This document shows, in pieces, positions 1 to 64,000 of a stretch of DNA of 64,000 nucleotides (its first letter is position 1; every line of letters begins with the position of its first letter). The notes under the pieces were generated by a model, which saw nothing but the letters and a program-made list of their open reading frames with translations, searched no databases and had not been told where the DNA came from. The position numbers and the translations under genes were made by a program. The stretch covers positions 62,001-126,000 of the forward strand of contig JAIUOW010000001.1 of NCBI GenBank assembly GCA_020161775.1. Direction: 5' to 3'. Source of the DNA: Pseudomonadota bacterium (GTDB taxonomy: Bacteria; Pseudomonadota; Gammaproteobacteria; Burkholderiales; Burkholderiaceae_C).

Positions 1-778
1 GCATGGTGGCCGGCTCCAGGCCCAGGCCCTGCAGCAGCTGCAGGTAAAAGCGTTCCTCAATCGCGCCCACCGCCATCTGGCGGCCGTCCGCGGTCATGTA
101 GCAGCGGTACCAGGGCACGCCGCCGTCGATCACGTTGGACGCGGGGGCGTCGTTCCAGGCGCCCGCGCCCAGGCGGGCAAATACGGCGGTCAGCAGATGC
201 AGGCTGCCGGCGGTCATGGCGGTGTCCACCACGCAGCCCGCGCCGCTGGCCGCGCGCGCATGCAGCGCGGCGCCAATGCCTGCAGCGGCGTACAGCGCGC
301 CCGCGGCCAGGTCGCCCACCAGGTTCACCGGTACGGTGTCGGTGCCGCAGGCATGCAGCGCCCCGGCCATGGCGATGTAATTGATGTCATGCCCGGCGCG
401 TGGCGCCCAGGGGCCCGCGCGGTCCCAGCCCACGATGCGTGCGTACACCAGGCCGGGCGCGCGCGCATGGCAGTCCGCCGGACCCAGGCCCAGGCGCTCC
501 ATCACACCGGGGCGAAAGCCCTCCAGCAGCACATCGGCCTTCGCGATGGCGTCCATGGCTTCGGCCCGGCCCTGTGCCGTCTTGAGGTCCAGCGTGCGCG
601 TGTCGCGCTGCCAGGTGCCGATGTCGGCCCCGGCGGCCACCGGCACGCCCAGCGGCTGCGCCTGCGGGTTCTGGATGCGCAGCACCTGCGCGCCCTGCTG
701 GGCCAGCCACCAGGCGCAAAACGGCACGCCCCCCACGGTGGCGAACTCCACAACGCGCAGGCCGGCGTAGGGTTTCAT
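1..778 (-). CDS. CaiB/BaiF-family CoA-transferase, 3' end cut by window edge
   Basis: About 259 N-terminal residues are visible and the gene runs off the left edge, so its C-terminus is unseen. The protein begins MKPYAGLRVVEFATVGGVPF, the usual class III CoA-transferase opening, followed by LLEGFRPGVMERLGLGP, which carries the family's N/GFRPG turn, and by GHDINYIAMAGALH, typical of alpha-methylacyl-CoA racemase-like members. Class III enzymes move CoA between carboxylic acids; racemase-like members epimerise 2-methylacyl-CoA. The start codon overlaps the stop of the upstream acyl-CoA dehydrogenase as ATGA, so the two are probably translationally coupled. The substrate cannot be told from sequence. 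Confidence 0.88.
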   Translation of the reverse strand, partial: MKPYAGLRVVEFATVGGVPFCAWWLAQQGAQVLRIQNPQAQPLGVPVAAGADIGTWQRDTRTLDLKTAQGRAEAMDAIAKADVLLEGFRPGVMERLGLGPADCHARAPGLVYARIVGWDRAGPWAPRAGHDINYIAMAGALHACGTDTVPVNLVGDLAAGALYAAAGIGAALHARAASGAGCVVDTAMTAGSLHLLTAVFARLGAGAWNDAPASNVIDGGVPWYRCYMTADGRQMAVGAIEERFYLQLLQGLGLEPATM

Positions 779-1968
779 GCGGCGTCCGCCTGCATGTCCG
801 CTTCCATCTGCGCCTGCACCTGCGCCACCGTGCGTTTGGCGATGTTGACCAGATGGATCTGGCTGGTGCCCTCGTACAGGCGGAACAGCCGCACGTCGCG
901 GTAAAAGCGTTCGGCCACGTTGTCGGCAATGTAGCCGCCGCCGCCAAACACCTGCACCGCGCTGTCGGCCACGCGGCCGCACATTTCGGAGGCGAACAGT
1001 TTGCACATGGACGCTTCCATGGTCACGTCCTGCCCGTCGTCGCGCTTGCGGGCAGTCTCCAGCACCAGCGCGCGGGCGGCATGCACGTCGGTGTTGCTCT
1101 GCGCAATCATCTGCTGCACCAGCTGGAAGTCAGCCACCGGCTGGCCGAACTGGCGGCGCTGGGTGGCGCGGCGCACCATCTCCTCCACCAGACGGATGGC
1201 CGGGCCCACGCACAGGCCGGCCAGGTTGATGCGCTGCTTGTTCAGCGCGCGCATGGCGGTGCGAAAGCCGTGGCCCAGGTTGGCCTCGCCGCCCACGATG
1301 GCGCTGGCCGGCACGCGGCAGCCGTCCAGCAGCACCTCGCCCACCGGCGAGCCGTGCTGGCCCAGCTTGCGGTAGGCCGGTGGCGTGGACAGGCCGGGCG
1401 TGCCGCGCTCCACCAGAAACGCGGTAATGCCCGCCGCGCCCTTGCCCTGCGGATCGGTCCGGGCAAACACGGTGAACAGGCCCGCAATCGGTGCGTTGGT
1501 GATGAAGCACTTGTGACCGCTGATGCGGTAGAAGTCGCCTTCGCGCACGGCCACGGTCTTCAAGGCCGTCGCATCGGAGCCCGCCTCGGGCTCGGTCAGC
1601 GCAAAGCAGCCCGTCAGCTCGCCGCTGGCCAGCAGCGGCAGCCAGCGCTGGCGTTGCTCGGGCGTGCCGTCCACCACCAGGGATTCAGACGCAATGCCGG
1701 TGTTGCCGCCAAAGCGCGCGCGAAAGGTGGTGGCGCCCTGCGACACCTCGATGTTCACGCGGGCCAGCTCCTCGGTGGTGAGGCCCGCGCCGCCATAGGC
1801 TTCGGGGATGCTGTGGCCAAACAGGCCCAGGGCGCGCATGCGGTCCACCAGCGACTCCGGGATTTCGTCACTGCGGTCAACGGCTTCTTCCAGCGGAATG
1901 CATTCATCGCGGATGAAGCGGCGCACCTGCGCAATGAGCTGTTCGAATTGTTCGGGGTTACGGATCAT
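775..1968 (-). CDS. acyl-CoA dehydrogenase
   Basis: A 397-residue flavoprotein of normal family length that should oxidise an acyl-CoA to the 2-enoyl-CoA and pass electrons to ETF. Both signatures are visible: CFALTEPEAGSDATALK in the FAD-binding middle domain, and YRDVRLFRLYEGTSQIH near the C-terminus, where the Glu before GTSQ is at the usual catalytic-base position. The C-terminal arginine-rich helix RRATQRRQFGQPVADFQ is also typical. It lies 27 bp downstream of the IclR gene and overlaps the CoA-transferase by ATGA, so an iclR-acd-caiB operon is likely. Chain length and branching preference of the substrate are unknown. Confidence 0.93.
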   Translation of the reverse strand: MIRNPEQFEQLIAQVRRFIRDECIPLEEAVDRSDEIPESLVDRMRALGLFGHSIPEAYGGAGLTTEELARVNIEVSQGATTFRARFGGNTGIASESLVVDGTPEQRQRWLPLLASGELTGCFALTEPEAGSDATALKTVAVREGDFYRISGHKCFITNAPIAGLFTVFARTDPQGKGAAGITAFLVERGTPGLSTPPAYRKLGQHGSPVGEVLLDGCRVPASAIVGGEANLGHGFRTAMRALNKQRINLAGLCVGPAIRLVEEMVRRATQRRQFGQPVADFQLVQQMIAQSNTDVHAARALVLETARKRDDGQDVTMEASMCKLFASEMCGRVADSAVQVFGGGGYIADNVAERFYRDVRLFRLYEGTSQIHLVNIAKRTVAQVQAQMEADMQADAA

Positions 1969-1995
1969 GGGTTCGTGTACGGTGGGTGAACGGGA

Positions 1996-2850
1996 TTACT
2001 GGATGCCGCAGGCCACTTCGATCTGGCGGATGGCATCCATCAGGCGCGGCGCAACGTCGCGCTCCAGCGTGTCCTTGCCCAGGCGGTACGCGGACAGCGT
2101 GCAGTTCAGTGCCATGGGCTCCTCGCGCGGGGGCACGCGGATGGGCGCGCCCACGGCATGGACTTCCTTGCGCCAGTCGCCGCGCGAATGGCACCAGCCG
2201 CGCGCGGCAAAGGCCTTCTGGTCGGCGTCCAGCACGGGCTTGTCCAGCGCGTAGCGCTTGGGGTCTTCCAGCTTCAGGTGGTTCAGGATGGCGGTGCGCT
2301 CGGCCGGCGGAGCTGACAGCACCAGCGCCCGCCCCATGGAAGTGGACAAAAGCGGCCGCGTGCTGCCGATGTCGGGCTGGTAGATGTTGCCCTGGTCCAC
2401 GCGGCAGGTGTCCACATAGACCACGTTGGTGCGGTCACGCATGCCCAGGTTGACGGTGCAGCCAGTTTCGCGCGCCACCTGCTCCATGAACGGCCGCGCG
2501 ATCTGACGCATGCGCATGTTGGCCAGCAGCGGGTAACCCAGCGACAGCACACCCGAGCCCAGGCGGTATTTCTGCAGCCCTTCCACGCGGCTCAGGTAGC
2601 CCAGCAGCGTGAGCGTGTACGTCAGGCGCGAGACGGTCGGCTTGGGCAGGCCGGTGCGGTCGGAAATCTCGCGGTTGCCCAGCACCGGGTCCACGGCAGT
2701 GAACGCACGCAGCACCTCCATGCCACGCGCCAGGTTCATCGAGAACTGGCGGTCGGCCGTGAGGTCATGGGGGTTGACCAGTCCGGGCAATGCGATGGCT
2801 TGCATGGGGCGTCGTGCGGTACGTGGTGTGACGGTGCTGCTTTTTTTCAT
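1996..2850 (-). CDS. IclR-family transcriptional regulator
   Basis: 284 residues from the ATG at 2850 (MKKSSTVTPR). An in-frame TTG at 2877 would add nine residues but looks less likely. The N-terminal winged helix spans about residues 37-95 (MEVLRAFTAVDPVLGNREIS, then TGLPKPTVSRLTYTLTLLGY as recognition helix). The rest is the IclR effector domain, with the conserved STSMGRALVLS segment and a C-terminal SAYRLGKDTLERDVAPRLMD. IclR proteins bind small acids or acyl-type ligands and commonly control adjacent catabolic genes. Here the gene heads an acyl-CoA dehydrogenase/CoA-transferase unit and is divergent from another CoA-transferase, so it probably controls both sides. Confidence 0.92.
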   Translation of the reverse strand: MKKSSTVTPRTARRPMQAIALPGLVNPHDLTADRQFSMNLARGMEVLRAFTAVDPVLGNREISDRTGLPKPTVSRLTYTLTLLGYLSRVEGLQKYRLGSGVLSLGYPLLANMRMRQIARPFMEQVARETGCTVNLGMRDRTNVVYVDTCRVDQGNIYQPDIGSTRPLLSTSMGRALVLSAPPAERTAILNHLKLEDPKRYALDKPVLDADQKAFAARGWCHSRGDWRKEVHAVGAPIRVPPREEPMALNCTLSAYRLGKDTLERDVAPRLMDAIRQIEVACGIQ

Positions 2851-2951
2851 GATCGGCGGGGGTGGATGGAGCGTCAATGCTTTCAGGGCAGGTGTTTCGC
2901 TGTGCGAAATGCTGATTGTGGTGGGCGGCGCGCTCTGGCAAAACCCCGGCC
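2851..2951. promoter_or_regulatory. divergent iclR/CoA-transferase control region
   Basis: About 100 bp separate the divergent start codons of the IclR regulator (2850) and the CoA-transferase (2952). Any promoters and operators for both genes must lie here or inside the ends. I see no convincing -10/-35 pair or obvious Shine-Dalgarno sequence for either gene, so the call rests on geometry and on the usual habits of IclR regulators. Confidence 0.4.
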
Positions 2952-4145
2952 ATGACTACTCCCTCAAAAGGCGCGCTGTCCGGCGTGCGCATCCTGGACA
3001 TGGCCACCGTACTGGCCGCGCCCTTTGGCGCCACGCTGTGCGCCGACCACGGCGCCGACGTCGTCAAGCTGGAGCTGCCCGACGGCAGCGACCCGCTGCG
3101 CGGCCTGCAACCGGCAGGGCTGTGGTTCAAGGTGGCCAACCGCGGCAAGCGCGGGCTGTCGCTGGACGTGCGCAAGCCGCGCGGGCGCGAACTGCTGCTG
3201 AAAATGCTGCCTGACTTTGACGTGCTGGTGGAGAACTTCCGCACCGGCACGATGGACCGCTGGGGCCTGGACAAGGACACGTTGCTGGCGGCCAACCCGC
3301 GCCTGGTCATCCTGCGCCTGACCGGTTTTGGCCAGACGGGGCCTTATGCGGCGCGTCCCGGCTTTGCGCGCATTTTTGAAGCCATGAGCGGCTTCACCAA
3401 CCTGGCCGGCGAGGAAGGCGGCGCGCCGCTGCACATGAACTTCCCGGTGGGCGATGCGGTGGCCGGGGTGTTTGCCGCGTTCTCCATCGCGTCCGAGATC
3501 GCGCGACTGCGCGGTGACCCGCAGGCGCGCGGTTGCGAGGTGGACCTGGCCGCGACCGAGGCGCTGTTCCGCCTGCTGGACCCGCTGGCAGTGGAGCATG
3601 AAAAGCTGGGCCTGGTGCGCCGGCCTGCTGGCAACTGCGCGAGCTACACCGCGCCGTCCAACATGTACATGAGCAGCGAACGCGTGTTCTTCTCGCTGGT
3701 GGCATCGTCCAACCCCATCTTCGTGCGTCTTGCCAGCGCAGTGGGCCGGCCCGAATGGACCACTGACCCGCGATTTGCGACCAACCCCGCGCGGGTAGCG
3801 AACCTGCGTGCGCTGGACGAAATGCTGGCGGCGTGGTTCATTGCACGGCCGTGGAGCGAGATCGAATCCACACTGGAAGCCGAGGGCATTCCGTTCAGCA
3901 AGGTGTATTCGATCGAAGACATCGAGCGCGACCCGCAGTTCATCGCGCGCGAGGCCATCGTGCGGCTGCCTGACGCCGAACACGGCAGCCTGCCCGCCCC
4001 CTGCATCGTGCCGCGCGTGCCAGGCCGCGAGATGCCCGTGCCACGCACCGGCCCCGCAACGGGCGAGCACAACGCCGAGCTGCTGGGCGCCTATGGCGTG
4101 GATGCGGTGTCGCTGGAAGCGCTGCGCGCGCAAGGAGTGGTCTGA
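2952..4145 (+). CDS. CaiB/BaiF-family CoA-transferase
   Basis: 397 residues from ATG 2952 (MTTPSKGALSGVRILDMATV); a TTG 36 bp upstream is in frame but less likely. Class III CoA-transferase features are clear: LCADHGADVVKLELPDGSDP with the conserved GADVVKxE segment holding the active-site Asp region, then ANRGKRGLSLDVRKPRGREL, DVLVENFRTGTMDRWGL and RLTGFGQTGPYAARPGF. The likely reaction is transfer of CoA to an organic acid, feeding the dehydrogenases nearby. The gene is divergent from the IclR regulator. Its last 55 bp overlap, in antisense, the 3' end of the ATPase gene on the other strand. The specific acid is unknown. Confidence 0.92.
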   Translation: MTTPSKGALSGVRILDMATVLAAPFGATLCADHGADVVKLELPDGSDPLRGLQPAGLWFKVANRGKRGLSLDVRKPRGRELLLKMLPDFDVLVENFRTGTMDRWGLDKDTLLAANPRLVILRLTGFGQTGPYAARPGFARIFEAMSGFTNLAGEEGGAPLHMNFPVGDAVAGVFAAFSIASEIARLRGDPQARGCEVDLAATEALFRLLDPLAVEHEKLGLVRRPAGNCASYTAPSNMYMSSERVFFSLVASSNPIFVRLASAVGRPEWTTDPRFATNPARVANLRALDEMLAAWFIARPWSEIESTLEAEGIPFSKVYSIEDIERDPQFIAREAIVRLPDAEHGSLPAPCIVPRVPGREMPVPRTGPATGEHNAELLGAYGVDAVSLEALRAQGVV

Positions 4146-5320
4146 CCATCATTTGCCGTCGCGCCCTGTTCCGAACGTGTCCAGACTGCATGCTGGGGGT
4201 CCTCGATATGCCAGAGGCCTCTTCCCGCATTCCAGATCAGGGATTCCCTGCGCAACCTCTCAAGCGCGCTTTGAACCCCTGATTTGGTCGGACGTTCAAC
4301 CTTGATGCGGGTTGCGTCCTGGCTCATCAGCGCCGCATAGTCGCGCAAGGCACCCTCATCAAACGGCGTGAACTTGTCGCCCAGCCTGGCCATGCGGCGG
4401 AACACCGCTGCGTCCAGCGCCTCCATGGACCGCAGCGACGCCAGGAAAGTCTGTCGCGCATGCTCCATGCTCGCCCCGGCCCGTTCCACAAACACGCGGT
4501 CGATGGTGTTTGCATCGAATGCCGGCTCGTCCTCCATTGACTTGAGCAGGCGCTGCAGGTATTCGGGCCGCCTGCTGAACACATCAAACCCCTGGCGGAT
4601 CACGGGCAATGAAAGACAGGTCTTGAACGTTGACCTGTCCAGAACCCACTGCAGATAGGCATCGCCAAGTTCGGGCAGATGCTCCTCCTTGGCACCAAAG
4701 AAGGCCTGGTCCTTGGATGACACCAACGTTCTGAGACGGTCGCTGTTGGACCCGGTGGCGACGAACCGGAAGCCCTTGCCCTCGCCCAGGATCATGGCGT
4801 CGCGCGCCGCTTTCAGGGCAAACAGCGTATCGCGCCCATCGTCTGTTGCCTGGGCGTGCTGGGCTTCGTCCACCACCATCACGATCGGCTTGTCACTGGC
4901 TGCGCCCAGCTTTTCCAGCGTCCGCGCGAGGCTGTCGCCCTCCTTCGTGCCGATGGCGTCGAGGTCCATCTCAAGCCCGCCGATCCTGACCTTCTTCAGC
5001 CCCATCGCGGTGGCGGTCTTGAGCACGACGCCGCTTTCGTGAAGGATCGCGTCACGGATGGCCGAGATGATGACCCTGGCCGGGCTGAGCGAACGCTGTT
5101 CCCACAGGTCGGCATAAATCACCACGGCGCCTGCTTCACGCAGCACGGGCAACAGGTCCGCGCGGATGAACGTGGTCTTGCCGGTGCGACGGGGCGCCGA
5201 CAGGAACAGCCCCGACTTGTAAACCGGATCGCTCAGCCGGTGGACGAGGTCCTCCGCCAGCTGGCGGCGGTGAAAAATATGTTCGCGGTCCCGCGCAAAC
5301 GAGATGGGCTTGATCGCCAT
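4091..5320 (-). CDS. orphan AAA+ family ATPase with C-terminal winged-helix-like region
   Basis: 409 residues. A P-loop is present at about 41-50 (SAPRRTGKTT), a Walker B at about 146-152 (IVMVVDE, followed by AQHA), and a sensor-1-like FRFVATGSNSDR near 184-195. The last third is helical and contains SGVQSALERLRRESLIWNAG plus GLWHIEDP, resembling the winged helix of ORC/Cdc6- or STAND-type ATPases. No transmembrane segment or nuclease motif was seen. It is a single gene among acyl-CoA metabolism genes, with an AT-rich upstream region (about 5330-5405) unlike its neighbours. The last 17 codons are read through the 3' end of the convergent CoA-transferase, suggesting the gene was inserted there and took its stop from the neighbour. 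Function unknown; a defence or mobile-element cargo role is possible but unproven. Confidence 0.75.
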   Translation of the reverse strand: MAIKPISFARDREHIFHRRQLAEDLVHRLSDPVYKSGLFLSAPRRTGKTTFIRADLLPVLREAGAVVIYADLWEQRSLSPARVIISAIRDAILHESGVVLKTATAMGLKKVRIGGLEMDLDAIGTKEGDSLARTLEKLGAASDKPIVMVVDEAQHAQATDDGRDTLFALKAARDAMILGEGKGFRFVATGSNSDRLRTLVSSKDQAFFGAKEEHLPELGDAYLQWVLDRSTFKTCLSLPVIRQGFDVFSRRPEYLQRLLKSMEDEPAFDANTIDRVFVERAGASMEHARQTFLASLRSMEALDAAVFRRMARLGDKFTPFDEGALRDYAALMSQDATRIKVERPTKSGVQSALERLRRESLIWNAGRGLWHIEDPQHAVWTRSEQGATANDGQTTPCARSASSDTASTP

Positions 5321-5408
5321 GGCACTCCCTGAAGTAGTCGGAAGTATGCCAATTTCCAGCGAGTATGTGGAATTATTTGAGTTCTTTTATATTAATTTTT
5401 ACCTGCAA

Positions 5409-6623
5409 TCAGTACTCTGTTAGCGGCCCATCGCGCAGGCAGGGATTGCGCTCGGCGCTGGCGGCGCGTCGCGCCACGTCGCGGCCGATGACCGTCTTGT
5501 GCACCTCGCTGGCGCCTTCACCGATCTGGTTGAGCTTGGCGTCACGGAAGAACCGCTCCAGCGGAAAGTCCTGCAGGTAACCACGCCCGCCGGTCAGTTG
5601 CAGCGCGTCGGTCACCACCTTCATGCACAGGTCGGTGGCGTGCAGCTTGGCCATGGAAGCGAAGGTGGCGGTGTCGGCGTCCCCCCGGTCGTACTTCTGC
5701 GCGGCCACATGCACCAGCGCGCGGGACGCCTCGATCTGCGTGACCATGTCGGCCAGCATCCACTGCACGCCCTGATGGCTGCCCAGCGGCTTGCCGAAGG
5801 TGCTGCGGTCACAGGCATAGGTGGCCGCGATCTCCACCGCGCCAATGGCCCGGCCCAGCGCCATGGCGGCATGGCCGATGCGTGCGCGCAGCAGGGCGTC
5901 CTGCGCCAGCGCAAAGCCGTCGCCTTCTTCACCCAGGCGGTGGGTGGCGGGCACGCGCACGTCGGTGAAGGCCAGGGTGGAAATCGGCACACCAAACCAG
6001 CCGAGCTTGCCCACCTCGGCGCTGATGTGCACGCCGGGCGCATCGCGCGCCACCAGCAGGCCGATGAAGCCGTCGCCGTCTTCAAGCCGGGCGATCACCA
6101 TCAGCCAGTCGGCCGTGGTGGCCCGGGTAATGAATTTCTTGCCGCCGTTCAGGATGTAGCCGTCGCCATCACGCCGGGCCCGGCTGGCCAGGCCGCGCAC
6201 ATCCGAGCCCGCGCCGGTTTCGGTCAAGGCAAACGCCGTCTGGATCTCGCCCGTGCACAGCCGGGGCAGCAGCTCGGCGCGCAAGGCAGGCGACGCCCCC
6301 GCCACCACCGCGCGCGCCGACAGGTCGGTGCCCGTGATCATGGACGCCGACGTACTGCACACGCGGCCCAGCTCTTCAATGATGCGGATGCGCAGCACCT
6401 GGCGCGCATCGGTGCCGCCGTATTCCCGAGGAAAGGCCGTGCCCACGATGCCCTCGCGCGCCAGCGTGCGGAAGGTGTCCCAGGCAAATACGTCGCGCCG
6501 CGCCACGGTGGCGGCCTGCGGGCCAAACACGTCGCGGCACAGGGCGCGTACCCTGGCCACCATGGCCTGTTCTTCAGCGTCCAGCGCCGCCAGCAGGTGG
6601 TCGGAGAAAAGTCGGTCGGTCAT
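5409..6623 (-). CDS. acyl-CoA dehydrogenase
   Basis: 404 residues from ATG 6623 (MTDRLFSDHLLAALDAEEQ); an ATG nine bases upstream (MAAMTDR) is equally possible. Signatures are FALTETGAGSDVRGLA in the FAD-binding middle domain and RFFRDAKLNQIGEGASEVHK at the C-terminus, where Glu of GEGAS is at the catalytic-base position. The segment LTGGRGYLQDFPLERFFRD matches short/branched-chain and isovaleryl-type dehydrogenases. Electrons would go to ETF. The gene is divergent from the AcuI-like reductase, 91 bp apart. It shares no close sequence with the dehydrogenase at 775-1968 apart from family motifs, so it is not a recent duplicate. The exact substrate is unknown. Confidence 0.92.
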   Translation of the reverse strand: MTDRLFSDHLLAALDAEEQAMVARVRALCRDVFGPQAATVARRDVFAWDTFRTLAREGIVGTAFPREYGGTDARQVLRIRIIEELGRVCSTSASMITGTDLSARAVVAGASPALRAELLPRLCTGEIQTAFALTETGAGSDVRGLASRARRDGDGYILNGGKKFITRATTADWLMVIARLEDGDGFIGLLVARDAPGVHISAEVGKLGWFGVPISTLAFTDVRVPATHRLGEEGDGFALAQDALLRARIGHAAMALGRAIGAVEIAATYACDRSTFGKPLGSHQGVQWMLADMVTQIEASRALVHVAAQKYDRGDADTATFASMAKLHATDLCMKVVTDALQLTGGRGYLQDFPLERFFRDAKLNQIGEGASEVHKTVIGRDVARRAASAERNPCLRDGPLTEY

Positions 6624-6714
6624 GGCGGCCATCTTGGCAGCGCGCGGACAAAAGTCGAGCAGGTATTTCGACAGGCGAAACACCTGCTTGCAACAGGCTG
6701 GCGCGCATGGTGTC

Positions 6715-7725
6715 ATGGCCACCATGCAAGCTGACCTCCCCACCGATTTCCCGTGCCTGCGCACGCACAGCGGCGCTGACGGCGTCACCAGCCGGCTGGA
6801 GCGCATGGCGCCGGCCGACCTGTCGGCGGGCGAGGTGCTGATCCGCAACCGATTTGCCGGCGTCAACTACAAGGACTGCCTGTCCATCCTAGGCCGGGCC
6901 AGGATCATTGAAAGCTACCCGCGCATTGCCGGCATCGAAGCCGTGGGCGAGGTGGTGCACAGCAGCGACGCGCGTTTCGCGCCGGGCCAGCCGGTGATCG
7001 TGCATGGCTTTCGCACGGGCATCGCATTCGATGGCGGTTTCGCGCAGTACCTGCGTGCCCCCGCAGCCCACGTGATGCCGCTGCCTGCGGGCCTGGACGC
7101 GTGGCAGGCCGCGGTGATCGGTGTGCCCGGCTTCACCGCCGGCATGGCGCTGGACCGCTTCATGCAGGCGGGGCTCACAGCCGCATCCGGCGCGGTGGCC
7201 GTCAGCGGCGCCAGCGGCGCGGTGGGCATGCTGGCCACGGCCATCCTGTCACGCGCGGGCTGGCAGGTGTGCGCGCTCACGCGCAAGCCTGAACAGGCGG
7301 ATGCGCTGCGGGCACTGGGCGCAAGCGAAATCCTTGATGCGGCCGTGGTGAATGCCCCGCCGCGCGCGCTGGAGAAAGCCCGCTTTGCCGCGGCCATCGA
7401 CAACGTGGGCGGCGCCACACTGGCCTGGCTGTTGCGTTCCACCCAAGAGGGCGGCTGCGTGGCCTCGGTAGGCAATGCCGCGGGCAACAGCTTTGACGGC
7501 AGCGTGCTGCCCTTCATCATGCGCGGCATCCAGCACTTTGGCGTGGTGGCCAATGCGCCCTGGCCGGTGCGCGAGCGTGTGTGGGGCCATCTGGGCACAG
7601 ACTGGCGCCCGTCGTTCGAGGCCCTGGGGCCCCATGTCCGGCAGATTGCGCTGGATGCCTTGCCCGCGCACGCATCCGCGCAGCTGGACGGGATGACGGC
7701 GGGGCGGACGCTCGTGGCTTTCTGA
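6715..7725 (+). CDS. acuI: AcuI/YhdH-type NADPH-dependent MDR reductase (acrylyl-CoA reductase family)
   Basis: 336 residues from ATG 6715 (MATMQADLPTDFP); ATG 6724 is an alternative. This is a zinc-free medium-chain dehydrogenase/reductase: the catalytic domain opens with NRFAGVNYKDCLSILGRA, typical of YhdH/YhfP/AcuI, and the Rossmann motif is GASGAVGMLATAILSRAGW at about residues 163-180. YhdH-like proteins reduce acrylyl-CoA to propionyl-CoA with NADPH and detoxify acrylyl-CoA from DMSP or 3-hydroxypropionate. Being divergent from an acyl-CoA dehydrogenase fits enoyl-CoA chemistry. The symbol is by family likeness only; quinone-oxidoreductase-type activity is an alternative reading. Confidence 0.8.
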   Translation: MATMQADLPTDFPCLRTHSGADGVTSRLERMAPADLSAGEVLIRNRFAGVNYKDCLSILGRARIIESYPRIAGIEAVGEVVHSSDARFAPGQPVIVHGFRTGIAFDGGFAQYLRAPAAHVMPLPAGLDAWQAAVIGVPGFTAGMALDRFMQAGLTAASGAVAVSGASGAVGMLATAILSRAGWQVCALTRKPEQADALRALGASEILDAAVVNAPPRALEKARFAAAIDNVGGATLAWLLRSTQEGGCVASVGNAAGNSFDGSVLPFIMRGIQHFGVVANAPWPVRERVWGHLGTDWRPSFEALGPHVRQIALDALPAHASAQLDGMTAGRTLVAF

Positions 7726-7729
7726 GCTG

Positions 7730-7906
7730 CTAGAACACCCGCTCCAGAATCAGCACGCCGAAAAAACCCAAGGCCGCGATGATGGTCCATTTGAGCGTCA
7801 CAAGACCCGCGCGCTTGTACTTGTCCTGCCCCGTGCCTGCGTAGAAGGCAAACAGCACCGCCGCTGCAATCAGCAGCAGCATGATGGCCCAGCGGAACAG
7901 CAGCAT
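7730..7906 (-). CDS. 58-residue two-helix membrane protein downstream of lpxC
   Basis: Opens with MLLFRWAIMLLLIAAAVLFA and ends with a second hydrophobic stretch followed by LILERVF. Two membrane helices (about residues 4-22 and 38-54) flank a short basic, polar loop (GTGQDKYKRAG). The start codon lies 3 bp after the lpxC stop, so it is almost certainly the last gene of the dcw transcript, and it ends 5 bp from the convergent AcuI-like gene. I do not recognise a characterised family. The placement suggests an inner-membrane protein linked to envelope or LPS biogenesis, but this is context only. Size and hydrophobic pattern support a real gene. Confidence 0.7.
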   Translation of the reverse strand: MLLFRWAIMLLLIAAAVLFAFYAGTGQDKYKRAGLVTLKWTIIAALGFFGVLILERVF

Positions 7907-7909
7907 GTT

Positions 7910-8833
7910 CTACCAGGCCCGCGCGGGTTGGGCAAAGCCGGCCGGCGCGAGTTTTTCGTCCTCAAAGGTGACGATCTCATACGCCTCGGGGTGCGACAGC
8001 AGCTCGCGCAGCAGCTTGTTGTTCAGCGCGTGGCCCGAGCGGAATGCGCTGTAGGCGGCCAGCAGCGGCTTGCCCACCAGGTACAGGTCGCCCATGGCGT
8101 CCAGGATCTTGTGCTTGACGAACTCGTCGTCATAGCGCAGCCCGTCGCTGTTGAGCACGCGGTAGTCGTCCATCACGATGGCATTGTCCAGCCCCCCGCC
8201 CAGGCCCAGGCCATTGGCGCGCATCATCTCCACGTCCTTGGTGAAGCCGAAGGTGCGGGCACGGGCAATGTCGCGCGTGTAGGAGCCGGAACCCAGGTCA
8301 AATTCCACGCTCTGGCCCGTGGAGTTGACCACGCGGTGGTCAAAGTCGATCTCGAAGCTCAGCTTGTAGCCGTGGTAGGGCACCAGGCGCGCCCACTTGA
8401 GGTTATCGCCCTGGCCTTCGCGCACTTCCACCAGCTGCGTCACGCGAATGAACCGCTTGGGCGCCTTTTGCAGTTCGATGCCGGCACTTTGCAGCAGGAA
8501 CACGAACGACGCCGATGAGCCGTCCAGGATGGGCACCTCTTCGGCGGTGATGTCCACGTACAGGTTGTCAATGCCAAGCCCGGCGCACGCCGACATCAGG
8601 TGCTCCACGGTATGTACCTTGGCACCACCGGTGGAGATGGTGGACGCCAGGCGCGTGTCCGTCACGGCCAGGGCCGAGATCGGGATGTCCACCGGCTGCG
8701 GCAGGTCTACCCTGCGGAACACGATGCCCGTGTCCGGCTGTGCAGGACGCAGCGTCAGCTCCACCCGCTGGCCGCTGTGCAGGCCCACGCCCACGGCTTT
8801 GGTCAGGGATTTGAGGGTACGTTGCTGGAGCAT
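7910..8833 (-). CDS. lpxC: UDP-3-O-acyl-N-acetylglucosamine deacetylase
   Basis: 307 residues from ATG 8833 ([20 protein letters not shown]), the expected length and opening. LpxC removes acetate from UDP-3-O-acyl-GlcNAc in the cytoplasm, the committed step of lipid A synthesis. Zinc and catalytic motifs are visible: HTVEHLMSA near residue 78, and [19 protein letters not shown], which carries the HxxxD zinc ligands. The C-terminal [17 protein letters not shown] holds the conserved catalytic His. It follows ftsZ in the dcw cluster, the usual proteobacterial order. A repeat-type hairpin element (8910-8990) lies in the ftsZ-lpxC spacer and may set their relative expression. Confidence 0.97.
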
Positions 8834-8909
8834 GGGCAAGATTTTAGGGACTCAAACAAAACCCGGCATACCAAAGGCCTACGAGCGCCAACGGTGCGAG
8901 CGTTCCAGT

Positions 8910-8990
8910 GACACCGCGGAACCGGCTATGCCGGTCCGCTGGTGTCGCCCCCCTGGGGGGGGAGGCGCCGAAGGCGCTTCGGGGGGGGTT
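8910..8990 (-). repeat. three-hairpin G/C-run repeat (copy A) between ftsZ and lpxC
   Basis: The spacer after the ftsZ stop holds three consecutive hairpins. Hairpin 1 is 8910-8946, sixteen pairs with two one-base bulges and a three-base loop. Hairpin 2 is a run of C then G at 8948-8962. Hairpin 3 is GCGCC-GAA-GGCGC at 8965-8977. The element ends five bases from the ftsZ stop (8995). Its layout and sequence match a second copy at 46477-46557 that also abuts a stop codon, with compensatory base changes in hairpin 1. It could act as a transcription terminator, attenuator or mRNA 3'-end stabiliser. Confidence 0.85.
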
Positions 8991-8994
8991 ACTT

Positions 8995-10215
8995 TCAATC
9001 CGCCTGCTTGCGCAGGAACGCCGGGATTTCAAAGTCGTCCATGCCGCCGGACGACAGCGCGTCCACCTTGGCCGCGGCCTGGGTGCGATTGGTGCGCCAC
9101 ACGCTGGGCACGGCCATGCCCTGGTAGTCGGGGCCGGCATTGGCCGCGGCGGCACCGGGGCCGCCCACGGCGTTGTTGACGGTGGGCACGTTGAAAGGCA
9201 CGTTGTCGGTGCCGGTGCGCAGCACCTGCAGCGGCGGAGCCGTGCGGCGCTGGCCCTGGCGGCTCAGGCCGGTGGCCACCACGGTCACGCGCATTTCGTC
9301 GCCCAGGTTGTCGTCATAGGCGGCGCCGTAGATCACATGCGCGTCCGGCGAGGCATAGGCGCGGATGGTGTTCATGGCCAGCTTGGACTCGCTGAGCTTC
9401 AGGCTGCCCTTGGCCGCTGTCACCAGCACCAGCACGCCCTTGGCGCCCGACAGGTCAATGCCTTCCAGCAGCGGGCAGGCCACGGCCTGCTCGGCGGCGA
9501 TGCGCGCACGGTCGGGGCCGGCGGCCACGGCCGTGCCCATCATGGCCTTGCCGGGCTCGCCCATCACGGTGCGCACGTCTTCAAAGTCAACGTTGACATT
9601 GCCGTACTCGTTGATGATCTCGGCAATGCCGCCCACGGCGTTCTTGAGCACGTCGTTGGCATGGGCGAAGGCCTCGTCCTGCGTCACGTCGTCGCCCAGC
9701 ACTTCCAGCAGCTTTTCATTGAGCACGACGATCAGCGAATCGACGTTGGCTTCCAGCTCGGCCAGGCCGTTGTCGGCATTGGTCATGCGCCGGCCACCTT
9801 CCCAGTCGAACGGCTTGGTCACCACGCCCACGGTCAGGATGCCCATTTCCTTGGCCACGCGCGCGATCACCGGTGCGGCGCCGGTGCCGGTGCCGCCGCC
9901 CATGCCGGCGGTAATGAACAGCATATGGGCGCCGTCAATCGCGCTGCGGATGGAATCCACCGCCAGTTCGGCCGCGTCGCGGCCCTTCTCGGGCTTGCTG
10001 CCCGCGCCCAGCCCGCTGGTGCCCAGCTGGATGGTCTTGTGCGCCGCGCTGCGCGCCAGTGCCTGTGCGTCGGTATTCGCGCAGATGAACTCCACGCCCT
10101 GCACCGTGCGGTGGATCATGTGCTCGACCGCGTTGCCGCCGCCACCGCCGACGCCGATCACCTTGATCTGTGTGCCGGAGTGGAACTCTTCGACTTCAAT
10201 CATTTCGATGCTCAT
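8995..10215 (-). CDS. ftsZ: cell division protein FtsZ
   Basis: 406 residues. FtsZ is the tubulin-like GTPase that forms the Z ring. The GTP-binding loop VIGVGGGGGNAVEHM is at about 19-33 and the tubulin signature GGGTGTG at 106-112. The T7 region NVDFEDVRTVMGEPGKAMMG completes the GTPase site. A Pro/Ala-rich linker leads to the conserved C-terminal peptide DDFEIPAFLRKQAD, which docks FtsA and ZipA. The start is well marked by AGGAG seven bases upstream of ATG 10215. A 150-bp spacer separates it from ftsA, longer than other gaps in the cluster and likely to hold an ftsZ-specific promoter. Confidence 0.99.
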   Translation of the reverse strand: MSIEMIEVEEFHSGTQIKVIGVGGGGGNAVEHMIHRTVQGVEFICANTDAQALARSAAHKTIQLGTSGLGAGSKPEKGRDAAELAVDSIRSAIDGAHMLFITAGMGGGTGTGAAPVIARVAKEMGILTVGVVTKPFDWEGGRRMTNADNGLAELEANVDSLIVVLNEKLLEVLGDDVTQDEAFAHANDVLKNAVGGIAEIINEYGNVNVDFEDVRTVMGEPGKAMMGTAVAAGPDRARIAAEQAVACPLLEGIDLSGAKGVLVLVTAAKGSLKLSESKLAMNTIRAYASPDAHVIYGAAYDDNLGDEMRVTVVATGLSRQGQRRTAPPLQVLRTGTDNVPFNVPTVNNAVGGPGAAAANAGPDYQGMAVPSVWRTNRTQAAAKVDALSSGGMDDFEIPAFLRKQAD

Positions 10216-10365
10216 GTGTTTCTCCTGAAATCTGTTGCAGTTGCCAAAAACTAGAAATTGTTGTGTTGTCAGTGAATGTTCATGACGGCGGACCGGTACA
10301 CCGCCATCGTCGTCTTCGACCAGGCGGACTGCCCCGCGCGAGCCACATGCGGTAGGGATGCATTT

Positions 10366-11595
10366 TTAGAAGTTCCCCACGATGAAGTCCTTGAAGCGGC
10401 CGAAGGCGGTCTTCATCGATCCGTTTTTCTGCGCCACGCGGAAGCCGCGCAGGCGCGCCAGCCGGGCCTCTTCCAGCAGGCCCATGACAGTGGCTGCGCG
10501 CGGCTGCGCCACCATGTCCGACAGCGCGCCGTAGTACTTGGGGTTGCCGCGGCGCACCGGCTTGAGGAAGATGTCCTCGCCCAGCTCCACCATGCCCGGC
10601 ATCACCGCGCTGCCGCCTGTCAGCACGATGCCGGAAGACAGCACTTCTTCGTAGCCGGATTCGCGCACCACCTGGTGCACCAGCGAAAAGATTTCCTCGA
10701 TGCGCGGCTCGATCACGCCGGCCAGCGCCTGCTTGCTCAGCATGCGCGGGCCACGGTCACCCAGGCCGGGCACTTCCACCTGCTGGTCGGGGTCGGCCAG
10801 CAACTGCTTGGCATAGCCGCTTTCCACCTTGATGTCCTCGGCATCCTTGGTGGGCGTGCGCAGCGCCATGGCGATGTCGCTGGTGATCAGGTCGCCCGCG
10901 ATCGGGATCACCGCCGTGTGGCGGATCGCGCCGTTGGTGAAGATCGCCACGTCGGTGGTGCCCGCGCCGATGTCCACCATCGCCACGCCCAGTTCCTTTT
11001 CGTCGTCGGTCAACACGGCCTGGCTGGACGCCAGCGGGTTCAGCATCAGTTGCTCCACTTCCAGGCCGCAGCGGCGCACGCACTTGATGATGTTTTCCGC
11101 GGCGCTCTGCGCGCCGGTCACGATGTGCACCTTGGCCTCCAGGCGGATGCCGCTCATGCCGATGGGCTCTTTCACGTCCTGGCCGTCGATCACGAACTCC
11201 TGCGGCTCCACCAGCAGCAGCCGCTGGTCGGTGGAGATGTTGATGGCGCGCGCGGTTTCCACCACGCGGGCCACGTCGGCGGGGGTCACTTCCTTGTCTT
11301 TCACCGCCACCATGCCGCTGGAATTGATGCCGCGGATGTGGGCACCGGTGATACCGGTGTACACCCGCGTGATCTTGCAGTCGGCCATGAGCTCGGCCTC
11401 TTTCAGCGCCTGCTGGATGCTCTGCACCGTGGCGTCGATGTTGACCACCACGCCGCGCTTGAGGCCGTTGCTGGGTGCCACGCCCAGGCCCGCGAGCTTG
11501 AGCTCGCCGCCGGGTAGCACCTCGGCCACCACCACCATCACCTTGGCGGTGCCGATGTCCAGTCCTACGACCAGGTCCTTGTACTCTTTTGCCAT
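10366..11595 (-). CDS. ftsA: cell division protein FtsA
   Basis: 409 residues; actin/Hsp70-fold ATPase that anchors FtsZ filaments to the membrane and recruits later division proteins. Phosphate loops are VVGLDIGTAKVMVVVAE at about 9-25 and MVDIGAGTTDVAIF at about 205-218, with the adenosine motif VLTGGSAVMPG at about 335-345. The extreme C-terminus GRFKDFIVGNF is the amphipathic membrane-targeting helix, preceded by a short linker. It lies between ftsQ and ftsZ in the standard order. Gaps are 23 bp from ftsQ and 150 bp to ftsZ. Confidence 0.98.
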   Translation of the reverse strand: MAKEYKDLVVGLDIGTAKVMVVVAEVLPGGELKLAGLGVAPSNGLKRGVVVNIDATVQSIQQALKEAELMADCKITRVYTGITGAHIRGINSSGMVAVKDKEVTPADVARVVETARAINISTDQRLLLVEPQEFVIDGQDVKEPIGMSGIRLEAKVHIVTGAQSAAENIIKCVRRCGLEVEQLMLNPLASSQAVLTDDEKELGVAMVDIGAGTTDVAIFTNGAIRHTAVIPIAGDLITSDIAMALRTPTKDAEDIKVESGYAKQLLADPDQQVEVPGLGDRGPRMLSKQALAGVIEPRIEEIFSLVHQVVRESGYEEVLSSGIVLTGGSAVMPGMVELGEDIFLKPVRRGNPKYYGALSDMVAQPRAATVMGLLEEARLARLRGFRVAQKNGSMKTAFGRFKDFIVGNF

Positions 11596-11618
11596 GTCTG
11601 CACCTGTAATCTGGTTCT

Positions 11619-12416
11619 CTATTTCTGTTCCGGCTTCTTCGCGCCATCCGTCAGCACCGTCGTCACCCCGCGCAGGCGCAGCGCGTAGCCGTCACCATGC
11701 CGCAGGTCCGCCGACTCCAGCGCATCCGCCCGCCGGCCGTATTTGGAGGTGACCTGCGTCAACGTGTGCGTGAACCGCTGCACGCGCGCGCCCACCTCCG
11801 CGGGCGTGCCGCGGCCCAGCTCCAGCGTGGCACCCGAGTCCAGCACAGCCTGCCAGCTGCCACGTCCGGTAAGCACCAGTTCCGACACCGTGAGATCGAT
11901 CGCGTCAAGCTGCGGCGCGATAGCCTGGTACATCGCCAGCACCTGTGCCGACTGGCCTTCGGGCCCGCGCAGGCGCGGCAGGTCGTCCTGCTCCACATCG
12001 CCCACGTTCGCTTCAAACACCTCACCAAAGCTGTTGACCAGGGTCGAATCCCCCTCCTGCCCCCACAGCGCCACGGGCTGGTGCTCATGCAACAGCACGC
12101 GCAGCCGGTTGGGAAATTCACGCTGCACCACGGCACGGCGCACCCAGGGCACGGCTTCAAAGGCCGCGCGGGTTTCGGCCAGGTCGGTGGTGAAGAACGT
12201 GCCGCGCAGGTGCGGCGCCACGTTGGCCCGCAGCGTGACCGCGTTGTTGTGCGCCACGTCGCCGCCCACCGTGATGCCGCCAATGGCAAACACCGGGTTG
12301 CGCAGCGCCCAGAGAAAGCCCGCGGCCAGCACCATGACGCCGCAAACCATGAACAGCACCGAGGCGGCGATGTTCATGAGCTTGACGTCAAAGGGCTGGG
12401 GCAGGCTGTCGGTCAT
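11619..12416 (-). CDS. ftsQ: cell division protein FtsQ
   Basis: 265 residues. A short cytoplasmic N-terminus is followed by one membrane helix (IAASVLFMVCGVMVLAAGFL, about 12-31), then a periplasmic POTRA domain (FAIGGITVGGDVAHNNAVTL and onward) and the FtsQ beta domain with VPWVRRAVVQREFPNRLRVL. FtsQ bridges cytoplasmic and periplasmic parts of the divisome with FtsL and FtsB. The start codon is one base from the ddl stop, so the genes are tightly coupled. Length is normal for betaproteobacteria. Confidence 0.95.
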   Translation of the reverse strand: MTDSLPQPFDVKLMNIAASVLFMVCGVMVLAAGFLWALRNPVFAIGGITVGGDVAHNNAVTLRANVAPHLRGTFFTTDLAETRAAFEAVPWVRRAVVQREFPNRLRVLLHEHQPVALWGQEGDSTLVNSFGEVFEANVGDVEQDDLPRLRGPEGQSAQVLAMYQAIAPQLDAIDLTVSELVLTGRGSWQAVLDSGATLELGRGTPAEVGARVQRFTHTLTQVTSKYGRRADALESADLRHGDGYALRLRGVTTVLTDGAKKPEQK

Positions 12417-12417
12417 G

Positions 12418-13392
12418 TCAGGTCCGCCTTTGCAAAGGCTGGTCCAGCGCCGCGGATGCGAGCAACATCACGCACAGGTCTTCGTAGCTGATGCCGGCGG
12501 CACGCGCCGACATGGGCACCAGCGAATGCCCGGTCATGCCGGGCGAGGTGTTGATCTCCAGCAGCGATGGCGCGCGCGTGGCGGCGTCGATCATCACGTC
12601 CACCCGCCCCCAGCCGCGGCAGCCCAGCACGCGGTAGGCCTTGAGCACCATGGCCTGGATGGCGGCCTCCTCGCCCGGCGGCAGGCCGCAGGGCACGAGG
12701 TACTTGGTGTCGTCGGTGAAGTACTTGTTCTGGTAGTCGTAGTTGCCCTCGGGCGCCACGATGCGGATCACCGGCAGCGCGCGCGCTTCGTCGCCCGTGC
12801 CGATGACCGGGCAGGTCACTTCGTCGCCGCTGACAAACTGCTCGCACAGCACGTCGTCGTCCAGCACGGCGGCGGCGTCCACCGCGGCTGCCATGTCTGA
12901 ATAACCCGCCACCTTGGCCACGCCGATGGACGAGCCTTCACGCGCGGGCTTGACGATCACCGGCAGGCCCAGCTCGTCCGGCACCTGGATCACCTGCTCG
13001 CGCGTGTAGGCGCCACGGTGCAGCAGCCGGTACTTCGGCGTGGGGATGCCTTCGGCCAGCCACACGCGCTTGGTCATGACCTTGTCGATGGCAATGCTGG
13101 ACGCCATGACGCCGGAGCCAGTGTAGGGAATGCCCTGCAGTTCCAGCGCACCCTGCACCGTGCCGTCTTCGCCAAAGCGGCCATGCAGCGCGATGAAGCA
13201 GCGCGCAAATCCCTTCTTCTTGAGCTCGGACAGGTCGCGCTCGGCCGGATCGAACGCATGCGCGTCAACCCCTTTGGACTGCAGTGCCTTGAGCACGCCC
13301 GCGCCCGACATGAGGGACACCTCGCGCTCGGCGGACTTGCCCCCCATCAGGACAGCCACTTTGCCGAAGGATTTGACGTCCACCGTGCTCAT
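12418..13392 (-). CDS. ddl: D-alanine--D-alanine ligase
   Basis: 324 residues of the ATP-grasp family. It joins two D-Ala for the peptidoglycan stem peptide in the cytoplasm. Visible motifs: [20 protein letters not shown] at the N-terminus, [20 protein letters not shown], the ATP-grasp segment [18 protein letters not shown], and the C-terminal [20 protein letters not shown] with the metal-binding EINTxPG. It overlaps murC by 4 bp (ATGA) and sits before ftsQ, the usual ddlB position in dcw clusters. Confidence 0.98.
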
Positions 13393-14804
13393 TGAGCCCC
13401 CCCCATCTCAACCAGCTTCGCCGGCACCGCGCCGATGGACCCCGCACCCATGCACATCACGACGTCACCGTCGCGCGCGTTGTCAAACACAGCCTGCGGC
13501 ATGGCGGCGATGTCGTCCACGAACACCGGCTCCAGCTTGCCCGCCACGCGCAGCGCACGCGCCAGCGAGCGGCCGTCGGCGGCGACGATGGGGTCCTCGC
13601 CCGCGGCATAGATCTCGGCCAGCAGCACGGCGTCGGCGCCCGCGCCGATCACCTTCACGAAATCCTCGAAGCAGTCACGGGTGCGCGTGTAGCGGTGCGG
13701 CTGGAAGGCCAGCACCAGCCGGCGGCCCGGGAACGCGCCGCGTGCTGCGGCCAGCGTGGCCTGCATTTCCACCGGGTGGTGGCCGTAGTCGTCGATCACG
13801 GTGAACTGCCCGCCGCCGTTGGCCGCCTTGACCGGCAGATTGCCGTAGCTCTGGAAGCGGCGGCCCACGCCCTTGAACTCGGCCAGCGCCTTCTGAACGG
13901 CCGCGTCGGGCACGTTCAGCTCCACCGCCACCGCAATCGCCGACAGCGCATTGAGCACGTTGTGCTCGCCCGCCAGGTTCAGCACGACGGGCAGGTCGGG
14001 CAAGGTAACGCCGTTGCGCCGCTGCGCCGTGAAATGCATCTGGGCGCCCACGGCACGCACGTCCACGGCGCGCACCTGCGCATCCGCGCCAAAGCCGTAG
14101 CTGGTCACGGGGCAGGACACCTGCGGCACGATGTCGCGGATGGCCGCGTCGTCGGTGCACAGGATGGCCGTGCCATAGAACGGCATGCGGTGCAAAAAGT
14201 CCACGAACGCGCCCTTGAGGCGGTTGAAGTCGTGGCCATAGGTTTCCATGTGGTCGGCGTCGATGTTGGTCACCACCGCCATCACCGGCAACAGGTTCAG
14301 GAACGATGCGTCGGATTCATCCGCCTCCACCACGATGTAGTCACCGCTGCCCAGCTTGGCGTTGGCACCCGCGCTGTTGAGCCGCCCGCCGATCACGAAC
14401 GTCGGGTCCAGCCCGCCTTCGGCCAGAACGCTGGCCACCAGGCTGGTGGTGGTGGTCTTGCCATGCGTGCCGGCAATGGCCACGCCCTGCTTCAGGCGCA
14501 TCAGCTCGGCCAGCATCAGCGCGCGCGGCACCACGGGAATGCGCTTTTCGCGCGCCACGATCACTTCGGGGTTGCTGGGCTGCACCGCGGTGGAGGTGAC
14601 GACGGCGTCGGCGCCCGCCACATTGGCTGCCGCATGGCCCACATAGGTCTTGATGCCCAGGGCGCCCAGGCGCCTGAGCGTGGCGCTGTCCGACAGGTCG
14701 GAGCCGCTGATGGTGTAGCCCAGGTTCAGCAACACCTCGGCAATGCCGCTCATGCCCGAGCCGCCGATACCGACGAAGTGAATGTGCTTGATCGCGTGTT
14801 TCAT
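13389..14804 (-). CDS. murC: UDP-N-acetylmuramate--L-alanine ligase
   Basis: 471 residues. MurC adds L-Ala to UDP-MurNAc with ATP, the first amino-acid step of peptidoglycan precursor synthesis. The N-terminal Rossmann motif is [20 protein letters not shown], the Mur-ligase P-loop is [20 protein letters not shown] at about 117-136, and later motifs are [11 protein letters not shown] and [16 protein letters not shown]. It overlaps ddl downstream and murG upstream by 4 bp each (ATGA), so translation is coupled along this part of the cluster. Confidence 0.98.
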
Positions 14805-15862
14805 GTCGCGAGCTCCTCACAGGCCGTGACGATGATTTCCGTCGCGCCTGTTTTTTGCAGTTGTTTGGCCGCCTCAGCGCGTCGCACGAGTTCCTCGCGC
14901 GTCATGCCGGCCAGCATGTCGGCCAGCCCTTGCGGCGTCAGGTCGCGCTGCTGGACCAGCCAGCCGCCGCCGGTGGCCGTCAGGAATTGCGCGTTGGTGG
15001 TCTGGTGGTCATCCACCGCAAACGGGAACGGCACGAACAGCGCCGGCGCGCCCACCGCCGCGATCTCTGTCACGGTGCTGGCGCCGGCGCGGCAAATCAC
15101 CAGGTCCGCCTCGGCAAAGGCGCCGGCCGTGTCGTCAATGAAGGGCGTCAGTTCCGCATGCACGCCAGCGGCCGCGTAATTGGCGCGCAGCTCGTCAATC
15201 TGTTTGGCGCCGCTTTGGTGCAGCACATGGGGCCGCTGCTGCGGCGCCAGCAGGGCCAGGGCCTGCGGCACCACCTCGTTCAGCGCCTTGGCGCCCAGGC
15301 TGCCGCCCACCACCAGCACCTTCAGCGGACCTTCGCGCCCGGCAAAACGCTCGGCCGGCGCCGGCTCGGACAGAAAGCCGGGGCGCAGCGGGTTGCCGAT
15401 CCACTGGCCGGCCTTGAACACATTCGGGAAGGCCGTGAACACACGGTCAGCCACTCCCGCCAGCACCTTGTTGGCCATGCCCGCCACGGAGTTCTGTTCG
15501 TGCAGCACCAGGGGCTTGCCACACAGCACGCCCATCATGCCGCCGGGAAAGCTGATGTAGCCGCCCAGCCCCACCACCACATCGGGCTTGACGCGGCGCA
15601 CCACCTGGATGCTCTGCCAGAACGCGCGCAGCAGCTTGAGCGGCAGCAAGGCCAGCGTGAGCGGGCCCTTGCCGCGCACGCCGCCAAAGTCAATGGTTTC
15701 CAGCGCAATGCCCTGCGGCGGCACCAGCCGGCTTTCCATGCTGTCAGGCGCGCCCAGCCAGTGCACGCGCCAGCCCTTGGCCTGCAGCGCGTGGGCCAGG
15801 GCCAGCCCCGGAAAGATGTGACCGCCCGTGCCCCCGGCCATGATCAAGACACATTTGGTCAT
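14801..15862 (-). CDS. murG: undecaprenyl-diphospho-muramoylpentapeptide beta-N-acetylglucosaminyltransferase
   Basis: 353 residues; GT28 glycosyltransferase that makes lipid II from lipid I and UDP-GlcNAc at the inner face of the membrane. The N-terminal [19 protein letters not shown] and [16 protein letters not shown] motifs are the G-loops of MurG. The C-terminal half has [19 protein letters not shown], the nucleotide-sugar segment [20 protein letters not shown], and [11 protein letters not shown]. Overlaps of 4 bp with both murC and ftsW place it in the coupled core of the operon. Confidence 0.98.
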
Positions 15863-17085
15863 GACCTGCCCCCGCGCATCAGCGTTCTGTTCTCGTAGTC
15901 AATGCGCAGCACCACAGCGATCGCCACCAGGTTCATCAGGATGGCCGAGCCGCCGTAGCTCATGAGCGGCAAGGTCAGGCCCTTGGTGGGCAGCGCGCCC
16001 AGGTTCACCCCCATATTGATGAACGCCTGAAAGCCGATCCAGATGCCCACGCCCTGGGCCACCAGCCCGGCAAACACGCGGTCCAGCGCAATCGCCTGGC
16101 GGCCGATGTGCATGATGCGCCGCGTCATCCAGAAGAACAGGCCGATCACGACAGCCACGCCCACCAGGCCGAACTCCTCGCCAATCACGGCCAGCAGGAA
16201 GTCAGTGTGCGCCTCGGGCAGCCAGTGCAGCTTCTCGACGCTGCCGCCCAGCCCGACGCCGAACACCTCACCGCGCCCGATGGCAATGAGCGAATGCGAC
16301 AGCTGGTATCCCTTGCCCAGCGCATGCTTTTCACTCCACGGGTCCAGGTAGGCAAAGATGCGTTCGCGCCGCCATTCGCTCATGGCGATCATCAGGCCAA
16401 AGGCCACCACGATCACCGCCGCGATCAGGAAGAACATGCGCGCGTTCACCCCGCCCAGAAACAGGATGCCCATGGCGATCACCGCGATCACCATGAAGGC
16501 GCCCATGTCGGGCTCGGCCAGCAGCAACATGCCCACCACGGCCACGGCCACGGCCATGGGCAGCACGGCGCGGAAGAAGCGCTCCTTCACATCCATCTTG
16601 CGCACCATGTAGTCGGCCGCGTAGATCAGCACCGCGAACTTGGCCAGCTCCGACGGCTGGAAGCTCATGAACCCCAGGCCGATCCAGCGGCGCGCGCCGT
16701 TCACGCCCTTGCCGATGCCGGGGATCAGCACCACCACCAGCAGCAGCAGGGCCGCCACGAACAGCCAGGGCGCGTACTTTTCCCAGGTCGCCAGCGGCAC
16801 CTGGAACGCGACCAGCGCCGCCACAAAGGCGATCAGCAGGAACACCACATGCCGCACCAGGAAGTGCGTGTGTGAGTAGCGCGCGAACTTCGGGTTGTCG
16901 GGCAGCGCAATCGAGGCCGAATACACCATGACCAGGCCAAACGCCAGCAATGCCACGGTGACCCACAGCAGCGGCTGGTCAAAACCCTGCACGCGCGCGG
17001 GCGCGGCGCGGCGCAGGTCGGCGCCAGACGAGCCGCCCGACAGCGCGCTGAACCAGCCACTGAACCGTGCCGCCAGTGCGTTCAT
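15859..17085 (-). CDS. ftsW: septal peptidoglycan polymerase FtsW (SEDS family)
   Basis: 408 residues with about ten hydrophobic segments. FtsW is the SEDS glycosyltransferase that polymerises lipid II at the septum with FtsI. Conserved segments include [20 protein letters not shown] in the middle and the C-terminal [20 protein letters not shown], the family signature. The first about 30 residues are a cytoplasmic, Arg/Ala-rich tail. It overlaps murG and murD by 4 bp each. RodA is the closest alternative, but the dcw location supports FtsW. Confidence 0.97.
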
Positions 17086-18611
17086 GCGCCCTCCTCCAGG
17101 TCCACGCCCGCTTCGCGGGCAATGGCCTGTACCGCTTCGCGGAACACGCGGGCGCGGTGCGGGTAGTTGTCAAACATGTCAAAGCTCGCGCAGGCTGGCG
17201 ACATCAGCACCGCATCGCCCGCATGGGCGCGCTGCGTGGCCAGGACCACGGCCTCGTGCATGTCGGCGGCGTCGATCAGCGTCACGCCGCTGTCTTCCAG
17301 CACGGCGCGGATCAGCGGCCCGTCGCGGCCAATGAACACCGCCGCACGGGCATGGCGGGCCACGGGCGCGGCCAGCGGGGCAAAGTCCTGGCCCTTGCCT
17401 TCACCGCCCAGGATGACGACCACTTTTCGCTCGGCCCCCAGGCCCTGCAGCGCAGCCACCGTCGCGCCGACGTTGGTGCCCTTGCTGTCGTCGAAATACT
17501 CGATGTCGTTGACGATGCCGACCGGCTCCACGCGGTGCGGCTCGCCCCGGTATTCACGCAGGCCATAGAGCATGGGGCCCAGCGCGCAGCCCGCCGCCAC
17601 GGCCAGGGCCAGGGCAGCCAGCGCGTTGACGGCGTTGTGCCGGCCGCGGATGCGCAGCGCGTCGGCCGGCATCAGGCGCTGGATGTGGATTTCCACCTCT
17701 TCGCCGCGCCGCTTTTTCAGCGTTTCGTCGGCTTCCAGCGCGCGCACCAGCCAGGCCATGCCGTTCACCACCTCGATGCCGAAGTCGCCGGGGCGTTGCG
17801 GCATGTCGGCGCCGAAGGTGACATAGGCGCGTTGTTCATATTTGCCACCCTTGAGCCGTACCGGCTCGGGCAGCATCTTCATGACCAGCGGGTCTTCGCG
17901 GTTCAGCACCATCAGGCCCTGCGTGCCGAACACATTGGCCTTGGCAGCGGCATAGGCCACCATGTCGCCGTGCCAGTCCAGATGGTCCTGCGTGACGTTC
18001 AGCACCGTGGCGGCCGCGGGCTCGAAGTTCGTGACGCCGTCCAGCTGGAAGCTGGACAGCTCGATCGCCCACACCTGCGGCAGGGGGTGCTCGTCCGACC
18101 GTGCATCGATCTTTTCGGCCAACGTGTCCAGCAGCGTCGGGCCGATATTGCCGGCCACGGCTACCGGCTTGCCGGCGCGCTCCACCAGCTGGCCCGCCAG
18201 CGCCGTCACCGTGGTCTTGCCGTTGGTACCGGTCACGGCCAGTACCGCCGGTGCGTACCCACTGTCTGCTTTCAAATCCGCCAATGCCTGGGCAAACAGG
18301 CCCAGCTCGCTGGTCACCCACAGGCCCACGGCGCGCGCGGCGTCCACCACGGGTGCCACGTCGGCTGGCGCCAGGCCGGGGCTGCGGAACACGGCGCGGA
18401 TGTCCGTGCCCTCCACCAGCGCCGCCGTGAAGGCGCCGCTGATGAATTGCACCTGCGGCGCCTGCTCGCGCAAAGCGCCCAGTTGCGGCGGGGCGTCGCG
18501 CGTGTCGGCTACCGTGACCTGCGCGCCGCAGCGCGCGCACCAGCGCGCCATCGCCAGGCCGGACGCACCCAGGCCCAGGATGAGGACGTGTTGGTCTTTG
18601 AGCTGGTTCAT
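17082..18611 (-). CDS. murD: UDP-N-acetylmuramoyl-L-alanine--D-glutamate ligase
   Basis: 509 residues from ATG 18611 ([20 protein letters not shown]). MurD adds D-Glu to UDP-MurNAc-L-Ala. The N-terminal dinucleotide-like loop [17 protein letters not shown] and the P-loop [20 protein letters not shown] are clear, as is the later [16 protein letters not shown]. It is longer than E. coli MurD (about 438), with an insert around residues 225-270 in the central ATPase domain, a feature I have seen in this bacterial family. The start overlaps the mraY stop by one base (TAATG), so the upstream in-frame TTG-type extension is rejected. Confidence 0.97.
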
Positions 18612-19789
18612 TACCGGAGCTTCAATGTCGAAAGGCCCACCAGGCACAACAGCATGGTGATGATCCAGAAGCGCACCACCACCTGGGTTTCCTTCCAGCC
18701 ACTCTTTTCAAAATGGTGGTGCAGCGGCGCCATCTTCAGGATGCGCCGGCCTTCACCGTATTTCTTCTTGGTGTACTTGAAGTACGTGACCTGCAGCATC
18801 ACCGACAGCGCCTCCACCACGAAGATGCCGCCCATGATGGCCAGCACGATTTCCTGGCGCACGATGACCGCGATGGTGCCCAGTGCCCCCCCCAGCGCCA
18901 GCGCGCCCACGTCGCCCATGAACACCTGGGCGGGATGGGTGTTGAACCACAGGAAGGCCAGCCCCGCGCCAGCCATGGCCGCGCAGAAGATCAGCAGTTC
19001 GCCGGAACCTGGGATGTGCGGGAAGAAGAGGTACTTCGAGTACACCGCGCTGCCCGTGACGTAGGCAAACACGCCCAGCGCCGAGCCCACCATCACCACC
19101 GGCATGATGGCCAGGCCGTCCAGGCCATCCGTCAGGTTCACGGCGTTGCTGGAACCCACGATCACCACGTAGGTCAGGATCACGAAGCCGAACACGCCCA
19201 GCGGATAGCTGACTTCCTTCATGAAGGGCAGCAGCAAGCCGGCCTTGGGCGGCAGGTTCACGTCAAAACCCGACTGCACCCAGCTGAAGAACAGCTCCAG
19301 CACCTTGAGGTTGGAGCTTTCGGAAATGCTGAACACCAGGTACAGCGCGGCCAGCAGGCCGATGATGGATTGCCAGAAATACTTCTCGCGCGAGCGCATG
19401 CCTTCCGGGTCCTTGTGCACCACCTTGCGCCAGTCATCCACCCAGCCGATGGCGCCAAAGCCCAGCGTCACCAGCAGCACGATCCACACGAAGCGGTTGG
19501 ACAGGTCAAACCACAGCAGCGTGGAGATGGCAATGGACAGCAGGATCAGCACGCCGCCCATGGTGGGCGTGCCGCTCTTGGCCAGGTGGGTCTGCATGCC
19601 GTAGCCACGCACGGGCTGGCCGATCTTCAGCTCGGTCAGGCGGCGGATCACGAACGGCCCGGCGATCAGCCCGATCAGCAGCGCGGTCATGGCCGCCATC
19701 ACCGCGCGGAAGGTCAGGTACTGGAACACCCGGAAGAAGCCGAATTCGGGCGACAGGGTCTGCAGCCACTGGGCCAGGCTAAGCAGCAT
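18611..19789 (-). CDS. mraY: phospho-N-acetylmuramoyl-pentapeptide-transferase
   Basis: 392 residues from ATG 19789 ([20 protein letters not shown]), preceded by an AGGAG ribosome site. MraY transfers phospho-MurNAc-pentapeptide to undecaprenyl phosphate to give lipid I. About ten membrane helices are visible. Diagnostic segments are [39 protein letters not shown] with the catalytic Asp cluster, and the C-terminal [18 protein letters not shown] with the HHH motif. The start lies inside the last 11 bp of murF. Confidence 0.98.
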
Positions 19790-21158
19790 GACGTGTCTCC
19801 TCAATGTTGTCGTTTTGCGCCAGCGCGGTGATGGCCTCGATCACGCGCTCCATCTTCATGAAGCGCGAGCCCTTGACCAGCACGCTGGCCGACGCGGGCA
19901 GCGCGGCGCGCACCGCGGCGTTCAGCGCGTCGATGTCGGCAAAGTGCCGCCCGCCCATGCCGGCGGCCTGCTCGCCCAGCGTCAGCAGCGTCTCGATGCC
20001 CCGCGCGCGCGCATGCGCGCCCACCTCGGCATGGAACTGCGGCCCCTGGTCGCCCACTTCGCCCATGTCCCCCAGCACCAGCAGGCGCGGGCCGGGCAGC
20101 TCGGCCAGCACGTCGATCGCGGCGCGCACGGAATCGGGGTTGGCGTTGTAGGTGTCGTCCACCACCGTGAGCGCACGGCCATGCAGCTGCAGCGCCAGCG
20201 CACGCGAGCGGCCCTTGACCGGCGCAAAGCTCTCCAGCCCGCGGCGGATCGCCTCCAGCGGCGCGCCCGCGGCCAGCGCGCAGGCCGCAGCGGCCAGCGC
20301 GTTACGCACGTTGTGGCGGCCGGCGATGTGGAGGGAGAACGCCAACGGCCCGGCGGGCGTTTGCGCGCCCACCTGCCAATGCCCTGACACCCACTCAGTA
20401 CCGGCCAAACTGATATCGGCACCCGGCGCGCCAAAGCGCAGGCTGGCCCGGCCACCCGCCAACGCCGCCCACACGGGCGTGTAGTCGTCGTCCGCCGGGA
20501 ACACCGCGGTGCCCACCGCTGGCAGGGCGCTCAGGACGCTGCCGTTTTCGCGGGCCACGGCCTCGACCGTGGCCATGAATTCCATGTGTTCGCGCTGTGC
20601 GTTGTTGACCAGCGCCACGTTGGCACGCGTGATGTCAGCCAGGTAGGCGATCTCGCCGGGGTGGTTCATGCCCAGCTCGATCACCGCCACGCGGTGCGAC
20701 GCGCGCAGGCGCAGCAGCGTCAGCGGCACGCCAATGTCGTTGTTCAGGTTGCCCTGGGTGGCCAGCGCCGCATCGCCCTGCCAGGCGCGCAGGATGGACG
20801 CGATCATCTGCGTCACCGTGGTCTTGCCGTTGCTGCCCGTCACGGCGATCAGCGGCAGGCTGAACTGGCTGCGCCAGCCGGCGGCCAGCAAGCCCAGCGC
20901 AATGCGCGTGTCGTCCACCTCGATGCCGCTGGCACCGGCAGGCACCTTGCCGCGGTGCGCCAGCACAGCGGATGCGCCCTGGGCCAGCGCATCGGCCAGG
21001 AAATCATTGGCGTCAAAGCGCTCGCCGCGAAGGGCCACGAACAGGTCGCCGGGCTGCAGCGTGCGGGTGTCGGTGTGCACGCGCTGCACGACGGTGGCAC
21101 CATCGCCCACCAGGCGCGCGCCGGGCAGCCACCGCAGGGCCTGGGCAAGCGTCATCAT
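19779..21158 (-). CDS. murF: UDP-N-acetylmuramoyl-tripeptide--D-alanyl-D-alanine ligase
   Basis: 459 residues. MurF adds D-Ala-D-Ala to the precursor tripeptide, the last cytoplasmic step before MraY. The P-loop is [19 protein letters not shown] at about 106-124; [20 protein letters not shown] and [20 protein letters not shown] are MurF-specific. ATG codons at 21158 and 21155 are adjacent; the first overlaps the murE stop as ATGA. The 3' end overlaps the mraY start by 11 bp, the longest coding overlap in the cluster. Confidence 0.98.
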
Positions 21159-22654
21159 GAGGCGGCACTCCTTTGCGCCAGCGCGGCCCGGGCATGCGTC
21201 AGGTCGGAGAACGGGTGCTTCACGCCGCCAATTTCCTGATAGTCTTCATGCCCCTTGCCGGCAATCAGCACCACGTCGCTGGCGCCGGCTTGCGCCAGCG
21301 TGCCGGCAATGGCCTGGGCGCGGTCGGCCTGCACCTGCACACACTGATGGTGGCTCAGGCCCAGCAGGATCTGGCTGATGATGGCCTCGGGCTTTTCGTC
21401 GCGCGGGTTGTCGCTGGTGACAACCACGCGGTCGGCGTTCTTTTCAGCCACGGCGGCCATCAGCGGACGCTTGGTGGTATCACGATTGCCGCCGCAGCCA
21501 AACACGCACCACAGCTGCCCGCCGCGCTGGCGGGCCAGCGGACGCAGGGCCGCAAGGGCCTTGTCCAGCGCGTCGGGCGTATGGGAGTAGTCCACGGCCA
21601 CCAGCGGCTGGCCATCCAGCGCGATGCGCTCCATGCGCCCGGGCACCGGCAGCAGGCCGCCGCAGGCCTGGACCGCCGCGGCCAGGGGCACGCCCATGGC
21701 CCGCATGGCGGCCATCACACCCAACAGGTTGGACACGTTGTACTGGCCCACCAGCCGCGTTTGCAGGGGGTGACTTTCGTTGCCTTCGCACACGCGAAAA
21801 CGCAGGCCCTGCGTGTCGTAGCCGATGTCGCGCGCTGTCAGGCGCGCGGGTACCTCGCACGACACCGTCCAGACATCCAGCGCGCTGGCGTCCAGCGACG
21901 CGGCCAGCTGTGCGCCGCGCGCATCGTCCAGGTTGATGACGGCGGCGCGCAGGCCGGGCCAGCGGAACAGTTCCGCCTTGGCTTCCCAGTAGGCCTGCAT
22001 GGTGCCGTGGTAATCCAGGTGGTCCTGCGTGAAGTTGGTGAAGATGGCCACGCGGATGCGCGTGCCGTCCAGGCGGCGCTCCACGATGCCGATGGACGAC
22101 GCCTCGATGGCGCAGGCACGCAGCCCCCCATCCAGGAAGTGGCGGAACTGCCGCTGCAGCAACACCGGGTCGGGCGTGGTCAGGCCATTGAACTCCACCC
22201 GCGGCGGCACGCCGGTGCCCAGCGTGCCCACCACGGCGCACGGAATGGGCGCGGGCGCCTGCACGCCCGACAGCGCCTGGGCAAGCCACCACGCGGTGGA
22301 GGTCTTGCCGTTGGTGCCGGTCACGGCCAGCACATCCAGCTGCTCGGACGGCGATTCATAGTACGCAGCGGCGATCGGGCCGGTGGCCGCCTTGAGCTGG
22401 CCGTACAGCGCAATGGTGTCGCCCAGTGTGTCAGCGGCAAAGCCCCACGCGTCGGCGCCATTCTTCTCCACCAGGCAGGCTGCCGCGCCCTGGGCCATGG
22501 CCGAGGGCACATGCTTGCGCCCGTCAGTGGCCGCGCCGGGCCAGGCAATGAAGCCATCGCCCAGGCCGACCTTGCGGCTGTCGGTGTGCAGCACGCCGGT
22601 GACGCGTTCGCGCAACCACCGGGCGGCCTGCACGGGGGTGTCGAGTTCGGTCAT
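21155..22654 (-). CDS. murE: UDP-N-acetylmuramoyl-L-alanyl-D-glutamate--2,6-diaminopimelate ligase
   Basis: 499 residues from ATG 22654 (MTELDTPVQAARWLRERVTG), overlapping the ftsI stop by one base. MurE adds meso-diaminopimelate to UDP-MurNAc-L-Ala-D-Glu. The P-loop is [19 protein letters not shown]; other motifs are FTNFTQDHLDYHGTMQAYWE and GCGGNRDTTKRPLMAAVAE. The C-terminal DNPRDEKPEAIISQIL carries the DNPR motif that selects diaminopimelate rather than lysine. The 3' end couples to murF. Confidence 0.98.
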   Translation of the reverse strand: MTELDTPVQAARWLRERVTGVLHTDSRKVGLGDGFIAWPGAATDGRKHVPSAMAQGAAACLVEKNGADAWGFAADTLGDTIALYGQLKAATGPIAAAYYESPSEQLDVLAVTGTNGKTSTAWWLAQALSGVQAPAPIPCAVVGTLGTGVPPRVEFNGLTTPDPVLLQRQFRHFLDGGLRACAIEASSIGIVERRLDGTRIRVAIFTNFTQDHLDYHGTMQAYWEAKAELFRWPGLRAAVINLDDARGAQLAASLDASALDVWTVSCEVPARLTARDIGYDTQGLRFRVCEGNESHPLQTRLVGQYNVSNLLGVMAAMRAMGVPLAAAVQACGGLLPVPGRMERIALDGQPLVAVDYSHTPDALDKALAALRPLARQRGGQLWCVFGCGGNRDTTKRPLMAAVAEKNADRVVVTSDNPRDEKPEAIISQILLGLSHHQCVQVQADRAQAIAGTLAQAGASDVVLIAGKGHEDYQEIGGVKHPFSDLTHARAALAQRSAAS

Positions 22655-24390
22655 CAGAACGACTCCTCGACCGCGTTGGCCACGATCTGCGGCTTGACCG
22701 CCATGTCCGGCTGCACGCCCATCATGCGCAGGGTCTGCTGCACCACCTCGCTGAACACCGGCCCGGCAACGGTGCCGCCGTAGTAATGGCCGGCGCTGGG
22801 CTCGTCGATCATGACCGCCACGATGATGCGCGGCTTGTCGATGGGCGCCATGCCGGTGAACCACGAACGGTACTTGCCCGCCGCATAGCTCTTGCCCACC
22901 TGCTTGCGCGCCGTGCCGGACTTGCCGCCCACCGAGTAGCCCACGGTTTGTGCCTTCTGGCCCGTGCCGCCGGGGCCCGCGGCCAGCCACAGCATGTGGC
23001 GCACCTGCGCCGCATGCGCGGGCGAGAACACCGGCACGCCCGTGGCGGGCGTATCGGTCTTGAGCATGGTGGCGGGAATGATCGCGCCGTCATGCGCGAA
23101 CGCGGTATAGGAACGCGCCATCTGGAACAGCGACGCCGACAGCCCGTAGCCATAGGACATGGTCGCCTGCTCGATGGGCTTCCAGCTCTTGTAGGGCCGC
23201 AGCCGGCCTGGCACCGCGCCGGGGAAGGCGATCTGCGGCTTCTGGCCATAGCCCAGCGCCGAATACACGTCCCACATTTCCTTGGGCGTCATGCGCTGCG
23301 CGATCTTGAGCGCGCCCACGTTGCTGGATTTCTGGATCACGCCGTCCACGTCAAGCACGCCGTAGTTGTGCGTGTCGCTGATGGTGAAGCCGCCCATGCT
23401 GTAGCGCCCGGGCGTGGTGTCGATGATGGTGTTGTGCTTCACGCGCCCCAGCTCCAGCGCGGCGGCCACGGTGATCGGCTTCATGGTGGAACCGGGCTCG
23501 AAGGTGTCGGTCAGGGCGCGGTTGCGCAGCTGCTCGCCGCTCAGGTTCTGGCGCCGGTCCGGGTTGTAGCTGGGATAGTTGGCCAGGGCCAGCACCTCGC
23601 CGGTGCTGCTGTCCAGCACCACCACGCTGCCGGCCTTGGCCTTGTTGGCGATCACCGCGTCGCGCAGCTTCTGGTAGGCAAAGAACTGGACCTTGCTGTC
23701 AATCGACAGCTGCAGATCCTTGCCATCGACCGGGGGGGTCTGCTCGCCCACGCCTTCCACCACGCGGCCCAGCCGGTCCTTGATGACGCGGCGCGAGCCG
23801 GCGCGGCCGGCCAGGTCACTGTTGAACGACAGCTCCACGCCCTCCTGGCCGTTGTTCTCCACGTTGGTGAAGCCCACCACATGGGCCGCAGCCTCACCCT
23901 CGGGGTACTTGCGCCGGTATTCCTTGCGCTGGTAGATGCCCTTGATGTCGAGTTCGGTGATCTTTTGCGCGACGCTCTCGTCCACCTGGCGCTTGAGCCA
24001 GACAAAGGTCTTGTCTTCGTCGGCCAGGCGCTTTTGCAGGTCGGCCAGCGGCATTTCAAGCAAGCGGGCCAGCTTGCCCAACTGCGCGGGCGTGGCGTCC
24101 ACGTCTTCCGGAATGGCCCAGATGCTGGGCGCGGGCACGGAGGTGGCCAGCAGCAGGCCATTGCGGTCCAGGATGCGCCCGCGGTTGGCCGGCAGTTCCA
24201 GCGTGCGGGCAAAGCGGACCTCGCCCTGCTTGCGGAAAAAGTCGTTGCCGATGACCTGCACCCACGCGGCACGCGCCGCCAGGCCGGCAAAGCCCAGGGC
24301 GATCGCCGCCACGATGAACTTGCTGCGCCACACCGGCGTCTTGCTGGCCAGCAGCGGGCTGGACGTGTAGAGGACGCTGCGGCTGCTCAT
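22654..24390 (-). CDS. ftsI: septal transpeptidase FtsI (PBP3)
   Basis: 578 residues. Class B penicillin-binding protein that cross-links septal peptidoglycan together with FtsW. A short cytoplasmic tail and one membrane helix (KFIVAAIALGFAGLAARAAW) precede the pedestal domain. Active-site motifs: FEPGSTMKPITVAAAL (SxxK), the KSSNVGALK (SxN) motif, and GGKSGTARK (KSGT). All three are intact, so the enzyme should be active and beta-lactam-binding. It overlaps ftsL by 4 bp and murE by 1 bp. Confidence 0.98.
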   Translation of the reverse strand: MSSRSVLYTSSPLLASKTPVWRSKFIVAAIALGFAGLAARAAWVQVIGNDFFRKQGEVRFARTLELPANRGRILDRNGLLLATSVPAPSIWAIPEDVDATPAQLGKLARLLEMPLADLQKRLADEDKTFVWLKRQVDESVAQKITELDIKGIYQRKEYRRKYPEGEAAAHVVGFTNVENNGQEGVELSFNSDLAGRAGSRRVIKDRLGRVVEGVGEQTPPVDGKDLQLSIDSKVQFFAYQKLRDAVIANKAKAGSVVVLDSSTGEVLALANYPSYNPDRRQNLSGEQLRNRALTDTFEPGSTMKPITVAAALELGRVKHNTIIDTTPGRYSMGGFTISDTHNYGVLDVDGVIQKSSNVGALKIAQRMTPKEMWDVYSALGYGQKPQIAFPGAVPGRLRPYKSWKPIEQATMSYGYGLSASLFQMARSYTAFAHDGAIIPATMLKTDTPATGVPVFSPAHAAQVRHMLWLAAGPGGTGQKAQTVGYSVGGKSGTARKQVGKSYAAGKYRSWFTGMAPIDKPRIIVAVMIDEPSAGHYYGGTVAGPVFSEVVQQTLRMMGVQPDMAVKPQIVANAVEESF

Positions 24391-24704
24391 CGCACGGCCC
24401 CTGCAACAGCGGGTGCAGCGGGTGCGGCGGCCTGCTGGGGCGCCGTGTACTGCACATATTGCGTGATGGCCGGTGTGGCCGTGCGCATCTGCAGCTGCTC
24501 CTTGGCCAGCTTCTCCACCCGGCCGGGGGTGGACTGCGCACGCTTTTCAACCTTGAGCCGCTCGGCCTCCACCTCCAGGCGGCGGGCTTCGGTCTGGGCG
24601 CGGTCGATCTCGGTGAACAGGCGGCGCGATTCGTACTGGGTGCGCACCAGGTACAGCGCGCTGGCCATCACCGCCAGCAGCAGGACGAGGTTCAACCTCG
24701 TCAT
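24387..24704 (-). CDS. ftsL: cell division protein FtsL
   Basis: 105 residues from ATG 24704 (MTRLNLVLLLAVMASALYLV). This is a bitopic protein: the N-terminal hydrophobic helix is followed by a heptad-rich periplasmic coiled coil (residues about 25-75) and an Ala/Pro-rich tail. FtsL pairs with FtsB and FtsQ to activate FtsWI. The sequence is poorly conserved in general, so the call rests on size, topology and its position between rsmH and ftsI. A 12-codon open frame bridges rsmH and this start (24701-24739). It overlaps ftsI by 4 bp. Confidence 0.92.
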   Translation of the reverse strand: MTRLNLVLLLAVMASALYLVRTQYESRRLFTEIDRAQTEARRLEVEAERLKVEKRAQSTPGRVEKLAKEQLQMRTATPAITQYVQYTAPQQAAAPAAPAVAGAVR

Positions 24705-24739
24705 GACCTGGCCCCCACGAGCGGTCCGGCGGCGCTCAT
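24701..24739 (-). other. 12-codon bridging open frame between rsmH and ftsL
   Basis: Reads [12 protein letters not shown] then TGA. Its ATG overlaps the rsmH stop as ATGA, and its own TGA overlaps the ftsL start as ATGA. If translated it would carry ribosomes across the 31-base gap and couple rsmH to ftsL. The peptide itself looks unremarkable. The double overlap may be chance; conservation across relatives is the test. Confidence 0.3.
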
Positions 24740-25647
24740 GCCGTCGTCCTTTCGGCAACCCGCATGATCGCGCTGCGCGATCGCGGATTACCCGCCACTT
24801 CCGCGGCGCTGGGCTTGATGCGGTCCAGCGCCTTGAGTTTCATCGGTTTTGGCGCGGCAAAAGGGGCCCGGCGGTCAAACACCTCGCGCGAATTCGCCGC
24901 GATGAACTGCTTGACGATGCGGTCTTCCAGCGAGTGGAAACTGATCACCACCAGGCGGCCTCCGGGTTGAAGTACATCAAGGCTGGCCTCTAGCGCCTGT
25001 TGCAGCTCTTCAAGCTCGGCGTTGATGAAAATCCGAAGAGCCTGAAATGTGCGCGTTGCAGGGTCCTGGCCCGGCTCGCGGGTTTTGACCGCGCCAGCCA
25101 CGAGCTGGGCCAGCTCGGTGGTGGTTGAAACTGGGCCCCGCTCTTGTCGGCGAGCAGCAATCGCCTTTGCAATCTGAACAGCAAACCGTTCTTCGCCATA
25201 GTCACGAATCACCTCCGCGATCTGTTGAACATCCGCTGTTGCCAGCCACTGGGCCACGCTTTCCCCGCGCGTGGTGTCCATGCGCATGTCCAGCGGGCCA
25301 TCGAACCGGAAGCTGAAGCCGCGTGCCGGGTTGTCGATCTGCGGCGAGCTCACGCCCAGGTCCATCAACACGCCCGCGGCGCTTTGCGCCGGCAGCTCGC
25401 ACAGATGGTGAAAAGCCTCGTGACGGATGGAAAAACGCGCATCCGTGATGCGCGAGGCTTCTGCAATGGCGTCGGGGTCGCGGTCGAAGGCCACCAGGCG
25501 GCCCTGAGGCCCCAGCCGCGACAGGATCAGGCGCGAATGGCCGCCACGGCCAAAGGTCGCGTCCACGTAAGTTGCATCCGGATTGTTGAGAAGAGAATCG
25601 ACTGCTTCGTTCAACAAGACGGTGGTGTGTTGCCATGGGGTTTCCAC
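24736..25647 (-). CDS. rsmH: 16S rRNA (cytosine-1402-N4)-methyltransferase
   Basis: 303 residues. RsmH (MraW) methylates N4 of C1402 in 16S rRNA using S-adenosylmethionine. The SAM loop is [20 protein letters not shown] at about 26-45; [20 protein letters not shown] and [18 protein letters not shown] are diagnostic, and the C-terminal [15 protein letters not shown] is the usual ending. It follows mraZ by 9 bp, the standard order at the head of dcw clusters. Confidence 0.98.
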
Positions 25648-25656
25648 CGTCTTCTT

Positions 25657-26085
25657 TCAGAAGGAGAAGTCCTTGAAGACGTCGGGCATATCGCCCTGCA
25701 TCGCCTTGGCTTCCTGGGCATCGTAGGTCGCCTTGTCCCACAGCTCGAAGTGGTTGCCCATGCCCAGCAACATGGTGTCCCTGGAGATGCCGGCCGCTTC
25801 GCGCAGCTCCGGTGAGATCAGCACGCGGCCGGTGCCGTCCAGCTCCACGTCCATCGCATTGCCCAGGAAGACGCGCTTCCACCATTGCGCCGACATCGGC
25901 AGCTCGGCCACGCGCGCGCGGAACTTCTCCCATTCGGGGCGGGGAAAGATCATCAGGCAGCCGTGCGGGTGCTTGGTGATCGTCAGCTGGCTCTGGGCGG
26001 TGGCGGCCAGGACGTCACGATGCCGGGTCGGCACGGAAAGCCGACCCTTCGCATCCAGACTCAGAGACGAAGCCCCTTGAAACAC
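25657..26085 (-). CDS. mraZ: transcriptional regulator MraZ
   Basis: 142 residues from GTG 26085 ([20 protein letters not shown]), with a GAGGG ribosome site about ten bases upstream; a TTG 21 bp further up is in frame but unlikely. MraZ is an AbrB-fold protein with two DxxGR repeats, here [15 protein letters not shown] and [15 protein letters not shown], that forms rings and represses the dcw operon by binding short direct repeats in front of its own gene. Such repeats are present here at 26135-26169. It is the first gene of the cluster. Confidence 0.97.
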
Positions 26086-26134
26086 GCCAGTGCACCCTCT
26101 TCGCAAGACGTGCCCTCAAATGGAAGCGCCGAAG

Positions 26135-26193
26135 GCACTTTTCACCACTTAATTGCACTTTTTTGCACTGTATCAGGAAACATCGGCGCCGCA
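26135..26193 (-). promoter_or_regulatory. mraZ promoter with four-repeat MraZ-type operator
   Basis: On the minus strand the pentamer AGTG(C/G) occurs four times at exactly 10-bp steps (plus-strand 26165-26169, 26155-26159, 26145-26149, 26135-26139). MraZ of other bacteria binds short GTG- or TGGG-containing direct repeats with about 10-bp phasing, so this is a strong operator candidate. The first repeat overlaps a possible extended -10 (TGATACAGT), with TTGCGG sixteen bases upstream as a weak -35. The repeats then run downstream across the expected start point, fitting autorepression. Confidence 0.65.
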
Positions 26194-26239
26194 ACAGGGG
26201 TTGCTACAATTTTTTGCAATGAAATCAAGGACTTAGGAG

Positions 26240-26271
26240 CGTTTTCGCATCTGCATCGCAGATGAAAAACG
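26240..26271. other. hairpin in the mraZ upstream spacer
   Basis: CGTTTT..CATCTG pairs with CAGATG..AAAACG around a five-base loop, giving about twelve pairs with a small internal bulge. It lies upstream of the mraZ promoter candidate and downstream of the STAS-like gene, in a 280-bp spacer. A regulatory site or transcript-end structure is possible; nothing decides between them. Confidence 0.3.
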
Positions 26272-26310
26272 TTCTAAATGAAGCACTTAGCAAGGGGTGT
26301 GAAAGTGATA

Positions 26311-26340
26311 GGTGAAGATGATTTTTCTTTCATCGTCACC
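26311..26340 (-). terminator. possible terminator hairpin after the STAS-like gene
   Basis: An 11-base stem with one mismatch (GGTGAAGATGA against TCATCGTCACC) and a T-rich loop lies 48 bp past the stop of the gene at 26388. No U-tract follows on the minus strand, so an intrinsic terminator is uncertain; it could be an mRNA 3'-end stabiliser. Confidence 0.35.
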
Positions 26341-26387
26341 CATTCAGGCCGACGCGGCATGGACCGCGCGGCGGCGCAGCCGCAAGC

Positions 26388-28277
26388 TCAGTCGGTGCGC
26401 GGCACCACGCGCGCATGCTCGCTGATGCCAATGACATTGAAGAATGCAGCCACCAGACGGTGCACTTCACTGAACTGGACCTGCCGGCCCTCGCCCTGGC
26501 GCGCCGTGACCCAGTTAAGCAGGGTGCCGGCGGCGGAGAAGTCGATGCGGATCAGCCGGGCACAGGAAATTACCATCACGTCGGCGCCAAGCAGGCGGTT
26601 TTCCAGGGTGTCCAGCGCCTCGGTGGCGTCACCCAGGATCTGGCCGGCCAGTTCCACCATGGACACGTTGGTCATCTGCGAGTTCAGGGGCGGCATCTGC
26701 GTATCGCCATACGCCGCCCCGAGGCTGGATGGCATGGAATCGCGGAAGGCCTCTCCGATGATGGTGTGACCCGCCATGTAGCTGCCGTCGGATTGCAGCG
26801 GCTTGTATTCGCAACGCGCGCTGTCCCAGGACGGCGGTGAAACTTCGTAGGTCACGCAGTAGTCGAGCGCGACCAGCTCGAATTCATCCGGGCGGTGCAT
26901 CACGCGCAGCACCTCCATGCGCAGGCGCCACCAGGCCGCATTCACACTCTTGTCGCCAGAGGGTGTCGCCGACTGCAGCACCTGCTCCAGCACCTCGGCG
27001 GCAATGAAGCGCAACTGCACCGGCTGGGCGGCCCACTGGGTGAACAGCCGGGTGAGGGGTTCGATCGCGGCCTCTTCAATGGTGGTCAGCTTGGCCCAGC
27101 TCAGGCGCCACGGCGGTGGTGCCTTGGCCAGGGCCGCATTCAGCGCGGCCAGCGTCTGCGTGCCGAAGGTGCCCGGACAGGTCCAGTCAGCGACCTGCTG
27201 TGACGCCGGACCCGCGGCGGGGGCCGCCGGCGTGCTCATGCGGCCCACCGCTTCCGGGATGGAGAACCATTGCGGCGCCGAACGCCCGAAGCGCCCGGCA
27301 AACTCAATGGCCGCGGTCTCAAAGCGGTCCTGCTGGCCGGTCGCGCGGTACAGGTCAAACAGCGTCAGCCATGTTTCGTCGTGCCCCACGCGCGAGCCCT
27401 TGGGGCCCAGCACCTCCAGCAAGCCCGCTTCGGCGCCCTTGTCATCACCGTTGGCAAACCGGATGGAGGCCTCTTCCAGCTCGGGATCATGCGCAAATTC
27501 CTCGACGTCCACGGCAAACAGCTTGGACGCCGAAAAGCCCGTGGTCCCGCCTCCTTCGTAGTGCGCACCCAAGCCAGCCGCGGTGGCCGTCGAGCCCGCC
27601 ACCTGCACGCGCGTCATGGCCGGCGGGGGCGGCGGCACCGGGCGCACCAGGGAGGGCGCGGGCGCCTGCGGGCGCGCCGCCTGCACGGGCGCAGCCGCAG
27701 GCACGGGTGCCACGGGCATCGGCGCCTGGGAGATGAACGGCGGCATCAGCGGTGCCTGGACGGGCGGGGGCAGCGTGGCGGGCGCCTTGTCGCCCAGCAG
27801 CGGCGAAGGTTCGGTGCGGGTATAGGGTTTGGCGGCACCGGGAGCGTCCAGCGGGATGCTGGTGGTGCCCACCTGCGACGTCACGCCGGGGAAGTTGGTG
27901 GTGCGGATGGACGAGTCGCCGTGCTTGGTCTTCCACCACTGCATGGACATCTGGGCTTCGATCTCGTCGATCTTCTTGAGCGTCATGGCCCGGTCGTCGG
28001 GCTTGGACGGCATGGAACTCTGGAAGAACGAGGGCCGCGCCGCCGGATCCTGCCCCGCCATGACCTCGCTGCGGCGCATCTTGCGCAGCATGTCGAACTC
28101 GCGCTTGCGCACAAAATCGTTACGCCGCTTGCGCTCGATCATCTCCTTGAGCATCTGCTTGGAGTAGGTGCTCTCCCGGTCCGTTTCCTGCTGGTCCAGG
28201 TCGGCCCAGTTGGTGGTCGGGTTGCGGACGAACTTGACTACCTTTGACAGGAGTCCGTTGTTTTCGTCCTTGGCCAT
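26388..28277 (-). CDS. STAS-like domain protein with Pro/Ala-rich linker
   Basis: 629 residues, cytoplasmic by appearance. The N-terminal about 110 residues are charged and helical (MAKDENNGLLSKVVKFVRNP, then an Arg/Lys-rich stretch). A Pro/Ala linker spans about 160-225. The segment EEASIRFANGDDKGAEAGLL resembles a tetratricopeptide/FimV-like helix pair. The last about 90 residues, from NVSMVELAGQILGDATEALD to VIGISEHARVV, look like a STAS fold as in MlaB or anti-sigma antagonists; a regulatory Ser/Thr cannot be assigned. It lies 24 bp downstream of dksA on the same strand, so the two may be co-transcribed. The biological role is unknown; STAS is assigned by fold-like pattern. Confidence 0.6.
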   Translation of the reverse strand: MAKDENNGLLSKVVKFVRNPTTNWADLDQQETDRESTYSKQMLKEMIERKRRNDFVRKREFDMLRKMRRSEVMAGQDPAARPSFFQSSMPSKPDDRAMTLKKIDEIEAQMSMQWWKTKHGDSSIRTTNFPGVTSQVGTTSIPLDAPGAAKPYTRTEPSPLLGDKAPATLPPPVQAPLMPPFISQAPMPVAPVPAAAPVQAARPQAPAPSLVRPVPPPPPAMTRVQVAGSTATAAGLGAHYEGGGTTGFSASKLFAVDVEEFAHDPELEEASIRFANGDDKGAEAGLLEVLGPKGSRVGHDETWLTLFDLYRATGQQDRFETAAIEFAGRFGRSAPQWFSIPEAVGRMSTPAAPAAGPASQQVADWTCPGTFGTQTLAALNAALAKAPPPWRLSWAKLTTIEEAAIEPLTRLFTQWAAQPVQLRFIAAEVLEQVLQSATPSGDKSVNAAWWRLRMEVLRVMHRPDEFELVALDYCVTYEVSPPSWDSARCEYKPLQSDGSYMAGHTIIGEAFRDSMPSSLGAAYGDTQMPPLNSQMTNVSMVELAGQILGDATEALDTLENRLLGADVMVISCARLIRIDFSAAGTLLNWVTARQGEGRQVQFSEVHRLVAAFFNVIGISEHARVVPRTD

Positions 28278-28301
28278 TACGTGCTCGTCCGGGTTGTCTG
28301 G

Positions 28302-29282
28302 TCAGTCGCCAAACATCTTCTGCTTGAGTTCGCGCCGCTGTTGCGCCTCAAGGGACAGCGTAGCCGTGGGACGGGCGAGAAGGCGCCCCACGCCGATAGG
28401 CTCGCCGGTTTCGTCGCAGTAGCCGTAGTCACCCGCGTCGATGCGGGCGATGGACTGCTCGATCTTCTTGAGCAGCTTGCGCTCGCGGTCGCGCGTGCGC
28501 AGCTCCAGCGCGTGCTCTTCCTCGATCGTGGCGCGGTCGGCCGGATCCGGAACGATCACGGTGTCTTCGCGCAGGTGTTCGGTGGTCTCGCCCGCGCTGT
28601 TGAGGATGTCCTGCTTGAGGGCAGAAAGCTTGAGCCGGAAGAACGCCATCTGCTTGTCGTTCATGTATTCCGAATCAGGCATCGCAATGACTTCGGCATC
28701 GGTCAGCTGCTCGGCAGCCTTGGACTTCCAGTTGTTGGCGAGCTTGGGGTCTTTCTTGGCCACGGTGGGTATCGGGTGCACGAGTACGGGAGATGACATT
28801 GTCTGGGTATAGCTTGATTTGGCGGCGGTGGAAGCCACCGATTGCGCCATGGAAGGCACAGTGATCTGGGCAAGGCGTGACGAAGGCTTGGGAGCCTTCA
28901 CGGGAACTGCCGCGACAACGGGAGCCGGTGGCTTGGCCACGACGGGCGCTGGCGCGGGAGCGGCGGATTTTACGGCAGGCTTGGCTGCCTTGGGTACGGA
29001 AGCCTGCACTTTGGGAGGGGCCTTGCTCGCGGGAACTGGTTTGGATGCTGGCTTGGCCGGTGTTTTCCTGGCGGCGGCACCTGCCACCGGCTTGGCGGCC
29101 GGCTTGGCCTTCGCGGCGGGCTTGGCGGCGGGCTTGGCGGCGGGCTTGGCGGCGGTTTTGGCGGGCGCTTTGGACTTGGCGGCAGGCTTGGCTTTGGCTG
29201 CGGGCTTTGCAGCCGGCTTGCTGGCCGCGGCCTTGGTTTTGGCGGCCGGTTTGGCAGGGGCCTTCTTGGCGGGGGCTTTCAC
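28302..29282 (-). CDS. dksA: RNA polymerase-binding regulator DksA with long Ala/Lys/Pro N-terminal tail
   Basis: 326 residues from GTG 29282 (VKAPAKKAPAKPAAKTKAAA), chosen because AGGAG lies eight bases upstream. About 150 residues of histone-H1-like Ala/Lys/Pro repeats precede a standard DksA core. The coiled-coil tip VPDPADRATIEEE keeps the DPxDRA residues needed with ppGpp at the polymerase secondary channel. The C-terminal finger GYCDETGEPIGVGRLLARPT retains only the first of the four zinc cysteines, so it should fold without zinc. DksA tunes stringent-response promoters. A TATAAC at 29377-29382 could be a -10 box. The COG0523 GTPase gene lies upstream on the same strand. Confidence 0.9.
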   Translation of the reverse strand: MKAPAKKAPAKPAAKTKAAASKPAAKPAAKAKPAAKSKAPAKTAAKPAAKPAAKPAAKAKPAAKPVAGAAARKTPAKPASKPVPASKAPPKVQASVPKAAKPAVKSAAPAPAPVVAKPPAPVVAAVPVKAPKPSSRLAQITVPSMAQSVASTAAKSSYTQTMSSPVLVHPIPTVAKKDPKLANNWKSKAAEQLTDAEVIAMPDSEYMNDKQMAFFRLKLSALKQDILNSAGETTEHLREDTVIVPDPADRATIEEEHALELRTRDRERKLLKKIEQSIARIDAGDYGYCDETGEPIGVGRLLARPTATLSLEAQQRRELKQKMFGD

Positions 29283-29568
29283 TTCCTGTCTCCTCGCGGC
29301 GCCGGCAGTTGCATGGGCTTCACGCGAGCCTGCAGACCTGCTTTGTTCTGATGACGTGGGGCCTTCATGATTGCGAGTTATACCCCGATTGTCCGCCCGC
29401 GCGGCCACGGGTCGCGGGTTTTCACCGGCGCGCTCACCCCGCCCCTTGCCAAAGCCGAACCCCATCAGTTGCAGAATCGAGACAATCATTTGGCTCCCCA
29501 ACCAAAAACCGGAACGGGACTGCGGGCCCTGCCCCTCCGTGGGCTCCGCAAAAGGCCACTAGCCTAAC

Positions 29569-30633
29569 TCAAATAAGGCACTGTTCCAGGCCCTGCAGGA
29601 AAATGTCCTTGGGCAGGTCGATCCCGATGAACACCATCTTGCTGGTGCGCGCTTCACCTTCAGCCCACTGCGGCCCCAAATCGCTGCCCATCAGCTGGTG
29701 CACGCCCTGGAAGATCACCTTGCGCTCGGTCCCTTTCATGTTCAGCACGCCCTTGTAGCGAAGCATGCGCGGGCCGTAGATGTTGACGATGGCGCCCAGG
29801 AAGTCCTCCAGGCGGGCCGGATCAAAGGCGCGGTCGGACTTGAACACGAAGCTCTTGACGTCGTCATCGTGATGGTGGTGATGCCCGTGCCCTTCATGCG
29901 CGTGCGAGGGATGGTCGCAATGCTCGCCATGTTCGTGGTCATGGTCATGGTGGTCATGGCCGTGATCGTGGTGGTCGTCCTTGAGGAAGTCAGGGTCGAT
30001 GTCCAGCTTGGCGTTGAGGTTGAAGCCACGCAGGTCAAACACGTCCTTGATGGCCACCTCGCCGAAATGCACGGCCTTGTGCGGCGCACGCGGGTTCATG
30101 TGCTTCAGGCGGTGGATCAGGGCGTCGGTCTCGTCCTGGGCCACCAGGTCGGTCTTGCTGATGAAGATCTGGTCGGCAAAGCCCACCTGGCGGCGCGCTT
30201 CCTGGCGGTCGTTGAGTTGCTGGGCTGCATGCTTGGCGTCCACCAGTGTCAGGATGGAGTCCAGCAGGTAGGTTTCGGCGATTTCGTCGTCCATGAAGAA
30301 GGTCTGGGCCACGGGGCCAGGATCGGCCAGGCCGGTGGTCTCGATCACCACGCGGTCAAAGTCGATTTCACCCTTGCGCTTTTTCTGGGCCAGGTCCTGC
30401 AGGGTGGAGCGAAGGTCTTCACGGATGGTGCAGCAGATGCAGCCGTTGCTCATCTGGATGATCTGCTCCTTGCTTTCGGTGACCAGGATGTCGCTGTCGA
30501 TGTTTTCCTCGCCGAACTCGTTTTCAATGACGGCAATTTTCTGGCCATGGGCTTCGCTGAGCACGCGCTTGAGCAGGGTGGTCTTGCCGGAACCCAGGAA
30601 GCCGGTGAGGATGGTGGCGGGGATGAGGCTCAT
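29569..30633 (-). CDS. COG0523/CobW-family GTPase, putative metal chaperone
   Basis: 354 residues. G3E-class GTPase: P-loop TGFLGSGKTTLLKRVL at about 10-25, the metal-binding CxCC motif in SNGCICCTIREDLRST at about 63-78, ETTGLADPGPVAQTF, and the NKxD-like SKTD. A His/Asp-rich stretch of about 40 residues near the middle (DHHDHGHDHHDHDHEHGEH) precedes the CobW C-terminal domain, pointing to zinc or nickel binding. COG0523 proteins deliver or allocate metals, most often zinc under Zur control. The neighbouring DksA lacks zinc ligands, a pairing that fits low-zinc physiology. No Zur box was identified by eye. Confidence 0.9.
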   Translation of the reverse strand: MSLIPATILTGFLGSGKTTLLKRVLSEAHGQKIAVIENEFGEENIDSDILVTESKEQIIQMSNGCICCTIREDLRSTLQDLAQKKRKGEIDFDRVVIETTGLADPGPVAQTFFMDDEIAETYLLDSILTLVDAKHAAQQLNDRQEARRQVGFADQIFISKTDLVAQDETDALIHRLKHMNPRAPHKAVHFGEVAIKDVFDLRGFNLNAKLDIDPDFLKDDHHDHGHDHHDHDHEHGEHCDHPSHAHEGHGHHHHHDDDVKSFVFKSDRAFDPARLEDFLGAIVNIYGPRMLRYKGVLNMKGTERKVIFQGVHQLMGSDLGPQWAEGEARTSKMVFIGIDLPKDIFLQGLEQCLI

Positions 30634-30723
30634 GGTGTTGGACTGTGCTTGGGAGGTGGGGCAGTTTAGCGGGGTATTGATGTGCTTGTTTTTGTGTGTT
30701 TTTTTGGTTGGGCTGCACCTTTT

Positions 30724-31050
30724 CTTCCCCCCCTATCCCCCCGCCCCTTTCCGCCCCCCGCCGGGGCTGAAAGGGGAGCCTGGATTTGAATCCGTCGCGC
30801 CGGCCACCTGAAGAACCGGGGTGACGCTGCGACACGCCTGAGTCCGCCACGGCGCATGCCTGCTGTTGGGGCGGTGGCTGACAACACTGCAGGCTCTGCC
30901 CCAACTGTTGGCGCTGGCCGTGGTGCGCACTGGTGTATCGCAACCGTTCCCGATTCTTCAGGTAGCCGGAGCGCTGAAACCAGATCAGGGCTCCCCCTTT
31001 CCGCCCCGGCGGGGGCGGAAAGGGGGCTGGGGGGATAGGGGGGGGAAGAT
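30724..31050. repeat. 330-bp imperfect inverted repeat (two facing copies of a G/C-run element)
   Basis: The 455-bp spacer between the GTPase and the rRNA methyltransferase contains no credible gene. The left half, from CTTCCCCCCCTATCCCCCC at 30724, matches the reverse complement of the right half ending near 31050 over roughly 150 bp with mismatches and small gaps. Near the centre, GTTGGGGC (about 30865) faces GCCCCAAC (about 30898). Each half also carries its own hairpin (CCCCTTTCCGCCCC against GGGGC.GAAAGGGG). It could be two inverted copies of a dispersed element or one palindromic MITE-like unit. Confidence 0.8.
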
Positions 31051-31088
31051 CAGATGCCGCCCTGCCAAAAACACAAAAAAGAAAACAC

Positions 31089-32270
31089 TTACTTGCGAAC
31101 CACAACAAGCCCCTTCAAATACTCCCCTTCAGGAAACTCCAGCGTCATCGGGTGGTCCGGTGCCCCGCCCAGGCGGACGCTGATATAGCCGTCCACGCCC
31201 GCGTCCGCGCCAGCGGAGGCCACGATCTTGTGGAACAGGTCGGCGCTGATGCCGCCCGAGCATGAATAAGTGAACAGCACGCCCCCCGGCTCCAGCAGCT
31301 TGAAGGCCAGCCGGTTGATGTCCTTGTAGGCCCGCGCGGCCCGTTCGGCGTGCGCTGCCGTAGGGGCCAGCTTGGGCGGGTCCAGCACGATGGCGTCAAA
31401 CCTGCGGCCCTGCTCAATGAAAGCACGCAATGACGCATTGACATCCGCATCCATGAACGTGGCGCGGGCCGGGTCGAAGCCATTGAGCGCCACATGGGCG
31501 GCGGCGCGTTCCAGCGCCGGGCCGGACGAGTCGATCGACGTGACGTGCCCCGCCCCGCCGGACAGCGCGGCCACGGTGAAGCCGCCGGTATAGCAATAGC
31601 AGTTGAGCACGCGCGCAAAGCCCAGGCGCCGGGTCCAGCGGGCAAACAGGGCGCGGCTGTCGCGCTGGTCCAGGTAGAAGCCGGTCTTGTGCCCGGTGGC
31701 CACGTCCAGCGTGAGCTGCCAGTCATGTTCACGGATCGTCAGCGCCGTGGGGCCGTCGCCGCGCAGCCAGCCAGTGGCGGGCTCCAGGCCCTCCAGGGTA
31801 CGGCTGCTGGCGTCCGAGCGCTCGTACAGGCGCGTCAGGCCGGTTTCGTGAAGCAGGGCGTCGGCGATCACGCTCTTCCAGCGCTCCACGCCGCTGGCCA
31901 GGAACTGGGCGACCAGGGTGTCGCCGTAGCGGTCCACAATGAGCCCCGGCAGGCCGTCGGATTCGCCGTGGATCAGGCGCAGGCCGTCGCTCTGGATGTC
32001 CATGCGGCTTCTGGCGCGGATGGCCCGGGCGCAGGCCTGGGCAAAAAACGCCGCGTCGATACGCTGCTTTTCGTCAAAACTCCAGGCGCGTACGCGGATT
32101 CTGGATGCCGGGCTGTACGCGCCCCAGGCGAGAAACTGGCCTTCGCTGGACTCCACCCGCACGGTTTCGCCAGCGTCGGCGCCTCCGCGCGCGACGGCAG
32201 AATCGAAAATCCAGGGGTGGCGGCGTAGCAGTGAACGGTCCTTGCCGGGCCGCAGTCGGATGGCTTTCAT
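31089..32270 (-). CDS. rlmI: class I SAM-dependent rRNA methyltransferase (RlmI family)
   Basis: 393 residues from ATG 32270 (MKAIRLRPGKDRSLLRRHPW). A PUA-like N-terminal domain (about 1-75) is followed by the methyltransferase domain, with motif I VLNCYCYTGGFTVAALSGGA, the motif IV-type IVLDPPKLAPTAAHAERAAR, and FTYSCSGGISADLF holding the catalytic TYSCS cysteine. RlmI makes m5C1962 in 23S rRNA. It is divergent from the 7TM sensor gene; their 5' ends are 55 bp apart or overlap, depending on the sensor start. The symbol is by family likeness. Confidence 0.9.
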   Translation of the reverse strand: MKAIRLRPGKDRSLLRRHPWIFDSAVARGGADAGETVRVESSEGQFLAWGAYSPASRIRVRAWSFDEKQRIDAAFFAQACARAIRARSRMDIQSDGLRLIHGESDGLPGLIVDRYGDTLVAQFLASGVERWKSVIADALLHETGLTRLYERSDASSRTLEGLEPATGWLRGDGPTALTIREHDWQLTLDVATGHKTGFYLDQRDSRALFARWTRRLGFARVLNCYCYTGGFTVAALSGGAGHVTSIDSSGPALERAAAHVALNGFDPARATFMDADVNASLRAFIEQGRRFDAIVLDPPKLAPTAAHAERAARAYKDINRLAFKLLEPGGVLFTYSCSGGISADLFHKIVASAGADAGVDGYISVRLGGAPDHPMTLEFPEGEYLKGLVVVRK

Positions 32271-32325
32271 GGCGCATATTGTCGCGGCAGGCAACAATGC
32301 GGGGTTGGAGAAGAACTTGCGAAGA

Positions 32326-34062
32326 ATGCGGTACTGGTGGGGCGCACGTTGGGTTCAGGCAGCGATCCTGCTCGGGATAATGCTGCCGGCCGCTGCATGG
32401 GCACGCACCGTGCTCGACCTGGACACGGCGCGCCAGCCCGTGGCGCTGAACGACTGGGGCGACTACTGGGTGGATACCTCCGGCACCGCCACGCCCGAGT
32501 TGGTGGACGCCGGCGCAGCCAACTGGCAACCCACTGTCAGCCAAGCCATTTTTGCGCTGAAGCCAGGCCATGCGCTGTGGATCCGGCTGACCATTCCTCC
32601 CGCGCCGGATGCCGAGCGCTGGTACCTGGAAATCCCTTATGCCTCGGTGGACCGGGCCTCGCTTTACACCCATGACAGCGCCGGCCAATGGAACGAGCAG
32701 CGCGCGGGCGACCTGGTGCCCGTGAGCGCCTGGCCGGTGCCGCACCGCCACCCGCTGTTACCCATCGTGGTGTCGGCCGAGGAGCCGCGCAAATTCCTGC
32801 TGCGCATTGAGAACGCCCACAGCTTCAGCGCGCCGCTGGCGTTCGTGAGCGAGAGCTACCTTTACCGCAGCGAGCAGCGCGTGTCGCTGATCCTGGGCAT
32901 CTATTTCGGCCTGGCGGGCCTGGCGGTCATGCTGTCGGCGCTGAGCGCGGTGTCGCTGCGCGACGCGGCGTATGCGCTGTACGGCTTGAGTGTGGCGCTG
33001 ATGGGCGTGACCCAGGCATCCATGACCGGCATCGCCGGGCTGCACCTGTGGCCGGGCCGGCCGGCATGGAATGACATTTCACCGCTGATGCTCTCGGTGC
33101 TGACCATGGCATCGCTGCTGTGGTTTGGCACGGCGGTGCTGTCGCTGCCGGAGCGGTCGCGCCAGGTCACGCGCCTGATGGCGGGCCTGGCGATGCTGGG
33201 CATTGCGGTCTGTGTGGCGCTGGCCGTGGTGGATCGCGTCTACCGCTTCCAGCTGATGGCTGGCTACATCGTGCTGTCGCTGCTGACCGGCGTGCTGGTC
33301 ACCCTGTGGGCCTGGCGCCGGGGCGACCGCTACGGCCTGTGGCTGCTGGCGGGGATTGCGCCCGTGATGATCGGCTCGGCATTCCCGCTGGCGCGCATTG
33401 CCGGGCTGATTCCCGTGAGCTTCTGGACGATGCACGGCATGCAGATCGGCATTGCCTTTGAGCTGCCCGTGCTGTTGGTGATCCTGATGCTGCGCAGCCA
33501 GCAGCGGCGCGAGCACAACCGCCGCATCCATGGCCTGGACCGGCTGGACCCAGCCACGGGCCTGATCAATGCGCCGGTGTTCGCCGAGCGGCTGATGCGC
33601 ATGATCGCGCGCTCGCAGCGCCTGAAGCACCAGAGCGTGGTGCTGGTGATTGACCTGGTCAATGTGGAGCAGATCCAGCGCGACTTCGACCGCCGCTCGG
33701 CGGAAGAGCTGCCGCTGCGCGTAGCGGGCCGACTGCTGTCGGCCGCGCGCGAGATCGACAGCGTGGCCAGGCTGGCCGAGCGGCGCTTTGGCATGCTGGT
33801 GGAAGGGCCGCTCACGCCCGAGGAAGCCGCCCAGGCCGGCCCGCGCGTGGTCGCCCGCGGCCTGATGCCGTTCAAGAACAAGCCGCTGGAATGGGTAGCC
33901 CAGCTGCGGGTGGCCCATGCGCTGGTGCCGCTGGACGGCACCGACGCCCAGCAACTGCTCGAACAGATGGGCGCACTGCTGGCATCGGTGCCGCCAGACA
34001 GCAAGCGCGCCGTGTTTTCGTTGCACGACGAAGCGCCGATACAAAAAGATACGCGTGCCTAA
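32326..34062 (+). CDS. 7TM-DISM membrane sensor with degenerate GGDEF domain
   Basis: 578 residues from ATG 32326 (MRYWWGARWVQAAILLGIML). TTG 32317, nine bases upstream, has a better-spaced GGAG and is a real alternative. A signal peptide is followed by a periplasmic 7TMR-DISMED2-like sensor domain (about 35-190), then seven membrane helices (about 200-400) and a short linker to a GGDEF-like domain opening LDRLDPATGLINAPVFAERL. The signature that should read GG(D/E)EF is AERRF, so diguanylate cyclase activity is not expected. It may bind c-di-GMP or act by protein contact. The downstream neighbour is a PhnD-like binding protein. Confidence 0.8.
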   Translation: MRYWWGARWVQAAILLGIMLPAAAWARTVLDLDTARQPVALNDWGDYWVDTSGTATPELVDAGAANWQPTVSQAIFALKPGHALWIRLTIPPAPDAERWYLEIPYASVDRASLYTHDSAGQWNEQRAGDLVPVSAWPVPHRHPLLPIVVSAEEPRKFLLRIENAHSFSAPLAFVSESYLYRSEQRVSLILGIYFGLAGLAVMLSALSAVSLRDAAYALYGLSVALMGVTQASMTGIAGLHLWPGRPAWNDISPLMLSVLTMASLLWFGTAVLSLPERSRQVTRLMAGLAMLGIAVCVALAVVDRVYRFQLMAGYIVLSLLTGVLVTLWAWRRGDRYGLWLLAGIAPVMIGSAFPLARIAGLIPVSFWTMHGMQIGIAFELPVLLVILMLRSQQRREHNRRIHGLDRLDPATGLINAPVFAERLMRMIARSQRLKHQSVVLVIDLVNVEQIQRDFDRRSAEELPLRVAGRLLSAAREIDSVARLAERRFGMLVEGPLTPEEAAQAGPRVVARGLMPFKNKPLEWVAQLRVAHALVPLDGTDAQQLLEQMGALLASVPPDSKRAVFSLHDEAPIQKDTRA

Positions 34063-34140
34063 CGCTTTCTTCGACTATGCCGCTGACAGCGTGCTTCCTA
34101 GAATCGCCCGCTGAACAAAACCACAGGGAAGAGGGCATTC

Positions 34141-34959
34141 ATGAGGACATCCATCCATCGGCTGGTGGCCGCTGTCACGCTGGCCTGCGCGCCGGTGCTT
34201 GCGTCGGCACAGGGCCTGATACTGGGCGTAAGCGAGGGCACGTCGGGCGGCCTGGACCATGCGCAGGTCATCAACAAGTACCAGGGCCTGGCCGACGTCA
34301 TCGGCAAGAGCATCCGCCAGAAGGTCAACGTGGTGTTCATCCGCGAATTCGCCGCACTCGAAGAGGGCATGAAGGCGGGCCGCTTTGATTTCGTGATCGC
34401 CCGCCCCAGCGACTACCCCGCGCGCGGCCTGCGTGACTACGGCTTCCAGTTCATTGCCACCGCCAAGCCCGACGGGCAGTGCCACATCGTGGTGCCCAAG
34501 GATTCACCGTTGAAGACCCTGGCCGATGTGAAGGGCAAGCGCATCGCCCTGCCCGAGCAGGCCGCCTACATGACCAAGCTGTGCCGCGCCGAGCTGCGCG
34601 ACCGCGGCATCAACCTGGCGGCCGAGAACGTGCAGTACGTGCGCGAACAGGGCGCCGTGGCGTTCTACCTGACCAACAGGTTCGCCGACGTGGGCGGCGT
34701 GGCGTCCTATTCCGGCGTGGCCAAAAAATGGGAGCAGGACGGCCACCGCGTGCTGCACAAGAGCGTGGCGCAACCTTACTTCCCGTTGATTGCCAGCAAG
34801 AAATTGCAGCCGGCCCAGATCGACGCCATCCAGAAAGGCCTGACGGCGCTGCCCGACGACGCGGCCGGCCAGACCGTGCTGAAGACCGTCGGCATCAAGG
34901 AATTTGACACCACCACCGAACAGCGCCTGCGCGACCTGCTCAAGTGGCTGGGCACCTGA
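34141..34959 (+). CDS. PhnD-like periplasmic phosphate/phosphonate-type binding protein
   Basis: 272 residues with a clear signal peptide (MRTSIHRLVAAVTLACAPVL, cleavage after SAQ near 24). The mature protein starts LILGVSEGTSGGLDHAQVIN and has the PhnD/SsuA fold pattern: IREFAALEEGMKAGRFDFVI, then DVKGKRIALPEQAAYMTKLC. A GAGGG ribosome site precedes the ATG. No permease or ATPase lies nearby, so it may be an orphan receptor rather than part of a transporter; solo PhnD-like proteins are known as ligand-sensing partners of membrane sensors. The upstream 7TM sensor is 78 bp away on the same strand. The ligand is unknown. Confidence 0.82.
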   Translation: MRTSIHRLVAAVTLACAPVLASAQGLILGVSEGTSGGLDHAQVINKYQGLADVIGKSIRQKVNVVFIREFAALEEGMKAGRFDFVIARPSDYPARGLRDYGFQFIATAKPDGQCHIVVPKDSPLKTLADVKGKRIALPEQAAYMTKLCRAELRDRGINLAAENVQYVREQGAVAFYLTNRFADVGGVASYSGVAKKWEQDGHRVLHKSVAQPYFPLIASKKLQPAQIDAIQKGLTALPDDAAGQTVLKTVGIKEFDTTTEQRLRDLLKWLGT

Positions 34960-34972
34960 GCCGAACGCGGGC

Positions 34973-35896
34973 TCAGCCCTTGCGGCGCGCGCGCGGGTGC
35001 GCGGCGTCATAGGCCTTGGCCAGATGCTGGAAATCGAGCCGCGTGTAGACCTGCGTGGTGGTGATGTTGGCATGGCCCAGCAGTTCCTGCACCGCCCGCA
35101 GGTCGCTGCTGGACTGCAGCACGTGGCTGGCGAATGAGTGGCGCAGCATGTGCGGGTGCACCGGCGTGGCCAGCCCGCTTTTGAGGCTGCGCAGCTTCAC
35201 GCGCTGCCACACGGTCTGCGCCGTGATGCGCCCGCCGCGGCGGCCCAGGAACAGCGCAGGCTGGCCAGTGGCGGGCGGCGCTGCCGACTGCCCGCGCACG
35301 TCCAGCCAGCGCCGCAGCGCAGCCAGCGCCTTGCTTCCCACGGGCACCATTCGGCGCTTGCTGCCCTTGCCCAGCACATGCGCTTCGCCCGCCTGCAGGT
35401 CCACGTAGCTGCTGCCCGCCACGTCCAGCCCCACCAGCTCACCCACACGCAGGCCGCAGCCGTACAGCAACTCCACCATGGCGGCGTCGCGTGCCTCGGT
35501 CCAGGGGTCGGCATCGGCGTCATGGTGCTCGGCCAGCTTCACCGCATCGTCCACGCCCAGTGCCTTGGGCAGCGGCTTGGGTGACTTGGGCGCACGCACG
35601 TCCTGCACCGGGTTGCTGGGTACCAGGCCTTCGCGGCCCAGCCAGGCGTAAAAACCGCGCCAGCCCGACAGGATCAACGCGATGCCGCGGCCGCTGCGGC
35701 CACCGCCATGCATCTGCGCCACCCAGCGGCGGATGTGGGCGTTTTGCACCCGGGTCAGCTCGATGCCGGCCCTGGTGGCGTTTTCAGACAGCTTTTGCAG
35801 GTCCTGCTGGTACAGCGCCACCGTGCGCTGCGCCAGGCGCTTTTCGTAACGGACATGGTCGAGATACCTCTGGACAAGATCCGTGCCGGCACTCAT
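34973..35896 (-). CDS. xerC: tyrosine site-specific recombinase XerC
   Basis: 307 residues from ATG 35896 (MSAGTDLVQRYLDHVRYEKR). XerC with XerD resolves chromosome dimers at dif. The N-terminal SAM-like core-binding domain spans about 1-95. The catalytic domain shows Arg in YGCGLRVGELVGLD, Lys in VLGKGSKRRMVPVG, HxxR in PHMLRHSFASHVLQ, and the Tyr in LGHANITTTQVYTRLDFQHL. All catalytic residues are intact. It lies 4 bp after the DUF484 gene and follows dapF-DUF484 as in many proteobacteria, supporting a chromosomal XerC rather than a phage integrase. Confidence 0.95.
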   Translation of the reverse strand: MSAGTDLVQRYLDHVRYEKRLAQRTVALYQQDLQKLSENATRAGIELTRVQNAHIRRWVAQMHGGGRSGRGIALILSGWRGFYAWLGREGLVPSNPVQDVRAPKSPKPLPKALGVDDAVKLAEHHDADADPWTEARDAAMVELLYGCGLRVGELVGLDVAGSSYVDLQAGEAHVLGKGSKRRMVPVGSKALAALRRWLDVRGQSAAPPATGQPALFLGRRGGRITAQTVWQRVKLRSLKSGLATPVHPHMLRHSFASHVLQSSSDLRAVQELLGHANITTTQVYTRLDFQHLAKAYDAAHPRARRKG

Positions 35897-35900
35897 GGGC

Positions 35901-36605
35901 TTATTCGTGGCGCAACCGTGACAGCGCCGCGCTGGCCAGCTCGGCAATGCGCTCCAGGAAATCCGTGCCCATGCCGCTGGAAAAGCGCTGTGGGTCCGGC
36001 GAGGCCAGCACCAGCATACCAAACGCCGGGCCCGGCGCATTGATGGCGCCCGCGCGCAGCGGCACCAGCGCAATCGACATGGCCACGCCAGGGTCGCCCA
36101 GCCAGCTCACGGCCTCAAAGCCCGAGTTGACGCCGCAATAGGGTTGCGTCAGGGACGAGGCAAAGGTTTTCGCGTCGTCGCTCACGCCGTCAGCAAAGGG
36201 CTCGCCGCCGTAACGCGCGTCCACGTCCCAAACCTTGATGGCCACCTGGGGGACCATGAACTGCGTGGCGATCTCGCCCGTGATCTGCGTGGGCAGCTCG
36301 CGCGCGGCCTGCACCAGGAACAGGTTGCGGGCCCAGCGCTGCAGCCGGTCGGCGATGACCATGTTCTCGTTGCCGTGACGAACCATGTCCATCACGCGGT
36401 GCTCCAGCACCTTGATCTTCTCGCGCAGCATCTCGGCCTGGCGCTCCTGCAGGCTGACGGCGCGGTTGCCATGCGGGCTGGTGAGCTGCACGGCGGCCAG
36501 CAGCTCGGCATGGCGTTCGAAGAAATCCGGCGTGTTCGCCAGGTAGTTGGCGATGTCGTCCTCGGTGATGGGGTTCATGGCGTCCTGTTTCATGAAGTCA
36601 GTCAT
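35901..36605 (-). CDS. DUF484 family protein
   Basis: 234 residues from ATG 36605; in-frame ATGs at 36614, 36593 and 36578 are also possible, and the last has the better AGGA spacing. N-terminal [20 protein letters not shown] is the DUF484 opening, followed by a coiled coil ([20 protein letters not shown]) and a GAF-like domain from about 100 onward. DUF484 proteins occur between dapF and xerC in many proteobacteria; their role is not established. The gene overlaps the dapF end by a few bases, so it is translationally linked. Confidence 0.9.
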
Positions 36606-37479
36606 GTTGTTCATCGGGCAGTTCGATCTCGCCCTCAAAGACCGTGGTGGCGGGGCCGGTCATCAGCACGGGCTGGCCCAGGCCGACCCATTCAATGGTC
36701 AGCCGCCCGCCGCGCGTATCCACATCCACCCGGCTGTCCAGCAGGCCCAGGCGGATGCCGGCCACTACGGCGGCGCAGGCACCGGTGCCGCAGGCCAGCG
36801 TCTCGCCCGCGCCGCGCTCATGCACGCGCAGGCGCACCCGCGTGCGGCTGACCACCTGCATGAAGCCGGCGTTGACGCGGTTGGCAAAACGCGGGTGGTG
36901 CTCGATCAGCGGGCCCTGGGTGGCGACGGGCGCGGTGTCCACGTCATCCACCACCTGCACGGCATGGGGGTTGCCCATGGACAGGATGGCCACGGAAATG
37001 ATGGCGCTCTGGGCCGACGGGCCCAGCGCCAGCTGCCAGGTCTCCCAGCCACCGCTGGCTTGCGGGTCGATGCCGGCGGCATCAAACGGAACCAGCGCGG
37101 GATCAAACACCGGCGCGCCCATGTCCACCGTGACGCGGCCGTCCGGGTTGAGCCGGGGCTCGATCACACCTGACAACGTGCGCACTTTCACGCGGCCCGC
37201 GCTGCTCAGGCCCTTGTCATGCACAAAGCGGGCAAAGCAGCGCGCGCCGTTGCCGCACTGCTCGACCTCGCCGCCGTCGGCGTTGTGGATCACGTATTCG
37301 AAGTCGATGCCGGGTGCTGGCGACGGACGCACCGACAGGATCTGGTCGGCGCCCACGCCGAAGTGGCGGTCCGCCAGGAAGCGGTACTGCTGGCGCGACA
37401 GGTTCAGGCGCCCGCGCGTCTCGTCGAGCACCACGAAATCGTTGCCCGCGCCCTGCATCTTGGTGAAGCGGATTCGCAT
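36598..37479 (-). CDS. dapF: diaminopimelate epimerase
   Basis: 293 residues from ATG 37479 ([20 protein letters not shown]). DapF converts LL- to meso-diaminopimelate, feeding lysine and the MurE substrate. The two catalytic cysteines are present: [18 protein letters not shown] and [28 protein letters not shown] and [14 protein letters not shown] are further family marks. Length is slightly above E. coli's 274. It heads the dapF-DUF484-xerC unit and is divergent from the Nudix-MBL gene, 57 bp away. Confidence 0.97.
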
Positions 37480-37536
37480 GGGCCGGATTATGGCCCCCCG
37501 CCGCTGCGTTGGCGCCGCCATGCCGATAATGCAGGG

Positions 37537-39171
37537 ATGGTCCGTCCCACCCAACTGCTGCACCCCCAGCGAGAGCCCGCCGCCACCCGCGCGGCCGCCA
37601 CCGTCTTGCTGCTGCGCGACGGCCCCGACGGGGTTGAAGTGCTCATGACCCGCCGATCGCCCACCGCCAGCTTCGCGCCGGGCGCCTATGTCTTCCCCGG
37701 CGGCGGTATCGACGCCGCCGACGCCGACGCCCATGGCAACGCCACCCGCCGGCCCGGCCAGAGCGAGCTGCACCTGACGCAGGCGATCGCGGCCATCCGG
37801 GAAAGCTTTGAGGAACTGGGCGTGTTGCTGGCGCGGCACGCCGACGGCCGCTTTGCCGGCGCCGATGACATTGCCGCGCTGGACCGCAAGGCGCCGTTTG
37901 CGGCGCAGTGCCGCGCGCGGGGCCTCACGCTTGCGGCCGACGCGGTGTTCGTGCTGGCCCACTGGATCACCGACCGTGACCTGCCCCGCCGCTTTGACGT
38001 GCCGTTCCTGGTGGCGCGCATGCCCGACGGGCAGCAGCCCGTGGCCGACGAGGCCGAGCAATTCGAGCCCGTGTGGGTACGCCCCGCGGATGCGCTGCAG
38101 CGCCATGAGGCGGGCCAGTTCTTCATGATCTTTCCGACCATCCGCACGCTGGAGCGGTTGCAGCACTTTGGCGATGTCAGCGCGGTGCTGGCCGCCTGCG
38201 CCGGCGAGCAGCCGCTGTGGACGAGCTGCCCGCGCGCCGGCCTGCTGGCCGGCGCCGAAGCGCGCTACATGGAGCACGAGATGCCCTATGGCGAGCTGGC
38301 CCTGGTCTGCCCCGACGGCCAGATGCTGCACCACCTGGACTGGCACACCGACCAGCCCGTGCCCCTGCTGAAGAACGTGCAGCGCCTGACGGCGCCCAAC
38401 CCTGGCGTCATGACCGGCCCCGGCACCAACAGCTACCTGGTGGGCGACCCGCAAAGCGGCTACATCGCCATCGACCCGGGGCCCGACGATCCGCAGCACC
38501 TGCAACGGCTGTGGCGCGCGGCGGGCGGTGACATCCGTTTCATCGTCTGCACGCATTCCCACCCCGACCATTCCCCCGGCGCGCGCCCGTTGCAGGCGCT
38601 GTGCGCGGGCAGGCCGCCCATCCTGGGCCTGGCGTCCGCACCCACGGCGCGCATGGCCAGCCAGTTCAGCCCCGACCGCGCGTTGGGCGACGGCGAGCGC
38701 GTCGCGCTGTCGGGCGGCGGCACGCAGCACACCCTGCTGTGCATCCACACCCCGGGGCATGCCGCCAACCACCTGTGCCTGGTGCTGCTGGAAGACGGCC
38801 TGCTGTTCTCGGGCGACCACATCCTGAACGGCAGCACCACCATCGTGGACCCGCCCGACGGCAACATGACCGACTACCTGGAGTCGCTGGACAAGCTGGC
38901 CGCCGCCTGCGTCGCGCACGGCATTGACTTCATCCTGCCGGCCCATGGCTATGTGCTGGGCGCGGCCGCGCAGGCCATTGCGCAACTCAAGGCGCACCGC
39001 CTCAAGCGCGAAGCGCGCATCCTGGCGGCCATGCAGGCGCGCCCAGGCGCCCCGATGGAGGAATGGGTCGCCCTGGCCTACGACGATGTGCCGCCGCGCA
39101 TGTGGCCGGTGGCGCAGCGCTCGCTGCTGGCGCATTTGCAACGCATCCAGGCGCTGCAGGGCAATCCGTGA
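37537..39171 (+). CDS. Nudix hydrolase-metallo-beta-lactamase fusion protein
   Basis: 544 residues from ATG 37537 ([20 protein letters not shown]). Residues about 18-230 form a Nudix domain of the NUDT19-like type: [18 protein letters not shown], then the box [16 protein letters not shown] with RExxEExG. Residues about 285-520 form a metallo-beta-lactamase domain of LACTB2/glyoxalase II type: [16 protein letters not shown] (HxHxDH), [14 protein letters not shown] and [11 protein letters not shown] winged-helix tail resembling LACTB2 ends the protein. Likely substrates are a CoA or nucleoside diphosphate derivative for Nudix and an ester or RNA for MBL; neither is certain. The stop overlaps the next gene's GTG start. 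Confidence 0.85.
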
Positions 39172-39959
39172 ACGATCGCGTCGAGCCGGTCCGCCTGGCC
39201 AAGCGCGTGGCCGAGCTCAAGGGCTGCTCGCGCAGCGAAGCCGAGCGCTACATCGAAGGCGGCTGGGTTACGGTGAATGGCACCGTGATCGAGGTGCCGG
39301 CCTTCAAGGTAGCCGCGCAGCAAACGGTCGCGGTGGATGCCAACGCCACGCTCATCGCACAAGGACCCGTCACCCTGCTGTTGAACAAACCATCCGGCTA
39401 CGAAGCCGGGCTGGCCGCGCCGCGTGAAGGCCAGGGCCCCCAGGGCAGCCGCAGCCGCGGTGCGCCGCCTGCGCTGCAACTGCTGACGCCCCAAAACCGG
39501 GCTGCCAATGATGCGAGCGGCACGCGCCTGCTGCAAAAGCACTTCACGGCGCTCAAGGGCCTGATGGCGCTGCCCACGGAAGCGTCGGGGCTGGTCGTGT
39601 TCACGCAGGACTGGCGCATCGAACGCAAGCTGACCGAGGACGCCGAGCTGATCGAACATGAAGTCATGGCTGACGTGGACGGCGCGGTGGATGCCGCCCA
39701 GCTGCAGCGGCTGTGCCATGGCCTGAGCTTCAACGGCCGGGCGCTGCCGCCCGCGCGCGTGAGCATCAGCAGCACGGACGCAAAGCGCACCCGGCTGCGC
39801 TTTGCGCTCAAGGGCATCCGGCCCGGGCAGATCCCCGCCATGTGCGATGCCGTGGGGCTGCGCCTGCTTGCGCTGAACCGGCTGCGCATCGGACGCGTGG
39901 CGCTGGGGGGGCTGGCGCCCGGACAGTGGCGCTACCTGCAGGATCACGAACGGTTCTGA
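39168..39959 (+). CDS. RluF-like RNA pseudouridine synthase homologue, catalytic Asp missing
   Basis: 263 residues from GTG 39168, overlapping the preceding stop as GTGA. An S4 RNA-binding domain (about 5-60: [20 protein letters not shown]) is followed by a pseudouridine-synthase-like core with [13 protein letters not shown] and, where family II enzymes read RLDxxSxGLL, the segment [20 protein letters not shown]. The catalytic Asp is therefore replaced. The C-terminal [20 protein letters not shown] matches the RluF ending. It probably binds rRNA, but pseudouridylation is doubtful. A conserved lineage variant is the likely explanation, since the frame is intact and otherwise well kept. Confidence 0.78.
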
Positions 39960-40020
39960 GCGCAGGCGCAGCTGCACTGCCGCGCACCGGGTGGGCACGC
40001 AGCGCGTGCCCGGAAAAAAG

Positions 40021-40340
40021 TGTGAAGCCAGCCGTAAGCCGGATTCTGTGCACCACGGTTGCCCGTGGCGTGACCGCCATTACTCTGGGCCGGGGGTCGC
40101 CCACCCGGCTCGATGCTACCTACCCGCCAGCTCTGCGGAGCCACATCAACACTGGCCTACTTGGTATTGCTGCGCGTAGAGATTGCCCGTTTCACCCGGA
40201 CTGAACCGGCTCGTCTCTGTTGCTCTGATCCTCACCTTACGGTGGACAGGTGTTACCTGCTACGCTGCCCTGTGCAGTCCGGACGTTCCTCCAGTGCCGT
40301 GTTTCCACGATTGCACCAGCGGCGGTCTGGCTGACTTCAC
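40021..40340 (-). ncRNA. rnpB: RNase P RNA (class A)
   Basis: The minus strand shows universally conserved RNase P RNA segments: GAGGAACGTCCGGACT (plus about 40277-40292) and ACAGAATCCGGCTTAC (plus about 40035-40050). P1 closes the molecule: GAAGTCAGCC at the 5' end (plus 40329-40338) pairs with GGCTGGCTTC at the 3' end. Length is about 320 nt. A perfect TATAAT sits 7 bp before the start. A run of six T follows the 3' end (about 40014-40019), consistent with termination. It is the catalytic part of RNase P, which matures tRNA 5' ends. Ends are accurate to a few bases. Confidence 0.95.
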
Positions 40341-40346
40341 TGGTGG

Positions 40347-40375
40347 ATTATAGGTGCAGCATATTTCGTGTGCAC
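40347..40375 (-). promoter_or_regulatory. rnpB: rnpB promoter
   Basis: On the minus strand TATAAT occupies 40352-40347, seven bases upstream of the inferred RNA start near 40340. At the -35 position (about 40369-40375) only a weak TGCACA/GTGCAC is present, overlapping a GTGTGCA repeat that may belong to the divergent toxin-antitoxin operator. Confidence 0.65.
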
Positions 40376-40408
40376 TACAGGCAGTGTGCAATAATTTCAG
40401 CATGCTGA
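40368..40408 (+). promoter_or_regulatory. vapBC operator candidate: direct repeats plus a start-codon palindrome
   Basis: GTGTGCA occurs twice, 16 bp apart (40368-40374 and 40384-40390). A perfect 12-bp palindrome, TCAGCATGCTGA (40397-40408), contains the antitoxin ATG at its centre. Such repeats fit autoregulation by a ribbon-helix-helix or AbrB antitoxin-toxin complex. The region lies in the 60-bp gap shared with rnpB. No Shine-Dalgarno sequence precedes the ATG. Confidence 0.5.
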
Positions 40409-40623
40409 GAAACATCACCTTGAGTGCCGATGACCGCCTGATCCAGGCCGCCCGCGAAAAGGCGCAGGGACAGCAGTCCACCCTGAATGAAGAGTTCCGG
40501 CGCTGGCTGCAAAGCTATGTGGCCGAGCCCGACGCCGCCAGCCGTGTGGACGCCCTGCTGGCGTCGCTCAGCCATGTGAACGCCGGCCGCAAATTCAGCC
40601 GCGACGAAATGAACGCGCGCTGA
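40402..40623 (+). CDS. VapB-type antitoxin
   Basis: 73 residues from ATG 40402 (MLRNITLSADDRLIQAAREK); a GTG 48 bp upstream is in frame but would overlap the promoter elements. The N-terminal beta strand plus helices (RNITLSADDRLIQAAREKAQ, then STLNEEFRRWLQSYV) look like a ribbon-helix-helix DNA-binding domain, and the charged C-terminus (GRKFSRDEMNAR) would wrap the toxin. The stop is one base from the toxin ATG. The symbol vapB is not assigned because several RHH antitoxin families look alike at this size. Confidence 0.78.
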   Translation: MLRNITLSADDRLIQAAREKAQGQQSTLNEEFRRWLQSYVAEPDAASRVDALLASLSHVNAGRKFSRDEMNAR

Positions 40624-40624
40624 C

Positions 40625-41089
40625 ATGAGCACCACCTTGCGGCACGCGCCGCCGCGGCGCGTCTTTCTGGACACCAACGTCTTTGTGTATGTGTTTGACG
40701 CCTCGGCGCCACGCAAGCAGGCACGCGCCCGTGACTTCGTCAAGCAGTGCCTGGCGCAAGGCCATGGTGTCATCGGCCACCAGGTGGTGCAGGAGTTCGC
40801 CAACGTCGCATTGCACCGCATGCAACGGCCCATGACCGCTGACGAGTGCACGCGAACCATCCGCGAGCTGCTGCTGCCCATGTTGCGTGTCGGCTTTTCA
40901 CCCGAGCTGGTCCAGCACGCGCTGGCCATCCAGCACGAGACGCGCTACCACTGGTACGACAGCCTCATGCTGGCCGCCGCGCTGGAGGCCCGTTGCGACG
41001 TGTTCTGCTCCGAAGACCTGAAGCACGGCCAGGCGGTACGCGGCATGCGCATTGAAAACCCGTTCCTTGATACCGTGCATGAAAGCTGA
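40625..41089 (+). CDS. PIN-domain toxin (VapC-like ribonuclease)
   Basis: 154 residues. The PIN opening RRVFLDTNVFVYVFDASAPR carries the first catalytic Asp; QEFANVALHRM holds the usual Glu; and YHWYDSLMLAAALEARCDVF carries the third acidic residue, followed by CSEDLKHG. VapC proteins cut tRNA or rRNA. The ATG is one base after the antitoxin stop, the standard TA layout. FAD oxidoreductase starts 9 bp downstream on the same strand. Confidence 0.88.
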   Translation: MSTTLRHAPPRRVFLDTNVFVYVFDASAPRKQARARDFVKQCLAQGHGVIGHQVVQEFANVALHRMQRPMTADECTRTIRELLLPMLRVGFSPELVQHALAIQHETRYHWYDSLMLAAALEARCDVFCSEDLKHGQAVRGMRIENPFLDTVHES

Positions 41090-41098
41090 GCCGCCGCG

Positions 41099-42799
41099 AT
41101 GATCCGCCTGTCTGAAATCAAGCTGCCGCTCGCGCAGGCCGAAAGCCCGCTGGCGGCGCTGCATGCCGCCAGCGCGCAGGTGCTGGGCGTCGCGCCCGCG
41201 GCCATCGCCAGTGTGCATGTCTTCAAACGCAGCTTTGACGCACGCAAGGCCGACCTGGCCGCCGTGTACATCGTGGACGTGATGCTGGCCGATGCAGCGC
41301 AGGAAGCCGTCCTGCTCGCGAAGTTTGAGAAGCACCCGCACATCGGCCCCACGCCTGACATGCACTGGCACGCACCGGTGCAAGCGCCACCGGACCTGCC
41401 GCTTCGGCCCGTGGTCGTGGGCTTTGGCCCCTGCGGCATCTTTGCGGCGCTGGCCTTGGCGCAAATGGGTTTCAGGCCCATCGTGCTGGAACGCGGCAAG
41501 CCCGTGCGCGAACGCACCAAGGACACCTGGGGCCTGTGGCGCAAGAACGTGCTCAATGCCGAGAGCAACGTGCAGTTTGGCGAAGGCGGCGCGGGCACGT
41601 TCAGTGACGGCAAGCTGTACAGCCAGATCAAGGACCCGCGCCACCTGGGCCGCAAGGTGATGCACGAGTTCGTGAAAGCCGGCGCACCCGAGGAAATCCT
41701 GTACGTCGCCCATCCGCACATCGGCACCTTCAAGCTGGTGAAGGTGGTGGAACACATGCGCGAGCAGATCATCGCGATGGGCGGCGAGATCCGCTTCCAG
41801 CAACGCGTGACCGACGTTTTGATCGAAGACGGCCAGCTGCGCGGCCTCACCGTGCTGGACCAGGCCAGCGGCCAGCCCTATGAACTGCGTGCCGACCATG
41901 TGGTGATGGCGCTGGGCCACAGCTCACGCGACACCTTTGCCATGCTGTACCAGCGTGGCGTCTGGATGGAGGCCAAGCCCTTTTCCATCGGCTTTCGCAT
42001 CGAGCACCCGCAGGGCGTGATCGATCGCGCGCGCTGGGGGCGCCATGCCGGCCACCCGCTGCTGGGCGCGGCGGACTACAAGCTGGTGCACCACGCCGCC
42101 AATGGCCGCTCGGTGTACAGCTTCTGCATGTGCCCCGGCGGCACCGTGGTGGCGGCCACGTCGGAGCCGGGCCGCGTGGTCACCAACGGCATGAGCCAGT
42201 ATTCACGCAACGAGCGCAATGCCAATGCCGGCATGGTCGTGGGCATTGACCCGCGTGACTACCCCACCGATGCCGCCGCCGTGGCCGCCACGCTGGGCGC
42301 GGAATTTGGCGAGCTGCCATCCCCACCGGGTCATGAATTCCACCCGCTGGCCGGCATCGTGCTGCAGCGCCAGCTGGAGTCGCGAGCCTATGAAATGGGC
42401 GGCGGCACCTATGAGGCGCCAGGCCAGCTGGTTGGTGATTTCCTGGCGGGCAAGCCGTCCACCGATTTTGGCGGCGTGCTGCCCTCGTACAAGCCCGGCG
42501 TAAAGCTCACCAACCTGCATGACGCCCTGCCCCGCTACGCCATCGAGGCCATGCAGGAAGCGCTGCCGGTGTTTGGCCGCAAGATCCGCGGCTACGACAT
42601 GCCCGACGCCGTGCTGACCGGCGTGGAAACGCGCACGTCGGCGCCGCTTCGCATCACGCGCGGTGATGACTTCCAGAGCCTGAACGTGCGCGGCCTGTAC
42701 CCCGCTGGCGAAGGCGCAGGGTATGCGGGCGGCATCCTGTCGGCCGGCGTGGACGGCATCAAGGTTGCCGAAGCCGTGGCCAGAAGCATCGCTGCATGA
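41099..42799 (+). CDS. FAD-dependent oxidoreductase (COG2509-type)
   Basis: 566 residues. An N-terminal about 95-residue domain (MIRLSEIKLPLAQAESPLAA; contains HVFKRSFDARKADLAAVYIV) precedes a FAD Rossmann fold at about 102-130 (RPVVVGFGPCGIFAALALAQ, then VLERGKPVRERTKDT). QFGEGGAGTFSDGKLYSQIK and the C-terminal LYPAGEGAGYAGGILSAGVD match COG2509 dehydrogenases. Members are widespread, but their substrate is not established. It follows the toxin gene by 9 bp, probably by chance insertion of the TA pair. Length is typical. Confidence 0.85.
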   Translation: MIRLSEIKLPLAQAESPLAALHAASAQVLGVAPAAIASVHVFKRSFDARKADLAAVYIVDVMLADAAQEAVLLAKFEKHPHIGPTPDMHWHAPVQAPPDLPLRPVVVGFGPCGIFAALALAQMGFRPIVLERGKPVRERTKDTWGLWRKNVLNAESNVQFGEGGAGTFSDGKLYSQIKDPRHLGRKVMHEFVKAGAPEEILYVAHPHIGTFKLVKVVEHMREQIIAMGGEIRFQQRVTDVLIEDGQLRGLTVLDQASGQPYELRADHVVMALGHSSRDTFAMLYQRGVWMEAKPFSIGFRIEHPQGVIDRARWGRHAGHPLLGAADYKLVHHAANGRSVYSFCMCPGGTVVAATSEPGRVVTNGMSQYSRNERNANAGMVVGIDPRDYPTDAAAVAATLGAEFGELPSPPGHEFHPLAGIVLQRQLESRAYEMGGGTYEAPGQLVGDFLAGKPSTDFGGVLPSYKPGVKLTNLHDALPRYAIEAMQEALPVFGRKIRGYDMPDAVLTGVETRTSAPLRITRGDDFQSLNVRGLYPAGEGAGYAGGILSAGVDGIKVAEAVARSIAA

Positions 42800-42804
42800 A
42801 CAAA

Positions 42805-42820
42805 GCCGCCCGAAGGCGGC
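42805..42820 (-). terminator. hairpin between FAD oxidoreductase and htpX
   Basis: GCCGCC and GGCGGC pair around a CGAA loop. On the minus strand the stem is followed by TTTGTTC, so it suits termination of htpX transcripts. It also lies just past the convergent oxidoreductase stop and could end both transcripts. Confidence 0.65.
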
Positions 42821-42841
42821 TGTGCGGGGGGTGCGCAGCGC

Positions 42842-43711
42842 TTACGCCTGCGGATTCTGCAGCGCGGCAATGCGCTCCTCAATCGGCGGGTGCGTGCTGA
42901 ACAGCTTGCCGATGCCACCAGCAATGCCCATGGCCGCCACGCTCTTGGGCAGCTCACCGGGCACCATGCCGCCCAGGCGGGCCAGCGCATTCACCATGGG
43001 CTGCTTGCGGCCCATGAGCTGGGCGGCGCCTGCGTCGGCGCGGAATTCTCGCTGGCGGCTGAACCAGGCCACGATGATGGCGGCCAGCACGCCCAGCACC
43101 AGGTCCATCACGATGGTGGTGACGTAGTACCCGATGCCAGGGCCGTCGTTGTTGTTGCGCAGGATCACCTTGTCAACAAAGTAGCCCACCACGCGCGAGA
43201 TGAATACCACGAAGGTGTTCATCACCCCCTGGATCAGCGTCATCGTGACCATGTCACCGTTGGCGATGTGGGCCACTTCGTGGCCGATCACGGCTTCGAC
43301 TTCCTCGCGGGTCATGCCTTGCAGCAGCCCGGTGGACACAGCCACCAGCGCGGAGTTCTTGAACGCGCCTGTGGCAAATGCATTGGGCGCGCCTTCGAAG
43401 ATGCCGACCTCGGGCATGCCGATGCCGGCCTTGTCGGCGAACTTGCGCACGGTCTCGACAATCCAGGCTTCATCGGCGTTGCGCGGCTGCTCGATGATCT
43501 GCACGCCCGCGCTCCACTTGGCCACGGGCTTGCTGATCAGCAGCGAGATGATGGCGCCACCAAAGCCCATGATCAGCGAGAAGCCGAGCAGCGCGCCCAG
43601 GTTCAGGCCATTGGCCGTGAGGTAGCGGTTGACGCCCAGCAGGCTGGCGACGATGCCCAGCACCACCACGACGGCAAGGTTGGTCAGGACGAAGAGAGCA
43701 ATACGTTTCAT
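42842..43711 (-). CDS. htpX: membrane metalloprotease HtpX
   Basis: 289 residues, M48 peptidase of the inner membrane that removes misfolded membrane proteins with FtsH. Two N-terminal helices ([20 protein letters not shown] and [20 protein letters not shown]) precede the zinc site [14 protein letters not shown] (HExxH) and two more helices; the third zinc ligand Glu is in [16 protein letters not shown]. Length is normal. A 15-bp palindrome lies 23 bp upstream of the start (43734-43748). The stop is 22 bp from the hairpin shared with the convergent gene. Confidence 0.96.
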
Positions 43712-43733
43712 GGCGGGTTTTTACTTTCGAAGT

Positions 43734-43748
43734 GAGTGAAGTTCACTC
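43734..43748. promoter_or_regulatory. palindrome upstream of htpX
   Basis: GAGTGAA-G-TTCACTC is a perfect 7+1+7 inverted repeat 23 bp before the htpX start. It could be a repressor operator for this stress gene. The regulator is unknown and the site may be coincidental. Confidence 0.35.
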
Positions 43749-43779
43749 CGTGCCACAGATGAGGCCTGCTGGCGGCGCT

Positions 43780-44559
43780 TCAAGGGCCGCCGGGCGGCTG
43801 CGCTGTTGTGTCGTTCTGGCGCCGTGGGGGACGGAATACAAGTGAATCATCATAGAAGGAAAAGTTCCGGTTCTCGCCGCACCAGCCCGGCACGCCCATG
43901 ACCGGCAAGGGGGTGAATGGCTTGGCCTGCAGGTGCTGTGGCGTCAGGTCCTGCGCCAGCCAGGCATCCACCGTGGCCAGGTCTGCCGCGCTGGCGGGCC
44001 CGGGCTGCCGCGGCAGGTACACATGGGCGGTCAGGTCCTTGCGCGGCACCAGGAGCTTTTCCAGCAACGCGTGACCAAAGATAAACAGCTGCGCCTGCTG
44101 CCACAACGGCCGCAACTCCACGAACAGCGCCCGCCAGTGGCGAGCGCGCAGCGCCTGCCACAGCGCATCGGGCGCCAGCAGCAGCGCGCCGTTTTCGTCC
44201 AGCAGCGTCAGCGCGTCGCGCACCGGGCCGCGCACCGGCTGCACGCCGTCGCGCCGGATCTGTGCCGCCTGCAGCGCGTTGAGCCGGGCTTTGGCCTGCG
44301 GGTAGCCCAACCACACCAGGCCGTTGAACAGGTCGTGCGGGTTGTCACGCGTGGGTACGCGGCCGGTGTCAAACACATGGGCTTCGTAGGCTGTGCCCTC
44401 GGGCAAGTCGTCTTGCGGCACAAACTGCGGTCTTGCATGAGGGTTGCCGTACTGCAACGCCTGCGCCGCCGGCCACGCCTGCGCCCGCTGGCAGACCGGC
44501 GCGCCCTGCGCCTGCAAGGGGGCAAACCAGGGCAGGCTCCAGTCAGGCGCGCCGTCCAT
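43780..44559 (-). CDS. DUF3025 family protein
   Basis: 259 residues, soluble by appearance. The family signature NPHDLFNGLVWLGYPQAKAR and the following LNALQAAQIRRDG are clear, as is LLDENGALLLAPDALWQAL. A further conserved block is FIFGHALLEKLLVPRKDLTA. No catalytic motif is evident and the function is unknown. The start overlaps the stop of the NYN gene by one base (TGATG), so pyrC-NYN-DUF3025 are probably one transcript. Confidence 0.88.
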   Translation of the reverse strand: MDGAPDWSLPWFAPLQAQGAPVCQRAQAWPAAQALQYGNPHARPQFVPQDDLPEGTAYEAHVFDTGRVPTRDNPHDLFNGLVWLGYPQAKARLNALQAAQIRRDGVQPVRGPVRDALTLLDENGALLLAPDALWQALRARHWRALFVELRPLWQQAQLFIFGHALLEKLLVPRKDLTAHVYLPRQPGPASAADLATVDAWLAQDLTPQHLQAKPFTPLPVMGVPGWCGENRNFSFYDDSLVFRPPRRQNDTTAQPPGGP

Positions 44560-45407
44560 CAGGCGCGGCGCGCACCCATCCAGCGGATGCGGTCCGGGTG
44601 CTGCAGCACTTCGAAGTCCGCCGGCAGCTTGTCAAACAGCTTGATGGAGCTGGCGTTCTTGCCCAGCAGACCTTCGGCGCGCAACAGCTTGGCGATGTCG
44701 TTCAGCGCCACCTCGCTGCCGCCGCCCAGGGCCGGCACCGCGCGCAAGATGCGTTGCACGTCGGCCGCGGGTGCCGCCGTGCGCGCGGCGCTCTTGCGGG
44801 CCGCAGGTGCCCGCGCTGCAGCTTTTGCCGGGGCGCCCTCGGGTGGAGCAGCGGGCTTGGATTCGCGCCCGGACGCGGGCGCCCTGGCGGTCGACTTTTT
44901 TGCCGCGGCCCTGGTGGCCGTCTTGCGCGCGGGTGCCGGGCGGGCGTCCTCACCGGCAACTGCCCTGGCTGCGCCGCGGCCGCCCTGGTGCGCCAGGTCC
45001 AGGAAGTGGTCGTACACGGCCACCGTCTCGTCACCGGTCTTGCCGCGCTGGCCAATACCGCAGACGCGGCAACCCTTTTCGCGCAGGCGCCCCACGAGCG
45101 GCGCAAAGTCGGAGTCTGACGAGACCAGCACCACCACGTCGGGCCGCTCTGCGATCACCAGGTCCATGGCGTCCACGGCCAGCGCGATGTCGGTGCTGTT
45201 CTTGCCTGCCGACAGGTTGACCATGGGCCGCACCCACAGGCGCTTGAACAGGGCCTGCTGTTTGACAGCCGTCTCGGCGTTGCAGTAAGCCCGACGCACA
45301 TGAACGGCACCGTAGTCCGTCATCGTGCGCGCGACGGCCTGCTCCATCACATCCGCCGACACGTTGTCGGCATCAATCAGCAGCATCACGCGCGGGGTGG
45401 GGTTCAT
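44559..45407 (-). CDS. NYN-domain ribonuclease-like protein with C-terminal OST-HTH domain
   Basis: 282 residues. The NYN/LabA PIN-like domain (about 1-140) has [20 protein letters not shown] with the first catalytic Asp, and [20 protein letters not shown] with the conserved SDSDF cluster. An Ala/Lys/Pro linker (about 145-210) joins it to an OST-HTH/LOTUS-type module at about 212-275 ([20 protein letters not shown]). The combination suggests an RNA-binding nuclease. The 5' ATG overlaps the pyrC stop as ATGA. The target RNA is unknown. Confidence 0.85.
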
Positions 45408-46435
45408 GAGAGCTTCCAGGCAAGGGGTTCGCCGCCACGCAGCGGCTTGAGTTCGGCCTGACCAAACGGCACGGACGCCGGGGGCGTCCAGGACTCGCGG
45501 TGCAGCGTCACGGTGCCCGTGTTGCGCGGCAGGCCATAGAAGTCCGCCCCGTTGAAGCTGGCAAAGGCTTCCAGCCTGTCCAGCGCGCCGGCCGCGTCAA
45601 AGGCTTCGGCGTACAGCTCGATGGCCGCGTGCGCGGTATAGCAGCCGGCACAGCCGCTGGCGTGCTCTTTCAGGTGGGCGGGGTGCGGCGCGCTGTCCGT
45701 GCCCAGGAAGAACCGCGCATTGCCACTGGTCGCGGCCTGCACCAGCGCCAGGCGGTGCGTCTCGCGCTTGAGCACCGGCAGGCAGTAGTAATGCGGGCGG
45801 ATGCCGCCGGTGAAGATGGCGTTGCGGTTGTACAGCAGGTGGTGGGCGGTGATGGTGGCGCCAGTCAGCGCACCGGCCTCGGCCACATACTGCGCGGCCT
45901 CGCGCGTGGTGATGTGCTCGAACACGATCTTGAGGCCGGGAAAGTCGCGGCGCAACGGGATCAGCTGCTGGTCGATGAACACGGCCTCGCGGTCAAACAG
46001 GTCGATGTCGGGCGAGGTGACCTCGCCATGCACCAGCAGCAGCAGGCCTTCGCGCTGCATGGCTTCCAGCGTCTTATAGGTTTTGCGCAGATCGGTCACG
46101 CCGGCATCGCTGTTGGTGGTGGCACCCGCCGGATACAGCTTGCAAGCCACCACACCGGCATCCCTGGCGCGGGCAATCTCGTCGGCCGGCAGGTTGTCGG
46201 TGAGGTAAAGCGTCATGAGCGGCTCGAACGCCACGCCCCGCGGCACGGCGGCGCGAATGCGGTCCCGGTAAGCCACGGCCTGCGCCGCGGTCGTCACCGG
46301 CGGCTTGAGGTTGGGCATGATGATGGCGCGCCCGAACTGCGCGGCCGTGTGCGGCACCACATCCTTCAGCGCGTCGCCATCGCGCACATGCAGATGCCAG
46401 TCGTCAGGTCGGGTGATCGTGATCGTGTCAGTCAT
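45404..46435 (-). CDS. pyrC: dihydroorotase
   Basis: 343 residues from ATG 46435 ([20 protein letters not shown]). PyrC closes N-carbamoyl-aspartate to dihydroorotate in pyrimidine synthesis. The binuclear metal site shows HLH in [14 protein letters not shown], the carboxylated Lys in [19 protein letters not shown], and [20 protein letters not shown]. It is the short class II homodimeric type, as in E. coli. The 3' end couples to the NYN gene. Repeat copy B and the glutamate transporter operon lie upstream on the same strand. Confidence 0.97.
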
Positions 46436-46476
46436 GGCCACCATTGTCCCAGACGGCGCGACGTGACTTTCCAAGT

Positions 46477-46557
46477 GCCACCGTGGAACCGGCTTCGCCG
46501 GGCCACTGGTGGCGCCCCCCAGTGGGGGGAGGCGGCCCACGGGGCCGCTTCGGGGGG
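46477..46557 (-). repeat. three-hairpin G/C-run repeat (copy B) after gltL
   Basis: Same layout as copy A at 8910-8990. Hairpin 1 spans 46477-46513 with the same two bulge positions, hairpin 2 is CCCCCC-AGT-GGGGGG at 46515-46529, and hairpin 3 is a seven-pair stem at 46532-46548. Two pairs of hairpin 1 change on both strands relative to copy A. The element ends five bases from the gltL stop (46562), so it is probably a 3'-end or terminator structure for the transporter operon. Confidence 0.85.
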
Positions 46558-46561
46558 CGTC

Positions 46562-47299
46562 TCAATGCGCCAGGATTTTATTGAGGAAATCCTTGGTGCG
46601 CGGCTGGCGGTTCTCGGGGTGGCTGAAGAACTCGTCCTTGGAGCAATCCTCCAGGATGCGCCCGCCCACGTCGATGAAGATCACGCGGCTGGCCACCTTG
46701 CGGGCGAAGCCCATCTCGTGCGTCACCACCATCATGGTCATGCCTTCCTTGGCCAGCGTCACCATCACGTCCAGCACCTCGCCCACCATTTCAGGGTCCA
46801 GCGCCGAGGTGGGCTCGTCAAACAGCATGACGATGGGGTCCATGGACAGCGCGCGCGCAATCGCCACGCGCTGCTGCTGGCCGCCGGACAGCTGGCCGGG
46901 GAACTTGTCCTTGTGCACCATCAGGCCCACGCGGTCCAGCATCTTCAGGCCACGGGTTTTGGCTTCGTCGGCGCTGCGGCCCAGCACCTTCATCTGGGCG
47001 ATGGTGAGGTTTTCCGTCACGCTCAGGTGCGGGAACAGCTCGAAGTGCTGGAACACCATGCCCACGCGGCTGCGCAGCTTGGGCAGGTCCGTTGAGGGCG
47101 AGGTGACGGAGATGCCGTCCACCGTGATCTCGCCCTTTTGCACCGGCTCCAGCGCGTTCACGGTCTTGATCAGCGTGGACTTGCCCGAACCAGACGGGCC
47201 ACAGACCACCACCACATCGCCCTTGCTGATGTTGACGGAGCAGTCGGTGAGGACCTGAACCGGGCCGTACCATTTGGAAACGTTCTTGATTTCGATCAT
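46562..47299 (-). CDS. gltL: glutamate/aspartate ABC transporter ATP-binding protein
   Basis: 245 residues; GlnQ/GltL-type ATPase. Walker [20 protein letters not shown] at about 34-52, Q-loop [20 protein letters not shown], signature [19 protein letters not shown] and Walker [21 protein letters not shown]. It energises uptake by the two permeases encoded upstream. The start lies 14 bp after gltK. Repeat copy B abuts its stop codon. Acidic amino acid specificity is inferred from the linked binding proteins and aspA. Confidence 0.95.
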
Positions 47300-47313
47300 G
47301 TTCTTGTCCAGCT

Positions 47314-47982
47314 TTAACGAATGATGGCGATCTTGTTCTGCAGGCGCTTGACCAGGTACGACAGGCCGAAGCAGACAACGAAGTAGACGACCGCGGCCAG
47401 GATGTACGCCTCTTCGGGGCGGCCATAGATCTTGCCGGCGGTCACGAAGCCCTTGAGCAGGTCATAGGCACCGATGGCATAGACCAGCGACGTGTCCTGG
47501 AACAGGATGATGGTCTGTGTGAGCAGCACCGGCAGCATGTTGCGAAACGCCTGGGGCAGCACCACCAGGCGCATGTTCTGGCTGTAGGTCATGCCCAGCG
47601 CCTGGCCTGCATAGACCTGGCCGCGCGGGATGGACTGGATACCCGCGCGCATGATCTCGCTGAAGTAGGCCGCTTCAAAGGCAATGAAGGTGATGGTGGC
47701 CGAAAGCTCCGCCCCGATGGGCCGCCCGATCAGGGTGGGCACCAGCAGGTAGAACCACAGGATCACCATGACCAGCGGGATGCTGCGCATGCCGTTGACA
47801 TAGAAGGTCGCGGGAATCATCAGCACCTTCTTGCCCGACAGGCGCATGAGCGCGAGGATGGTGCCAAAGAAAATGCCGCCCAGTGTGGCCACGATGGTCA
47901 GCTGCACGCTGAACCAGAAGCCGTTCACCACGAACTTGCTGATGATTTCCCAGTTGACGAATGAAAGGTCGAGTCCGCCCAT
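47314..47982 (-). CDS. gltK: glutamate/aspartate ABC transporter permease
   Basis: 222 residues from ATG 47982 ([20 protein letters not shown]). HisM/GlnP-type inner-membrane permease with about five helices. The EAA loop is [20 protein letters not shown], and the TM domain signature [20 protein letters not shown] is near the N-terminus. It pairs with GltJ as a heterodimeric channel. The start is one base from the gltJ stop, so they are translationally linked. Confidence 0.94.
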
Positions 47983-47983
47983 G

Positions 47984-48703
47984 TCAGTGTCCCCCCGTGC
48001 CACCGGCGACGATGAAGCCGGGGATCTGGATTTTCTTCTCGATGAAGGCGAACACGCGGTTCACGGCGAAGGCCGACAGCGCATACAAAGCCGTCACGGC
48101 CAGGTAAATTTCAATGCCGCGCGAAGTTTCCTCCTGCGCCTGCATGGCAAACATCGTCAGCTCGGCGATCGACACCGCAAACGCCACCGACGAGTTCTTC
48201 AGCAGGTTCATGGACTCGCTGGTCAGCGGCGGCATGATGATGCGTACCGCCATGGGCAGCAGCACGTAGCGGTAGGTCTGCGCGGTGGTGAAGCCCATGG
48301 CCATGCCCGCGTACCGCTGCCCACGGGGCAGCGCCTGGATGCCGGCGCGCACCTGCTCGGCAATGCGCGCGGACGTAAAGAAACCCAGCGCAAAGACCAC
48401 CAGCACGAAGCCGGGCAGGTCTTTCATGGCGGGGAACAACTTGGGCACCACGAAGTACCAGAGGAAAATCTGCACCAGCAGCGGAATATTTCGAAACAGC
48501 TCCACCCAGACGTTGGCAATGCGAACCAGCCACGGGCTGTTGGGCAAGGTGCGCAGCGTGCCGATCAAGGCACCCACCACCACGGCCACCACCCAGGAAG
48601 CGCCCGCCACCGAGAGCGTCCAGCCCCAGGCGTCCATCATCCATTGCAGGTAAGTTCGCCCGCCCCCGTCGTCATTGAGAAATACCTGCCAGTCCCAAGC
48701 CAT
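47984..48703 (-). CDS. gltJ: glutamate/aspartate ABC transporter permease
   Basis: 239 residues from ATG 48703 (MAWDWQVFLNDDGGGRTYLQ), chosen because GGAGA lies eight bases upstream. A GltJ-type N-terminal periplasmic/amphipathic stretch precedes about five helices. The EAA loop is EQVRAGIQALPRGQRYAGMA. It partners GltK. The gene follows gltI across a 157-bp spacer that holds a strong hairpin (48809-48838), so its level is probably below that of the binding protein. Confidence 0.94.
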   Translation of the reverse strand: MAWDWQVFLNDDGGGRTYLQWMMDAWGWTLSVAGASWVVAVVVGALIGTLRTLPNSPWLVRIANVWVELFRNIPLLVQIFLWYFVVPKLFPAMKDLPGFVLVVFALGFFTSARIAEQVRAGIQALPRGQRYAGMAMGFTTAQTYRYVLLPMAVRIIMPPLTSESMNLLKNSSVAFAVSIAELTMFAMQAQEETSRGIEIYLAVTALYALSAFAVNRVFAFIEKKIQIPGFIVAGGTGGH

Positions 48704-48808
48704 ATAGGTCTCCGCCAAGGAAATAGTTTGCGTGTTGTAGGTCGTTGGCCGCGGTTGCCCAGCGAATTGCGTGCCAACGTTATTTGCGTTCCAACCTTAA
48801 ATGAGAAA

Positions 48809-48838
48809 CCCCGCCAGAGCAATAGCCGCGGCGGGGTC
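48809..48838 (-). terminator. attenuator-type hairpin between gltI and gltJ
   Basis: ACCCCGCC pairs with GGCGGGGT around a 14-base loop. On the minus strand the stem is followed by TTCTCATTT, a weak U-rich tail. Placed between a binding-protein gene and its permease genes, it probably stops part of transcription or protects the gltI mRNA 3' end. Confidence 0.65.
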
Positions 48839-48860
48839 TCCTCAGCCGTTCAGTGAAGCA

Positions 48861-49757
48861 TCACTTCTTGGCGTAGTCTTCCATGGGCTTGTCGTTCGGG
48901 TTGGCCCACGCAGCCTTGGTGCTCTCGCTGACCGGCAGGCCCACGCGGGTGTTCTTCGGCGGGATGGGCTGCACGAACCACTTGTCCCAGACCTTGGCCA
49001 TGTCGCCGGACTTGATCATGTCCTTGATGGTGTCGTCCGAGATCTTCTTCAGGGCGGCATCGTCCTTGCGCATCATGATGGCGATCGGCTCGACGCTCAG
49101 GATTTCACCCACGATCTTGAAATCGTTGGGGTTCTTGGACGTGGCGATGTTGCCAGCCAGGATGGCGCCGTCCATCACGAAGGCGTCAGCACGGCCCGAC
49201 TCCAGCAGCAGGAAGCTGTCAGCGTGGTCCTTGCCAAAGACTTCCTTGAAGTCGATGCCCTGGGCACGCTCGTTCTTGCGCAGCGTCTGCACGGAGGTCG
49301 TTCCCGTGGTGGTGGCGACGTTCTTGCCGTTGAGCTGGGAAATACTGGTAATGCCGGAGTTGGCCTTGACGGCGATGCGCACTTCTTCCACGAAGGTGGT
49401 CACTGCAAAGGACACGTCCTTCTGGCGCGTGGCGTTGTTGGTAGTGGAGCCGCACTCGATATCCACGGTGCCGTTTTGCACCAGCGGAATACGGTTTTGC
49501 GACGTGACGGGCAGGTACTTGACCTCCAGCTTGCGGCCGGCGGCCTTCTCGACGTTGGCGATGATGCGCTGGCAGATTTCAACATGGTAGCCAGCGTACT
49601 TGCCGTCACCCAGCGTGTACGACAGGGCGCCGGACGAGTCGCGCACGCCCATGGTGATGACGCCAGAGGCCTTGACCTTGGCGACGGTGTCATTCGCCTG
49701 GGCGAAGGCGCCACCAGCGATGGCCAGGACGGCGAGAGCCAACAGATGCTTCTTCAT
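48861..49757 (-). CDS. gltI: glutamate/aspartate-binding periplasmic protein
   Basis: 298 residues with a signal peptide (MKKHLLALAVLAIAGGAFAQ, cleavage near 19). SBP family 3: DSSGALSYTLGDGKYAGYHV, then VTSQNRIPLVQNGTVDIECG and STTNNATRQKDVSFAVTTFV, the GltI-type ligand loop. The C-terminal VWDKWFVQPIPPKNTRVGLP is also GltI-like. A strong AAGGAGATATCT leader precedes the ATG, fitting high expression of a binding protein. It heads gltIJKL. A paralogue lies immediately upstream (49864-50757). Confidence 0.95.
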   Translation of the reverse strand: MKKHLLALAVLAIAGGAFAQANDTVAKVKASGVITMGVRDSSGALSYTLGDGKYAGYHVEICQRIIANVEKAAGRKLEVKYLPVTSQNRIPLVQNGTVDIECGSTTNNATRQKDVSFAVTTFVEEVRIAVKANSGITSISQLNGKNVATTTGTTSVQTLRKNERAQGIDFKEVFGKDHADSFLLLESGRADAFVMDGAILAGNIATSKNPNDFKIVGEILSVEPIAIMMRKDDAALKKISDDTIKDMIKSGDMAKVWDKWFVQPIPPKNTRVGLPVSESTKAAWANPNDKPMEDYAKK

Positions 49758-49863
49758 AGATATCTCCTTGTGTGAAGCGTTAGGGGTACGGAAACAACGA
49801 AATTCTAGAGAACCGGTCTTGCGGGATTACCCTGTGACCCGATGCAAAAGAAGGATTACAGCC

Positions 49864-50757
49864 TCAGAAAGGCACCTGGTCTGTAGGGTACTTCCAGAAG
49901 TCGCGCAAAAGATAGCTGACCGGCAGGTTCAGCGGCGTGTTTTTGGGCGGGATGGGCTTGGCAAACCATTTGTCATAGACGGAGTAGATGTCGCGGCTGA
50001 CAATCAGGCGGCGCATCTCGTCGTCGGCCACCTTTTTGAAGTCGGCGTCGTTTTTGGACAGCATGATGGCCAGCGGCTCGGTGGTGAGGAACTTGCCAAC
50101 GACCTTCAATCCAGCCGGGTTGGGCCGGTTGGCGGCCAGGCCGTACAGCAGCACGTCGTCCATGACGAACGCGTCGGCCTCACCCTTTTCAACCATTTCG
50201 ACCGCGCGGGCGTGGTCAGGCGCTTCGAGGATGGTGATGCCCATGAGGCGTTCGCGGTTGGCCTGCTCGGCGGCCTTCAGCGGCGTGGTGCCCTTGGTGG
50301 ACACCAGCTTCTTGCCCATCAGATCCTCGATACGGTCCACGGGGCTGTCGGCCTTGACCAGCAGGCGCGCACCGGTGATGAAATGCGGAATGGTGAAGGC
50401 CACCTTCTGGCGGCGCTCTGCGTTGTTGGTGGTGGAGCCGCACTCCATGTCGGCCTTGCCCTGCTCGACCAGGGCAATGCGGTTGGCCGGCGTGACCTGC
50501 AGGAACTCCACCGGCACACTCTTCACGCCCACCTTCTTGCCGGCGGCCTCGGCGATCTTCAGGCACAGATCCAGCGCATAGCCCACGGGCCTCTTGCTCA
50601 CCGGGTCCACATAGGAGAACGGTACCGATGATTCGCGGTGCGCGATAACGATCTTGCCCCCGGCCTTGACGCGCTCCAGCACGCCGTCGGCCTGCGCGGC
50701 TGTCGTGCAGCAGGCCATTGCAACGGCCAAGGCAATTCCCCAACGTGGTGCGTTCAT
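49864..50757 (-). CDS. second GltI-like amino acid-binding protein
   Basis: 297 residues from ATG 50757 (MNAPRWGIALAVAMACCTTA), with a signal peptide ending near 23. It is clearly paralogous to gltI: VTPANRIALVEQGKADMECG, STTNNAERRQKVAFTIPHFI, and YDKWFAKPIPPKNTPLNLPV align with the same blocks, but overall identity looks moderate, so the duplication is not recent. It lies 53 bp downstream of aspA on the same strand and 106 bp before gltI. It probably feeds the same permease with an aspartate-type ligand. It has no transporter genes of its own. Confidence 0.9.
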   Translation of the reverse strand: MNAPRWGIALAVAMACCTTAAQADGVLERVKAGGKIVIAHRESSVPFSYVDPVSKRPVGYALDLCLKIAEAAGKKVGVKSVPVEFLQVTPANRIALVEQGKADMECGSTTNNAERRQKVAFTIPHFITGARLLVKADSPVDRIEDLMGKKLVSTKGTTPLKAAEQANRERLMGITILEAPDHARAVEMVEKGEADAFVMDDVLLYGLAANRPNPAGLKVVGKFLTTEPLAIMLSKNDADFKKVADDEMRRLIVSRDIYSVYDKWFAKPIPPKNTPLNLPVSYLLRDFWKYPTDQVPF

Positions 50758-50810
50758 TTCTGTCCTGTACGGGTGTGAATGGGTAAGCAGTCTTTGTGCC
50801 CGGCTTGGCA

Positions 50811-52220
50811 TCACGCGCCGGGGCGCAAGGGTTGCGTCAGTTTTTCGGGTACCAGCAGCGCTTCAAGCTGCGTGCGCGTCAGGATGCCGAGGTTTTCCGC
50901 GACCTGGTCCACCAGCGCACCGCTGGCAATCGCCGTCTTGGCGATCAACGCGGCCTTTTCGTAACCGACGACCGGGTTCAGCGCCGTCACCAGCGTGATG
51001 GACTCGCGCACGCGGCGCGCCAGCAGTTCGTGGTTGGCCTCGATGCCGGCCACGCAATGGGTCTGCAAGGTGATGCAGGCCTGGCTCAGGTGTTCGATGC
51101 TCTTGAACAGGCTCCAGCCGATGATGGGCTCGAAGGCATTGAGCTGCAGTTGGCCCGCCTCGGACGCCATGGTGACCGTCATGTCGTTGCCGATCACCTC
51201 GAACGCCACCTGGTTCATGACCTCCGGGATCACCGGATTGACCTTGCCCGGCATGATGGACGAGCCCGCCTGGCGCGGCGGCAGGCGGATGTCGCCAAAG
51301 CCGGCCTGCGGCCCGCTGGACAGCAGCCGCAGGTCGTTGCAGGTCTTGCTGAGCTTGGTGGCCACGCGCTTGAGCACGCCCGACAGCTGCACGAAGGCGC
51401 CGGTGTCCTGCGTGGCCTCGATCAGGTTATGGGCCTTGACCACCGGAACGCGGCTTTCCTCGGCCAGGTACTTGCAGGCCAGGTCGGCATAGCCATGCGG
51501 CGCGTTGATGCCCGTGCCGATGGCCGTGGCGCCCAGGTTGATTTCCTGGATCAGCGCACGGGCTTCCCTGAGCCGGGCCTCGTCTTCCTCGATCATGACA
51601 GCATAGGTGGAGAACTCCTGCCCCAGGGTCATGGGCACGGCGTCCTGCAGTTGGGTCCGGCCAATCTTCAGCACGTCCTTGAATTCGTCCGCCTTGGCCT
51701 GGAAGCCGCGGCGCAGCGTGGCCATGGAACCCAGCAGACGGTCGATGCCCGACCACAGCGCCAGGCGCACGGCCGTGGGATACACGTCATTGGTGCTCTG
51801 GGACGCGTTGACGTGGTCATTGGGATGCAGGATGTCGTAGCGGCCCTTTTCAAAGCCCAGCTTGTCCAGCGCGAGGTTGGCAATGACCTCGTTGGCGTTC
51901 ATGTTGGTGGAGGTGCCCGCCCCGCCCTGGATCACGTCCACCACGAACTGATCGCGAAAATGGCCGGCAATGAGCTTTTCGCAGGCACTCATGATGGCCG
52001 CGGAACGCTTGCGGTCCAGCACGCCCAGCTCGGCGTTGGCGCGTGCAGCCGCTTTCTTGACGAAACCGAAAGCCCGGATCAGGTCGGGCATGACCGAAAC
52101 GCTGGTGCCGGAAATGGGGAAGTTCTCTACCGCCCGGGCCGTATGGACACCCCACCAGGCGGCGGCAGGAATCTGCTTGTCACCCAGGAAATCATGCTCG
52201 ACGCGGAAAGCTTGAGACAT
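50811..52220 (-). CDS. aspA: aspartate ammonia-lyase
   Basis: 469 residues. AspA releases ammonia from L-aspartate to give fumarate. Superfamily signatures are SSIMPGKVNPVIPEVMNQVA in the flexible SS loop, and NVDTSTNMN-type block GGAGTSTNMNANEVIANLAL. LHPNDHVNASQSTNDVYPTA is also diagnostic. Fumarase class II is the nearest alternative, but GGAGTSTNMN and the acidic amino acid context favour aspartase. With the GltI-like protein and gltIJKL it forms an aspartate/glutamate use block. Confidence 0.94.
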   Translation of the reverse strand: MSQAFRVEHDFLGDKQIPAAAWWGVHTARAVENFPISGTSVSVMPDLIRAFGFVKKAAARANAELGVLDRKRSAAIMSACEKLIAGHFRDQFVVDVIQGGAGTSTNMNANEVIANLALDKLGFEKGRYDILHPNDHVNASQSTNDVYPTAVRLALWSGIDRLLGSMATLRRGFQAKADEFKDVLKIGRTQLQDAVPMTLGQEFSTYAVMIEEDEARLREARALIQEINLGATAIGTGINAPHGYADLACKYLAEESRVPVVKAHNLIEATQDTGAFVQLSGVLKRVATKLSKTCNDLRLLSSGPQAGFGDIRLPPRQAGSSIMPGKVNPVIPEVMNQVAFEVIGNDMTVTMASEAGQLQLNAFEPIIGWSLFKSIEHLSQACITLQTHCVAGIEANHELLARRVRESITLVTALNPVVGYEKAALIAKTAIASGALVDQVAENLGILTRTQLEALLVPEKLTQPLRPGA

Positions 52221-52331
52221 TTCGTTACGGCCATTTTTGCAATGGCGCGAACTTTAGATGTCGGCTTTGTGAAAGGCCAATGCTGTTTGCGCGCTGGGTT
52301 ATGCAAAAAATTTATGAGCCAGAAGCGTGAC
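52221..52331 (-). promoter_or_regulatory. aspA upstream region
   Basis: The 111-bp gap between the LysR stop and aspA start contains an AT-rich core. On the minus strand CATAA occurs twice, 14 bp apart, around ATTTTTTG (plus about 52298-52316). This could hold a LysR-type site or aspA promoter. No clear -10/-35 pair was found. Confidence 0.35.
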
Positions 52332-53264
52332 TCATTTTGGTGCATTGTGGGCCACGAGGTAGGCCCACAGCGCCTGCGCGGTGCCCTTGGGGGCTTCCTT
52401 GCCTACGGGTTTTTCCCGATAGGCGCGCACATCCATGGTCATGTCCAGCCCCAGCATGCCCGCCGGCGCAGCGTTGACCAGGCGCCGCGCCCGCAGCTCT
52501 TTCTTGACCGCGCTGTGGGGCAGGAACGCCACGCCATGCCCTTCCAGCGCCATGACCTTCAGGCCCTCGGCCATGTCGGTTTCGTAGACGCGGTCCAGGT
52601 GGATGGCGGTACTGGACTGCTTGAGGATCAGGTCGGTCACCCGCCCCAGATAGGCGCCTGGCGCATAGCCCAGGTAAGGCAGCGGCTGGCCCGCGCGCCC
52701 CGGCAGCCGGTACAGCGGCTCGCCATCGGGGCCGGGCTTGACGTAAGGCGACAGCACTTCCTGGCCCAGGGTCACCATTTCATAGCGGTCGGCATCAAGC
52801 TGGAACGGCTGCGACGGATGGTGGTAGGCGATCAGCAGGTCGCAGCCGCCTTCCACCAGACGCATCACGGCGTCATGCACATTCAGGGCAATCAGCCGGC
52901 TTTTGATGGGGCCGAATTTTTCCCGCAGGCTGGACACCCAGGCCGGAAAGAAGGTGAACGCCAGCGTGTGCGGCACGGCAAACTCGATCACGTCCTGCCC
53001 GGCGGCTGAATGGCCGCGCAGCATGGCGCGGGTGCTCTGCAGGGCCTGCAGCATTTCCAGCGACTGCGCATACAGCGTCTCGCCCGCCGGGGTCAGGCGC
53101 GTGGGGTAGGAGCTGCGGTCCACCAGGTCGGTGCCGGCCCAGGCCTCCAACGCCTGGATGCGCCGCGAGAACGCAGGCTGCGTGACGTGGCGCAGCGTTG
53201 CAGACCGGCTGAAGCTACGCGTTTCAGCCAGACTCACAAAGTCCTCGAGCCATTTGGTTTCCAT
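52332..53264 (-). CDS. LysR-family regulator, HypT-like
   Basis: 310 residues from ATG 53264 (METKWLEDFVSLAETRSFSR). Winged-helix N-terminus: SATLRHVTQPAFSRRIQALE. The opening METKWLxDFxxL and the effector domain (VHDAVMRLVEGGCDLLIAYH; GYAPGAYLGRVTDLILKQSS) resemble HypT/YjiE, a methionine-oxidation-sensing regulator of hypochlorite stress, more than typical aspartate regulators. It sits 7 bp downstream of the ABC exporter and 111 bp before aspA, all on one strand, so it may control aspA, the exporter or an unlinked regulon. Confidence 0.88.
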   Translation of the reverse strand: METKWLEDFVSLAETRSFSRSATLRHVTQPAFSRRIQALEAWAGTDLVDRSSYPTRLTPAGETLYAQSLEMLQALQSTRAMLRGHSAAGQDVIEFAVPHTLAFTFFPAWVSSLREKFGPIKSRLIALNVHDAVMRLVEGGCDLLIAYHHPSQPFQLDADRYEMVTLGQEVLSPYVKPGPDGEPLYRLPGRAGQPLPYLGYAPGAYLGRVTDLILKQSSTAIHLDRVYETDMAEGLKVMALEGHGVAFLPHSAVKKELRARRLVNAAPAGMLGLDMTMDVRAYREKPVGKEAPKGTAQALWAYLVAHNAPK

Positions 53265-53271
53265 AAAACTA

Positions 53272-55107
53272 TTATTGCTCCGCGCTTTGCTGTTGCAACG
53301 CCCACATGTCCGCATACCGTCCGCCCTGCCCCAGCAGCTGCGCATGGGTGCCGCGCTCGATGATGCGGCCGGCTTCCATCACCAGGATTTCGTGGGCATC
53401 CACCACGGTGGACAGGCGGTGGGCGATGACCAGCGTGGTGCGACCGGTGGCGGTGGCGCGCAGCTCGCCCTGGATGGCGCGCTCGTTCGCGCTGTCCAGC
53501 GCCGAGGTGGCTTCGTCAAAAATGATGATGGGCGGGTTCTTCAGCAGGGTGCGGGCGATGGCCACGCGCTGCTTTTCGCCGCCCGACAGCTTCAGGCCGC
53601 GCTCGCCCACCAGGGTCTGGTAGCCCCGCGGCGTGGACTCGATGAAGCCGTGGATGCGCGCGGCACGCGCGGCGTCTTCCACCTCGGCCCGGGTCGCGCC
53701 GGTGCGGCCATAGGCGATGTTGTATTCCACCGTGTCGTTGAACAGCACCGTGTCCTGCGGCACGATGCCGATCGCCTGGCGCACACTGGCCTGCGTGACC
53801 TCACGGATGTCCTGCCCCGCGATGGTGATGCGCCCGTCCTGCACGTCATAGAAGCGGTACATCAGCCGCGCCAGCGTGGACTTGCCCGAGCCCGACGGGC
53901 CCACCACGGCCACCGTCTTGCCCGCGGGGATTTCAAAGCTCACGTCGTGCAGGATCTGCCGCGCGGGCTCGTAGAAGAAGTTCACATGCTCAAAGCGCAC
54001 TGCCGGCTGGTGCAGCCCGGCCAGCGGCTTCGCACCGGGGGCGTCGGCCACCTCGCGCTCCTTTTCCATGAGCGTGAACATCTTGTCCAGGTCCACCAGG
54101 CTTTGCTTGATCTCGCGGTACAGCACGCCCAGGAAGTTCAGCGGGATGTACAGCTGGATCATGAAGGCGTTGATCATGACCAGGTCGCCCAGCGTCATGC
54201 GTCCCGCCACCACGCCCTGCGTGGCCCGCCACAGGATGGCCACCAGCCCGACGGCAATGATGAGCTGCTGGCCGGTGTTCAGCAGGCTCAGCGTGGTCTG
54301 GCTCTTCAGGCGCGAGCGGCGCAGCTTCTCCAGGCTTTCGTCATAGCGCCTGGCCTCGAAGCCTTCGTTGTTGAAGTACTTGACGGTTTCATAGTTCAGC
54401 AGCGAATCCACCGCCTTGGTGTGGGCGGCCGAATCGAATTCATTGGCCTCCCTGCGGAACTTGGTGCGCCATTCGGTCACCGTCACGGTAAAGAAGATGT
54501 ACACCACCAGCGCGGCGATGGTGATCCAGGCAAACCAGGCGTCGAACTTCACCGCCAGGATGGTCAGCACCAGCGTCACCTCGATCAGCGTGGGCACGAT
54601 GCTGTATAGCGAATAGGAAATGAGCGACTCGATGCCACGCACGCCGCGCTCGATGTCGCGCGTCATGCCGCCGGTCTGGCGCTCCAGGTGAAAGCGCAGG
54701 CTCAGGGCATGCAGATGCTCAAACGTCTGCAGCGCAATGCTGCGCGCCGCGCCCTGGGTGGCCTTGGCAAACACCAGCTCGCGCAGCTCGGTGAACAGCG
54801 AGGTGCTCAGGCGCAGCAGCCCGTAGGCCACCAGCAGCCCGGCGGGCACCACCAGCACGGCAGCAGGGTCACCAGGCTTGAACGACAGGCTGTCCACCAG
54901 GTCCTTGAGCAGCAGCGGCACGCTGACGTTGGCCAGCTTGGCACCCACCATGAAAGCCAGCGCGGCCAGCACGCGCCATTTGTATTGCCACAGGTAGGGG
55001 AACAGCCGGCGCAGCGTGGCCCAGTCGGATTTGGCGGGGGCAGCTGGGGCGGCGCCGGGCAGCGGTGCGGCAGATGCGGGTGCAGAGAGTTCGCCTGAAC
55101 GGCGCAT
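53272..55107 (-). CDS. ATM1/HMT1-type ABC exporter (fused TMD-NBD)
   Basis: 611 residues from ATG 55107 (MRRSGELSAPASAAPLPGAA); a TTG nine bases upstream is less likely. Six membrane helices occupy about 35-330, with the ATM1-type loop TKAVDSLLNYETVKYFNNEG. The ATPase domain (about 365-600) has Walker [21 protein letters not shown], signature KLSGGEKQRVAIARTLLKNP and Walker B IIIFDEATSALDSANERA. It is a half-transporter that should work as a homodimer. Mitochondrial Atm1-like bacterial members export glutathione conjugates and metals; specificity here is inferred. It is divergent from the thioesterase, 42 bp apart. Confidence 0.92.
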   Translation of the reverse strand: MRRSGELSAPASAAPLPGAAPAAPAKSDWATLRRLFPYLWQYKWRVLAALAFMVGAKLANVSVPLLLKDLVDSLSFKPGDPAAVLVVPAGLLVAYGLLRLSTSLFTELRELVFAKATQGAARSIALQTFEHLHALSLRFHLERQTGGMTRDIERGVRGIESLISYSLYSIVPTLIEVTLVLTILAVKFDAWFAWITIAALVVYIFFTVTVTEWRTKFRREANEFDSAAHTKAVDSLLNYETVKYFNNEGFEARRYDESLEKLRRSRLKSQTTLSLLNTGQQLIIAVGLVAILWRATQGVVAGRMTLGDLVMINAFMIQLYIPLNFLGVLYREIKQSLVDLDKMFTLMEKEREVADAPGAKPLAGLHQPAVRFEHVNFFYEPARQILHDVSFEIPAGKTVAVVGPSGSGKSTLARLMYRFYDVQDGRITIAGQDIREVTQASVRQAIGIVPQDTVLFNDTVEYNIAYGRTGATRAEVEDAARAARIHGFIESTPRGYQTLVGERGLKLSGGEKQRVAIARTLLKNPPIIIFDEATSALDSANERAIQGELRATATGRTTLVIAHRLSTVVDAHEILVMEAGRIIERGTHAQLLGQGGRYADMWALQQQSAEQ

Positions 55108-55149
55108 GGGAGACAATCGTTGTTGGTTGCTTATCTACAGATTGTGCCC

Positions 55150-55572
55150 ATGTCCTCCAACTCAAGCCTTGACCCCGCCGCGCTGCCCACAGACAAGGAA
55201 CTGGTACTCAAGGTCATCCCCATGCCGGCTGACTGCAATGCCAACGGTGACATCTTTGGCGGCTGGGTCATGGCCCAGGTGGACCTGGCTGGCTCCGTGG
55301 TGCCCGCGCGCCATGTGGACGGGCGCATGGCCACCGTGGCGGTCAACCAGTTCATCTTCAAGCAGCCGGTACGCGTGGGCGACATCCTGAGCTTTTTTGC
55401 CGAGGTCACCCGCATTGGCAACACCTCCATCACCGTGCAGGTCGAGGTGTATGCCGAGCGCTTTCGCGCCCAGGGCCAGTATGTGAAAGTGACCGAGGCG
55501 TCACTGACCTATGTGGCGATTGATGACAACGGCAAGCCGCGGCCGATTCCCCGCACGCAACCCGCAGCCTGA
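55150..55572 (+). CDS. acyl-CoA thioesterase (YciA-like hotdog fold)
   Basis: 140 residues from ATG 55150 (MSSNSSLDPAALPTDKELVL). A single hotdog domain: PADCNANGDIFGGWVMAQVD carries the NGDIFGGW loop with the catalytic Asp of YciA/BACH enzymes, followed by VAVNQFIFKQPVRVGDILSF. It hydrolyses acyl-CoA to free acid and CoA. It lies 7 bp before hsdM on the same strand, so the restriction operon probably shares its promoter or was inserted directly behind it. Confidence 0.92.
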   Translation: MSSNSSLDPAALPTDKELVLKVIPMPADCNANGDIFGGWVMAQVDLAGSVVPARHVDGRMATVAVNQFIFKQPVRVGDILSFFAEVTRIGNTSITVQVEVYAERFRAQGQYVKVTEASLTYVAIDDNGKPRPIPRTQPAA

Positions 55573-55579
55573 CGACGCC

Positions 55580-57166
55580 ATGCTGACCGGAGACCTGAAA
55601 AGCAGAATCGACCAGATCTGGAACGCCTTCTGGTCTGGCGGCATCGCCAACCCTATTGAAGTCATCGAGCAGATCACCTACCTGCTGTTCCTGCGCCGCC
55701 TGGACGACCTGCACACGCTGGAAGAAAACAAGGCCGCCCGGCTGAAGAAGCCAATGGAGCGCCGCATCTTCCCCGAAGGCAAGGACCCGCGAGGCCGCGC
55801 GTATGACAGCCTGCGCTGGAGCCGGTTCAAGAATGAAGCCCCGTCAGAGATGTTTGTGGTCGTGGGGGAGCACGTCTTTCCCTTCCTTCGCACCCTGGGC
55901 TCGGACGATTCCACCTACGCCCACCACATGAAGGATGCGCGCTTCACCATCCCCACGCCCGCGCTTCTGGCCAAGGTGGTGGACCTGCTGGACGCGGTGC
56001 CCATGGACAACCGCGACACCAAGGGCGACCTGTATGAGTACATGCTGGGCAAGATCGCCAGCGCCGGGCAAAACGGCCAGTTCCGCACGCCGCGCCACAT
56101 CATCCAGCTGATGGTGGAAATGACCGCCCCCACCCCGCAAGACACCATTTGCGACCCGGCCAGCGGTACCTGCGGCTTTCTGGTGGCGGCGGGCGAATAC
56201 TTGCGTGAGGCACACCCCAGCCTGTTCCACGACGCCAAACTCAACAGACACTTCAACCATGGCATGTTCCATGGCTACGACTTTGACAACACCATGCTGC
56301 GCATCGGCAGCATGAACATGATGCTGCACGGCGTGGACAACCCCGCCATCACCTACCGAGATTCGCTAGGGCAGGAGCATGGATCTGAGGAAGGCCGCTA
56401 CAGCCTGGTGCTGGCCAACCCGCCGTTTGCCGGCAGCCTGGACTATGAAAACGTGGCCAAGGATTTGCTACAGACGGTCAAGACCAAAAAGACCGAGCTG
56501 CTGTTTCTGGCCCTGTTTTTGCGCCTGCTGAAGCCCGGCGGCCGCGCGGCCGTGATCGTGCCCGACGGGGTGCTATTTGGCAGCAGCACCGCGCACAAGG
56601 CGGTGCGCAGGATGCTGGTGGAAGACCAGAAGCTGGACGGCATCGTCAGCCTGCCCGGCGGCGTGTTCAAGCCCTATGCGGGCGTCAGCACCGCCATCCT
56701 GTTCTTCACCAAGACCAACAGCGGCGGCACCGACAGCGTGTGGTTTTACGACATGCAGGCCGACGGCTACAGCCTGGACGACAAGCGCCAGCCCCTGCTG
56801 TCCGAAGACAAGTTGGGCCTGCACGCGGCGCGGGCTTCAAGCCATCCGCTGTCCAAAGAAGAGCACGCCAAAAACAACCTGCCCGACGTGCTGGCCCGCT
56901 GGCGCACCCTCCACCCCGCGCCCGTTCGGGCTGAGCCTGTCGAAGCCCCTTCGCCTGAGTTGGCGCGCAGCCGCACCGAGCAAAGCTTCTGCGTACCCAA
57001 AGCCGACATCGCCGCCAATGGCTACGACCTGAGCATAAACCGTTACAAGGAAGTGGTGCATGCGCAGGTGCAGCACCGCGCGCCTTCGGAAATCTTGGCG
57101 GAGCTGGCCAAGCTGGAGGATGAAATTGCAGCGGGGATGAAGGTGTTGGAGGAGATGTTGAAGTGA
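55580..57166 (+). CDS. hsdM: type I restriction-modification methyltransferase subunit HsdM
   Basis: 528 residues from ATG 55580 (MLTGDLKSRIDQIWNAFWSG). N6-adenine methyltransferase: SAM motif I DPASGTCGFLVAAGEYLREA at about 192-211 and catalytic NPPF at 280-283 (VLANPPFAGSLDYENV). An N-terminal helical HsdM_N domain covers about 1-130. A short stretch at about 447-457 (PVRAEPVEAP) is encoded by a dispersed-repeat-like sequence read in frame. With HsdS it methylates the target; with HsdR it completes the restriction complex. The 3' end overlaps hsdS by GTGA. Confidence 0.96.
   Translation: MLTGDLKSRIDQIWNAFWSGGIANPIEVIEQITYLLFLRRLDDLHTLEENKAARLKKPMERRIFPEGKDPRGRAYDSLRWSRFKNEAPSEMFVVVGEHVFPFLRTLGSDDSTYAHHMKDARFTIPTPALLAKVVDLLDAVPMDNRDTKGDLYEYMLGKIASAGQNGQFRTPRHIIQLMVEMTAPTPQDTICDPASGTCGFLVAAGEYLREAHPSLFHDAKLNRHFNHGMFHGYDFDNTMLRIGSMNMMLHGVDNPAITYRDSLGQEHGSEEGRYSLVLANPPFAGSLDYENVAKDLLQTVKTKKTELLFLALFLRLLKPGGRAAVIVPDGVLFGSSTAHKAVRRMLVEDQKLDGIVSLPGGVFKPYAGVSTAILFFTKTNSGGTDSVWFYDMQADGYSLDDKRQPLLSEDKLGLHAARASSHPLSKEEHAKNNLPDVLARWRTLHPAPVRAEPVEAPSPELARSRTEQSFCVPKADIAANGYDLSINRYKEVVHAQVQHRAPSEILAELAKLEDEIAAGMKVLEEMLK
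56922..56949 (+). repeat. short dispersed-repeat-like insertion read in frame within hsdM
   Basis: CCGTTCGGGCTGAGCCTGTC, continuing into GAAGCCCC, matches the common proteobacterial mini-repeat whose reverse reads CTTCGACAGGCTCAGCCCGA. It is usually intergenic. Here it is inside hsdM, in frame, giving PVRAEPVEAP in a variable C-terminal loop with no stop codon. No other copy was found in this window. Identification is from memory of the repeat. Confidence 0.6.
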
Positions 57167-58920
57167 GCACCGCTTCGAATGTCCGGATTGGTGATTTTTG
57201 TGAGACTGGCTCCGGCTCGACTCCGCCTCGCGACAAAATGGCTCGCTACTACGATGGCGGCACCATTCCTTGGGTGAAATCTGGTGAGTTGCGCGAATCC
57301 ATCATCGACGCAACGGAAGAACATGTGACAGAAGCCGCTTTGAAAGAAACGAGTGTGAAGCTCGTTCCCGCCAATGCACTGCTTGTTGCGATGTATGGCG
57401 CAACTGTCGGGCGGTTGGGCATATTGGGCGTGCAAGCAACGACCAATCAAGCGGTTTGTCACATCGTGCCAGACCCGTCGCGGGCTGATGTCCGCTACCT
57501 CTATCGAGCGCTTGAAACAAAAGTTTCCGAGATGCTCCAGCGCACAGTTGGCGGAGCACAGCCGAATATCAATCAAGGAATCGTGCGGGATCTACGTGTG
57601 CCACTGCCGCTGTTGGAAGAACAACGCCGCATCGCCGCCATCCTGGACCAGGCCGAAACCCTCCGAACCCAACGCCGCCAAGCCCTGGCCCACCTCGACA
57701 CCCTCACCCAGTCCCTCTTTCTCGATATGTTTGGCGACCCGGTGGCGAATGACCGTGGCTGGCCGATAGCTTCAGTCGGCGATTTCGTGGCTGGCTTTGA
57801 AAGTGGAAAGAGTTTGGTTGCAGACGACGAAGACGACTCCACATCCGCGTATCGAGTACTCAAGGTCAGTGCTGTTACTTCCTTGGAGTACAAACCTGAG
57901 CAAAGCAAAGCCGTGCCTTCAGACTACGTCCCACCGCAGTCACACGTTGTTCGCGTTGGTGATCTCTTGTTTAGCCGCGCAAACACCACCGAGCTGATCG
58001 GAGCAACCGCATTCGTAGCAACTACGCCGGACAACCTGCTGCTTCCAGATAAGTTGTGGCGCTTCGTATGGCATCAGCCAACCAGAACTTCGCCGTTGTA
58101 TGTTCGGCATCTGTTTCAGCAGCCTAAGTTCCGGCAGGAAATCGGACAGCGCGCCAGTGGAACCAGCGGGTCAATGAAGAATATCTCGCAGGAGAAAGTT
58201 CTTTCGATTCGGGTCGGTCACCCCCCACTCGTCCTCCAACAAACCTTCGCCACCCGCATCCAGGCCATCGAAGCTCTCAAAGCCACCCACCGCGCCGCCC
58301 TGGCCCAGCTGGACGCCCTGTTCGCCTCGCTCCAGCAGCGGGCATTTGCGGGGGAACTGACGGCACCGACGCACGCCGCAGCGGCAGAACCTCCAACCCA
58401 GCGCAGCTTTGCGCAATTGGGGCAACTCGACGCCTGCAAGGGAATCGAATCCCTGGTCTATGCCGCCAAAAGGCTGCCGGGCAAGGGGCACTATTGGCCC
58501 ACCAAGGTGCAGTACCTGGCCGACAAGCGGCATCTGGAACGCTACGGCCGCACCATTTATGGCGAGACCCACGTGGCCATGCCTTTTGGGCCCGTGCCCC
58601 AGGCGGCCTTCAATGCCAGCCGTGCCTTGGCCCAAGGTGAATTGATCAGTGAATTCCCCATGGACGTGATGCGTGCAGCCTTGCGGCGTGAGGGCGACCA
58701 TCTGGTTGCCCTGCGCGATGCGAACATGGCGCTGTTGGGCGCGGAAGAACGCGAAAGCCTGGAGTGGGCCATTCGCTACGCGAGAGACATGAACTTTGAA
58801 CAGCTCAAGACCGCGTCGCACGATGCGGCCTGGACCAAGACCGCCGCCAATGCGCCCATCGCGTGGGAAGACATCATCCAGACGCTGCCACAGGCAGCGC
58901 AGCAGCGCTTCTTCGGCTGA
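57163..58920 (+). CDS. hsdS: type I specificity subunit HsdS fused to a C-terminal Panacea/SocA-like (DUF4065) domain
   Basis: 585 residues from GTG 57163, with AGGAG upstream. TRD1 is about 1-145, then the conserved helix LEEQRRIAAILDQAETLRTQ (151-170), TRD2 about 200-350, and the second conserved helix LVLQQTFATRIQAIEALKAT (356-375). This is a full two-TRD subunit. An extra about 160 residues follow (425-585): VQYLADKRHLERYGRTIYGE, then THVAMPFGPVPQAAFNASRA, the DUF4065/Panacea pattern known from antitoxins and SocA. TRD DNA looks less GC-rich than its surroundings, typical of exchanged TRDs. The Panacea fusion is the unusual point; its role is unknown. Confidence 0.88.
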   Translation: MSTASNVRIGDFCETGSGSTPPRDKMARYYDGGTIPWVKSGELRESIIDATEEHVTEAALKETSVKLVPANALLVAMYGATVGRLGILGVQATTNQAVCHIVPDPSRADVRYLYRALETKVSEMLQRTVGGAQPNINQGIVRDLRVPLPLLEEQRRIAAILDQAETLRTQRRQALAHLDTLTQSLFLDMFGDPVANDRGWPIASVGDFVAGFESGKSLVADDEDDSTSAYRVLKVSAVTSLEYKPEQSKAVPSDYVPPQSHVVRVGDLLFSRANTTELIGATAFVATTPDNLLLPDKLWRFVWHQPTRTSPLYVRHLFQQPKFRQEIGQRASGTSGSMKNISQEKVLSIRVGHPPLVLQQTFATRIQAIEALKATHRAALAQLDALFASLQQRAFAGELTAPTHAAAAEPPTQRSFAQLGQLDACKGIESLVYAAKRLPGKGHYWPTKVQYLADKRHLERYGRTIYGETHVAMPFGPVPQAAFNASRALAQGELISEFPMDVMRAALRREGDHLVALRDANMALLGAEERESLEWAIRYARDMNFEQLKTASHDAAWTKTAANAPIAWEDIIQTLPQAAQQRFFG

Positions 58921-58964
58921 CCGGGCGGCGTCAAGCTGGACAATGCCATCGCACCCAGTGGAAA

Positions 58965-59018
58965 ATGACCGCGTTGCAGGAAGTGTTTGACAAATTCTTC
59001 AGGGAAGCACCCGCATGA
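58965..59018 (+). other. 17-codon open frame between hsdS and the antitoxin
   Basis: Encodes MTALQEVFDKFFREAPA then TGA. Its stop overlaps the antitoxin ATG as ATGA, mirroring the other junctions in the operon. It could be a leader peptide that couples translation, or the remnant of a longer gene. There is no homology I recognise. Confidence 0.3.
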
Positions 59019-59272
59019 CAACCGACATTCAACTGCCCAAAGTCACCCAAACCCGCATTGCCCGCCTGGCGCAGGCGGCCGGGCGCAGCCCTGCGGCGAC
59101 ATTGCGCTTTGTGCTGCGCGACGGGTTTGACGCGGTGGAGCGCAGCATTCAGGAGAATGCCAATGCCGATGCGGAGTTTGCGGCTGGCGCCACCGCATCC
59201 CACGCGGACGTGATGGCCGAAGCACAACGATTGGTCCGGCAGGGCAAACGCAGCACGCGCGCCGCCGCATGA
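59015..59272 (+). CDS. ribbon-helix-helix antitoxin embedded in the hsd operon
   Basis: 85 residues (MTTDIQLPKVTQTRIARLAQ; AAGRSPAATLRFVLRDGFDA). The N-terminal beta strand and two helices match RHH/CopG-like ParD-type antitoxins, and the Ala/charged C-terminus (ADVMAEAQRLVRQGKRSTRA) would bind a toxin. AGGGAAG lies about ten bases before the ATG. The stop overlaps the toxin start by 4 bp. RHH antitoxins usually repress their own promoter; a TTGACA at 58987-58992 is the only promoter-like element found, without a good -10. Confidence 0.82.
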   Translation: MTTDIQLPKVTQTRIARLAQAAGRSPAATLRFVLRDGFDAVERSIQENANADAEFAAGATASHADVMAEAQRLVRQGKRSTRAAA

Positions 59273-59553
59273 CGCTGCCCATCGTCTGGTCGGCGCAGGC
59301 GCGCCGCCAGCTGCTGGCCAGCCTTTCGCACATTGCCGACGAAGACCCGTTGGCGGCAGAGCTGGTTTTCAAACGGGTAGAAAAGTCACTCCGTACTCTG
59401 GGTGAGTTTCCTGAAACGGGGCGCCCGGCACCTGTGGCGGGTGTGCGCAATTACCCGGTCCCCAAAACGGGGCACAGCTTTGACTATCGGGTTGTGAAAG
59501 GCGAAATCCGCATCCAGCGCTGGTACCGCCAGAGGCAGCAGCCGACGCCATGA
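59269..59553 (+). CDS. ParE/RelE-family toxin embedded in the hsd operon
   Basis: 94 residues. [20 protein letters not shown] and [20 protein letters not shown] form the two ParE helices; [20 protein letters not shown] and [20 protein letters not shown] are the ParE beta-sheet core. ParE toxins poison gyrase; RelE-like relatives cut mRNA on the ribosome. The family cannot be fixed further without a search. Overlaps of 4 bp with both antitoxin and hsdR place the pair inside the restriction operon. Confidence 0.85.
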
Positions 59554-62500
59554 CGTCCAATTTCTCATTCCTGCAAGCCGAATGGCCTGGCCTGTACGTT
59601 GAGGCCGGCAAGGCCGAGCAAGCCGCGCTGACCGACCCGCGCACAGCCTGCTTCTATGCCCGCCGCACGCTGGAGCTGACGGTGGTGTGGCTGTTTCAGG
59701 CCGAGGGTGGGCGAGGCGGCAGGCTGCAAATGCCCTACAAGCCCGATCTGTCGGCCTTTCTGTTTGAGCCCAGTTTCAAGGCGCTGGTGGGCCCCGCACT
59801 GCACGCCAAGATGGAGGTGGTGCGCAAGCAGGGCAACAACGCGGTGCACAGCGCACGGCCCATCACCACCGCGGATGCCACCGCCGTGCTGCGCGAGCTG
59901 TTCCAGGTGGCCTTTTGGCTGGCGCGCAACTACGGGCGCAATGTGGCCACACGGCCCAGCCCGGCCTTGCAGTTCCGTGCCGAGCTGTTGCCCCGCCCGC
60001 TCGACGCAGCAGCCAGCCAAGCAGCCGCCCAGGCCGGTGCGCAGGCTACACAGGCCGCACTGCAAAAGCTGGCCACGCTGGCCGACGAGCTGGCCGCACG
60101 CGATGCGGCCCTGGCCAATGCCCAGCAGAAGTCCGCCGCTCTGGACGCAGAGCTGGCCCAGCTGCGTGCCGAGGTGGCCGCCGCTAAAGCCGCCAACACC
60201 GCCACGCCCGACGCGCACGACTACAACGAGGAAGAGACCCGTGACCTGTACATCGACCTGCTGCTCAAGGAGGCCGGCTGGAAGCTGGACCAACCCCAAG
60301 GCAACGATGTCAAGCGGGAATTTGAAGTGCAGGGCATGCCCAACAACCAGGGTGTGGGTTATGTGGACTACGTGCTGTGGGGTGACGATGGCAAGCCGCT
60401 GGCCGTGGTGGAGGCCAAACGGACCCGGCACGACGCCCGCGTGGGCCAGCAGCAGGCCAAGCTGTATGCCGACTGCCTGCAGGCGCAGTTTGGCCAGCGC
60501 CCGCTGATTTACTTCACGAATGGCTACGAGCACTGGTTCTGGGACGACACCACCTACCCGCCGCGCCCGGTGCAGGGTTTTCACAAAAAGGACGAGCTGC
60601 AGCTGCTGATGCAGCGGCGCAGCGCCGCCAAACCGCTGGCGGCGGTGAACATCGACAGCGCCATCGTGGAGCGGCACTACCAGCAGCGCGCCATTCGCCG
60701 CATTGGTGAAACCTTTGAAAAGGACCGCCAGCGCAAGGCCCTGGTGGTGATGGCCACCGGTGGCGGCAAGACGCGCACCGTGATCGCGCTGGTGGACTTG
60801 CTGCAGCGCGCCAACTGGGCCAAGCGCGTGCTGTTTCTGGCCGACCGTGTGGCGCTGGTCAAGCAGGCCGCCAATGCCTTCAAGGCGCATTTGCCCGACG
60901 CGGCGGCCGTGAATCTGGTGACTGACAAGGCCACCGAGGGGCGGGTGTACGTCAGCACCTACCCCACGATGATGGGTCTGATCAACGAGACCGACGAGGG
61001 CCTGCGCCGTTTTGGCGTGGGGCATTTTGATCTGGTCATCGTGGACGAGGCACACCGCTCCATCTACCAGAAGTACCGTGCCATCTTTGCCTATTTCGAT
61101 GCCCTTCTGGTGGGCCTGACGGCCACACCCAAGGACGAGATTGACCGCAACACCTACAGCCTGTTCGAGCTGGAAAGCGGCGTGCCCACCGACGCCTACG
61201 GCCTGGAGGACGCAATTGCCCAGGGCTACCTAGTGCCGCCGCGTGCGGTGTCGGTGCCGCTGAAGTTCCAGCGCGAGGGCATCAAGTACGCCGAGCTGAG
61301 TGACGACGAGCGCGCGCAATGGGATGAACTGGATTGGGACGATGAAGGCCAGGCCCCTGACGAAGTGGGGGCGGAGGCCGTGAACAAATGGCTGTTCAAC
61401 ACCGACACGGTGGACAAGGTGCTGCAGACGCTGATGACGCGCGGCCACAAAGTGGCGGGAGGCGACCGGCTGGGCAAGACCATTGTTTTCGCCAAGAACA
61501 ACGACCATGCGGAGTTCATTGCCCAGCGCTTCAACGCCAACTACCCACACTACGCGGGGCAGTTTGCGCGGGTCATTACCTTCAAGACCGAGTACGCGCA
61601 GAGCCTGATTGATGATTTCAGCGTGAAAGACAAGGCGCCACACATCGCCATCTCTGTGGACATGCTGGACACGGGCATTGACGTGCCCGAGGTGGTGAAC
61701 CTGGTGTTCTTCAAGATCGTGCGGTCCAAGGCCAAGTTCTGGCAGATGGTGGGGCGCGGCACCCGGCTGTGCAAAGACCTGTTTGGCCCCGGGCAGGACA
61801 AGAAGGACTTTTTGATCTTCGACTTCTGCCAGAACCTTGAGTATTTCAGCCAGGACTTGCCGGGCACCGACGGCGCGTTGGGTCAGCCACTGGGGCAAAG
61901 GCTGTTCAATGCGCGGCTGGAACTGCTGGCCGCGCTGGACTCGCGGCTGTCAGCCAACGGCCTTGCGGTGGCAGAGGCGCCGCCGGTGGACTCCTTTCGC
62001 CTGACCGAGGCGGGCATGCGCCGCGACACGGCGGCAATGCTGCATGCCATCGTGGCCGGCATGAGCCTGGACAATTTTGTGGTCCGACCAAAGCGGCTGT
62101 GGGTCGAGGCCTGGAGCACGGCCAGCGCGTGGGAGCGCCTGCTACCAGAGCAGCTGCAGGACATCAGCACCCACCTGTCTGGCCTGCCCACCGCGGTGCG
62201 CGACGACGATGAAGACGCCAAACGCTTCGACCTGTTGATGCTGCGGCTGCAGCTAAGCGCAATGAATGCCGAGCCGGCCTTTGCCCGGCTGCAACAACAG
62301 GTGCGGGCGCTGGCCGACAGGCTGCTGGAGCTGGGCAGCATCCCGGCGGTACGCGAACACATGCTGCTGATTGAGGCCATGGCCGGCGACGAATGGTGGC
62401 AGGACGTGACCCTGCCGATGCTCGAACAAGCTCGCCGCAACCTGCGCGCGCTGGTCAAGCTGATCGACAAGACCGGCCGCAAGGTGGTCTACACCGACTT

Positions 62501-63032
62501 TGAGGACGAACTGGGCGAGATCGCAGAGATGCCGCTTCCACTGGGTAGCAGCGCTGGCGACTTCGAACGGTTCCGTGCCAAGGCACGTGCATTCCTGCGC
62601 GCGCACGAGGACCACATCAGCCTGCACAAACTGCGGCGCAACCAGCCCCTAACCCAGGCAGACCTGGCTGAGCTGGAGCGCATGCTGGCCGAAAGCGGCG
62701 CGGGCACGGCGCAAGACATCGACCGCGCCCGCACCGAGGCCAACGGCCTGGGCCTGTTCATCAGGTCACTGGTGGGCCTGGACAGGCAGGCCGCCACCGA
62801 GGCATTGAGCAGCTTTGTCGCGGGTGCCCCGCTGACGGCCAACCAGATTGAATTTGTGAATCTGATCGTCACCCACCTGACGGAGCGCGGCGTGATGGAC
62901 CCTGCCCTGTTGTACGAGCCGCCCTTTACCGGCTACGCGCCACAGGGCCCGGACGGGCTGTTTACTTCAGCCCAGGTGGAGGCGCTGTTTGGAGTGCTGG
63001 AACAGGTGCGCCGGACTGCCCTGGCAGCTTGA
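59550..63032 (+). CDS. hsdR: type I restriction endonuclease subunit HsdR (EcoEI-like) with N-terminal DUF4145 domain
   Basis: 1160 residues. An N-terminal DUF4145-type domain (about 20-130) and an Ala-rich coiled coil (about 150-220) precede the PD-(D/E)xK nuclease (Asp273; EAK at 288-290 in AVVEAKRT). The helicase motor follows: [18 protein letters not shown] at 401-418, DEAH at 499-502 in [27 protein letters not shown], and Q-x-G-R-G-T-R in [15 protein letters not shown]-terminal helical domain docks HsdM/S. Nuclease and motor residues are intact, so the system should cut DNA. The start overlaps the ParE-like toxin stop by 4 bp. Confidence 0.94.
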
Positions 63033-63057
63033 CCGCCCCGCAATTTCCGGTAACCGG

Positions 63058-63858
63058 TCAAAACCTGCCATGCCGGCCTTCGCCGGCCGCAAAGCGCCCC
63101 GCGCCCTCCAGCGCATCGCCAATGCGGTGCTTGCCGCGCTCCCATTCCTGGTGCAGAGCCTCGGCCAGTGGCAAGTCCCATTGCGCATAGGCACTCATGC
63201 GGTCGGCGTTCATGGTGGCCTGCGGGAACTTTGCCAGCTCGCGCGCCAGCGCGATCGCCGCATCACGCGCCTGGCCGGCAGGCACCACGCGGTTGGCCAG
63301 CCCCATGGCCAGTGCCTCGGCCGCCTCGACCTTGCGTCCGGTCAGGATCAGGTCCATCGCGTGGCCCATGCCCACCAGCCGGGGCAGGCGCACCGTGCCG
63401 CCGTCAATCAGCGGCACGCCAAAGCGGCGGCAGTACACGCCGAAGTAGGCGTCCTCTTCCATGACCCGCAGGTCGCACCACAGGGCCAGTTCCATGCCGC
63501 CGGCCACGGCCGCGCCGCTGACGGCGGCGATCACCGGCTTGGACAGCAGCAGGCGTGACGGCCCCATCGGCCCCAGCGGCTGCGCCTGGCCGGGCTCAAA
63601 GTCCAGGTCGGTCAGCACGCCCGGCCCGCCCTCATTGCGCGCCATGCGGGCGCCGGCCTGCAGGTCGCAGCCGGCGCAGAAATGCCCGTGCGCGCCGTGG
63701 AACACGGCCACGCGCGCCTGGGCATCGCCCTCAAACGCGACAAAGGCCTCGTACAACGCGCGCGCTGTGTCGGCGTCCACCGCGTTGCGCACCGCGGGGC
63801 GGTCCAGTGTCACGACAGTGACGGCCTCCAACTTCTCGATACGGACGGATTCAGTCAT
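63058..63858 (-). CDS. enoyl-CoA hydratase/isomerase (crotonase family)
   Basis: 266 residues. Crotonase fold: VTLDRPAVRNAVDADTARAL at the N-terminus, an oxyanion-hole segment HGHFCAGCDLQAGARM, and a second one SKPVIAAVSGAAVAGGMELA. The glutamates typical of true hydratases are partly in YFGVYCRRFGVPLIDGGTVR, where the first catalytic Glu is not obvious, so the reaction (hydration, isomerisation or thioester cleavage) is uncertain. It lies convergent with hsdR, 25 bp apart, and fits the fatty acid metabolism genes elsewhere in the window. Confidence 0.88.
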   Translation of the reverse strand: MTESVRIEKLEAVTVVTLDRPAVRNAVDADTARALYEAFVAFEGDAQARVAVFHGAHGHFCAGCDLQAGARMARNEGGPGVLTDLDFEPGQAQPLGPMGPSRLLLSKPVIAAVSGAAVAGGMELALWCDLRVMEEDAYFGVYCRRFGVPLIDGGTVRLPRLVGMGHAMDLILTGRKVEAAEALAMGLANRVVPAGQARDAAIALARELAKFPQATMNADRMSAYAQWDLPLAEALHQEWERGKHRIGDALEGAGRFAAGEGRHGRF

Positions 63859-64000
63859 GCCCCATTAACCGTGATGCCCACGCGACACCGTATGCGGAAG
63901 AACCCTGTAACCGATAGGAGTACGGCCAGATATAACCGAGCCACATCAGGGCCTGTTCACACTATTTATGCAAGATGCGTTGCGAGTCAAAAAGGTCATG
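63859..64000. other. right-edge spacer
   Basis: 142 bp upstream of the hydratase gene, holding its promoter region and the window edge. An AT-richer stretch, GGGCCTGTTCACACTATTTA (from about 63950), is followed by an 11-codon open frame starting at ATG 63968 (MQDALRVKKVM) that runs off the end. This could be an insertion-sequence end with its transposase start or an ordinary gene start. The sequence here cannot decide. Confidence 0.3.

What the first reader, a model, noticed from the sequence alone, without database searches (positions are those of the whole stretch)
58435..58917. Panacea/SocA-like (DUF4065) domain fused to the HsdS subunit
After the second TRD and its helix, HsdS continues for about 160 residues with the pattern YLADKRHLERYGRTIYGETH, then AMPFGPVP, diagnostic of DUF4065. 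This domain is known as a promiscuous antitoxin domain and, in SocA, as a ClpXP adaptor for its toxin. On HsdS it could bind a toxin (possibly the ParE encoded next door), recruit a protease to control HsdR (restriction alleviation), or sense phage proteins. I know of no described function for such a fusion, and with the internal TA pair it suggests a combined restriction-abortive system.
Basis: partly seen in the sequence, partly recalled or inferred. Interest (0 to 1): 0.8.

Follow-up and report, generated by a model that had tools for sequence, protein, structure and literature searches.

The report
Antitoxin domain fused to DNA-recognition subunit
In a few bacteria the part of a virus-cutting enzyme that recognises DNA carries, at its tail, a complete antitoxin domain that has lost its usual partner gene; what it does there is unknown, but it appears to be kept by selection and makes a clear, testable case.

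Summary
HsdS (57163-58920) matches Pfam SocA_Panacea at residues 448-557, E=1e-10, above cut-off, joined at the native HsdS C-terminus. Three relatives share the fusion: two Variovorax, one betaproteobacterial MAG. The four fused domains form one clade (100/99), yet their hsdR genes do not: one fusion, then movement or loss among operons. It is under purifying selection. Its nearest free-standing cousins are PanA-type antitoxins followed by a small partner gene (8 of 8 bacterial or plasmid loci, six of which built the model; 12 of 13 viral loci). That gene is absent from the fused loci and undetected in the window's genome.

The link to the neighbouring ParE is weak. The hsdS-hsdR gap is a general cargo slot: 14 of 20 readable Panacea-free operons hold toxin- or defence-type genes there, and the slot is in print as a hotspot. 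The window's RelB/ParE-like pair has its own antitoxin-like gene. Best reading: a captured PanA domain without its toxin, kept as a protein-docking tail on the type I enzyme. Its function is untested.

The parts
55580..57166 (+). hsdM, type I methyltransferase subunit (stop overlaps the hsdS start)
   Evidence: Pfam N6_Mtase E=2.4e-58, HsdM_N 5.8e-17; start codon read from the sequence, 55580 ATG after the 55577 codon shown
57163..58359 (+). HsdS proper: two target-recognition halves and helices, ending at the native C-terminal motif LFASLQQRAFAGEL
   Evidence: Methylase_S; in the 11 of 26 Panacea-free loci where the motif was recognised, HsdS ends 0-2 residues after it
58360..58407 (+). linker between HsdS and the Panacea domain (boundaries approximate)
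   Evidence: poorly aligned between the fused relatives
58408..58917 (+). PanA-like (SocA_Panacea, DUF4065) domain fused to HsdS; Pfam match 58504-58833
   Evidence: PF13274 E=1e-10 whole protein, 1.1e-11 piece; alignment with free-standing PanA cousins over its length
59015..59272 (+). RelB-like antitoxin gene of the cargo TA pair (94 nt after hsdS)
   Evidence: NF048017 E=7.6e-5, below its cut-off; position before the toxin, 4-nt overlap
59269..59553 (+). RelE/ParE-like toxin gene of the cargo pair; overlaps the hsdR start by 4 nt
   Evidence: PF05016 E=2.5e-8; distantly similar plasmid genes annotated RelE/ParE, some with RelB/DinJ
59550..63032 (+). hsdR, type I restriction subunit (EcoEI-type C-terminus, N-terminal DUF4145)
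   Evidence: PF04851, PF08463, PF04313, PF13643

Best explanation
A PanA-toxin cassette landed next to hsdS in a type I operon. The whole PanA antitoxin was then fused in frame to the unaltered C-terminus of HsdS, and the toxin gene was lost (origin: well supported by comparison, about 0.85). The fused module afterwards passed between hsd operons of related bacteria, or was lost from some. Because the domain stays intact and constrained without its partner, I think it works as a protein-docking or sensing tail on the methyltransferase core: each assembled enzyme displays one PanA fold that binds a small protein partner (a phage protein, a toxin or a host factor), so that the partner's presence is coupled to the state of the restriction enzyme (inference, about 0.4). 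The RelB/ParE-like pair beside it is ordinary cargo of the hsdS-hsdR slot. Shown here: fusion, single clade of the fused domain, absence of the partner gene, constraint, and a different history of the hsdR genes. Inferred: that the missing partner is a toxin, binding of any partner, and any effect on restriction.
For: Domain above cut-off. In the four fused loci HsdS runs on for 178-191 residues past the motif at which it ends in 11 of 11 recognised unfused ones. Fused domains one clade at 100/99, one change needed, while the same four labels need 3 changes on the HsdR tree, at least 2 forced by well-supported branches. Partner gene after 8 of 8 nearest bacterial or plasmid cousins among the loci held (six built the model, L154 and L155 did not) and after 12 of 13 viral cousins, one of them weakly and some near-identical to each other; none in the fused loci; none detected in the window genome, without a positive control. 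Purifying selection: dN/dS 0.073/0.338 between the two Variovorax domains, 0.229/1.409 for MAG against V. boronicumulans. Free-standing panA genes beside type I operons exist in 2 of 83 scanned loci, so the raw material is at hand. Published precedent: in several PanA proteins the Panacea domain does not itself neutralise the toxin and is suggested to be sensory (PMC10440598, passages).
Against: No ligand is known. No usable structure (pLDDT 43 and 42) and no solved relative found by sequence. The fusion is rare: 3 of 399 family genomes, the window's included, and 2 of 81 of the Variovorax genus sample. Sister operons with 83%-identical HsdR do without it, so it is dispensable. The window's copy has diverged about twice as far as its HsdR and HsdM from V. 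boronicumulans (dN 0.42 against 0.21 and 0.19), compatible with relaxed constraint; the MAG copy has not (0.229 against 0.227 for HsdR).
Confidence: 0.45

Rival explanations
1. Tolerated passenger: a chance stop-codon loss joined hsdS to a panA remnant; the domain folds, does no harm and has no selected role beyond staying soluble.
For: Rare; dispensable in sister operons; window copy diverges fast relative to HsdR.
Against: Intact in four loci, relatives at 51-56% identity to the window copy, with dN/dS about 0.16-0.32 (dS saturated in the distant pairs); core PanA residues invariant.
Confidence: 0.2
2. Guard of the cargo toxin: the tail holds AbiEii or ParE inactive on the enzyme; when a phage blocks or destroys the enzyme, the toxin is freed and the cell aborts infection, as PrrC does with EcoprrI.
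For: The cargo slot is directly downstream; all three relatives carry AbiEi/AbiEii, and tblastn saw none in the 26 Panacea-free regions, 20 of them with a readable slot, so domain and cargo may be linked. PrrC precedent: toxin gene embedded in the hsd operon, protein sequestered in the type I complex and activated on inhibition (PMC3874165 and PMC12707154, passages).
Against: Both cargo toxins come with their own antitoxin-type gene. The cargo differs between window and relatives. The AbiE link rests on three loci, two from one genus, and may be descent. Panacea-free sisters carry toxins in the slot too.
Confidence: 0.14
3. Spare antitoxin: HsdS-Panacea still neutralises toxins of the small PanT-like family brought in by phages or mobile elements (anti-addiction).
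For: Core residues shared with PanA cousins; 12 of 13 viral-contig cousins carry the partner gene after the domain, and a Serratia phage has a small gene directly after its copy.
Against: Fused clade sits on a long branch (0.77), so specificity may be gone; toxicity of the partner family is untested and the members tried have no family match.
Confidence: 0.13
4. Protease adaptor: the tail brings ClpXP to HsdR and limits self-cutting (restriction alleviation), as SocA brings ClpXP to SocB.
For: SocA is a ClpXP adaptor (PMC5422525, passages). ClpXP degrades translocating EcoKI HsdR and the degron was not found (PMC4231737, abstract and outline).
Against: The domain does not match the SocA equivalog model NF047745 at E<=1, while two free-standing PanA do weakly, far below its cut-off. 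ClpXP and Lon were not needed for other PanA (PMC8832971, passages). Sisters with closely similar HsdR lack it.
Confidence: 0.08

Closest known systems
PanA antitoxins of PanAT toxin-antitoxin systems (Panacea, DUF4065, PF13274)
   Same: Same domain family over its full length, core residues kept; nearest relatives are free-standing PanA-type genes of chromosomes, a plasmid and viral contigs
   Different: Not free-standing, no adjacent partner gene of the cousins' kind, fused to HsdS
SocA of Caulobacter crescentus (ClpXP adaptor antitoxin, type VI TA)
   Same: Shares the Pfam domain
   Different: No match to the SocA equivalog model at E<=1; adaptor function untested
Type I restriction-modification operon with embedded toxin cargo (DarTG2 between hsdS and hsdR in the EPEC RptR island, PMC12255303; prrC embedded in the EcoprrI operon, PMC3874165, its exact place recalled)
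   Same: hsdM-hsdS-cargo-hsdR order with a toxin-type cargo
   Different: Those accounts, as far as the passages read show, describe separate cargo genes, not an antitoxin domain joined to HsdS
HTH-Panacea antitoxins (MqsA-like name recalled for L083, L085)
   Same: Panacea as the C-terminal domain of a larger protein
   Different: The partner there is a DNA-binding antitoxin region; here it is a type I specificity subunit

Membership tests
SocA_Panacea domain (PF13274) | Score above Pfam's curated cut-off | tested here: met
   42.9 bits against 25.7 for HsdS, 46 bits for the piece
SocA_Panacea domain (PF13274) | Conserved core residues shared with free-standing PanA | tested here: met
   11 invariant columns in 10 sequences, among them K37, H46, GPV 65-67, R107, H142
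PanAT toxin-antitoxin system | Two-gene module with an adjacent partner toxin | tested here: not met
   Partner-family profile: no hit in the window or in the fused relatives; the gene after the domain is a RelB-like antitoxin gene. A partner of an unrelated family cannot be excluded
PanAT toxin-antitoxin system | Neutralises a toxin by direct binding | not testable with these tools
   No complex prediction available; needs co-expression
SocA (type VI antitoxin, ClpXP adaptor) | Match to equivalog NF047745 (cut-off 190 bits) | tested here: not met
   No hit at E<=1
Type I restriction-modification HsdS | Methylase_S repeats with hsdM and hsdR in the operon | tested here: met
   PF01420 two stretches; N6_Mtase and ResIII/EcoEI_R_C neighbours
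RelBE/ParDE type II TA (cargo pair) | Toxin above family cut-off | tested here: met
   PF05016 34.8 bits against 23
RelBE/ParDE type II TA (cargo pair) | Recognisable antitoxin | tested here: inconclusive
   NF048017 22.9 bits against 50; gene order and 4-nt overlap fit
PrrC-like guarded toxin | Toxin gene inside the hsd operon | tested here: met
   ParE-like between hsdS and hsdR
PrrC-like guarded toxin | Toxin held by the restriction enzyme and released when the enzyme is blocked | not testable with these tools
   Bench test needed; the toxin has its own antitoxin-like gene, which argues against

The most novel reading that the evidence does not exclude
The type I enzyme is itself an antitoxin. 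HsdS-Panacea holds a toxin (the cargo AbiEii or ParE, or an incoming PanT-type toxin) in check, and when a phage disables the enzyme the toxin is released and the infection aborted: one protein joins DNA recognition and toxin control.
Probability: 0.15. Interest if true: 0.85.

Novelty: new variant of a known kind. Interest (0 to 1): 0.5.

Why it matters
[quoted passage not shown] Here nature has cut the domain away from its usual partner and fixed it to a well-understood machine with a simple readout (restriction, methylation, plaque counts), so its function can be asked by one clean truncation at a known boundary. If it regulates the enzyme it would be a physical link between restriction and toxin-type immunity.

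Tried and rejected
Structure: AlphaFold models of the domain (4 sequences) and of full HsdS (3 sequences) came back at pLDDT 43.4 and 42.4, so I made no fold search with them. No solved relative by sequence with the single domain or a 10-row profile.

Collections: viral scans with the fused domain alone or the three-row alignment found no relative; the ten-row alignment found 13 viral cousins. The single genome-contig scan used only two narrow peptide patterns and gave three loci, so the number of fusions is a lower bound.

Considered and rejected: that the ParE neighbour explains the domain (slot cargo is general); that other long Panacea frames are HsdS fusions (L083, L085 and L086 HTH type by eye, L084 a glycosylase-like protein, L087 no HsdS-like part; L088, did not look like a Panacea protein). 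Labels such as MqsA-like, RhuM-like, glycosylase-like and transposase-like are recalled from motifs or read by eye, not from a call.

Left untested: ClpX binding, toxin binding, complex models, L127's unclassified insert (not scanned against Pfam), and two of three matching phage records and two of five plasmid records (not opened; the two plasmid ones repeat a third).

Full report
What is there. The frame 57163-58920 is one 585-residue protein. Pfam gives Methylase_S (E=2.4e-27, two stretches) and, at residues 448-557, SocA_Panacea (E=1e-10, 42.9 bits, cut-off 25.7; the tail alone 1.1e-11). The genome (4.36 Mb, 32 contigs) has no other Panacea match. The operon is hsdM - hsdS-Panacea - 94 nt - RelB-like - ParE-like - hsdR; RelB/ParE and ParE/hsdR overlap by 4 nt. 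ParE-like passes PF05016; the RelB-like gene has only a sub-threshold NCBIfam hit.

Where the domain is joined. The script was given 30 loci. In the four fused ones the protein runs on for 178-191 residues past LFASLQxxAFxGEL. Of the 26 others, the motif was recognised in 11, and in all 11 HsdS ends 0-2 residues after it. In 15 it was not recognised (9 of these have an HsdS match, none a Panacea match). So a complete HsdS, a short linker and a complete PanA-like protein are fused.

How common. The tail as query: 14 of 399 family genomes match at E<=0.001, of which three are fused (window, G284, G323) and the rest are weaker or free-standing frames; the G284 match reads one TGA near its end, where that protein stops a few residues earlier than the others. 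In the Variovorax genus sample 2 of 81. PF13274 itself: 41 of 399 order genomes (46 match rows) and 30 of 369 class genomes (45 rows, one below cut-off); only the window's frame reaches HsdS size, and the five other frames of 332-411 aa were looked at and are not HsdS. A profile of the fused domains found matches in 12 of 349 phylum genomes, the longest other frame being 268 aa. Five plasmid and three phage records match the tail; the four I opened (of these eight) are free-standing. The genome-contig scan gave three loci: a betaproteobacterial MAG, Variovorax sp. DXTD-1 and V. boronicumulans NBRC 103145. Samples overlap: G323/L017/L020 is one MAG contig, G284/L016/L021/L145 one strain, and G1227/L152 has the same match position as L022.

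Ancestry. The six free-standing proteins scoring best with the fused profile among the loci held (over 50 bits) each have a small gene directly after them. An alignment of these six partners used as a profile finds the partner beside those six (by construction), beside L154 and L155 (independent; best free-standing hits), weakly in four further loci (E 8e-6 to 6e-3), and nowhere in the window or in the fused relatives. Of 13 viral-contig cousins, 12 have it, L182 only weakly (E 2.4e-5) and several being near-identical to each other. The window's genome gave nothing at E<=1, but without a positive control. The partners tried (three to four per library) match no Pfam, PADLOC, NCBIfam or PHROGs family, so calling them toxins is inference from PanAT gene order. 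In a tree of 44 Panacea domains (the fused four, the cousins, 12 of 13 viral ones and 18 others that I picked) the fused ones form one clade (100/99; 100% of 200 bootstrap trees) on a stem of 0.77; the order of the deeper groups is not resolved.

History of the operon. On the HsdR tree (24 sequences: window, L022 and 22 of the 28 regions fetched; L137, L139 and L140-L143 were left out) the four Panacea operons need 3 changes, at least 2 forced by starred branches; the window's HsdR is closest to L119, L144, L120 and L121, whose genomes had no tail match. HsdM agrees: 92% and 90% to L119 and L120, 72-73% to the Variovorax loci. One fusion followed by movement of the hsdS module, or by losses, fits. 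Free-standing panA next to a type I operon was seen in 2 of 83 loci scanned with the window's Hsd proteins: L169 (with a small gene after it) and L170, gene order read by eye; a possible stage before fusion.

Selection. Nei-Gojobori dN/dS for the domain: 0.073/0.338 (two Variovorax), 0.229/1.409 (MAG and V. boronicumulans), 0.386-0.424 over 1.33-1.75 (window with each; dS saturated). HsdR of window with V. boronicumulans: 0.21/1.306; HsdM 0.191/1.408; HsdR of the MAG 0.227/1.662. The domain is constrained, but the window's copy has diverged about twice as far as its HsdR and HsdM; the MAG's copy has kept pace with its HsdR.

The neighbouring toxin. Of 41 genomes with an HsdR match at E<=1e-100 (window included) I fetched 28 besides the window; 12, mostly 36-39% identity or fragments, were not fetched. 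Two are fused. Of the 26 others, four have hsdR before hsdM (L140-L143), L144 ends at a contig edge, L134 is cut by the region I took, and 20 have a readable hsdS-hsdR interval (L136's HsdS end is uncertain). Of these 20, 14 hold toxin- or defence-type genes: HipA in four, HepT in two, Fic in three, AAA ATPase in three (with a PtuB match in L121 and its homologue in L130), Schlafen/AlbA in two (in L123 on the other strand). Four are empty, one has a fragment (L139), and one is unclassified (L127). None of the 26 has AbiE by tblastn, whereas L145, L017 and L022 all have AbiEi/AbiEii. So toxins next door are common with or without Panacea. The AbiE link is 3 of 3 relatives against 0 of 26, but not the window, and may be shared descent. 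The hotspot is in print: DarTG2 and another gene pair between hsdS and hsdR (PMC12255303, passages).

How it may work. Known facts: in several PanA proteins other parts neutralise the toxin, and the Panacea domain is proposed to be sensory; in one (B. choladocola) residues of the Panacea core are needed (PMC10440598, passages). SocA is a ClpXP adaptor (PMC5422525, passages), yet other PanA work without ClpXP or Lon (PMC8832971, passages). EcoKI HsdR is a ClpXP substrate whose degron was not found (PMC4231737, abstract and outline). PrrC is a toxin sequestered in a type I enzyme (PMC3874165 and PMC12707154, passages). I prefer a docking or sensing tail (0.45 with its origin), then passenger (0.2), guard of cargo toxin (0.14), spare antitoxin (0.13) and protease adaptor (0.08). 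None of these functions was tested.

Novelty. I found no paper on an HsdS-Panacea fusion in the searches (open-licence PMC only; subscription papers and preprints are not held; most listings were seen as titles and abstracts only). 'HsdS' does not occur in the main text of PMC10440598, and neither 'fused' nor 'fusion' in that of PMC8832971; supplements were not read. I file it as a new variant: a known antitoxin domain in a new place on a known machine.

Noticed in passing
window 59613-59894 (HsdR residues 22-115): HsdR starts with a DUF4145 domain (PF13643, E=1.6e-9) ahead of the nuclease domain.
   Followed up: no
window 56925-56945: A repeat-like 21-mer lies in frame in a variable linker of hsdM; 0 expected by shuffling. 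L119 has the 12-base core once and a similar-looking stretch at the same linker, while L120, L145 and L022 have a shorter linker.
   Followed up: partly
L084 (G774 contig 32), minus strand near 600: A weak Panacea match (25 bits, 25.7 with its neighbours in the frame) at the end of a protein whose first part looks like a uracil-DNA glycosylase (label recalled); possibly another DNA enzyme with this tail.
   Followed up: no
L169 6560-7549 and L170 7149-7844: Free-standing panA genes beside type I restriction operons; in L169 followed by a small gene.
   Followed up: partly
L172-L183 and L185 (Serratia phage vB_SspS_OS31): Viral contigs and a phage carry free-standing genes of this Panacea type with a small gene after them; the partner genes tried match none of four family libraries, a candidate uncharacterised toxin family.
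   Followed up: partly
L119-L139 hsdS-hsdR intervals: One type I family shows a wide range of cargo in one slot: HipA, HepT, Fic, AAA/PtuB, Schlafen/AlbA, and in the fused operons AbiE or RelE/ParE.
   Followed up: yes
L017 8498-9679: A transposase-like gene (label by eye) cuts the 5' part of the hsdS-Panacea gene in this MAG, so that copy is probably dead.
   Followed up: no
G000 contigs 1, 17 and 18: The window's genome has four AbiEii matches elsewhere, two of them with a stop inside.
   Followed up: no
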